From Sulfurovum sp. (GTDB lineage: Bacteria; Campylobacterota; Campylobacteria; Campylobacterales; Sulfurovaceae), in assembly GCA_012329065.1 (NCBI GenBank), contig JAAXPZ010000040.1, positions 1 to 34,171 on the forward strand: a DNA stretch of 34,171 nucleotides, written 5' to 3'. Numbering within the stretch: position 1 is the stretch's first letter; each line of letters opens with the position of its first letter. Below the pieces are notes generated by a model. It ran no database searches. It was not told the DNA's origin and saw only the letters and a program-made list of their open reading frames with translations. A program made the position numbers and the translations under genes. Below, piece by piece: positions 1 through 34,171 of the stretch.

Positions 1-413
1 GATATAAAGGTTCCCGTACCTACAAACCTTGGAAGTTCTTTGATGCTATTACACCCAAGACCTATGAGTAAATCTTCACTGCCTATGAAGCCATAGCGGT
101 TGTCATCACTAAAACGCCATGCTTTTTCTTTGGCTCCTACAGGTTTAAATGCTACACGAAGATTGCCATGGTTGACATGCAGTACCCATGCATTTTTTGA
201 CTCTGTGATTTTGCCAGGTCTTTCACTGTCCTTTGGCACGGGCATCGTCACGCCATACCCTGTGCCTGTGCCTGGACCGATGGTTACTCTGTACTTACCT
301 ACAAGGTCTTGTGGTAAAAAGTCTCTAAGGCACTCATGACCTGTCCTTATCTCTACAGTCTTTGCCGACAAGATACTTGTCATCAGTATAATTACTATGT
401 AAATTAATTTCAT
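1..413 (-). CDS. Secreted protein of unknown function, truncated by the window edge
   Basis: This frame is open from an ATG at 413 to the left edge with no stop, so only the N-terminal 137 or so residues are present. The first 17 or so residues (MKLIYIVIILMTSILSA) form a typical Sec signal peptide, so the product is exported. A glycine- and threonine-rich stretch (IGPGTGTGYG) follows near residue 49. I do not recognise a family. Its ATG overlaps the TGA of the VWA gene by 4 nt (ATGA), which suggests translational coupling and a shared function at the cell envelope. The signal peptide, the lack of stops and the coupling make a real gene likely; the function is open. Confidence 0.75.
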   Translation of the reverse strand, partial: MKLIYIVIILMTSILSAKTVEIRTGHECLRDFLPQDLVGKYRVTIGPGTGTGYGVTMPVPKDSERPGKITESKNAWVLHVNHGNLRVAFKPVGAKEKAWRFSDDNRYGFIGSEDLLIGLGCNSIKELPRFVGTGTFI

Positions 414-1654
414 TTTTTATCCTTTGTATCATTTGTTTCTTTACTCGGGGTATCTGCTTGAATAAGTGCTTCTTTGGAGTTTACTTTTGTCATGTCTATG
501 ATAAGATCATGACTGCTCCCACCTATGCTAAACTTCTCTTCTTTTGCGTTGTTTTCTGTCTTGGCTTCGACCGTATAGTCTCCTGCATCAAGAGCTAACT
601 GTACAACTTCAGAACAAGACTTTTTTATGCTATGCACCATACGTCCTGTATGGGCATACACTTCATAGCTTACTTCTACACCCATATCTAGACATTTTGT
701 TTTGATAACAAACTGTTCAAAAGCTATATGAAGTTTATTCACTTCATCTGCTTTTATTTCAAATGCTGTTTCTTTTTTAAGACCTTTATATTCTGATTTC
801 AAAATGTACTTTCCAAGAGGTAGCTTTTTGATGAGTGGTTTTTCTTTTGTAGTTTTAAAACTATAGCCAGTCATTTTCTTTCCAGTGGCTTTCCCATCTT
901 CGCCTTGTCTATAAATAATATGATAAGAATTTAACCACTTACCACCTTCTTTTTCAGAGGCTGTGATTTCTACATCATTTTCTGTTTTCTTTGCTACAGG
1001 CTTTGGCTTTTCAACTTTTTCTACCTTTTCAACTATGCTATCCATGGCATCATTAAGAGCTGTAGCATCTTTAGCAGAGAAGTACTCCCCTCCTGTGGTG
1101 TCAGCTATACACTCTAGCTGTGCATCTGTGTTTTTGTCTACATTGAAGCCTATGACATGTGCTACGAAGTTTATGCCTTGCTTTTTCAGCTCTTTAGCTG
1201 TTGCACATGGGTCGGCATCGCAACTCTCTTTGCCATCAGATATGAGTATGATAGTAGATTTCTCTTCACTAGACTTCATCTCCTCTGCTACTTTTTTGAG
1301 CGTTCTACTAATAGGGGTTTTACCTTTAGGCTGGATACCTTTAACTACAGAAAGTATCTTTTCTTTATCAATCTTGGCTACAGGAACAACTGTCTCTATG
1401 TCATTACAATCCCCCTTGGTTCTGTGTCCGTAGACTGTTAGTCCTAGCTCGGTATCTGGGTTCCATTTTTTGACTACGCTTTGTAGTGCTTCTTTGGCAA
1501 TAGTAATTTTAGCCTTACCGTCTATCTGCCCCCACATGCTACCACTGGCATCGAAGATGATAACTGCTTTAGGATTTTGAGCCCATGCCATTGTAAAAGC
1601 AAATAGTAAAAATACTGAGATGCTCTGCTTTGTCCATCTAAAAATATCTTTCAT
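410..1654 (-). CDS. Secreted VWA-domain protein
   Basis: A 414-residue exported protein with a von Willebrand factor A domain. A signal peptide covers about residues 1-25 (cleavage near AWA-Q). The MIDAS metal site is intact: DASGS at 35-39, a threonine in GKTPISRTL near 118 and an aspartate in LISDGKESCD near 145. VWA domains with a full MIDAS bind ligands through a divalent cation. The part after about residue 220 is Lys/Glu-rich with beta-sandwich-like repeats and no named domain. The start has a good AAGGA site. The gene overlaps the next secreted protein by ATGA. Its promoter appears to carry tandem 11-bp repeats, described separately. The family (periplasmic or surface VWA protein) is clear; the partner is unknown. 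Confidence 0.85.
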   Translation of the reverse strand: MKDIFRWTKQSISVFLLFAFTMAWAQNPKAVIIFDASGSMWGQIDGKAKITIAKEALQSVVKKWNPDTELGLTVYGHRTKGDCNDIETVVPVAKIDKEKILSVVKGIQPKGKTPISRTLKKVAEEMKSSEEKSTIILISDGKESCDADPCATAKELKKQGINFVAHVIGFNVDKNTDAQLECIADTTGGEYFSAKDATALNDAMDSIVEKVEKVEKPKPVAKKTENDVEITASEKEGGKWLNSYHIIYRQGEDGKATGKKMTGYSFKTTKEKPLIKKLPLGKYILKSEYKGLKKETAFEIKADEVNKLHIAFEQFVIKTKCLDMGVEVSYEVYAHTGRMVHSIKKSCSEVVQLALDAGDYTVEAKTENNAKEEKFSIGGSSHDLIIDMTKVNSKEALIQADTPSKETNDTKDKK

Positions 1655-1686
1655 TTTTTATCCTTTTTATTTGAATATTTATCATT

Positions 1687-1742
1687 ATGAGATCACAGCA
1701 CAATAGACACTTTCACAGAAGCCTATTGTACTGTGGTCTCAT
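1687..1742 (-). promoter_or_regulatory. Long inverted repeat in the 5' leader of the VWA gene
   Basis: Two 20-nt arms (1687-1706 and 1723-1742) are complementary at 18 of 20 positions around a 16-nt loop. On the minus strand the right arm starts at the end of the TATAAT at 1746-1741, so a transcript from that promoter would begin inside the stem and carry a stem-loop at its 5' end, about 30 nt before the VWA start codon. It could protect the mRNA, act in attenuation or be a protein-binding site. It could also end transcription coming from the lipoprotein gene, but no T-run follows. Confidence 0.55.
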
Positions 1743-1775
1743 TATAAACAAAGAGTGTTTACTCAGTGTTTGCTT
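1741..1775 (-). promoter_or_regulatory. Promoter of the VWA gene with tandem 11-bp repeats in place of a -35
   Basis: On the minus strand two adjacent 11-bp units, AAGCAAACACT and GAGTAAACACT (1775-1754), are followed by a 7-nt spacer and a perfect TATAAT (1746-1741). No -35 hexamer is visible. Direct repeats at one helical turn placed just before a -10 are typical of OmpR/PhoB-family response-regulator sites. A near copy with the same 7-nt spacing lies upstream of the neighbouring lipoprotein gene. Confidence 0.55.
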
Positions 1776-1834
1776 ACCTATATAAAAAGTATAACAGAAA
1801 AAGTGTGATGAATCGTGAAAGATAGAGAAATTGG

Positions 1835-1860
1835 CGTTTCATATCGTGAGATATGAAACG
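1835..1860 (-). terminator. Perfect 11-bp hairpin, possible terminator
   Basis: CGTTTCATATC (1835-1845) and its exact complement (1850-1860) enclose a 4-nt loop, 42 nt after the stop codon of the small lipoprotein gene. The position fits a terminator for that gene, but the stem is AT-rich and the following bases on the minus strand (CCAATTTCTCT) are only a weak U-tract. Confidence 0.4.
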
Positions 1861-1901
1861 AACTAGAAAAGAAGGAAGTGCATCAGAAGGCTAGAAAAGG
1901 A

Positions 1902-2204
1902 CTAGCGACAGTTACGATATCCAGCCCTCCATCCACTTCTGTAATTACTATAATTTCTCCAACGGTAGTTGTTTTTGTACCAGCTTCCATGGGCACTGTT
2001 GCAGCCATTGCGAACACCAGCTTGATACAGGCTATTTCGGTTGTAGCCATAATTGTATCCCCTGTAGTAAAAGGCATTGCTTCCTACGACACCCAATGTC
2101 GCACCTGTCACTAAGCCTCTTTCGTAAGGCGTACATCCCGTCATAGAAACACCAGTAATTGCTAGTGATCCTACTATTGCCATTTGTGTTATAAACTTTT
2201 TCAT
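1902..2204 (-). CDS. Small glycine/tyrosine-rich lipoprotein
   Basis: A 100-residue protein with a lipoprotein signal: a hydrophobic stretch ending in MTGC, with the cysteine near residue 24, which would be lipidated and anchored in the membrane. A Gly-Ala-rich segment (GATLGVVGSNAF) follows, and the rest is rich in Tyr, Asn, Arg, Trp and Gly. Such low-complexity outer-envelope lipoproteins are common in this phylum and have no assigned role. I chose the ATG at 2204, with GGAG six bases upstream; a TTG lies one codon earlier. It has its own promoter, which shares tandem repeats with the VWA gene promoter, so the two envelope genes are probably co-regulated. Confidence 0.75.
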   Translation of the reverse strand: MKKFITQMAIVGSLAITGVSMTGCTPYERGLVTGATLGVVGSNAFYYRGYNYGYNRNSLYQAGVRNGCNSAHGSWYKNNYRWRNYSNYRSGWRAGYRNCR

Positions 2205-2262
2205 CAAGAACTCCTCATATAATATGTGTGATTGGCCCCAAGGAGCAAGCTAACTATGTGAC

Positions 2263-2297
2263 AGTATGACAAAAGAGTGTTTGCTGAATGTTGCTTG
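2263..2297 (-). promoter_or_regulatory. Promoter of the lipoprotein gene with tandem repeats
   Basis: On the minus strand, CAAGCAACATT then CAGCAAACACT (2297-2276) are followed by exactly 7 nt and a CATACT -10-like hexamer (2268-2263). The arrangement and much of the sequence (AAACACTCTTT) match the site in front of the VWA gene at 1741-1775. The first unit is less regular, with one base missing relative to the other locus. Confidence 0.45.
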
Positions 2298-2381
2298 ATT
2301 TATTTATTTATTTTGTTTTTTCTGGGATACGAAGTTGAATTCACACAGGAATGATGACTATAAGACTAGAAAATAAAGCTA

Positions 2382-3266
2382 CTATAAAGGTTTTGCTCCC
2401 TCTGGACAATCCACCTGCACTATCTCACCATCAGGGATATCTATCCTTTTGGCGGTCATTTTGCCTTGCCATACACATCCAGTATCTAAACATATAACAT
2501 CTTTATTTTCCATATATCCCAGTGTTGACCAGTGACCAAATATTACTTTGGCTCCCAGTTTTTTGCGATTTTTAACTTCAAACCACGGATAGAATCCTGA
2601 ATCATATGTTTTGGGATTTGGTGCTCCCTTTTGGTCGAAGTCTAAATTACCCTCTTGGTCGCAAAATCTCATTCTAGTAAAGGCATTGATAGCAAATCTA
2701 TTTTTCTTTTTCTCTCCAAAGGTATGTACACCACCTAACATTTTTTTAGTCAGCCATCTTGGAGCATCAGCACTTTGTAGTTTTTGCTGTAGTCTCTTAC
2801 TATATTCCAAAGCCATCCCCAAATCAAATGCTGGCGGTATGCCAGCATGTACCATTACATAATTTATCTTAGGGTCATAATGCACAAAAGGCTGAGACCT
2901 AAGCCACTCTAGTAGCTGATTTCTGTTTGGTGATTGCAAAATAGGGTCAAGTGTCTGATTACTTTTTTTGATACCCCAATGTACCGCAAGTAGAGTGATA
3001 TCATGATTACCAAGCACAATATTTATTCGATTTTTAATTTTATATAGGTATTCCAATACCTCTAATGAGCCCTCACCTCTGTTTACCAAATCTCCTGCTA
3101 TCCAAAGTCTATCTTGAGTGGCATCAAACTCTATCTTATTAAGCAGTTCTCTAAAAGTATTATTGCATCCCTGTATATCGCCTATAGCCCAAATCCTGCG
3201 ATAGTTATCTTCGATATCATTATTCTCAATACCAAAAAATCTAAAAAGGCTATCAAAGATACCCAT
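2382..3266 (-). CDS. apaH: ApaH-like metallophosphoesterase (diadenosine tetraphosphatase)
   Basis: A 294-residue calcineurin-like phosphoesterase. The metal-binding motifs are in order: GDIQG at 29-33, GDLVNRG at 58-64 and GNHD at 86-89, followed by histidine motifs such as VHAGIPP near 141 and FGHWS near 245. The GDLVNRG and VHAGIPP motifs and the length (about 280 in the family) fit symmetrical bis(5'-nucleosyl)-tetraphosphatase, which splits Ap4A into two ADP in the cytoplasm. The start ATG follows AAGGGGG. It is a single gene; the region upstream is shared with the divergently transcribed RAYT gene. Confidence 0.88.
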   Translation of the reverse strand: MGIFDSLFRFFGIENNDIEDNYRRIWAIGDIQGCNNTFRELLNKIEFDATQDRLWIAGDLVNRGEGSLEVLEYLYKIKNRINIVLGNHDITLLAVHWGIKKSNQTLDPILQSPNRNQLLEWLRSQPFVHYDPKINYVMVHAGIPPAFDLGMALEYSKRLQQKLQSADAPRWLTKKMLGGVHTFGEKKKNRFAINAFTRMRFCDQEGNLDFDQKGAPNPKTYDSGFYPWFEVKNRKKLGAKVIFGHWSTLGYMENKDVICLDTGCVWQGKMTAKRIDIPDGEIVQVDCPEGAKPL

Positions 3267-3360
3267 GTCATGCCCCCTTGTGTTATACCATTGTATCTAA
3301 AAATTCTAGAGATTCAAAATATTTTATTTCATAATTGTACTTTATTCATTGATTTATATT

Positions 3361-3377
3361 AGGGGTCGGGTATCAAA
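3361..3377 (+). repeat. 17-bp repeat copy upstream of the RAYT gene
   Basis: AGGGGTCGGGTATCAAA lies 44 nt before the RAYT start codon. An exact inverted copy is at 6896-6912, beyond the ArsR gene. In my recall, GGGGTC-type sequences flank RAYT genes and end up as isolated copies in intergenic DNA, so this is a candidate recognition site for the transposase. No strong hairpin beside it was evident by eye. Confidence 0.55.
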
Positions 3378-3389
3378 TATGAAGTATGA

Positions 3390-3395
3390 TATAAT
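3390..3395 (+). promoter_or_regulatory. -10 element of the RAYT gene
   Basis: A perfect TATAAT lies 25 nt before the ATG at 3421, just after the 17-bp repeat. The repeat would occupy the -35 region, so the transposase could bind over its own promoter; that is inference. Confidence 0.35.
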
Positions 3396-3420
3396 GTCAA
3401 ATCATTGGTAAAGGCAGGAT

Positions 3421-4191
3421 ATGGCACGCAAACCTCGTATAGACCTTATAGGATTTCATCATGTTGCCAACCAAGGTGTGTACAAAGCCAATATATTTGC
3501 TACTATTATAGAAAAGCAGAAATTTTTAGAGATGGTATGCAAAGCATGCGGTATCTACGATATCATACTCCATGACTACTGCATCATGGACAACCACTAT
3601 CATCTCCTAGTAGAAACCAAGCGTGAAAACCTATCCTACTTTATGAGGCAAATCAATGGCAACTATGCAATATACTTCAATAGAAAACAGGAGAGATCTG
3701 GTCCCTTGTGGAAAGGGAGATATAAATCATGGTTTATACTCCATGAGGAGTATCTAAACTATACCATCAAATATATAGAGTATGACCCCATAAGAGCCAA
3801 CCTAAGTTTCTTCCCTGGCGACTATCCTTTTACTCTAAGTGCTACTATACTAGGAACTGAATCCATCATACCTTGTGCACAAAAGTCATTGATGATAGAG
3901 AAATATACAGAACGAGAACTTAAAGCATTTTTGCAATCTGACCTCACAAAAGATGAGCTAGGGGTCTTAGAGGATGAAAAACGCAAAAAAGTTACAAAAG
4001 ACAAAACAGGCATCAAGCTAGAACGAGACAAGCCTCTCAAGGAGTACTTCAAACAAATACAGACTAAGATGGAGAGAGATACCGCCATGAAAGAAGCGTA
4101 TCTAGACGGCTACACACAAGGAGTCATAGCCAAAGAGCTCAAAATAACCTCTGCGCTAGTCTCTTACTGCATCAAAAAACTTGTCGACTAG
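3421..4191 (+). CDS. REP-associated tyrosine transposase (RAYT), IS200-like Y1 HUH family
   Basis: A 256-residue protein of the Y1_Tnp / IS200-like superfamily. The HUH metal motif is NHYHLL (H59 and H61), preceded by the family signature DYCIMDNH. The catalytic tyrosine is in the helix QINGNYAIYFNRK (Y82 or Y85), followed by the RAYT hallmark RSGPLWKGRYKS. The C-terminus (about 228-256) looks like a helix-turn-helix (QGVIAKELKITSALVSYCIKK). RAYTs are single-copy, domesticated-looking transposases linked to REP elements, cutting and joining single-stranded DNA. There are no IS ends directly around it. Its stop overlaps the convergent flavoprotein stop in a shared CTAG. An AAAGG site precedes the ATG. 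Confidence 0.9.
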   Translation: MARKPRIDLIGFHHVANQGVYKANIFATIIEKQKFLEMVCKACGIYDIILHDYCIMDNHYHLLVETKRENLSYFMRQINGNYAIYFNRKQERSGPLWKGRYKSWFILHEEYLNYTIKYIEYDPIRANLSFFPGDYPFTLSATILGTESIIPCAQKSLMIEKYTERELKAFLQSDLTKDELGVLEDEKRKKVTKDKTGIKLERDKPLKEYFKQIQTKMERDTAMKEAYLDGYTQGVIAKELKITSALVSYCIKKLVD

Positions 4192-5147
4192 CCTTTTTCT
4201 TTCATGATATCCCTCAATATATCATAGGCGTGATTAATCGCCATGGCAATAGAACCGCCACTCTTAAACACAATATCTCCTGCCATATATAGCCCCTTGA
4301 CACTTGTTTCAAATTTATCATTAAATAGTGGTTCACCGTTTTCATCAAGTTCAATATTGCAATTTTTGAGAAAATCTACTGGGGTTGTGCCACCTAGGGC
4401 ATAAAGAATTCTATCATATGTAACGCCATAGCCATGAGAATAGTTGACTTTTATTTTGCCTTCATCATTTTCTATAGATTCTACATCGGCATTATACCGA
4501 ACTCTCAGTTTCTCCTCTTGGTCGTACTGAACTATCATATCTCTATTTATATCATTAGCTTTGGCAAATGTATCCCTGCGATATGAGAGTGTTATGTTGT
4601 TATCTTTGCTTAAATGGCAAGCGTACTCTATGGCACTGTCACCACCACCTACGATCAGCACCTTTTCATTTCCTCTACATTCACTGGGAGTAAAGTTTAC
4701 AAACTGCTTGATCGTTCCTGGTATTTTATATGAGGGCTTATTGGGTTTTCCCATTCTACCTATAGAGATGATGACATTTTTTGCTTTATATTCACCATTG
4801 TTGGTACTCATCAGAAAAACTCCATCATCACCCTTTGCTACGCTATATACTTCTGTATTGAAAAGTGCGTCAATTCCATCGCCATCCAAAAGTACTTCAA
4901 AGTAATCAAGTGTGCTTTCCTTGGTGCCGTCGAAAAACTCTACATTACCTTTGATCGTTACCTCTTGACCTTTCCAGTCTTTATCTACTCTCTTAGAGTC
5001 TTTATAGTACTGTCTGATTGTCTGAGAGTGATTGTCGCCTTTTTCTATAAATAGTATCTTCTCTAGTCCAAATATTGATGCTTCCACTGCTGACGCTATC
5101 CCGCCAGGACCACCACCCACAATCGCTATGTCATATATATTGTTCAT
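4188..5147 (-). CDS. Thioredoxin-reductase-like FAD/NAD(P) oxidoreductase without the CxxC
   Basis: A 319-residue two-domain flavoprotein of the thioredoxin reductase fold. An FAD-binding GGGPGG lies near residues 11-16, an NAD(P)H-binding GGGDSAIEYACHL near 168, and a C-terminal AGD motif near 290 (YMAGDIVFKSGG). The CxxC redox pair of true thioredoxin reductases is absent, as in the YpdA / ferredoxin-NADP reductase-like branch and the second reductase (TrxR2) of Helicobacter, whose electron acceptors are uncertain. I chose the ATG at 5147 with AGGAG upstream. It follows the thioredoxin gene after 85 nt that contain a TATAAT, so it probably has its own promoter, but it may cooperate with that thioredoxin. 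Confidence 0.85.
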   Translation of the reverse strand: MNNIYDIAIVGGGPGGIASAVEASIFGLEKILFIEKGDNHSQTIRQYYKDSKRVDKDWKGQEVTIKGNVEFFDGTKESTLDYFEVLLDGDGIDALFNTEVYSVAKGDDGVFLMSTNNGEYKAKNVIISIGRMGKPNKPSYKIPGTIKQFVNFTPSECRGNEKVLIVGGGDSAIEYACHLSKDNNITLSYRRDTFAKANDINRDMIVQYDQEEKLRVRYNADVESIENDEGKIKVNYSHGYGVTYDRILYALGGTTPVDFLKNCNIELDENGEPLFNDKFETSVKGLYMAGDIVFKSGGSIAMAINHAYDILRDIMKEKG

Positions 5148-5177
5148 CAAAGTATCTCCTAAAAATAATAATGAATT

Positions 5178-5183
5178 ATTATA
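5178..5183 (-). promoter_or_regulatory. -10 element of the flavoprotein gene
   Basis: TATAAT on the minus strand, about 30 nt before the ATG at 5147, inside an AT-rich stretch. No clear -35 was seen. Confidence 0.4.
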
Positions 5184-5220
5184 TCATATAAGCATTATTC
5201 TAACATATCATTAGCACAAA

Positions 5221-5234
5221 AGAGACGAATCTCT
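5221..5234 (-). terminator. Short UUCG hairpin at the end of the thioredoxin gene
   Basis: On the minus strand AGAGA-TTCG-TCTCT is followed by TTTTG. The UUCG tetraloop is unusually stable, but the stem is only 5 bp and overlaps the stop codon of the thioredoxin gene. It may be a weak or partial terminator before the flavoprotein gene. Confidence 0.35.
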
Positions 5235-5466
5235 ATTCATCTAGAATCTTCAGCATCTCAGCAAGACTCAGCAATTTCCCACTACTCTTGACCGCCCCAT
5301 CCACTACCAGCCCAGGTGTACTCATCACGCCGTACTCCATGATTGCGATAGGATCTTCTACTTTTTCTACTGTATGAAATCCACCTCTTTGTACCATTGC
5401 CTGCTTGGCAATCTCTTCTAGTGCTTTGCACTTGGCACACCCTGTTCCTAATATTTCTATCTTCAT
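5233..5466 (-). CDS. Small thioredoxin-like protein (MTH895 / thioredoxin_3 family)
   Basis: A 77-residue single-domain protein with the redox motif CAKC at 10-13 and the cis-proline region STPGLVVDG near 49-57. It lacks a signal peptide, so it is cytoplasmic. This family is often encoded next to ArsP/SO_0444-type permeases and ArsR regulators and probably handles thiol chemistry or metal transfer for them. The start has AGGAG seven bases upstream and lies 9 nt after the permease stop, so the two are one transcription unit. Confidence 0.88.
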   Translation of the reverse strand: MKIEILGTGCAKCKALEEIAKQAMVQRGGFHTVEKVEDPIAIMEYGVMSTPGLVVDGAVKSSGKLLSLAEMLKILDE

Positions 5467-5475
5467 CTTCTCTCC

Positions 5476-6420
5476 TTAAAAAATAAAATTAAATATATAT
5501 CCTATACAAATAATCCCCAATCCTACGATTCCAAAAAATATCGCTATTAGTCTGATATGAATTATCCGTTTGAGTATCATTGCTTCTGGTAAACTAAGTG
5601 CTGTTACTGCCATCATAAAACTAAGTGCAGTACCCAACATCATACCTTTACTAGTAAGCACCTCCACTAGTGGCATCACCCCTGCAGCGTTGCTATACAT
5701 TGGTATGCCCATCAACACAGCAATAGGTACTGCAAAAGGATTTCCCGCTCCTGCCCAACTAGCAATAAATTCAGCAGGTATATAGCCATGGATAAACGCA
5801 CCTATGCCTACTCCTATAAGTACATATATCCATATCTTAGTAAATATATCTTTGCTGTAGTCCCATGCCTCTCTGGCTCTTTGTTGGAATGTCATTTTAA
5901 TCTGTATCATTTCTAGCTCACCATCCATCGGCTTAACATCAAGTAAAATATATTTTTCCATATTCATTTTGCCTATGATGTATCCGCCAACTACCGCTAC
6001 TAATAGTCCAAACCCTATATATATCACTGTGACCTTCCAGCCAAATATCCCAAAAAGCAAAGCTATGGCTATTTCATTATTCATCGGACTACTGATTAAA
6101 AAAGAAAATGTCACTCCTATAGGTATGCGTGCCTGTATAAAGCCTAAAAAGAGCGGTACTGCTGAGCAGCTACAAAATGGCGTAATGATACCAAACAGTG
6201 CTGCCAAAACATTGCCAAAGATAAGCGATTTGCCTTGCAAATATGCCCTGACATACTCAGTATTAAAGTGTGTCCTCAAGTATGACACAACAAAAATAAT
6301 AGTAATCAGCAAAAACCATATCTTGATCGTATCATAGATGAAGAAATTGACTGCATCGTTGACTCTGCCTGTCAGCCCTAGCAAGTCAACTGTCAGATAG
6401 TCAACTGTCTCTTTCCACAT
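5476..6420 (-). CDS. ArsP/SO_0444-family permease
   Basis: A 314-residue inner-membrane protein with about 8 hydrophobic segments and the family signature PFCSCSAVP at 81-89, followed by FLISSPMNNE. The cysteines of this motif are thought to bind the substrate. Known members include Campylobacter ArsP (about 315 residues), which exports trivalent organoarsenicals; other members are linked to copper or zinc. The ArsR regulator upstream and the small thioredoxin downstream support a metalloid or metal export role; which substrate is not shown. I chose the ATG at 6420 because AGAGGTGA lies at the right distance; a GTG three codons earlier would sit inside that site. An ArsR-type operator lies 60 nt upstream. 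Confidence 0.85.
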   Translation of the reverse strand: MWKETVDYLTVDLLGLTGRVNDAVNFFIYDTIKIWFLLITIIFVVSYLRTHFNTEYVRAYLQGKSLIFGNVLAALFGIITPFCSCSAVPLFLGFIQARIPIGVTFSFLISSPMNNEIAIALLFGIFGWKVTVIYIGFGLLVAVVGGYIIGKMNMEKYILLDVKPMDGELEMIQIKMTFQQRAREAWDYSKDIFTKIWIYVLIGVGIGAFIHGYIPAEFIASWAGAGNPFAVPIAVLMGIPMYSNAAGVMPLVEVLTSKGMMLGTALSFMMAVTALSLPEAMILKRIIHIRLIAIFFGIVGLGIICIGYIFNFIF

Positions 6421-6481
6421 CTTAGTCACCTCTTTGCTTATAGTATTTGATATAATAGCAGATTGTAGCGTAATATTATTT

Positions 6482-6505
6482 ATATATCAAGATATATTGA
6501 TATAT
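6482..6505 (-). promoter_or_regulatory. ArsR-type operator in front of the permease gene
   Basis: A perfect inverted repeat with 9-bp arms, ATATATCAA and TTGATATAT, around the 6-nt spacer GATATA. Its core ATATCAA-N6-TTGATAT recurs at 6853-6872 at the start of the ArsR gene. This is the size expected for an ArsR dimer site. It lies in the 106-nt gap between the ArsR and permease genes. Confidence 0.6.
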
Positions 6506-6526
6506 TGTAACTCTAGTTTTACTTTT

Positions 6527-6823
6527 TTATTTTGCTAATCCTACTTCAAGGTATCCAATCTCGTCCAGACACCCTCGCCTAAACCTATCCAACGGGGAAC
6601 GGATAGAGTAATATGCCCATCTGCCTTTCCGTTCTACTTTCAGAAAACCAGCATCTTTCAGTATCCTTAGATGTCTTGATATGCGAGATTGTATCATTTC
6701 AAATGCTTTCTCTATATCACAGACGCAGACTGATCCATTTTGTTCTATAAATCTGAGAATTTTGATGCGAGTAACATCATTGAGTGCACCTATAGTGTTG
6801 AGAAAATCTTCTGTAGCTTCCAT
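6527..6823 (-). CDS. ArsR-family transcriptional repressor
   Basis: A winged-helix repressor of 98 residues from the ATG at 6823. The metal-sensing motif VCVCDIE, equivalent to the ELCVCDL motif of ArsR, carries two cysteines that would bind As(III) or another soft metal, and the recognition helix IQSRISRHLRILKDAGFLKVERKGRWAYY follows. A TTG at 6859 would add 12 residues with a CNSC motif but lies inside the operator, so the shorter form is preferred; neither start has a clear ribosome binding site. It would repress itself and the permease through the two matching operators. The effector is inferred from family knowledge only. Confidence 0.85.
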   Translation of the reverse strand: MEATEDFLNTIGALNDVTRIKILRFIEQNGSVCVCDIEKAFEMIQSRISRHLRILKDAGFLKVERKGRWAYYSIRSPLDRFRRGCLDEIGYLEVGLAK

Positions 6824-6852
6824 AGAGAGTAGTATATCAAAACAGCTATTAC

Positions 6853-6872
6853 ATATCAAGTCTTATTGATAT
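6853..6872 (-). promoter_or_regulatory. ArsR-type operator at the regulator's own promoter
   Basis: ATATCAA-GTCTTA-TTGATAT, a perfect 7-6-7 inverted repeat identical in its arms to the core of the site before the permease. It lies 30-49 nt before the ATG at 6823, as expected for autorepression. Confidence 0.6.
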
Positions 6873-6895
6873 ATTGATGACAATTAGTATTCCGT

Positions 6896-6912
6896 TTTGA
6901 TACCCGACCCCT
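6896..6912 (-). repeat. Distant inverted copy of the RAYT-associated 17-bp repeat
   Basis: The reverse complement reads AGGGGTCGGGTATCAAA, identical over 17 bp to 3361-3377 in front of the RAYT gene. It sits directly after the stop of the patatin gene and upstream of the ArsR operator. Confidence 0.55.
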
Positions 6913-7695
6913 TTAAATAAGCCCTATTCCTAGTTCTCTTATCTTATCAACTTTGTGAAAATGAAATGTCTTATAATTGCTTGTATTTGGCTCTAAAAGC
7001 AGTATATTTTTATCTACACCATCAAGTATTTGCTTTGTCTGATTATACATCAGCAGCCTGATAGACCTCTCAAGCATCTCTACTATGTTGAATGTTTTAA
7101 ATATACTGTCTGGCATCTCTTTGGCAAAGGAATTGTATCCTATGGCATCTACAGCCAATATGTTATGATACGAACATTCATTCAATCCCAAGTTTTCACA
7201 CAAAAAGCCATCTCCATATATTTTGCCTTCTATGATTTTCTCTTTAAATATTCCTGGTATTGCCATAGTTGCAAGTATGACATCTTTGATCATCACTTTA
7301 TCACCGGCCCCAAAAACTCTTTTGTCTCCAGTGGTCAAATTTGCTACTATTATCTTGAGAGGTATCTTCACATCTGACATCATTCTATCTCCAAAGATAC
7401 TATCAAATATCCTCTCTATCCTAGCACTATCCACTATTGAGTTGCCTCCTAGCGTAAATTTAATCCATTTGCTCACGGCTGCAAAGGACTTTAGTCTTTC
7501 ATGTATCTGCTTCTCATGCATCCCAATGGCTAGGCACGCACCTATGATGCCACCCATACTTGTACCAATGATCTCGCTTGGAGACAAATCCTTTTGTTCC
7601 ATATCATACAATACACCTAAATGAGAAATCCCCAACGCTCCCCCTCCAGAGAGAACCAGTGAGAAGTTTTCATCACCAAGCTCAACTATACCCAT
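6913..7695 (-). CDS. Patatin-like phospholipase
   Basis: A 260-residue patatin-fold lipid hydrolase. The oxyanion-hole motif GGGALG is at 17-22, the nucleophile motif GTSMG at 44-48 (Ser46), and the catalytic aspartate is in GDG at 161-163. All parts of the Ser-Asp dyad are present, so it should be active on phospholipids or other acyl esters. No signal peptide or membrane segment is evident, so it is probably cytoplasmic or peripheral. It is at the short end of the family. It overlaps the upstream DNA glycosylase gene by 10 nt, so the two are in one operon although their functions look unrelated. Confidence 0.88.
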   Translation of the reverse strand: MGIVELGDENFSLVLSGGGALGISHLGVLYDMEQKDLSPSEIIGTSMGGIIGACLAIGMHEKQIHERLKSFAAVSKWIKFTLGGNSIVDSARIERIFDSIFGDRMMSDVKIPLKIIVANLTTGDKRVFGAGDKVMIKDVILATMAIPGIFKEKIIEGKIYGDGFLCENLGLNECSYHNILAVDAIGYNSFAKEMPDSIFKTFNIVEMLERSIRLLMYNQTKQILDGVDKNILLLEPNTSNYKTFHFHKVDKIRELGIGLI

Positions 7696-8177
7696 CCCAA
7701 TACCTCTTTGTAGATTTCTATTTTCTGCTCGAGTCTCATCTTGGCATGAGCAGGGGATGGTGATGGTAAATACAAAGTCTCTATCTCCAAATGATCAAAA
7801 TGTATCCTATATAGTGCTTCTGACTTTCTACCTGTAAAAGCGACTCTAGACACAGATGGGTACTTCTGCAGTAGATCTGATATATCATTGACATCTTCGT
7901 CTTCTAGCGAGCTATCAAGAGAAGTCTCTCTGCTACAACTTTTTATCATATCCCAGAGCCCTAATTTTGACTCCTTTAGTAAGCATATTCTTTGATCCAC
8001 ATTATTTATAGGGTAGCCTGTAGTAGCTTCAAGTATCTTCCAAAACTGATTGCGTGGATGTGCATAATAAAAGTTATTCTCGAAAGATTGGATGCTTGGG
8101 AATGACCCCAGTATTAGTGTCTTTGTATTTTTGAAAACTATAGGTTCAAATGGGTGATTAAACGATTCTCTATCCAA
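7686..8177 (-). CDS. Family 6 uracil/hypoxanthine-DNA glycosylase
   Basis: A 163-residue member of the uracil-DNA glycosylase superfamily. GSFPS at 24-28 and AHPRNQFW at 39-46 mark the hypoxanthine-DNA glycosylase (family 6) branch, and LPSPSPAHA near 137-145 is the second active-site motif. Members remove deaminated bases, mainly hypoxanthine, from DNA to start base excision repair. The only plausible start is TTG at 8177, with AAGGA nine bases upstream. The stop of the frameshifted ORF upstream is next to that site, so the two were probably one operon. Confidence 0.82.
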   Translation of the reverse strand: MDRESFNHPFEPIVFKNTKTLILGSFPSIQSFENNFYYAHPRNQFWKILEATTGYPINNVDQRICLLKESKLGLWDMIKSCSRETSLDSSLEDEDVNDISDLLQKYPSVSRVAFTGRKSEALYRIHFDHLEIETLYLPSPSPAHAKMRLEQKIEIYKEVLGWV

Positions 8178-8189
8178 AATATACTGTCC

Positions 8190-8373
8190 TTAAGGTTTTT
8201 CTAGAAATTTTTCTAATTTTTTGATTTGACTAGGAAGAATATTCTCTATTGTCAGCCTAACCCATCCACCTCTATGTATTATACCTAATCAGTAGTGGAT
8301 CTACCATGATCATCCACAACATCCTATTTCTGCCAACAGCATACTCAGTATCGATAAAACAATAATACTCCAT
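8190..8373 (-). pseudogene. Frameshifted small ORF of unknown function upstream of the DNA glycosylase
   Basis: An ATG at 8373 opens a 33-codon frame (MEYYCFIDTEYAVGRN...) that stops at TAG near 8272. Shifting by one base gives a second frame, HRGGWVRLTIENILPSQ..., that runs without stops to TAA at 8190-8192, just before the glycosylase ribosome binding site. Together they would make about 60 codons with one frameshift. The second part has a protein-like composition and ends in a Lys/Glu helix. I do not recognise a family. It may be a decayed gene, a sequencing error or chance. Confidence 0.3.
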
Positions 8374-8410
8374 CTTCTCTAAATAAAAACTTATTAAAAT
8401 ATTTAAATTA

Positions 8411-8435
8411 TTAGAAGATAATAATTATCTTCTAA
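8411..8435 (+). promoter_or_regulatory. Fur/PerR-like palindrome upstream of the catalase gene
   Basis: Two perfect 12-bp arms, TTAGAAGATAAT and ATTATCTTCTAA, meet at one central base. The core AGATAATAATTATCT matches 13 of 15 positions of the 7-1-7 Fur-type box (TGATAATNATTATCA) and the central 11 of the Per box. A -10-like GATAAT at 8448-8453 puts the right half of the palindrome at the -35 position, so binding would block transcription. Catalase genes of this phylum are known to be under PerR/Fur control. Confidence 0.65.
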
Positions 8436-8457
8436 GCTTAAGTGTGGGATAATTACA

Positions 8458-8476
8458 AAGGATAAAAATTATCCTT
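8458..8476 (+). promoter_or_regulatory. Second palindrome in the catalase leader
   Basis: AAGGATAA-AAA-TTATCCTT, a perfect 8-3-8 inverted repeat just downstream of the likely -10 and 20 nt before the ATG. It shares GATAA-N3-TTATC with the palindrome at 8411-8435. It could be a second repressor site at the transcription start, or a small leader hairpin near the ribosome binding site. Confidence 0.5.
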
Positions 8477-8496
8477 AAATTAAAAAAGGAATTTGT

Positions 8497-9927
8497 ATGA
8501 ACACTATAACAACAACAGCAGGTGAACCTATCGGAAGTCATCAAGATGCATTAACAGCAGGAGAAAGAGGACCTCTTTTGATGCAAGACTATTACCTTAT
8601 AGAAAAACTTGCACATCAAAATAGAGAGAGGATACCTGAACGAACCATGCATGCAAAAGGTTCTGGTGCACATGGTACTCTGACCATCACAAATGATATC
8701 ACTCAGTACACAAAAGCAGATATGTTTTCTGAAATTGATAAAGAAACACCACTATTTATCAGACTTTCAACCGTTGCAGGTGAAAGAGGTGCGGCAGATG
8801 CAGAGAGAGATGTACGAGGTTTTGCTTTGAAGTTTTATACGCAAGAGGGAAACTGGGACTTAGTGGGAAACAACACACCCATCTTTTTTGTAGCAGACCC
8901 GTATAAGTTTCCAGACTTTGCACACACGCAAAAAAGAGACCCTAGAACAAATATGAGAAGTCCTACGGCGATGTGGGATTTTTGGTCATTAACCCCTGAA
9001 TCTATGCATCAGATAACTATACTGTTTTCAGATCGTGGCTTGCCAGTAGACTATAGACATATGCATGGCTTTGGTTCGCATACTTATAGCTTCATCAACA
9101 AAGACAATGTTCGAACTTGGGTGAAGTTTCATTTTATCACACAACAAGGCATTAAAAATATGACCAATGAAGAGGGAAATCAAGTTATAGCAAACAATAG
9201 AGAGAGTGCCCAGAAAGATTTGTATGAAGCTATAGAAAATAAAAACTTTCCAAAGTGGGATTTTAAGATTCAAGTGATGACGGAAGAACAAGCCAAAAAC
9301 CACAAAGACAATCCTTTTGATTTGACTAAAGTATGGTCTAAAAAAGAATATCCACTTATTGACGTAGGAACATTTGAGTTAAATAGAAACCCAAATAACT
9401 ACTTTAACGAAGTAGAGCAAGCGTCATTTAGCCCGTCAAATACAGTGCCTGGCATTGGTCTATCCCCTGACAAAATGCTTCAAGCAAGAGGCTTTGCATA
9501 CCCTGATGCTCAGAGATATAGAGTGGGTACACATTATGAAGCCTTGCCTATCAATAGACCATTAAATGAGGTACATACTTACCATAAAGATGGCCCCATG
9601 AGTTTTGGGGATATAGATAAAAAAGCAGGACTTATTTATGAACCAAATAGCTTTGGTGGAGCAAAAGAAGATGCACAATATCTAGAACCAGCTCTAGCCA
9701 TATATGGAGATGCTGCAAGATATGATAGGGGTTTGGGCAATGACCACTTTTATCAATCAAGAGATTTGTTAAAGTTGATGGATGAGAGCCAGAAAGGTCA
9801 ACTTTACTCAAACATTGCAGCTGCGATGAATGGAGTGCCTGCTGATATCATCGATAAACAGCTTGCACTTTTTGAGCAAGTAAGTTCAGAATATGTGGAT
9901 GGTGTGAAAGCTGCCTTAGCTAAATAA
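8497..9927 (+). CDS. katA: Catalase (monofunctional heme, small-subunit type)
   Basis: A 476-residue heme catalase that converts hydrogen peroxide to water and oxygen. The distal histidine is H52 in [12 protein letters not shown], the distal asparagine N125 in [11 protein letters not shown], and the proximal heme ligand Y335 in [14 protein letters not shown]. The length (about 480) and lack of a C-terminal flavodoxin-like domain place it among small-subunit catalases such as Campylobacter KatA. No signal peptide is present, so it is cytoplasmic. A strong AAGGA site precedes the ATG. It is the first gene of a three-gene peroxide-defence unit with an ankyrin protein and Dps, behind two Fur/PerR-like palindromes. 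Confidence 0.96.
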
Positions 9928-9950
9928 ATAGCAAATAAAAGGAGACAAGC

Positions 9951-10451
9951 GTGAGCAGAGTAGAGATAACAGCCACTGAGGAAGATAGATATGTCCAGCT
10001 TCAGTCACTTGCACTTGATTACGCAAGAGAAGGTGATACAAAGGGACTAGAAAAAATGCTTAGATATGGAATGCCTATAAATCTTGGCACACACAAAGGT
10101 GATACACTATTAATGCTAGCAACATATAATGGGTGCGTCGATACGACGAGTATCCTCATACAAAAAGGTGCAAATATAGACCAAAAAAACCAAAGAGGAC
10201 AGACACCTCTAGAGGGAGCCTGTTTTAAAGGAAAGCTTCCAATAGTCAAACTTTTGGTAGAAAATGGAGCAACTATAGATAAAAATGCTATAATTTATGC
10301 AAGTATATTTGGTCACAAAGACATAGTATACTACCTAACAAAGCAGGGTGTCGATGGAAGTCGATCAAAAGTTTTTGGAGTATTTATTGATATAGTAGTA
10401 GCAATAAGCTTCAAAATAAAAACATTATTTAAGACAAAGGACACAATATGA
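9951..10451 (+). CDS. Ankyrin-repeat protein of the catalase operon (Cj1386-like)
   Basis: A 166-residue protein with three ankyrin repeats at about 49-78, 82-111 and 112-136 (for example GDTLLMLATYNGCVDTTSILIQ). It starts with GTG at 9951, behind GGAG. Ankyrin proteins encoded next to catalase are known: AnkB beside KatB in Pseudomonas, and Cj1386 (about the same size) after katA in Campylobacter jejuni, which helps deliver heme to KatA. The same role is likely here by position and size. No signal peptide is seen. The gap to katA is 23 nt, and its TGA overlaps the ATG of dps. Confidence 0.85.
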   Translation: MSRVEITATEEDRYVQLQSLALDYAREGDTKGLEKMLRYGMPINLGTHKGDTLLMLATYNGCVDTTSILIQKGANIDQKNQRGQTPLEGACFKGKLPIVKLLVENGATIDKNAIIYASIFGHKDIVYYLTKQGVDGSRSKVFGVFIDIVVAISFKIKTLFKTKDTI

Positions 10452-10885
10452 GTAAAGTAGTAACACAATTAAAACAATTACAAGCAGATGCACATGCGTT
10501 GTTTATCAAAACACACAACTATCACTGGAATGTCAAGGGTATGGATTTCTACCCAGTGCATAATCAAACAGAAGAAATCTATAATACAATGTCAGTACTC
10601 TATGATGATACAGCAGAGAGAGTTATCCAGCTTGGTGACAAACCTTACCTTACCATGGGACAGCTTATGAAAGCAACGAAGATAAAAGAAGAAACAAAAG
10701 ACTCTTTTCGTTCTAAGTATGTTGTAGAAAGTATCATTAATGACTTCAAGTATCTTTGTAAAAGTTTTGGGAAATTATCTACGGCATCAGAAGATGCCAA
10801 TGACAAAACAACTGCAGCATTTGCAGATGATAATGTGGCTATTTTGGAAAAGCAAATTTGGATGCTTGGAGCGATGGTTAAATAA
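10448..10885 (+). CDS. dps: Dps-family ferritin-like protein
   Basis: A 145-residue four-helix-bundle protein. The inter-subunit ferroxidase site is visible: H26 in THNYHWNVKG, then H38, D53 and E57 in HNQTEEIYNTMSVLYDDTAERV. Dps forms a 12-subunit cage that oxidises and stores iron using hydrogen peroxide, which prevents hydroxyl radical formation; some members also coat DNA. The lysine-poor N-terminus makes DNA binding less certain. It is translationally coupled to the ankyrin gene (ATGA overlap), so iron storage is made together with catalase. No convincing terminator follows. Confidence 0.92.
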   Translation: MSKVVTQLKQLQADAHALFIKTHNYHWNVKGMDFYPVHNQTEEIYNTMSVLYDDTAERVIQLGDKPYLTMGQLMKATKIKEETKDSFRSKYVVESIINDFKYLCKSFGKLSTASEDANDKTTAAFADDNVAILEKQIWMLGAMVK

Positions 10886-10987
10886 TATCACATAGGAGGG
10901 GTTGTAATTGCTTGTACTAAAAGAAAATACAACCTAAAACACAAAAATAATTACTAAAATATAGTTTTTACTGTATACTTACAGATA

Positions 10988-11737
10988 ATGAATATCATCA
11001 AACTATATATTAAAAGTATCTTTTTATACATATTTATCGCTACTTTGTCTATGGCTGAATCTAATAATACATACCATAAATCAGAATATGGGTCAAAAAC
11101 AAAGAAAGAAAGAAACGAAAATAAAAATGTAACGCATAGAATTGACAGTAACTCTTCTGTAAAAATAAGACCTAAATCTGTTGTAAAAATATATGCTGCT
11201 TTGCCAGAAAATCAAAATAAATCTACGGTTAAACATATTATCTACTCTAAAACCAAAGTCTTGATGGCCGAATGCACATCAGCATACAAACAAGATTGTA
11301 TTATAAATATTGAATCAGGGAAATATTCAGTCAAATCTATCTTTATGGGCAATACTCATATCACAAAACTGCATGTCCTAGAGAATCAAAATGCCTACCT
11401 ATATACTAGCTTTAAACAAAAAAATCAATCGGGAGCAAACTCAAGAACAGATATTGTTGAAAATACAAAAATAGACGCAGAGATAGAGGCAATATACCAA
11501 AAAGAAGCTAATCCAATCCCTGCTCCTACCAAAACTACAAAGAAAGACATGGCTGCACAAGAAGCCATGCAGAGAGAAATGATGAATAATGAAATGATGG
11601 AAAGAGAGATAGAAAGAGATATTATGGAGAGGGAAATGATGGAAAGAGAAACGAGGGGTGGCAAAAGATCACAAAGAGGAAGACCAAGAGAACGAAAAGG
11701 CTCTGTAGTCAGCCCTGATGGCATACCACTACCATAA
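10988..11737 (+). CDS. Secreted protein of unknown function with a Met/Glu/Arg-rich tail
   Basis: A 249-residue protein with a Sec signal peptide (about 1-23, ending LSMAES). The middle part (about 55-145) alternates hydrophobic and polar residues, as in a beta-rich domain, and has two cysteines (MAECTSAYKQDCII) that could form a disulfide. From about 186 to 230 the sequence is dominated by Met, Glu and Arg in a loose 4-residue pattern (EMMEREIERD), predicted as a highly charged helix, then a basic segment and the end PDGIPLP. No known family. It begins about 100 nt after dps and has no strong ribosome binding site; a -10-like TATACT is very close to the ATG. Confidence 0.65.
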   Translation: MNIIKLYIKSIFLYIFIATLSMAESNNTYHKSEYGSKTKKERNENKNVTHRIDSNSSVKIRPKSVVKIYAALPENQNKSTVKHIIYSKTKVLMAECTSAYKQDCIINIESGKYSVKSIFMGNTHITKLHVLENQNAYLYTSFKQKNQSGANSRTDIVENTKIDAEIEAIYQKEANPIPAPTKTTKKDMAAQEAMQREMMNNEMMEREIERDIMEREMMERETRGGKRSQRGRPRERKGSVVSPDGIPLP

Positions 11738-11816
11738 ATCAAAAATATCCTTTCAGTCAAAATATTCTATTTTCTCCTAGAAGATAAAACTACTACTATC
11801 TGTTGGATACAAAACC

Positions 11817-12296
11817 CTACCTACAAGCCTTACGCATATTCTGTATGATCAAAACTAGAAGTGTGACAGAAAAAATCTTGAAATCTATCTCGCTGGCACG
11901 ATGAATGGCGGCAAAAGTCTCACTTTGTGTCATCGCTTCTCCTGCTAGTTGCATAGTTATGATTTCAGGTACATAATAGTGTCCGAAGAAGAGTCCAGAA
12001 GAGATGGTAATAACTGCTGCCAAAATAGTGATACTGTCCCGCTCTTGCATCTTGTATTTAAATGCCTCATAGAGGAAAATTGCGACAACTGTCACATTTA
12101 CTAGATAAGAAAGACGGATAAAATTTTCTGTCATTATCTGCCCTTCTTGAAAATGTGTAAGCACTGTAGAGCCTAGCCAATTTTCGGTATTAAATGTCAC
12201 TGGAGCCACTACAATGCCTGCAAATAGCCCCGCACCTAGTGTTGCTGTTAGAAGTATCAAATATACTATTGTCGCGATTCTAAATATTTTTTTCAT
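11817..12296 (-). CDS. DUF4149-type membrane protein
   Basis: A 159-residue inner-membrane protein with four hydrophobic segments (about 6-29, 62-78, 88-105 and 140-155). The pattern GLFAGIVVAPVTFN near the start and the length match the DUF4149 family, which is related to TMEM205 and has no established function. It overlaps the small membrane protein gene upstream by 17 nt, which in turn overlaps prmC, so all three are one operon. Confidence 0.75.
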   Translation of the reverse strand: MKKIFRIATIVYLILLTATLGAGLFAGIVVAPVTFNTENWLGSTVLTHFQEGQIMTENFIRLSYLVNVTVVAIFLYEAFKYKMQERDSITILAAVITISSGLFFGHYYVPEIITMQLAGEAMTQSETFAAIHRASEIDFKIFSVTLLVLIIQNMRKACR

Positions 12297-12552
12297 TTTT
12301 AGCCTTCTTTGGTGATCTATTTTTCATCATACCATAAATGGTGATAATAATCCAAAATATCTCTATGAGCATCGAGCCTAAGTTGAAATGTACCAGCAGA
12401 GATATAGTCAGCAATATTGCACCAATAAGATTGAGAATCTGATATCTGAATGATGCTATTGTATCCTTCCCAGTCTGCAACAAAAAGTAGGCATAGACTA
12501 TAAATAGCATCCCCGCAAATCCAAGCCATTGAAATATATCCATCTCTATCAC
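12280..12552 (-). CDS. Small membrane protein, CBU_0592-like
   Basis: A 90-residue protein with three hydrophobic segments (about 8-25, 37-55 and 59-76) and a basic C-terminus (KNRSPKKAKNEKN). It resembles the short CBU_0592-type membrane proteins, which have no known function. The GTG at 12552 is preferred because it lies 5 nt after a GGGGGA site and overlaps the prmC stop as GTGA; an ATG three codons in is the alternative. Confidence 0.65.
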   Translation of the reverse strand: MIEMDIFQWLGFAGMLFIVYAYFLLQTGKDTIASFRYQILNLIGAILLTISLLVHFNLGSMLIEIFWIIITIYGMMKNRSPKKAKNEKNI

Positions 12553-13376
12553 GAGTATCCCCCAATTACAAACCCTCTATCTAGCCCTGCATAATCCTGA
12601 TAAAACTCTATTGACTTTACTTCTGCTTCTTTTGCAAAGTTAGAAATAGATTCCTTTTGATCATATCCCATTTCACAAACCAGATGCTTTATTTTTCGCA
12701 CTTTGGTTAACAGTATAATCTCCTTAAGTAGTTCATCGCCCTGCTCTTGGCTATACAAAGCAGTATGTGGCTCATACTCTGCCACATTTGGAGCCAGAGG
12801 TTTATTTTTGGCGATATAGGGTGGGTTAGATACTATCATTTCCAGACTATTATAGTCTATACCATCGAGCAAAGAAGTATGCAGTAGCTCTATCTGCCCC
12901 TCTAGTCCAAACTCTTCTATATTTTCTTTGGCTACTACCAAAGCATCTTTTGAGATATCAGAAGCAATGATTTTTATATGAGGAAATTTTCTGGCAAGCG
13001 ATATCGAGATTGCTCCTGAGCCTATGCCTATCTCTGCGATACGAGTGTAGCCATTTTCTTTGATAAGTTCTGAAGCTATATCTACAAGTATCTCTGTTTC
13101 TGACCTAGGTATCAATACAGCGGAACTCACAGTAAGCTCTAGATCATAAAAACTAGATCTACCTATGATGTATTCCATAGGCTCATGTGCCTTTCGTCTG
13201 GCAATAAGCTCTTCAAATTTATTAAACCTGCACACTTCATCACCATCATGAGTCACAAGATATGTCCTGTCTTTATCCAGATGGTATGCCAAAAGCACCT
13301 CTGCCTCAAACAGAGGTCGTTCGCAGGCATATCTAAGCTCTTCTTTTGCCCACTGCAGTGCTTCATTAATTATCAT
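12549..13376 (-). CDS. prmC: Peptide chain release factor N5-glutamine methyltransferase
   Basis: A 275-residue S-adenosylmethionine-dependent methyltransferase that methylates the glutamine of the GGQ motif of release factors RF1 and RF2, which raises termination efficiency. The N-terminal helical domain is followed by IPRSETE near 89-95, the SAM-binding EIGIGSGA at 115-122 and the catalytic NPPY at 184-187. The length is typical. Here it is followed by two membrane protein genes rather than sitting beside prfA, with a GTGA overlap to the first. It lies 9 nt downstream of the M48 peptidase gene. Confidence 0.93.
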   Translation of the reverse strand: MIINEALQWAKEELRYACERPLFEAEVLLAYHLDKDRTYLVTHDGDEVCRFNKFEELIARRKAHEPMEYIIGRSSFYDLELTVSSAVLIPRSETEILVDIASELIKENGYTRIAEIGIGSGAISISLARKFPHIKIIASDISKDALVVAKENIEEFGLEGQIELLHTSLLDGIDYNSLEMIVSNPPYIAKNKPLAPNVAEYEPHTALYSQEQGDELLKEIILLTKVRKIKHLVCEMGYDQKESISNFAKEAEVKSIEFYQDYAGLDRGFVIGGYS

Positions 13377-13385
13377 GGTTTTTTA

Positions 13386-14639
13386 CTACTCTACGAAGCT
13401 AAATATCCCATTTTCTGGCAAGTCTTTATCCAAATCTACTTTGCTCGCATCAAAGCCAAGTTCTTTGAGTCTTTCTAGTATCGGCGGGTGTGTGTAATAA
13501 AAAAATATGACCAAAGGATGAGATTTTGGAAATGCTTTATTTTCAGTAACAAGCTTCAACAGTGCAGAGACCAGATTTTCTTTTCCGCCCATCTTGGATC
13601 CAAACTCATCAGCAGCATACTCATTGTGCTGAGAAACAAAACTCATAATAGGAGTGAAAACGAAGCTTAGAACTGGTAGCAAGAGTAGCAATGTGGCTAT
13701 CTGAACCCCTGCGTTAGGAGGTGTGCCCATGGCTACAAAGAGCTCATCTGGAAGATTACCAAAGATTGCAAATCCTGCAAAAAGTAGTACCGCCATAAGA
13801 GCAATATTTTTCCAGATATCTCCATGCTTGAAATGCCCTAGTTCATGTCCTAAAACTGCTATAAGCTCCTTATCTGAAAGTTTGTCAATCAGCGTATCAA
13901 ACAGCACTACTCTTTTACTTTTCCCCAATCCCCCAAAGAAAGCATTGAGCCTGCTGTCTTTTTTGCTGGCATCCATAACAAATATCCCATCACTACGCAA
14001 CCCTACGCTTTGCATCATCTTCTCTATGGTACTTCTCAGTTCTCCTTCCTTTAGTGGCGTAAATTTGTTAAACAAGCCCATAAAAAATGGCATCAATAGA
14101 TTGGCCGCTAAAGCGATGACAAACATTAGTACAAATCCATAAATCCACCAGTTCTCATAACGAGTGATAATCCAAGACAAAAGAGCAAATACTGCCCCGC
14201 CGATAATCAAAAAAATCAATATAGATTTAACAGTGTCAGCGATATAGACTTTTGGGCTCATTTTGTTGAAACCAAAATCCTCATCTATCTTAAACTTTTG
14301 GTAAATCTCAAAAGGTAGCATAATCATATAGTTGATGACAAAAAAACCAAATAGAAACAATACCGAACTCAAGATACTATTATCTATGCCGACTAGTTCT
14401 TGGAGCCAAGCAAAACCTTTGGTCACCCAAAAGGCAAAAAGAATCAAATCTACAATCATCTCTGCTATGCCAAGTCTCTCTTTGGCTATAGCGTAATTGG
14501 CAGCTGTCTTATATCTGCCTACATCCATCAAAACAGGCTCTTTTCGCTTCTCTTGAGAGATAAACCCAATCTGCATCGTGGCTATATATAACTTAATCAT
14601 GATATAAAGTGTATAGATCCATATTATTGTCATAAGCAT
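13386..14639 (-). CDS. Membrane M48 metallopeptidase, Ste24-like
   Basis: A 417-residue integral membrane zinc protease. HELGH is at 265-269 and the third zinc ligand is the glutamate in HNEYAADEFG further on. Several transmembrane segments precede the active site, and two follow it, as in CAAX prenyl protease 1 (Ste24). Bacterial members have no prenylated substrate and are thought to act in membrane protein quality control. The ATG at 14639 has AAGG seven bases upstream; a TTG ten codons earlier is less likely. It is the first gene of a unit with prmC and two small membrane proteins. Confidence 0.9.
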   Translation of the reverse strand: MLMTIIWIYTLYIMIKLYIATMQIGFISQEKRKEPVLMDVGRYKTAANYAIAKERLGIAEMIVDLILFAFWVTKGFAWLQELVGIDNSILSSVLFLFGFFVINYMIMLPFEIYQKFKIDEDFGFNKMSPKVYIADTVKSILIFLIIGGAVFALLSWIITRYENWWIYGFVLMFVIALAANLLMPFFMGLFNKFTPLKEGELRSTIEKMMQSVGLRSDGIFVMDASKKDSRLNAFFGGLGKSKRVVLFDTLIDKLSDKELIAVLGHELGHFKHGDIWKNIALMAVLLFAGFAIFGNLPDELFVAMGTPPNAGVQIATLLLLLPVLSFVFTPIMSFVSQHNEYAADEFGSKMGGKENLVSALLKLVTENKAFPKSHPLVIFFYYTHPPILERLKELGFDASKVDLDKDLPENGIFSFVE

Positions 14640-14762
14640 CTTACTGCCTTTCTTGAAGTATTTCTGCAAATATTATCAGCTTACGCTTTGGATATCATTA
14701 ATTCTATAAACATTTTTCGCTAAAATAGACCCAATAAAAGAGTATAAGCAAAAAGGCATAAA

Positions 14763-15200
14763 ATGAATAAAATAACAACTCAAACCATTATAGCTATATT
14801 TAGTACTACTACAATAGATGCTGCTAATGCCAGCAAGGGCTTAACAGAAGAGTATGAAATATACTTATGGATAGCTTCTACTTTTTTACTTCTGGGCGTA
14901 TTAGTATTATTTTACATAAACAAAAGACAAAAAAGACAATTGACTGAGGCCAGTACGCTTATTACGGAAAAAGATGAAAAAATCACTTGGCTACGGCAGA
15001 TAAATGCAAAAAATGAGCAAGAAAAGATATCCAAAGAACATAAAGCAGAAAAGAGAATCATAGAACTTACTCATACTATAGAAACTCTCGAAGAAAAATC
15101 CAGAGATGGCACCAAAAATCAAGTTGTTGCAAAAATAGAAGCACTCCAGAGTAAACGAGCCAGACAGATGAAGCTTGCTGACCTTGAAGTGGGCGAGTAG
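14763..15200 (+). CDS. Membrane-anchored coiled-coil protein of unknown function
   Basis: A 145-residue protein with one clear transmembrane segment (about 34-53) and then a long charged helix (about 55-140) with heptad-like spacing, predicted as a coiled coil facing the cytoplasm. The first 20 residues are moderately hydrophobic and could be a signal peptide. No known family. AAAAAGG precedes the ATG. The next gene, 7 nt downstream, is also a coiled-coil protein, so the two probably work together. Confidence 0.65.
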   Translation: MNKITTQTIIAIFSTTTIDAANASKGLTEEYEIYLWIASTFLLLGVLVLFYINKRQKRQLTEASTLITEKDEKITWLRQINAKNEQEKISKEHKAEKRIIELTHTIETLEEKSRDGTKNQVVAKIEALQSKRARQMKLADLEVGE

Positions 15201-15207
15201 AAAAAAT

Positions 15208-15813
15208 ATGAATGAAACTCATCCTCTAGTCACACATGAGCATAGCAACTCTATCCAGCATCCTATGCTAGCAGTAGTCGAAAAACAATATAGAGACGGA
15301 GTCGTTGCATACGCTGAAGGCATACAATACTATTCGCTAGAAATAGAAAAACTCAAAGAGCAAATATCTATGCGAATCTCCTCAATAAAACAGGAGGAAC
15401 AAGCACTCTCAAATACAACTGAAGAGCTTGGCTACAATCAAAGGCTACTGGCAAGACTCAACGAACAATGCTCTATAAAACTCAACTCTATACAAGAGTT
15501 AAATAGCAGATACAAAGCAGTGATGGAGCTCAAACAATATCATGCCATATCGAAGCAAAAGAGGCTTGAACTCAAAGAACTGCTTAATGATACAGAGGAG
15601 CTTGAAATCACACTCCTAGGTAACGAAATGCAAAGACTAAACTTACTAGAAAAACTTGAACCCAAGAAAGAAGCCATCTCAGAACTTCAAATGAAACTAA
15701 AGATCTTGGAGCTAGAAAAAAAACACTTTGAGTCTAGTAAACTTCATCGAATTATCCAGCCCCATAACAAAAAGACAAAAGCAGATATACTTGTCGATAC
15801 AGTAGCAATGTAG
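15208..15813 (+). CDS. Coiled-coil protein of unknown function
   Basis: A protein of about 201 residues, nearly all predicted alpha-helix with Lys, Glu, Leu and Gln in heptads, and short breaks at about 15-30 and near the C-terminus. No signal peptide or membrane segment. I chose the ATG at 15208; an upstream TTG in frame would overlap the previous gene and is not needed. It may be a cytoplasmic partner of the membrane-anchored coiled-coil protein before it. Its 3' end runs into the tail of a decayed toxin gene on the other strand. Confidence 0.65.
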   Translation: MNETHPLVTHEHSNSIQHPMLAVVEKQYRDGVVAYAEGIQYYSLEIEKLKEQISMRISSIKQEEQALSNTTEELGYNQRLLARLNEQCSIKLNSIQELNSRYKAVMELKQYHAISKQKRLELKELLNDTEELEITLLGNEMQRLNLLEKLEPKKEAISELQMKLKILELEKKHFESSKLHRIIQPHNKKTKADILVDTVAM

Positions 15814-16032
15814 GGCGGTTAGTTTTGGTACAATGATAACGGATTCTTTTTTCAGTGAACCATCGCATATGTCTTTATTATTTATTTTAATACCTTCCTT
15901 CTACAGGTTAGTGGTCAAGGGCAAGACTAAGAGGTCATTTTTATCTATCGCCTTAAATACCAACACGGGTCTGCCTTTTACATTTTTAAAATCAGAGTAA
16001 GGCATAGATATAAAATAAATACCTCCTACCAC
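15808..16032 (-). pseudogene. PemK/MazF-type toxin, broken by an internal stop and 3' truncated
   Basis: From a GTG at 16032, overlapping the antitoxin stop, the minus strand reads VVGGIYFISMPYSDF then KNVKGRPVLVF and LLVLPLTTNL, the usual start of PemK/MazF endoribonucleases (GDIY...P.SD....RPxLV...VLPLTT). An in-frame TAG at 15903-15901 ends it after 43 residues. The same frame continues with DGSLKKESVIIVPKLTALH, the expected next conserved block, and then loses similarity at about 15808, where the convergent coiled-coil gene ends. At most 75 of the usual 110 or so codons remain. The toxin is almost certainly inactive. Confidence 0.7.
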
Positions 16033-16277
16033 TGTGAATAATCTTCATCGTCGTAATCATGCTTACTCATGCCTATAGCTATTTTACCAAAATTATCAAG
16101 CTCTGTATCGCTCCAGTAGTGCCATTCATTACTTTTTTCATTGAGCGTTAAATACTTTTCATAATCCATCACAACTACAAACGGCTTATCTCTTTTGGTT
16201 ATCAAAATATCTTCTCTTAAGGCTTCTTGTAGCCTAACAGAGTTTTGCTTTATCTCACTTGCCGATATAGTATGCAT
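16026..16277 (-). CDS. Phd/YefM-type antitoxin
   Basis: An 83-residue type II antitoxin. The N-terminal Phd/YefM DNA-binding fold is visible (MHTISASEIKQNSVRLQEALRED then ILITKRDKPFVVVMDYEKYLTL), followed by an acidic C-terminal tail that would wrap the toxin. An AAAGGA site precedes the ATG, and a strong promoter with a double TGTACA operator lies directly upstream, as expected for autoregulation. The toxin gene after it is broken, so this is an orphan antitoxin that may persist as a stand-alone repressor or against toxins elsewhere. Confidence 0.85.
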   Translation of the reverse strand: MHTISASEIKQNSVRLQEALREDILITKRDKPFVVVMDYEKYLTLNEKSNEWHYWSDTELDNFGKIAIGMSKHDYDDEDYSQW

Positions 16278-16289
16278 AAATGTCCTTTT

Positions 16290-16333
16290 TGTACATTTTG
16301 TACATTATAGCTATTTAATATAGTTAAAGTCAA
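16290..16333 (-). promoter_or_regulatory. Antitoxin promoter with double TGTACA operator
   Basis: On the minus strand TTGACT (16333-16328), an 18-nt spacer, and TATAAT (16309-16304) are followed by two palindromic TGTACA hexamers separated by 3 nt (16304-16299 and 16295-16290), the first sharing a base with the -10. A Phd-type dimer pair bound there would cover the transcription start. The AAAGGA site follows. Confidence 0.7.
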
Positions 16334-16360
16334 TAGTTTATTTCAACACCACAAGTATTA

Positions 16361-16783
16361 CTATCCCCTGTCCACCCTACCACGCAACCTTTTCTTGCTA
16401 GCATGCTTCTTCTTCGAGTCTAGCCGTCTATTGACAGAGCCTTTGGTTGGCTTTGTGGGTACTCGCTTTTTCTGAACAACATTTACACTCTTGATTAGTT
16501 CTGCCAAACGCTCCAATGCCTTATCCCTGTTTTGCTCTTGGCTTCGATATTGTTGAGACTTTATGACGATGATGCCATCTTTTGTAATTCGTTTATCTTT
16601 GAGTGTGAGTAACTTTTCTTTGTAATGCTCAGGGAGTGACGAGGCAGATATGTCAAAACGCAGATGAATAGCAGCAGACACCTTGTTGACTTTCTGCCCA
16701 CCAGAACCTTGTGCTCGGATAGCAGAGAACTCTATCTCGTTTTCATCTAGGGTAACAGTATTTGATATCTTAAGAGTTGGCAT
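16361..16783 (-). CDS. arfB: Ribosome-rescue peptidyl-tRNA hydrolase ArfB
   Basis: A 140-residue stand-alone GGQ-domain protein. The GGQ is at 28-30 in RAQGSGGQKVNK, and the C-terminal tail (about 100-140) is strongly basic (KKRVPTKPTKGSVNRRLDSKKKHASKKRLRGR). ArfB (YaeJ) enters stalled ribosomes lacking a stop codon, inserting the tail into the mRNA channel and hydrolysing the peptidyl-tRNA. I chose the ATG at 16783; further in-frame sequence upstream gives an N-terminus unlike the family. No strong ribosome binding site was seen. The divergent gene across the 195-nt gap is an ABC-F protein. Confidence 0.9.
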   Translation of the reverse strand: MPTLKISNTVTLDENEIEFSAIRAQGSGGQKVNKVSAAIHLRFDISASSLPEHYKEKLLTLKDKRITKDGIIVIKSQQYRSQEQNRDKALERLAELIKSVNVVQKKRVPTKPTKGSVNRRLDSKKKHASKKRLRGRVDRG

Positions 16784-16978
16784 AGTTTTTCTTTTGTTAT
16801 TTTTAGTTATTTTAATCAAATATGGCAATATTGTCAAATCTCAAAAGGCTTTATGCTGTCTTTTTATAACATTATTACTTTAGAAATCATATTGACATAT
16901 ACAATCTCCCATATAGCCTATTTTACGAAGCAAATTGGATATAATAGCAACATCAACACCTAGCAATCAAGGAAGCCC

Positions 16979-18931
16979 ATGGCATACATCGATCTATTTG
17001 CTATCTCTAAAAACTATGATATAAAGCAAATCTTTACTGCTATGGATTTTCATCTGGCTGAAGGTGAGAGAGTGGCAATAGTGGGGCAAAATGGCTGTGG
17101 GAAATCTACTTTGATGAAGATATCTTTAGGTAGCGAAGAGCCTGATGATGGTAAGAGAATAATAGATCGCTCCATACAGATAGAGATGCTTGATCAACAG
17201 CCACATTTTGATCCAGAACTTAGCACCAAAGAAGCTATATCCAAAGAGCTCACAGAGCTACATAATGCTAAAGAGAGATATGATGAACTGAGCCAGCAGA
17301 TATCCATTGACTATAACAATAAAGCTTTACAAAATGAACTAGAAGCCGTTGGTGCTTACCTAGATCATCACAATGCATGGGATCTAAGCAATAAGATAGA
17401 GCGAGTTATGCAAGAGTTTAGACTCAAGGAGTACGAAGATAGACTTGTCTCCTCTTTATCAGGTGGTGAGCAGCGTCGTGTGGCACTGGCATCTCTCATA
17501 CTCAAAAAACCAGAGGTATTGATGTTAGATGAGCCAACCAACCATCTAGATGTCTATATGGTGGAGTTTTTGGAAGAGATCCTGCTCAAAGAGAAATTTA
17601 CCCTGCTTTTTATCTCACATGATAGGTACTTTATAGACCGAATTGCTACTCGCATTGTAGAAGTAGAAAATCAGGCACTAGTTTCATACAAAGGGGGTTA
17701 TAGAAACTTCTTGCATCTTAAAGATCAAAGGCTTCAAGCTATGCAAAAACAGCACCACAACCTTATCAGGTTTCTTCGCAAAGAGGAGGACTGGCTCTCT
17801 CGAGGTGTCAAAGCTAGGCAAACTAGAAACCAAGGTCGTAAAAAAAGAGTTTTTGAACTCAGAGAGCAGGCACAAGATAACCCAACCCTCATACGCAGCA
17901 TGAAGATAGAACTAGATAGGGAGAGAAAAGCCTTCATGGGAGAGAAGGTGGTCTCAAAGAAGAAAATGCTTTTTGAAATAAAAAATCTCAATTTTTCTAT
18001 TGCAAACAAGCATCTAATCAAAGATTTCACAAGTAGAATACTGCAAAAGGACAAAATTGCCATCGTAGGGCACAACGGTAGTGGCAAATCTACTCTCCTC
18101 AAGCTTCTACTTGGTAGGCTGAAACCAGATAGCGGAAGTATAAAGCGGGGTGATGTGCGTATCGGATATTTTGACCAACACAGAGAAATGCTCAATGATG
18201 AACATACACTTATCGAAACTTTCTGCCCAAATGCTGGAGATAGAGTCATGGTAGATGGTAAAAATATGCATGTCTATGGCTACCTAAAAAACTTTCTTTT
18301 TCCCAAAGATTATCTCGACAAAAGGATAGGGCAACTTAGTGGAGGAGAGCGAAATAGAGTAGCACTTGCTCTGCTTTTTACCAAAGAGATAGACTGCCTC
18401 ATACTAGATGAACCAACCAATGACCTAGATATCCAAACTATAAATATACTAGAAGAAAAACTACTTAGTTTTCAAGGAGCTGTAATCTTTGTCAGTCACG
18501 ATCGATATTTTGTAGATAAAATTGCAGAAAAACTACTTGTCTTCAAAGGAGCTGGCACTGTTGAAGAATCCTATCAGACCTATTCTGACTATTTGACTCT
18601 TGAAAAAGATATGGACTTACTCTATGGCATAGAAAAAGAAATCACACAACAAGCAAAGCCCACACAGGCTGTCGATACACAGCTACAAAAGCAAGCTAAG
18701 CTGAGCTACAAAGACCAAAGAGACCTAGAAATACTCCCTCGACAGATAGAAGGAATGGAAAGAGAAATCGAATCACTTCATAAATGTACATATGATCCAA
18801 AATGTTACGAAGAAGAGGGCTTGGTCAATTTAAGTAAGAGGCTTGCAAAGCTTGAAGTCGCATATGAGCAAACAAGTGAACGATATCTTGAAGTACTAGA
18901 ACTGGAAGAAGAGATCAATAATAAAGCGTAA
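16979..18931 (+). CDS. ABC-F family ATPase, Uup-like
   Basis: A 650-residue soluble protein with two ABC ATPase domains and no membrane segments. Domain 1 has Walker A GQNGCGKS at 36-43, signature LSGGEQ at 160-165 and DEPTNHLD at 184-191. A basic, helical linker with ARQTRNQGRKKR near 278-289 follows. Domain 2 has GHNGSGKS at 363-370 and LSGGER at 452-457. A C-terminal coiled coil of about 75 residues resembles the DNA-binding tail of Uup. ABC-F proteins act on the ribosome E site to relieve stalls; Uup also affects DNA transactions. The last 17 nt overlap the convergent LysM gene. Confidence 0.88.
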   Translation: MAYIDLFAISKNYDIKQIFTAMDFHLAEGERVAIVGQNGCGKSTLMKISLGSEEPDDGKRIIDRSIQIEMLDQQPHFDPELSTKEAISKELTELHNAKERYDELSQQISIDYNNKALQNELEAVGAYLDHHNAWDLSNKIERVMQEFRLKEYEDRLVSSLSGGEQRRVALASLILKKPEVLMLDEPTNHLDVYMVEFLEEILLKEKFTLLFISHDRYFIDRIATRIVEVENQALVSYKGGYRNFLHLKDQRLQAMQKQHHNLIRFLRKEEDWLSRGVKARQTRNQGRKKRVFELREQAQDNPTLIRSMKIELDRERKAFMGEKVVSKKKMLFEIKNLNFSIANKHLIKDFTSRILQKDKIAIVGHNGSGKSTLLKLLLGRLKPDSGSIKRGDVRIGYFDQHREMLNDEHTLIETFCPNAGDRVMVDGKNMHVYGYLKNFLFPKDYLDKRIGQLSGGERNRVALALLFTKEIDCLILDEPTNDLDIQTINILEEKLLSFQGAVIFVSHDRYFVDKIAEKLLVFKGAGTVEESYQTYSDYLTLEKDMDLLYGIEKEITQQAKPTQAVDTQLQKQAKLSYKDQRDLEILPRQIEGMEREIESLHKCTYDPKCYEEEGLVNLSKRLAKLEVAYEQTSERYLEVLELEEEINNKA

Positions 18932-20198
18932 CTTTCTTGCGACCCCATCGCAAGGCTCGCCATCTATTCATGCCCATATAGATATCAATCCTCCTGCGCC
19001 ATCTTTTGTTCATTTTGTCTCTAACCGTATATATGCCTGGAAGACCAGATATTCGAACTTTGCTACCGTTTGTGATACCATACTTATATATAAGATCTCT
19101 AGAAACTGCGATGATCTTCATGCCAGGGCGTAATCTATTATTCCATGCTGCTAGGAATGGTGTGCTATCAGTTTGAGACCTATGTGAAGTATAGGCAGTC
19201 GCTGTTACACTCAATTTACGCTTGAGTTTTTTAGAAATCCTCAAAAACTTAGCTTTTTCTGCTTTTTTGAGCTCTATTCGTGCTAGCCTTTCTCTCTCTC
19301 TTTTTTTACGCAATTCTGCTTTCTTTTTCTTTTCTTCTATTCTCTTAAGTTCAACTAATTTATGAGGCAAAGGAAGCACAAGTCCTTGACCAACATGTAT
19401 AATAGATTTTTTTCTTATTGTATTATACTTCTTCAGGTCAGACAACTTAACATTGAAGTTTCTTGCTACACTGGACAGCGTATCACCTTTTTTGACAATA
19501 TAAAATGCAACATCTACCGTATCAAGTCTCTCTTGAGATATAGGGATGCGTAATTTTTTCCCTGCCTTTAAAGATTGTCTTTTCTTTAAATTATTTATCC
19601 TCAAAAGACTGTTGATACTCAATCCAAACCTTCTTGATATTGAAGTTATTGAGTCACCTTTTTTAACGACATAAACAGCAAGCCCTCTCGATATGTTTTT
19701 GTCTACTTTAGGGGTAAATTTTTCTTTCTCTGATGTCAATACAATTACTGCTGGTGCCTTAGAAGATTTGGTTTTATCTAGAATAGTCTGTTTTATCGTT
19801 GGTCTGTTTTCTACAAGAATTTTTTTATTTCGTTGCTCACTGCCAGATACCTGCTTATCTCTGTCTATTATTATCTCTATGGGAGTCTGCTTGAGTCTTT
19901 TGATTTCTGCTTTATAGTAGAGTCTCTCTTCTCGCTTGATATACTTATTAATCAGGCTGTGTAAAGATAAGCCGTTTTTGATTCTGATTTTATCTACAAC
20001 AGCAGCTTCTCTCTTGGTGATAGGCTTATGCCTTAATGTTTCGATTCCTTTTTCTAGATTGCTAACTCTTAAAAAATTATTAGTGTATGGGTCACATATC
20101 GTCACACCAGGCTTCCAGCTTCGACAGGAAGATGTATCTGCCGCACTGGACAATGTAACAACAAACAAAACGATAAGTAGGCGGATAAAAGTCATCAT
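18915..20198 (-). CDS. Secreted LysM and 3D-domain cell-wall protein
   Basis: A 427-residue exported protein. A signal peptide covers about 1-20 (LSSAADT), two LysM peptidoglycan-binding modules lie at about 175-219 and 232-276 (YVVKKGDSITSISRRFG and YIVKKGDTLSSVARNF), a Lys/Glu/Arg helix at 283-326, and a C-terminal 3D domain at about 330-410. The three aspartates that name the domain are present in SRDLI (368), VRDKM (394) and RIDIYMG (405). 3D domains occur in lytic transglycosylases such as MltA and in wall stretch-associated proteins, so peptidoglycan remodelling is likely. It follows thrC after 17 nt and has no clear ribosome binding site. Confidence 0.85.
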   Translation of the reverse strand: MMTFIRLLIVLFVVTLSSAADTSSCRSWKPGVTICDPYTNNFLRVSNLEKGIETLRHKPITKREAAVVDKIRIKNGLSLHSLINKYIKREERLYYKAEIKRLKQTPIEIIIDRDKQVSGSEQRNKKILVENRPTIKQTILDKTKSSKAPAVIVLTSEKEKFTPKVDKNISRGLAVYVVKKGDSITSISRRFGLSINSLLRINNLKKRQSLKAGKKLRIPISQERLDTVDVAFYIVKKGDTLSSVARNFNVKLSDLKKYNTIRKKSIIHVGQGLVLPLPHKLVELKRIEEKKKKAELRKKRERERLARIELKKAEKAKFLRISKKLKRKLSVTATAYTSHRSQTDSTPFLAAWNNRLRPGMKIIAVSRDLIYKYGITNGSKVRISGLPGIYTVRDKMNKRWRRRIDIYMGMNRWRALRWGRKKVTLYY

Positions 20199-20215
20199 TG
20201 GGCGTATTTATGATC

Positions 20216-21682
20216 CTACAAGAAGACCAACATTTCCTCTCTTATCGTCTCTTTCTCTATCACTATATCGTGTATCACAGGTTTAGAAAATAGATTTTGT
20301 ACCATTACAGGAATTTTAAGCTCCTGATGATCTGAAATTTTTTTAAGGGCATCCAAATCGTTCTCTGTTTTGATATCCAACGCTTCAGCCACACTCATAC
20401 TAAACTTTGTCCATTCTGCAGTAGAGCAGATAATAGCAGGAAGTTTTTCGTCTCTTAGCTCCTTGTATGCCTTGATGCAGGTGGCTGTATGGGGATCCAT
20501 AATATATCCTTTTTTAGCGTATTCTGCCATATAACCTATACCTTCAGAGTCACTGCTATACACAGCATCAAAATCTTCTCTAATAGAGGCTAGCTCATCA
20601 TCACCAAGACGATATACGCCATCTTGCTCTAAATCAATCATCATCTCTCTAGTTCTACTCGCTCCAAACTTATCAAAAAGTATCCTTTCGACATTTGAGC
20701 TTTTTAAAATATCCATTGCTGGTGAATTGGTAAGTATTAGCTCTCTATCCCTGATATCATACTCGCCTTTGTTGATCAAATCTGTGAGTATATTGTTTGT
20801 ATTGGATGCAATCAATATTTTTTTAACTGGTAATCCAGCCTTTTTGGCATAATACGCACCAAGAGCATTACCAAAGTTGCCAGAAGGAACAACCAAGTAA
20901 ACCTTCTCGCCCAATGCAATGTCATCCCGTCTAACAAGCTCCAAATAGGCATATAAATGATATATAATTTGAAAAATAATACGCCCAAAATTTACAGAGT
21001 TTGCTGCTGAAAGATTTATCCCTTTAGACTTCAGCTCCGCCTTGAACTCCTCTGATGACAGCAGAGACTTAAGTGCGTTCTGGGTATCGTCAAAATTGCC
21101 CTTTACCCCTATCACCTTAAGATTATCGGAATCTTCTGTAACCATCTGGAGTCTCTGCACATCTGATGTACCGCCTTCAGGATACAGACATGCCACTTTG
21201 ATATTTGGACGATTTTTAAATGTCTCTAGCGTGGCAGGCCCTGTGTCTCCACTAGTGGCTGCCATTATCAGATATTCTTCATCTCTTTGTTTTGCAAGAG
21301 CAGAAAATATAACACCAAAAGGCTGGAGTGCCATATCTTTAAATGCACGGGTAGGCCCATGGTATAACTCTGACACAAAACAATCATCTTCTATGCTCTT
21401 TAGAGGCACTGGATTATTGGCATCATCAAACTTATCGTACTGACCTAGTGCTTCCAACAGAAGATCATCTTCTATGTCTATCTCAAATTTTTTGAGTAGC
21501 TCATAAGCTAATGTTTTATAATCACTATTGATATAATCAGCTAAAAAATCTATTCCCATATCAGGAAGTTTTTGCGGAACATATAGTCCACCAAAACTGG
21601 CGCTAGGATTTAAGATAGCATCAGAAAAATTAACCGCTGATGGTCTATCTCCATCATTACCACGAGTCTCAATAAATTGCAT
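20216..21682 (-). CDS. thrC: Threonine synthase
   Basis: A 488-residue PLP-dependent enzyme that converts O-phosphohomoserine to threonine, the last step of the pathway. The PLP lysine is K115 in GPTRAFKDMALQPFG, and the N-terminus (FIETRGNDG then FGGLYVPQKLP) and length fit the long fungal/proteobacterial type of threonine synthase. AGGTG lies 7 nt before the ATG and a TATAAT-like -10 some 30 nt further up. The Mrp antiporter operon ends 120 nt upstream with a possible hairpin between, so thrC is probably transcribed on its own together with the LysM/3D gene. Confidence 0.95.
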   Translation of the reverse strand: MQFIETRGNDGDRPSAVNFSDAILNPSASFGGLYVPQKLPDMGIDFLADYINSDYKTLAYELLKKFEIDIEDDLLLEALGQYDKFDDANNPVPLKSIEDDCFVSELYHGPTRAFKDMALQPFGVIFSALAKQRDEEYLIMAATSGDTGPATLETFKNRPNIKVACLYPEGGTSDVQRLQMVTEDSDNLKVIGVKGNFDDTQNALKSLLSSEEFKAELKSKGINLSAANSVNFGRIIFQIIYHLYAYLELVRRDDIALGEKVYLVVPSGNFGNALGAYYAKKAGLPVKKILIASNTNNILTDLINKGEYDIRDRELILTNSPAMDILKSSNVERILFDKFGASRTREMMIDLEQDGVYRLGDDELASIREDFDAVYSSDSEGIGYMAEYAKKGYIMDPHTATCIKAYKELRDEKLPAIICSTAEWTKFSMSVAEALDIKTENDLDALKKISDHQELKIPVMVQNLFSKPVIHDIVIEKETIREEMLVFL

Positions 21683-21752
21683 TTTATCACCTATTATTTA
21701 ATATAAGGGTAATATTATAGCGAAAAACTAACATCTTAGGCTTGACAAATTT

Positions 21753-21775
21753 GACAACTGTAAACTTACAGTGTC
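21753..21775 (-). terminator. Possible terminator after the Mrp operon
   Basis: ACTGTA-AACT-TACAGT (21757-21772) forms a 6-bp stem with a 4-nt loop, extended by GAC/GTC on either side with one bulged A. It lies about 30 nt after the last Mrp gene. On the minus strand AAATTTG follows, a weak U-tract. Confidence 0.35.
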
Positions 21776-21804
21776 TTCACAAGGTGTATCTTGCTTTTAT
21801 AGAG

Positions 21805-22149
21805 CTAATCCAAACTATCCTTGTCATCTTTTTTGTCAATGTAATCTTGTGTTCTATCAACCCTTTTTGTACCTATATGAAGTGCAACTTTTGACATCAA
21901 ATGTGCAGAAACTGGAGCTGTTATAAAAAGGAATAAAGCTATCAAAAACTCATGTAAACTTAATGAGCCAGTTTTTACAGTAAAGTATATTGACGACGCA
22001 ATCAAGATAGTGCCAACACCAAGTGTTGTGGCTTTAGTAGGTCCATGAAGACGCATATAGAAGCCTGGCAGCTTATAGAGTCCTATGGAGCCAACAAGGG
22101 TAAAAAAAGCACCTATAAGAATCAATACTGATAATACAATCTCAAACAT
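21805..22149 (-). CDS. mrpG: Na+/H+ antiporter subunit MrpG (MnhG/PhaG)
   Basis: A 114-residue small membrane subunit with three hydrophobic segments (about 4-25, 36-55 and 62-84) and the MrpG motif FYMRLHGPTKATTLGVG. It is the last subunit of the Mrp cation/proton antiporter. I chose the ATG at 22149, with AAAGG upstream; a TTG two codons earlier is also in frame. The mrpF stop is 10 nt upstream. Confidence 0.9.
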   Translation of the reverse strand: MFEIVLSVLILIGAFFTLVGSIGLYKLPGFYMRLHGPTKATTLGVGTILIASSIYFTVKTGSLSLHEFLIALFLFITAPVSAHLMSKVALHIGTKRVDRTQDYIDKKDDKDSLD

Positions 22150-22159
22150 ACTCAACCTT

Positions 22160-22429
22160 TTACTCTATAATATCACCACGCAACAAGAACTTGCTTAGTG
22201 CTATGGTTCCGACAAAACCCATAATAGATATGAGCAAAGCTACCTCAAAATATAAAGAACTAGTCTCGTATATACCATACAAAATCAATATCGCAATAGA
22301 GTTTATATACAGTGTGTCTAGTGCCAAAACTCTATCGATAGCATCTGGGCCTATTATTAGTCTGTAAAAACTCAAAAACATAGCAACCGACACAATCAAA
22401 AATGCAATATGCAAAACAGTCTCTAACAT
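22160..22429 (-). CDS. mrpF: Na+/H+ antiporter subunit MrpF
   Basis: An 89-residue membrane subunit with three hydrophobic segments. The family motif RLIIGPDAIDRVLALDTL is near 24-41, and its aspartates are conserved in MrpF. It overlaps mrpE by 7 nt. Confidence 0.92.
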   Translation of the reverse strand: MLETVLHIAFLIVSVAMFLSFYRLIIGPDAIDRVLALDTLYINSIAILILYGIYETSSLYFEVALLISIMGFVGTIALSKFLLRGDIIE

Positions 22430-22917
22430 GATTCATACACCTCCATTAGCGGCTTTTCGTATCTATTTTTTATCTCCTGTGCGGCACTTTCGGGATCCTT
22501 TAGATCTAAAAAATGAACAATCAGCTGTTTTCTGTCTACTGTCAAGTCACATGATACAGTCCCTGGTGTCAAGGATATAGTGTTTGCCAAAATACTGATG
22601 CCAAAAGGATGCTTGATGTCAAGGTCAATAGCTACAAAACCAGGATGAAGCTTGTCATTTTTATCCAAAATGAGCTTCGCAACAACAATATTTGATACCA
22701 AAATATCCCACATAACAATACAGAAAAACTTGGCAAAAAGAAGGGGCTTGTGCAAAACTATCTTTTCTTCCCAATATGGCGATGTAAATATAGGAATCAC
22801 AATTGCCAATATGAGACTAAAAATAATATCACCTGCAGCTGTGCTGTTGTTGAGCATAAGCCATAATATCCATAAAAAAAGACTCAAAATAGGATGAGGA
22901 AATACTCTATTGGTCAT
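22423..22917 (-). CDS. mrpE: Na+/H+ antiporter subunit MrpE
   Basis: A 164-residue subunit with two or three N-terminal membrane segments and a cytoplasmic C-terminal domain. The conserved region ANTISLTPGTVSCDLTVDRKQLIVHFLD at about 111-138 identifies MrpE. MrpE is needed for stability or full activity of the complex. It overlaps mrpD by ATGA and mrpF by 7 nt, so translation is coupled. Confidence 0.93.
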   Translation of the reverse strand: MTNRVFPHPILSLFLWILWLMLNNSTAAGDIIFSLILAIVIPIFTSPYWEEKIVLHKPLLFAKFFCIVMWDILVSNIVVAKLILDKNDKLHPGFVAIDLDIKHPFGISILANTISLTPGTVSCDLTVDRKQLIVHFLDLKDPESAAQEIKNRYEKPLMEVYESC

Positions 22918-24452
22918 TGTCTAACTCCTTTTAGAGTATCCGTACCCAGTACTGCATCTATATATCCAGATGAGTTGTATATCTGAGACGAGACCATATC
23001 TGTAAACTCTACAACATTTCCTGCAAAAATGACCAATGCAATTATTAGAGAGAGTAAAAATACGATGGACAAGTATGCTTTTATATTCATAGTTACTGGG
23101 CTTGATGACTCTATGTCTTTTACATTATAAAAAATCAGAGAACCAGATCTAGCTAGAGATATAATAATGATCAATCCTGTGATGAGCACCACGGATAGAA
23201 CCCACCAGAATAAATCACTCCCTAGTGCTGATGAGAGTATCAAAAACTTGCCTATAAAGCCAGAAAATGGGGGCATACCTGTCAGTGCAACAGCACAGAC
23301 CATAAATGTACTGCCTAACAAGATTTTTCCCTGCATAGAGACACCTTGAACAAATATGTCTTTTTGTTCCCCTCTGCCAATAGATATCATATGCACAAGT
23401 AGAAAAAAAGCACCTGGCATTATAATAGAGTGTAGCATGTAATATAGTGTGGCAGAAAGTGACTCTTCTGTATTGATACCAAGTCCTATAAGCAAAATAG
23501 AGACTGAGACCAAAACAAGATATGATACCTGCTCGCCCAATCTCTTAGATGCTGCAACACCTAAAGCTCCCATGACCAATGTTACCATACCAAGCACCAA
23601 AAGTATCGGCATATAAAAAAAACCATACTCTCCAAAACTATCGCCAAATATAGTGCCATGAACCCTAATGATGCTATATATTCCTACTTTTGTCATGATT
23701 GCAAATAATGCAGCTACAGGTGCTGATGCCTCACTGTATGCTTTTGGCAACCAAAGATACAGTGGGAACATAGCTGACTTTACACCAAATACTACCAATA
23801 GCAAAAATCCAGCAGCCATAACTAGACCACGATCGACAGATGATATCTCTGCCGCCTTGACAGAAAGATCTGCTATATTGAGTGTGCCAAGCATGCCGTA
23901 TAGTCCACCTACAGCAAAAAGAAATATAGCTGAGCCTATCAGGTTAATGACAACAAACTGTAGACCAGCTCTTGTACGCTCTTTGCCACCACCATGCACC
24001 AATAATCCATATGATGCTATAAGCAATATCTCAAAAAATACAAATAAATTAAAAAGGTCTCCTGTCAAAAAAGCACCATTAAGGCCAAAGAGCTGGAACT
24101 GGAAAAGTGCGTGAAAACCAGCACCTTTGATATCTATCTTACTGCTAATTGCATACCACAGAGCCGCAATTGCCAACAGTGATGTGGCAAGCAGCATCAT
24201 CGCTGATAGCCCATCAAGTACCAAAACTATACCAAAAGGTGCTACCCAATTTCCAAGTTCGTATACTTGTACGCCATTTTGTATAGCTGACTGAAGCGAG
24301 TTGATAGTAGTAGCTACAAGAATGATCAGTAAAGCCATGCTAATCTTTTGCTGTATTTTTGTTCCAACAAATCTACTCAATAAAAGTATAATTCCTCCAA
24401 GTAAAGGTAGTAACACGGGCAAGAATACTGAAATAGAGGATGCTGAAATCAT
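22914..24452 (-). CDS. mrpD: Na+/H+ antiporter subunit MrpD
   Basis: A 512-residue protein of the complex I NuoM/NuoN-like antiporter family with about 14 transmembrane segments. The proton-path residues are present: glutamate E141 in VFFEILLIASYG and lysine K225 in VKSAMFPLYLWLPKAYSEA. Together with MrpA it forms the ion-translocating core. The genes around it (MrpC and MrpE) distinguish it from a NADH dehydrogenase subunit. The ATG overlaps the end of mrpC and its own stop overlaps mrpE (ATGA), so the operon is tightly coupled. Confidence 0.95.
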   Translation of the reverse strand: MISASSISVFLPVLLPLLGGIILLLSRFVGTKIQQKISMALLIILVATTINSLQSAIQNGVQVYELGNWVAPFGIVLVLDGLSAMMLLATSLLAIAALWYAISSKIDIKGAGFHALFQFQLFGLNGAFLTGDLFNLFVFFEILLIASYGLLVHGGGKERTRAGLQFVVINLIGSAIFLFAVGGLYGMLGTLNIADLSVKAAEISSVDRGLVMAAGFLLLVVFGVKSAMFPLYLWLPKAYSEASAPVAALFAIMTKVGIYSIIRVHGTIFGDSFGEYGFFYMPILLVLGMVTLVMGALGVAASKRLGEQVSYLVLVSVSILLIGLGINTEESLSATLYYMLHSIIMPGAFFLLVHMISIGRGEQKDIFVQGVSMQGKILLGSTFMVCAVALTGMPPFSGFIGKFLILSSALGSDLFWWVLSVVLITGLIIIISLARSGSLIFYNVKDIESSSPVTMNIKAYLSIVFLLSLIIALVIFAGNVVEFTDMVSSQIYNSSGYIDAVLGTDTLKGVRQ

Positions 24453-24838
24453 GATTTATTCCTGCCTTTTTTCTTTTTGTATCTTGTGAGTACACTCAAC
24501 TGTTCATCAGATGGCAACTGCTCTCCATCAACATGGTCGTTGCCCATATATGAGTACAACTTAAGTGCTAAAGCTATGAGAAAAGCTGACATTCCAAATG
24601 AGATCACTATTGCTGTCAAAACTAATGCCTGAGGAAGAGGGTCTGCATATCCAGCCTGTGTATCATCTATAATGGCTGGCAAACCAGGAACAAGTCTTCC
24701 CATAGAGAAAAGAAAGATATTTACAGCGTACGACAAAAACATAAGACCAAGCACCACGGGGAAAATTCTTCCCCTGAGTGTTAGAAAAACTCCAGAAACC
24801 GTCAATGCACCTATAATAAGTGATATAAGAAGCTCCAT
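24449..24838 (-). CDS. mrpC: Na+/H+ antiporter subunit MrpC
   Basis: A 129-residue NuoK-like subunit with three transmembrane segments and the conserved stretch DPLPQALVLTAIVISFGMSAF near 66-86. The C-terminal tail is charged. Its ATG follows the mrpAB stop without a gap (TAAATG). The stop overlaps mrpD. Confidence 0.94.
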   Translation of the reverse strand: MELLISLIIGALTVSGVFLTLRGRIFPVVLGLMFLSYAVNIFLFSMGRLVPGLPAIIDDTQAGYADPLPQALVLTAIVISFGMSAFLIALALKLYSYMGNDHVDGEQLPSDEQLSVLTRYKKKKGRNKS

Positions 24839-27673
24839 TTATGCGCCCTCCTCTATCTCTTTGTTGTCTAGACTTTTTGACTCTGCGACCGCTCCAAGCT
24901 TACCTATGCCTACAAGTATCATCAAAGTAACTCCAACAACAACCAAAAATACTCCCAGATCGAATGCTATGGCACTAGCCACATGAATATTGCCCACAAT
25001 TGGCAAATCGAAATGACCTACAGTGCTAGTCAAAAAAGGATACCCAACAAACATAGAACCTATGCCAGCAAGTGTCGCTATCAAGAGACCAAAACCTATC
25101 ATCATGTGCATATTTGCCTTGAGTCTAGCCTGTGTCCACGATATACCATTGGCGAGATACTGCACTGTAATGGCAATAGAAGCTATTAGTCCTGCAATAA
25201 ATCCTCCACCAGGCAAATTGTGTCCTCTCATAAATATAAATACAGCGAACATTAGCATCAAAGGAAACAGTACTCTTGATAGTGTACTCATAATCATAGG
25301 ATGAGGGTCATCACTCCATGAGAGACCGCTACAGTTTTTAGTATATTCAGGAAGACGCATTCCCTTTAGCATGGCAAATATCCCAAGTCCAGCAATAGCT
25401 AAAACTGAAATCTCTCCAAGTGTATCAAAGCCGCGAAAGTCAACCAAAATCACATTAACTACATTGGTTCCGCCACCACCTGGCACACTCTGCTCTAAAA
25501 AGAAATTGGATATGCTAGAAAAATCTCTAGTTAAGATTGCCATAGTGAAAGCAGTTATTCCAGCTCCTGAGAGCAGTGATATAAATATATCTCTATATAT
25601 CCGTTTTTTATTATGTTCTATTGGTGTATTCTTTGGTATAAAGTAAAGAGCTAGAAGCAAAAGTATGATTGTCACAATCTCAACAGAGAGTTGAGTCAGT
25701 GCTAGATCTGGGGCTGAAAATTTTACAAAACCCAAAGAAATAGCAAGCCCTACAAATCCGACAACCACCAAAGAGACAATCCTCTGTCTATGTATGACAA
25801 TCATTATTAGACTTACAAATATCAAACCTACTCCCATGAGCAGCGTAACCAGATCTAGATCCAACATAGATCGATCCCCAATCAGAGGTGCTTCTATCAT
25901 ACAAAAACCTATTGTTCCCAAAGCAATAGAAGAGACAATAACCCATACTGAAGCGTGCTGAAGCGATCCTTTATCAAACTTTCTACTTATATATATTGAT
26001 AGTGCAAATAATTCATCTATGAGCATGTCATAATATTGTTTTGCATTTATAGACTCTATATATCTTTGATGAAGACGATATAGTCTTGTTCTGCTTGCGT
26101 AAACTACTGCACCGACTATCAATGCAGTCATACTCATCATTAATGGTAGATTCACTCCATGCCACAGAGCAAGCTCGTATTTTGGTAAAGTTGCTTGCAA
26201 CGAGCTTGCAACTACGATCCCAAGTAGGTCACCCACCATGAATGCAGGAAATAAGCCTACAGCTATACAGATTGTGGCAAATATTCCTATAGGCACTAAC
26301 ATGCCATATGGGGTCTCATGTGGTATTTTTGGTATATCTTTGGACGCTTCACCTAAAAATACCTCTTTTACAAACTTGATAGAGTATGCAACAGCCAATA
26401 TACTACCAATAGTAGCTAGTATTGGGACTATGGATGCCCACAGCAAGCCTTCTGATACAGCAAGAGATTCGGTCAAAAACATCTCTTTGCTCAAAAAGCC
26501 ATTCAACATAGGTACACCAGCCATCGCAGCAGAAGTAATGAACGCCAGTATCGCAGTTATAGGCATATACTTGATCAAACCGCCAAGTTTTCTGGTATCC
26601 CTTGTGCCTGTCTCATGATCTACTGCTCCAGCTATCATAAAAAGTGCTGCTTTAAACGCGGCATGGTTCATAATATGAAAAAGTGCAGCAACTACTGCAA
26701 GCTTGCTACCAAAGCCCAAAAGTGCAGTGATCAATCCAAGATGACTCACTGTCGAATAAGCAAGCAGTCCTTTGAGGTCTGTTTTGAACATAGCTGTATA
26801 GGCACCGATCAATAGCGTTGTCATTCCTATGCCACCAACTATCCAGAGCCACTCCTGTGTCCCAGAGAGAACAGGAAAAAGCCTAGCCAATAAAAATATA
26901 CCTGCCTTGACCATTGTCGCAGAGTGTAGATAGGCAGACACTGGTGTAGGTGCAGCCATCGCATGGGGGAGCCAGAAGTGAAACGGGAACTGTGCCGACT
27001 TGGCAAAGGCTCCTATAAGTATCAAAATCAAGGTCGTCAAATAGAGTGGATGCTCTCTGACAATATCTCCAGATTTCAGTATTTCGCTAAGCTCATAGCT
27101 GCCGACTATGTGACCAAGTATCAAGACTCCACCAAGCAGAGCGAGTCCACCAGCTGCAGTCACCCCTAGAGACATTCTAGCACCTTCCCTTGCTTCATTT
27201 TTGTGTTGCCAAAAACTAATAAGCAAAAACGATGTTAGAGATGTGAGCTCCCAAAATATCACTAGTAAAATAACATTCTCAGAAAGTACCACGCCTAACA
27301 TGGAGCCCATAAACATAAGTATGTAGGCGAAGAATCTGCCCATATGATCTTTGCTGGAAAGATAGTATCTACCATATAAAATAACAAGAAAGCCAATACC
27401 GAGTATCAAAAGTGCAAAGAACATCGATAATCCGTCAAGCCTAAAGGCGAAAAAGAGTCCAGCCCTCTCTATCCATGCCCAACTCTGAATAATCGTCTCA
27501 CCGTCAAATACTCTAGCAGCTAAAGGTGAGAGGCAAGCGATAGACAAAACTGTAATACCTATAGCACTCCATGCAGCATAGATACGGTTTGCTATTGATG
27601 CCAGTGCCACCACTATAGCACCAAAAAAAGGTAGTAAAACTACAATAGGAAGTGAAAAAAGCATTATGTCCAT
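24839..27673 (-). CDS. mrpA: Na+/H+ antiporter subunit MrpA fused to MrpB
   Basis: A 944-residue fusion. The N-terminal 550 or so residues are a NuoL-like antiporter domain with the proton-path glutamate E142 ([13 protein letters not shown]) and lysine K225 ([13 protein letters not shown]). The C-terminal MrpA domain follows, with [14 protein letters not shown] and a membrane hydrolase-like end ([16 protein letters not shown]). The last 150 or so residues are an MrpB domain ([30 protein letters not shown]). Fused MrpAB is known from the six-gene Mrp operon type, so no separate mrpB is missing. Mrp exchanges Na+ for H+ and supports salt and pH tolerance. An AAAGGG site precedes the ATG. The 60-nt gap to argB holds only weak promoter-like sequence. 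Confidence 0.95.
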
Positions 27674-27733
27674 TTATTCCCTTTTGCGAATGGTACTATA
27701 TTTTGTTAAACCTGTATTTGATTTACCGATAAA

Positions 27734-28585
27734 CTAAAGCTCTATGCAGGTACCCACGCCTCTATTGGTCAATATCTCAAGCAGCAAAGAGTGCTCTAGT
27801 CTTCCATCTATAATATGCGACTTTTTGACACCACCTCGAACTGCCTCTAGGCAGGCATCTACTTTGGGTACCATTCCGCCATGGATCGTGTCATCTGCCT
27901 TGAGAGCCTCCACTTCTTGCAAATCGAGTGTTCGCAGTAGTTTATCATCTTTATCAAGCACGCCCACAGTATCAGTCAAAAAGATTATTTTTCTGGCATG
28001 AATGGCTGCAGCGATTTTACTTGCAGCCAAATCAGCATTGATGTTGTATCCTGGATGCCCTACTGTACCGCCACTGGCAATAGGTGCAATAACTGGAACA
28101 AAGTTATCTTTGATGATATTGTCTATGAGTGTGATATCTATGGATGTTATATCTCCTGTATATCCAAGCTCGCCACTATCTCTCGCTACTGCTTCCATAA
28201 AATTGGCATCTTTTCCTGACACACCTACCGCTTTGGCTCCCTGAGAGTTCAACAATGCTACTATCTCACTGTTTATCTCTCCACTAAGTACCATTTCGAC
28301 GATTCGCATCGCTTCCTTGCTTGTTACTCTCTGCCCGTCAACAAATCTACTTTTAATATCCAATTCCTCTAGTAGCCTGGTTATACTGGCTCCTCCACCA
28401 TGCACTATTACTGGCTTTATGCCAACTGTATGTAGTAGCACGATATCCTGAGCAAATTTCTCCTTGAGCTTATCACTTGTCTGAGCTGAGCCACCATACT
28501 TGATGACCACTATCTCATTGCGAAATTTCTTGATATATGGGAGTGCCTCCAGTAATGTCTGAATCACATCAGTTTTGTCTTTCAC
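27734..28585 (-). CDS. argB: Acetylglutamate kinase
   Basis: A 283-residue amino-acid kinase that phosphorylates N-acetylglutamate in the second step of arginine synthesis. The nucleotide loop VIKYGGSA is at 27-34, the substrate site VIVHGGGASIT near 58-68, and the C-terminus has the expected HGGMVPKVDACLEAVRGGV. The start is GTG, overlapping the lpxK stop by 4 nt (GTGA), with AGGAAAAAG before it. The Mrp operon begins 60 nt downstream. Confidence 0.95.
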   Translation of the reverse strand: MKDKTDVIQTLLEALPYIKKFRNEIVVIKYGGSAQTSDKLKEKFAQDIVLLHTVGIKPVIVHGGGASITRLLEELDIKSRFVDGQRVTSKEAMRIVEMVLSGEINSEIVALLNSQGAKAVGVSGKDANFMEAVARDSGELGYTGDITSIDITLIDNIIKDNFVPVIAPIASGGTVGHPGYNINADLAASKIAAAIHARKIIFLTDTVGVLDKDDKLLRTLDLQEVEALKADDTIHGGMVPKVDACLEAVRGGVKKSHIIDGRLEHSLLLEILTNRGVGTCIEL

Positions 28586-29514
28586 CTTTTTCCTTTTATG
28601 TAGGCTTCAATCTGTGGGATTATACTATCTTTTAGCCTCAATTTTAGTTTCATTTTGGAGATTGGCAAATCATAATCTTCTATTTTTACTAGGTCTTTGC
28701 CTGTCACGAGCAGTGAATCAGCTCTGTTTTTTTGTAATAGTTCTTCTAGTTTACTCTTATCGAAGTAGGCATGATCCTTTAAATATACCTTTTTGATAAT
28801 GCCCTCTGGAAGATATGGGTCAAGCCTTTTTGGGTCAGCTATGGCAGTGACTAACAACATTCTGTTTTGAAGGTTTTCAAATGATACTACTCTTTCAAAA
28901 TCCGCCCCATCACGAAGCATCATATCTGCATACTTTTTGGAAAATGCAAACTCTCTAAATGGTCCAGATGGCAATGGCATAAAATTTGCTAACAAAACTG
29001 GCTCAAGCAGTATTTCAAACTTCTCTATCTCTACGCGATTAAAGCCATCATCCAATATGACTAGCTCTGCACCCTGGTCTATAGCGAGCTCAATGGCAAG
29101 TGCTCTGTCCTCAGAAACAATAATGCTGGCTTCAGGCAATGATAAGGCCATAAGCATCGCCTCATCACCACTCTGCCCCACACCACATATCACTTCTCCG
29201 TCTCTACTTACCTCAACCATCCCACTACTCTGCCTACCATAACCCCTAGAAATGATTGTTATTTTTTTATTTATCAAAGCATCTGCTAATGCTATCACAA
29301 GTGGCGTCTTTCCACTACCGCCTATCACCAAGTTACCCACAGAAATAATAGGCACAGCATACCGTTTTCTTTTTGCAACTTTACGCCTAATGAGCATCCC
29401 CGTTGCATAGAGCAAAGAGGTAGGTAGAAGCAGTATCGATACCATATGATGATACCATATAGGATCATAAAACATCTTCTCGAAAAATTGTACAACAGAA
29501 TTAAACAATTTCAA
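28582..29514 (-). CDS. lpxK: Tetraacyldisaccharide 4'-kinase LpxK
   Basis: A 310-residue kinase that adds the 4'-phosphate to lipid A precursor at the inner face of the inner membrane. An N-terminal membrane segment is followed by the P-loop GNLVIGGSGKT near 60-70, ISRGYGRQ (about 90) and the DDGFNR motif. I chose a TTG at 29514: AAGGTG lies 6 nt upstream, and the resulting MKLFNSVVQFFEKMFYDPIWY matches the short N-terminus of Helicobacter LpxK in length. An ATG at 29475 would lack a site, and the more distant ATG at 29601 would overlap the divergent gene. Confidence 0.9.
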   Translation of the reverse strand: MKLFNSVVQFFEKMFYDPIWYHHMVSILLLPTSLLYATGMLIRRKVAKRKRYAVPIISVGNLVIGGSGKTPLVIALADALINKKITIISRGYGRQSSGMVEVSRDGEVICGVGQSGDEAMLMALSLPEASIIVSEDRALAIELAIDQGAELVILDDGFNRVEIEKFEILLEPVLLANFMPLPSGPFREFAFSKKYADMMLRDGADFERVVSFENLQNRMLLVTAIADPKRLDPYLPEGIIKKVYLKDHAYFDKSKLEELLQKNRADSLLVTGKDLVKIEDYDLPISKMKLKLRLKDSIIPQIEAYIKGKR

Positions 29515-29573
29515 TATTAGCACCTTGGCATTTTGATATGCTATTATATGTAAAATTAAATAAAGGACACTCA

Positions 29574-29894
29574 ATGTCAAAAATACTCTACTGTATCGCA
29601 CAATTTACACCTAAGAATGGAAAATTTGATGAGCTATTTAATGTGCTACAATCTTTAGAGCCTAACACTCTCCGAGAAGAGGGGTGCTTGAGCTATAGAG
29701 TTACCAAGCATATACAAAATCCATTTGCCACAGGAGAGAGTATGCCTATAGTCTTTAATGAATCTTGGGCAAGTGTGGAAGATTTTGAAAGGCACTGCCA
29801 AAGACAAGAGATTGTTGAGTTTTTTGAAAGAGAGTGCCTTTCAGATAATGGCTTAGTCAAAGCATATAATGTAACTGCTTATATGGATGAATAA
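29574..29894 (+). CDS. Antibiotic-biosynthesis-monooxygenase-fold protein
   Basis: A 106-residue small alpha/beta protein of the dimeric ABM (ferredoxin-like) fold, similar to YgiN-type putative quinol monooxygenases. Visible family features are an N-terminal strand with YCIAQFTPKNGK, a central LREEGCLSYRV, and FNESWASVEDFERHCQ. Such proteins often act on quinones or reactive carbonyls, but the substrate here is unknown. I chose the ATG at 29574 with AAAGGA upstream; it is divergent from lpxK. Confidence 0.82.
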   Translation: MSKILYCIAQFTPKNGKFDELFNVLQSLEPNTLREEGCLSYRVTKHIQNPFATGESMPIVFNESWASVEDFERHCQRQEIVEFFERECLSDNGLVKAYNVTAYMDE

Positions 29895-29943
29895 GTGTCG
29901 CAAGTCACCCATGATTTAATTCAGATTTATTTAGGACACTATC

Positions 29944-30264
29944 TTATTTAGGCAGCTTACTTATATGTTTAGAAACTGCCTCTATATCTTCTTCGCTGTA
30001 ATGCGTTAATTGACCCTGCATCATACCACCCATACCTTTTTTATTGAGTTTTCCAGCTTTATAAGCTTCAAGCTCTTTTACAAGCCCATCAACATCTCTT
30101 CCTGCTATTGCTCCAGATTTTCCAAATGCCTTTTTCTTGCCATCTTTCCCATGGCATCCAGCACAAGTTTCGTATAATTTAGCTCCATCAGCCGCTACTC
30201 CTGCTTTGTCACTACAGGATATAAATAGCATACTCAAAGTCATAAAAGCTATTAAATTTTTCAT
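29944..30264 (-). CDS. Small lipoprotein c-type cytochrome
   Basis: A 106-residue monoheme cytochrome c. The signal ends in a lipobox LFISC (Cys about residue 17), so it is membrane-anchored in the periplasm. The heme motif is CAGCH near 34-38 (ETCAGCHGKDG), and a methionine in the GMGGMMQGQ segment is the likely sixth ligand. It resembles cytochrome c553-type electron carriers of Campylobacterota. I chose the ATG at 30264, with GGAG seven bases upstream; an upstream ATG would lack a signal peptide at the start. A GATAA-N3-TTATC palindrome lies 58 nt upstream, similar to those of the catalase operon. Confidence 0.88.
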   Translation of the reverse strand: MKNLIAFMTLSMLFISCSDKAGVAADGAKLYETCAGCHGKDGKKKAFGKSGAIAGRDVDGLVKELEAYKAGKLNKKGMGGMMQGQLTHYSEEDIEAVSKHISKLPK

Positions 30265-30318
30265 TTTCGTCTCCAGCAATAATTATTTGATGAAATCATA
30301 GCCAAGATAAGATAATAT

Positions 30319-30337
30319 TCGGATAAATTTTATCCGA
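30319..30337. promoter_or_regulatory. 19-bp palindrome between purE and the cytochrome c gene
   Basis: TCGGATAAA-T-TTTATCCGA, a perfect 9-1-9 palindrome 55-73 nt upstream of the cytochrome start. With one central base it cannot form a normal hairpin loop, so an operator fits better than a terminator. Its GGATAA and TTATCC halves match the second palindrome of the catalase leader at 8458-8476. Confidence 0.5.
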
Positions 30338-30349
30338 TTATAAATTTTG

Positions 30350-30844
30350 TTAGCTTCTTTTTACTCTTTTTGACTTCTCCAAGACTTGCTTTTTGAGGCA
30401 AGTCTTATAGTCAATGATTCTTTGCATTATGTCATCATTTGATGTTGCTATAATCTGTGCCGCAAGTATCCCAGCATTTGTAGCTCCATCTAAGGCTACT
30501 GTAGCCACAGGTACACCTCCTGGCATCTGCAGTATAGAGAGTATCGAATCCCATCCATCTATAGAGTTTCTAGACTTCACAGGTACACCGATTACTGGCA
30601 ATGGCGATATGGCTGCTATCATACCTGGCAGATGTGCTGCTCCACCAGCTCCTGCTATAATCACTTTTATACCTCTTTTGTGGGCTTCACCTGAAAACTC
30701 AACAAGCTTCTCTGGTGTCCTATGTGCAGAAACTATATCCAACTCATATCCAACACCAAGCTCATCCAGTATCTTGGCCGCTTCTTCCATGACTGCCAAG
30801 TCAGAATCTGAACCCATGACTATACTTACTATTTTTTGTGACAT
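30350..30844 (-). CDS. purE: 5-(carboxyamino)imidazole ribonucleotide mutase
   Basis: A 164-residue class I PurE, which converts N5-CAIR to CAIR in purine synthesis. The nucleotide motif MGSDSDL is near 10-16 and the active-site segments SAHRTPE and GAGGAAHLPGM are present. It overlaps the purK end by 16 nt, so the two are translated together; PurK makes the PurE substrate. Confidence 0.95.
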   Translation of the reverse strand: MSQKIVSIVMGSDSDLAVMEEAAKILDELGVGYELDIVSAHRTPEKLVEFSGEAHKRGIKVIIAGAGGAAHLPGMIAAISPLPVIGVPVKSRNSIDGWDSILSILQMPGGVPVATVALDGATNAGILAAQIIATSNDDIMQRIIDYKTCLKKQVLEKSKRVKRS

Positions 30845-31992
30845 GCTATTACCTTTATGCTACTTTTTGCTTTTTTTGCTTTGCTGAGTGCTTCTTCGAT
30901 GCTGTCTGCCAACACAGTAATATGCCCCATTTTTCTATGGGGTCTTACAATCTTTTTACCATATATATGTATTTTGACACCCTCTATCTCCAAAGCCTTT
31001 TCAAACCCATCATAATAAACCTCGCCCTCTGCATCTGGATCACCTAAAAGATTGAGCATTACTGTTGGCATTTTGAGTTTTGTGCTTCCTAATGGTAGAT
31101 TAAAAATAGCACGCAACTGCTGCTCTAGTTGAGAAGTCACTACACTCTCTATAGTGTGATGACCACTATTGTGTGGTCTTGGAGCTATCTCATTGACCAA
31201 TATATTGCCCGCCTTATCTATAAAAAACTCTATAGCTAAAAGCCCAATCATATCCAAGCCCTCTATGATTTGGACGGCAATACTCTCTGCTTTTTTTGTC
31301 ATATCTTTACTTATGTCTGCTGGGCAAAATAGATCCTCTACAAGATTGCTCTGCGGATTAAAACGCATTTCAACAGCAGGAAAGCATCTTGAATCACCAT
31401 CTGCATTGCGAGCTATAGTGACAGCGATCTCTTTGTCTATATCAACCAAACTTTCCACTATAGAATCGCCCTCCAACAGACTACTTTCTACAGAGTGAAT
31501 CAGTGCTACTCCTTGCCCATCATAGCCACCTTTTCTGACCTTCTGAACAAAGGGGTACTGTAAAGCTCCTGAGTCTATAGCCTCGTGTATCTGCTCTGTA
31601 TTTTCGTAGAAAGAGAATGCTGATGTAGGAATATCCTTGTCTTCATAAAATGTCTTCTGATAGCCCTTGTCCTGAATGAGTGCTAACACATCTGGATCTG
31701 GCTCTATCTTGATACCTTCACTTTTTAGTTGCCTGAGTGCTTCTATGTTGATATTTTCTATTTCGTATGTAAGGATATCTACCTGTTTTCCAAACTCATA
31801 AACTGCGTCAAAATCAGTATAGTCCCCCTGGATATACACAGAAGACACATCTCTTGCTGGACAGGAATTATCTGGATCTAGCACATAGGTGCTTATCCCC
31901 CATTTGCTAGCTTCTTGAATCAACATTTTTCCTAGCTGTCCACCAGCTATGACACCTAGTTTCAGTGTCGCTTTGCTTAACTTTTCTATCAT
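30829..31992 (-). CDS. purK: N5-carboxyaminoimidazole ribonucleotide synthase
   Basis: A 387-residue ATP-grasp enzyme that uses ATP and bicarbonate to make N5-CAIR. The N-terminal nucleotide-fold motif GVIAGGQLGKM is at 13-23, the ATP-binding loop KVRKGGYDGQG near 152-162, and the metal/active-site motif NEIAPRPHNSGHHTIE near 265-280. The length is usual for PurK. It is the first gene of the purK-purE pair. Confidence 0.95.
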   Translation of the reverse strand: MIEKLSKATLKLGVIAGGQLGKMLIQEASKWGISTYVLDPDNSCPARDVSSVYIQGDYTDFDAVYEFGKQVDILTYEIENINIEALRQLKSEGIKIEPDPDVLALIQDKGYQKTFYEDKDIPTSAFSFYENTEQIHEAIDSGALQYPFVQKVRKGGYDGQGVALIHSVESSLLEGDSIVESLVDIDKEIAVTIARNADGDSRCFPAVEMRFNPQSNLVEDLFCPADISKDMTKKAESIAVQIIEGLDMIGLLAIEFFIDKAGNILVNEIAPRPHNSGHHTIESVVTSQLEQQLRAIFNLPLGSTKLKMPTVMLNLLGDPDAEGEVYYDGFEKALEIEGVKIHIYGKKIVRPHRKMGHITVLADSIEEALSKAKKAKSSIKVIACHKK

Positions 31993-32090
31993 GCTATCTC
32001 TCTATTTAAGTAATTGAACTCTAAATTCTTGTGAAGAGATTATAGCAGATAGCGAGTTGGATGAGGATTAAGGGTGCCTTTAATAATATT

Positions 32091-32375
32091 TTATGACTCT
32101 GAACCCATTTTACCAATCGCACAAGAGACAAAACTTTTGGCTTTAGCCGTAGTGCTATCCAAAAAGCCCATCTCTTCTGTAGTCAATGGATAGCCAAGAC
32201 CTCTGAGGGCTTTTGCGAGTGCATCCATTTGGCTATCTTTCATATCTACAGTTATCTTGCGAGGCTCTACTGTGAGATCTACTTCTACCTCCCCAAACTG
32301 CTCTTTAAGTTTAGTTTTTAGAGTGTTTGCACACCCACCACACTTTACATTGTGTACTTCAAATATTTGTTTCAT
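32091..32375 (-). CDS. Small heavy-metal-associated (HMA) domain protein
   Basis: A 94-residue protein whose first 70 residues form an HMA (ferredoxin-like) domain with the metal-binding CGGC at 12-15 (HNVKCGGCANTLKTKL). The C-terminal 25 residues add one more cysteine (SFVSCAIGKMG). Such proteins bind copper or similar soft ions and serve as cytosolic chaperones, or belong to the short unlinked HMA proteins common in this phylum. No transporter gene is adjacent. AAGGATG precedes the ATG and a TATAAT lies about 22-27 nt upstream. Confidence 0.83.
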   Translation of the reverse strand: MKQIFEVHNVKCGGCANTLKTKLKEQFGEVEVDLTVEPRKITVDMKDSQMDALAKALRGLGYPLTTEEMGFLDSTTAKAKSFVSCAIGKMGSES

Positions 32376-32694
32376 GATGCATCCTTATATAGAACTATTA
32401 TACATAATCATTATTAATCATTTCTTCTTTAGACTCCATATAGCATATCAAAAATGCGCAAAACACTATAAACCCAAATCCGTAAATAGCCCAAACCAAA
32501 TACCCTAAAACAATAATTATCACACACTTTCTCAAGGGTTACTGCGAAAGTTCTACTCAAAAAGATACACTCTTCATAAATTGTGCTTGGCTAAATATAT
32601 TTAAGGGTATTTTGCAGGGAAATAGTGTTTTTCAGACAAGAGGATAGTATGTGAAGTGGTATCGTATTGTTGTTTTGTATATGTGTGTCTAAGG
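32376..32694. other. Gap with no intact gene between the HMA gene and the IS1380 remnant
   Basis: I see the HMA gene promoter (TATAAT on the minus strand at 32402-32397), AT-rich sequence, and at 32526-32551 a small inverted repeat (ACTTTC, GAAAGT) that could be one end of the IS1380 element. No matching copy was found at the other side, so this is not claimed as a terminal repeat. Confidence 0.3.
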
Positions 32695-33188
32695 TTATTC
32701 GAGAGAGGTCTGATAGATATGTTCCCTTATACTCTGAAATATCTCCACAAGCTCTTCTTGTACTTTAAGTATTACTTTCCTACTGTGACGCACTACTTTG
32801 CCTGCTAAACGACACAACTTGTAAGGTATGGTACTGACTGTATGATGTTGCCAACTCTTTTGGAGCATGGCTTTAAAGAGGATGACTTTCCTATACTCTC
32901 CGATATGGGCATACATTTTACTTTTAGTGGCTCTTGTATGGCTTTGTCTGAACGAATATTACGCACATCATCCAATACTCTTCCTCCACTGTGTAGCATG
33001 AGCAGTAAAGGTTGTCTATGTTCAAAAGAAAGATACCCACGGTTACTTTGTGGTAAAGGAAGAGAAGTGTTACATAACTTGTCTACTCTAATGGCTTTAA
33101 GATACTCTCCAAACAAAATAGTTCCTGCATTGGAAGTAAGTGACTCATTTGTACCCTCTACAGAAAAATTCAAGACAGTTTGTAGCAT
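32695..33188 (-). pseudogene. IS1380-family transposase, internally deleted and frameshifted
   Basis: The minus strand from an ATG at 33188 reads LQTVLNFSVEGTNESLT and GTILFGEYL then HRQPLLLMLHSGGRVLDD, the N-terminus of IS1380-family transposases, to about MPISESIGK. A second frame then gives LQKSWQHHTV and LCRLAGKVVRHSRKVILKV up to the stop at 32695, the usual C-terminus. Together these cover only about 80 plus 60 residues of a roughly 430-residue family, so the whole catalytic core (DDE region) is missing and the two parts are in different frames. It cannot transpose itself. Confidence 0.75.
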
Positions 33189-33285
33189 ACTTATACTCCT
33201 TGGCAAAAGCTTCACCAAATGAGTGAAGGTATTTAGTGTCGCTTTTGTCTTTCTTTTTTCCTATTTTACGGATTTGAGTATTACA

Positions 33286-33315
33286 TTGACTTTAGTATGA
33301 AAATATCATTATAAT
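33286..33315 (+). promoter_or_regulatory. Promoter of the BrnT-like fragment
   Basis: TTGACT at 33286-33291, 18 nt, TATAAT at 33310-33315. Transcription would start about at the ATG at 33322, giving a leaderless or nearly leaderless transcript. The same hexamers and spacer occur at the Phd-type antitoxin promoter at 16290-16333. Confidence 0.5.
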
Positions 33316-33321
33316 ATAATT

Positions 33322-33537
33322 ATGAATACTATCAAATTTGATTGGGATGATAAAAAAGTCGCTAGTGACTTGAAAAAGCATGCTGTTTCTTTTAAAGAAG
33401 CACAGTCTGTCTTTATAGCAAAATTTTATTCTTCTTTTAAATTTACAAACTCATCACTGGTCATACTAGGTATAAACTCGGGGCTCGTTCCCATTCTGTG
33501 CGTGGGAATGCATCTACATTATTTTGAATGTCTTTAA
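33322..33537 (+). pseudogene. BrnT-like toxin, N-terminal fragment
   Basis: Residues 1-31 (IKFDWDDKKVASDLKKHAVS followed by FKEAQSVF) match the start of BrnT ribonuclease toxins (FeWDpkKaasNlkKHGVsFeeAatVF). Beyond that the sequence does not follow the family except a possible LVILGINS, and from about residue 54 it reads through REP-like palindromes at 33481-33515. The open frame of 71 codons is therefore a fragment with a foreign tail. No BrnA antitoxin follows. An intact promoter remains. Confidence 0.55.
33481..33515. repeat. REP-like palindrome (TTCCCA...TGGGAA)
   Basis: GGGCTCGTTCCCA followed by TTCTGTGCGTGGGAATGCAT; TTCCCA and TGGGAA form a stem around 9 nt. It begins where similarity to BrnT ends. 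From recall, CTCGTTCCCA-type palindromes are widespread REP-like elements. Confidence 0.5.
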
Positions 33538-33550
33538 TGTATTTTGGTTG

Positions 33551-33652
33551 ATGAAATTGGAGTACGGATTAGCAGATGCAACGTGGGGAGGAGTTATGGT
33601 GATAGATAAGGTATCTCCGAAAGCCGTTGTAGCTTCTTCAATCTGTATATAA
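33551..33652 (+). other. Short ORF between REP-like repeats, coding doubtful
   Basis: A 33-codon ATG frame (MKLEYGLADATWGGVMVIDK...) runs through the first inverted REP-like arm. The composition looks protein-like but I recognise no family and there is no ribosome binding site. It may be a scrap of a lost gene. Confidence 0.15.
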
Positions 33653-33704
33653 TTTAGGATTTAATACCTCGTATCTAACAGTTTTTTCCTCGTTCCCACG
33701 TTGC
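33578..33704. repeat. Inverted pair of REP-like arms
   Basis: GCAACGTGGGGAGGAG (33578-33593) and CTCGTTCCCACGTTGC (33689-33704) are inverted copies with 14 of 16 positions complementary. The right arm also repeats the CTCGTTCCCA of 33484-33493 in direct orientation, and it starts just after the stop codon of the SUKH-like gene on the minus strand. Confidence 0.5.
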
Positions 33705-33709
33705 TTTCT

Positions 33710-34171
33710 CTATAGATGATAATCACTAACTTCTTTACCCAGTTCATACCCCTGCTGTTTAAGCTTTTGAACATCCTTCGGATAAGAGATTAAAAGTTTT
33801 AAAAAATTAGTAAAATTTTCTGCCACAAAGTATGGAGTCAAGTGATCAACACTACTATCATTAAGAAACTCTATACGAGGAGGTATTCGCCATATGCTTC
33901 CTATGTTGTCTTCTATGTCCATAACTATCATTCCCGAACCTAAGATTTGACCATCATTGGTTATAGGCATATACTTTTTATCTAAGACTATCTTATTATC
34001 GTCACTTTCCACATCTTCCATTCTATAGTCGTATGAGCCTGTTCGTGTATGATACGCATAATTTCTGTAGATACTTACAGGTTCATCTAACCCCATAACA
34101 TTGACATCTATATAGGTTTCTTCATTGTATTGTGTAATTATGTTCCCTGGCTCAAAATAAGCACTCCCATA
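33710..34171 (-). CDS. SMI1/KNR4 (SUKH)-like protein, truncated by the window edge
   Basis: The frame is open from the right edge (YGSAYFEPGNIITQYN) to TAG at 33710, giving 153 residues of a protein whose N-terminus is outside the window. The glycine-rich start and the later block YMPITNDGQILGSGMIVMDI followed by SIWRIPP resemble the core of SUKH-superfamily proteins, many of which are immunity proteins against secreted toxins. No toxin gene is visible. An ATG at 34096 is internal and not the likely start. Confidence 0.55.
   Translation of the reverse strand, partial: YGSAYFEPGNIITQYNEETYIDVNVMGLDEPVSIYRNYAYHTRTGSYDYRMEDVESDDNKIVLDKKYMPITNDGQILGSGMIVMDIEDNIGSIWRIPPRIEFLNDSSVDHLTPYFVAENFTNFLKLLISYPKDVQKLKQQGYELGKEVSDYHL

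Follow-up and report, generated by a model that had tools for sequence, protein, structure and literature searches.

Tandem 11-bp repeats at envelope-gene promoters of a Sulfurovum species and a candidate OmpR/PhoB-type regulator that may read them

Introduction

Two gene starts in a 34,171-nucleotide stretch of Sulfurovum sp. DNA (the whole of which we call the window) are preceded by what looks like the same promoter, and the question that this raises is whether the likeness reflects a common switch and, if so, which regulator operates it. Regulators of the OmpR/PhoB family bind two 11-nt direct repeats, head to tail (PMC4415409, PMC10294691), and a preliminary description of the window had supposed that one such response regulator activates both genes. 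Here we examine the two promoters, the recurrence of their shared element in the genome and in relatives, the genes that it precedes, and the regulator most likely to recognise it.

Two promoters in the window

Both promoters lie on the minus strand and were read directly. Ahead of the VWA operon, the tandem operator (1754-1775) consists of AAGCAAACACT (1775-1765) and GAGTAAACACT (1764-1754), followed by the spacer CTTTGTT (1753-1747) and, 7 nt past the operator, the -10 element TATAAT (1741-1746). Ahead of the lipoprotein gene, the operator (2276-2297) is formed by CAAGCAACATT (2297-2287) and CAGCAAACACT (2286-2276), the spacer is CTTTTGT (2275-2269) and the -10 element, again 7 nt downstream, is CATACT (2263-2268). 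A profile model also finds both operators; the VWA site, which it scores at E=3e-8 (model R1), is one of its training sites.

The preliminary description had given both promoters this architecture of two 11-bp repeats, 7 nt and a -10 element without a -35, and a reading of 1775-1741 and 2297-2263 bears it out: the hexamers at the 17-nt position, ACACTG and ACATTC, each match TTGACA at 0 of 6 bases. Elements at -35 are weak throughout the Campylobacterota, so the missing -35 by itself tells little.

Over the whole window, the tandem pattern with up to 3 mismatches is confined to these two promoters, and it occurred 0 times in 100 shuffles.

Recurrence of the operator in the genome

We searched the genome to which the window belongs (G000; 1.94 Mb in 82 contigs) with the repeat AGCAAACACTNAGCAAACACT alone, allowing up to 3 mismatches and leaving the -10 element out of the pattern; a loose, degenerate pattern that tolerated 3 mismatches had given few or unrelated AT-rich matches, and the repeat-only pattern was used instead, the genome being read in the neighbourhood of its matches. 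It matched 6 times, against 0 in the reversed control: at the VWA site and at five places that represent four further promoters. A -10-like hexamer stands exactly 7 nt downstream of all 6 matches, and at those found blind it reads TATATT (contig C26), CATACT (C20:3925), TATGAT (C52) and TAGACT (C39:804 and its near-copy C20:6086). All of the blind sites precede a gene start in the correct orientation. When matches to TATAAT are summed over six promoters, offset 7 is the single peak (28 of 36; the next best offset reaches 19). Hexamers that agree with TATAAT at 4 of 6 positions and have A at position 2 and T at position 6 occur at a frequency of about 0.035 per fixed position in the contigs examined, which puts the chance of meeting them at four blind promoters at about 1.5e-6. 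The combination of a shared operator with a -10 element 7 nt away exceeds chance. The preliminary description had named a scatter of the repeat over random genome positions as the outcome that would speak against it, and the opposite was found: the sites lie before gene starts, keep a fixed 7-nt gap and precede envelope genes and the genes of a regulator and its kinase.

A model of the own-genome sites recovers seven places, which are its training sites, at E<=9e-7, and its next match has E=0.024; E-values from our home-made models are rough. That next match (C52:491; L016 491-512) was not counted, as it is a single half-site, GGGCAAACACT, with no distal repeat and no -10 element at 7 nt. The half-site precedes a gene for a secreted 312-aa protein.

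Direct half-sites with an 11-bp period occur at all six promoters of the genome and in the sites of the relatives described below, and in every promoter the site takes the place of a -35 element at 7 nt from the -10. The proximal repeat, AAACACT, is almost invariant and the distal repeat varies, as if one half-site anchored the dimer. The variability of the first repeat at several G000 promoters counts against a single regulator.

Could two A/C-rich upstream stretches resemble one another by accident? Near half-sites are indeed frequent in the window (17, against an expected 9.4), but the tandem form is absent from the shuffles and from the reversed genome, and tandem sites are repeated in relatives at syntenic places. 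The blind matches with their identical -10 spacing refute such an accident, to which we give next to no credence.

A REP-like palindrome beside the VWA promoter

The VWA operon has in its 5' leader a REP-like palindrome (1689-1740, minus strand; fold -30.1 kcal/mol, z -7.1) of the form (T)ATAATGAGACCACAGCACAATAG...CTATTGTGCTGTGGTCTCAT, which is not part of the operator. Copies are present on six other contigs of the genome (C6:98043-98094, C15:12725-12776, C17:2992, C25:8769-8820, C45:48409 and C77:6441). The final bases of the VWA -10 element overlap the end of the palindrome and, because several copies begin ATAATGAGACC, may belong to the repeat; the palindrome may thus supply the end of that -10. 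We rejected the leader hairpin as an intrinsic terminator, since no T-run follows it and the repeat is dispersed. The window also contains, near the palindrome, a gene for an IS200/Y1-type (RAYT-like) transposase (3421-4191; Pfam PF01797). Transposases of this type are associated with REPs (PMC2817692), from which we infer that this one is a plausible mobiliser of the palindrome.

A palindrome that abuts one of the promoters invites the thought that the tandem repeats are themselves copies of an upstream segment that was mobile or had recombined or, failing that, a promoter element read by RNA polymerase itself. REP copies elsewhere in the genome, however, have no tandem repeat with them. The promoters have only the 35-bp element in common and their flanks differ at each, which, together with the blind matches, excludes a shared mobile sequence; and a general promoter element would hardly be so rare (seven places) or so closely tied to one regulator. 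Explanations of this kind are very improbable, and we continue with the repeats as a regulator's operator.

Genes behind the sites

In the window, the first gene of the VWA operon (410-1654, minus strand) is an ORF for a secreted VWA-domain protein of 414 aa (Pfam PF00092, E=1.9e-16). Its stop codon overlaps the start (ATGA) of the translationally coupled second gene (3-413, minus strand), which encodes a secreted protein with a signal peptide and no family and runs off the window. The lipoprotein gene (1902-2204, minus strand) encodes a small, Tyr/Arg/Gly-rich product of 100 aa with a Cys after VSMTG and, likewise, no family. Elsewhere in the genome the sites precede genes for a VWA lipoprotein (C26; the VWA match is below the Pfam curated cut-off), an Ig/cadherin/Lcl lipoprotein (C20), a membrane protein assigned to Yip1 by a domain match (C52), and an OmpR-family response regulator (C39; L017 864-1517). 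The regulator gene is the first of an operon, and the histidine kinase gene overlaps it (L017 1504-2472).

The kinase gene is followed by those for a small secreted protein, a beta-barrel and, across the overlap of contigs C39 and C37, a Sel1-like protein. The barrel was modelled with modest confidence (pLDDT 61), and the best matches of the model are MOMP of Campylobacter jejuni and OprD-type porins; at that modest level of confidence, the barrel is predicted to be an OprD/MOMP-like porin. Directly 3' of the Sel1 gene is a gene for an ELWxxDGT-repeat lipoprotein (L171 596-1942, C37). The regulator promoter and the first 29 codons are present twice in the assembly, at the end of C20 (L015 6086-6234) and on C39 (L017 804-950); the sequence upstream differs, as do a few single positions, and the assembly here contains either a second copy or strain variation.

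Signal sequences and lipoboxes, judged by eye, predict export or a place in the membrane for every target product except the regulator. The proposal of a small surface regulon under one OmpR-family regulator, already made in the preliminary description, gains support from the position of the sites before envelope genes and before the operon of such a regulator and its kinase, and from their recurrence in regulator-bearing relatives. With six promoters in G000, the regulon is larger than the window shows.

The C39 regulator and its kinase

Pfam domains in the regulator are REC (PF00072, E=1.2e-23) and Trans_reg_C (PF00486, E=5.4e-13), and those in the kinase are HisKA (PF00512) and HATPase_c (PF02518). 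The receiver residues D11, D12, D54 and K104 are invariant in three orthologues. The pair therefore has the domains, the phospho-acceptor aspartate, the acidic pair and the lysine of an OmpR/PhoB-family regulator with its cognate kinase, and, because these phosphorelay residues and domains are kept, we propose that activation depends on phosphorylation.

The regulator scores below every NCBIfam equivalog cut-off among those listed: 103.8 bits against 296.2 for PhoB (TIGR02154) and 95.5 against 330 for PmrA/BasR. For CpxRA and BaeR, the CpxA model gives 62 bits against 486 and the BaeR model at most 79 against 380. Nor does the system have the TTTAAG half-sites and the lack of an adjacent kinase by which HP1043/CosR is recognised; here the half-site is AAACACT and the kinase gene overlaps that of the regulator.

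Sites and regulator in related genomes

We compared 60 genomes, namely G000 and 59 relatives. At a strict cut-off the regulator is found only in G000, G004 (73% identity) and G020 (45%), and a wider scan of contigs gave five clear orthologues, L047 (which is G004), L048, L049, L050 and L051 (which is G020). Wherever the contig reaches, the order regulator, kinase, small protein, barrel, Sel1 is kept.

Upstream of the regulator gene of the congener G004 (L047) there is a site-like element with the 7-nt gap. Its score of 20 bits, as against 38-47 for the own-genome sites, counts against our reading, and so does the absence of a site upstream of the regulator gene in L048, L049 and L050. L049 and L050 have operators immediately behind the last gene of the operon and ahead of a lipoprotein gene, as well as a weaker site between the kinase and small-protein genes; the conservation of the weaker site is only partly evidence, because part of it is coding sequence. 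L050 has a second good tandem site (12780-12936) before a 33-codon ORF (MKTKIIFLFTSILVLDLAIKVLNSTTTISFVLN), possibly encoding a small membrane peptide. The sites of L047, L049 and L050 were found with the own-genome matrix and then used to train a second model (R2).

Two sites lie outside that training. One (E=1.8e-5) is in G060, the genome of L048, before a lipoprotein gene homologous to those of L049 and L050; on contig C77 of this genome (L169 1354-2235), the same promoter and lipoprotein gene adjoin a different OmpR-type two-component system. The other is in L051, whose regulator is 45% identical, behind the Sel1 gene: CGACACT-CACT-CGACACT-TCTTTTC-TATACT, after which, in the corresponding syntenic position, comes the gene of a GCGGGG lipoprotein, MKATIRHTLFASGAALFLIGCGGGG. 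Relative to the other sites, the repeat sequence of L051 has changed, and the 11-bp period and the 7-nt gap have not. A scan that uses no motif (any 7-bp repeat with an 11-bp period, plus a -10) finds one place only in the 3.6-kb L051 contig, where 0.2 are expected; the scan is too noisy for long loci, stays close to its null expectation in the window and in L050, and is informative for L051 only. The own-genome matrix scores better in L047, L049, L050, L051 and the G060 contig than in 40 random sequences of the same composition, and no better in L048, where the contig breaks off within the kinase gene.

Among the 60 genomes, matches at E<0.004 occur in G000 and G004 only, both of which bear the regulator. 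There is none at this threshold in the 57 genomes that lack the regulator by the cut-off, nor in G020, whose site is so diverged that the R2 model cannot serve to find others there; we regarded weak matches (E 0.0046-0.02) in genomes lacking the regulator as background. Sites adjoin the regulator operon in five species (G000, G004, L049, L050 and L051).

Regulators of 36-41% identity (L052-L066) were set aside, as several have a different, inverted upstream element (GTGTA...TACAC-like) and they look like another regulator group. In L055, L056, L060 and L061, GTGTACTCxxTTxCACA stands upstream of 37-39% identical regulators, and is perhaps the operator of that separate group.

These comparisons bear on the alternative that another of the dozen or so OmpR-family regulators of G000 binds the sites, the C39 operon being only its target. 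The abundance of such regulators in the genome lends this some weight, as do the regulator genes of L049 and L050, which have no site upstream, and the G060 target beside another two-component system. From genome to genome the sites nevertheless go with the C39 regulator, whereas one would expect other OmpR-like regulators in all of the genomes compared, including those without sites. Furthermore, the sites adjoin an operon of the C39 type in all five species, and none of the G000 regulators compared is close to the neighbouring regulator of G060 (the best full-length match is 32% identical). We consider it unlikely that another regulator is responsible. Site position and co-occurrence make the C39 regulator the best candidate for the shared activator, and both window sites are quite probably operators of this OmpR/PhoB-type protein, which, with its kinase, would control itself and envelope genes.

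A model of regulation

Because its own genes and a few surface genes are preceded by the site at an unchanged distance, the C39 sensor-regulator pair is likely to be the switch. From an operator, a fixed spacing, a list of targets and a conservation with the regulator that are all observed, we infer binding, activation, dependence on phosphorylation and positive autoregulation, as follows. Activity of the kinase would lead two phosphorylated subunits of the regulator to occupy the tandem repeats, next to each other on one face of the DNA. Bound there in place of a -35 element, the regulator would bring RNA polymerase to the -10, 7 nt downstream. It would so drive its own operon, with the kinase, the small secreted protein, the putative OprD/MOMP-like porin and the Sel1 protein, together with a small number of envelope genes for VWA proteins, lipoproteins and the Yip1 membrane protein; positive autoregulation would apply in G000 and G004. 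The term "surface stress", used in the preliminary description, is a mere label.

Repressors, too, bind in the -35 region, which the operator overlaps, and the regulator might instead repress, its dimers over that region blocking polymerase until a signal removes them. Polymerase, however, would have no other -35 to use, and every promoter keeps exactly 7 nt between operator and -10, while activation by PhoB needs strict spacing (PMC10294691). Repression seems improbable to us, and activation remains the preferred reading.

The promoter type, the OmpR/PhoB direct repeat, is known; the regulon, of Sulfurovum-like bacteria, is so far undescribed, and a literature search on Sulfurovum regulons turned up nothing about the regulator in the titles and abstracts. 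A broader interpretation, which we offer tentatively and hold to be possible but doubtful, is that of an undescribed self-regulated envelope module of regulator, kinase, small secreted protein, porin and Sel1 protein. Its 11-bp tandem operator would co-evolve in sequence with the regulator at an unchanged period and spacing, and its surface targets would be largely swapped between species; the small secreted protein could possibly provide periplasmic feedback or a signal, and the REP-like palindrome may have helped to recruit the VWA operon.

For a largely uncultured group with little experimental data on regulation, we here propose, from sequence alone, a regulator together with its operator and the greater part of its regulon. 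The small regulon would link uncharacterised surface proteins (VWA proteins, lipoproteins, a porin) to one signal, and the diverged site by the 45%-identical orthologue may offer a natural case of operator-regulator co-evolution.

Comparison with known systems

The pho box of PhoB (Escherichia coli) likewise has two 11-nt direct repeats, each of 7 conserved and 4 less conserved nt, which are bound head to tail at a strict spacing from the core promoter, and the phoB gene too lies inside its own regulon (PMC4415409, PMC10294691). The PhoB repeat is CTGTCAT, in contrast to AAACACT here, and its targets serve phosphate uptake, in contrast to the envelope genes described above. The PmrA/BasR box also consists of two head-to-tail half-sites with an 11-bp period, one of them stronger (PMC3973317), but these are CTTAAT/CCTAAG.

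From the same phylum, HP1043/HsrA and CosR of Helicobacter and Campylobacter are OmpR-family regulators with a promoter-overlapping site (-26 to -42) of hexamers 5 bp apart (PMC8345958). They differ in the TTTAAG half-site, in being orphan and independent of phosphorylation, and in a head-to-head binding model, whereas the present regulator has a kinase partner and an AAACACT half-site. For DccRS of Campylobacter jejuni, we know of no operon partners that match the porin, small secreted protein and Sel1 protein found here. DccRS does pair an OmpR-like regulator with a kinase, and it increases the transcription of a few genes that encode periplasmic and membrane proteins (PMC9449129); likened by this description alone, it would be the nearest in behaviour to the system proposed here.
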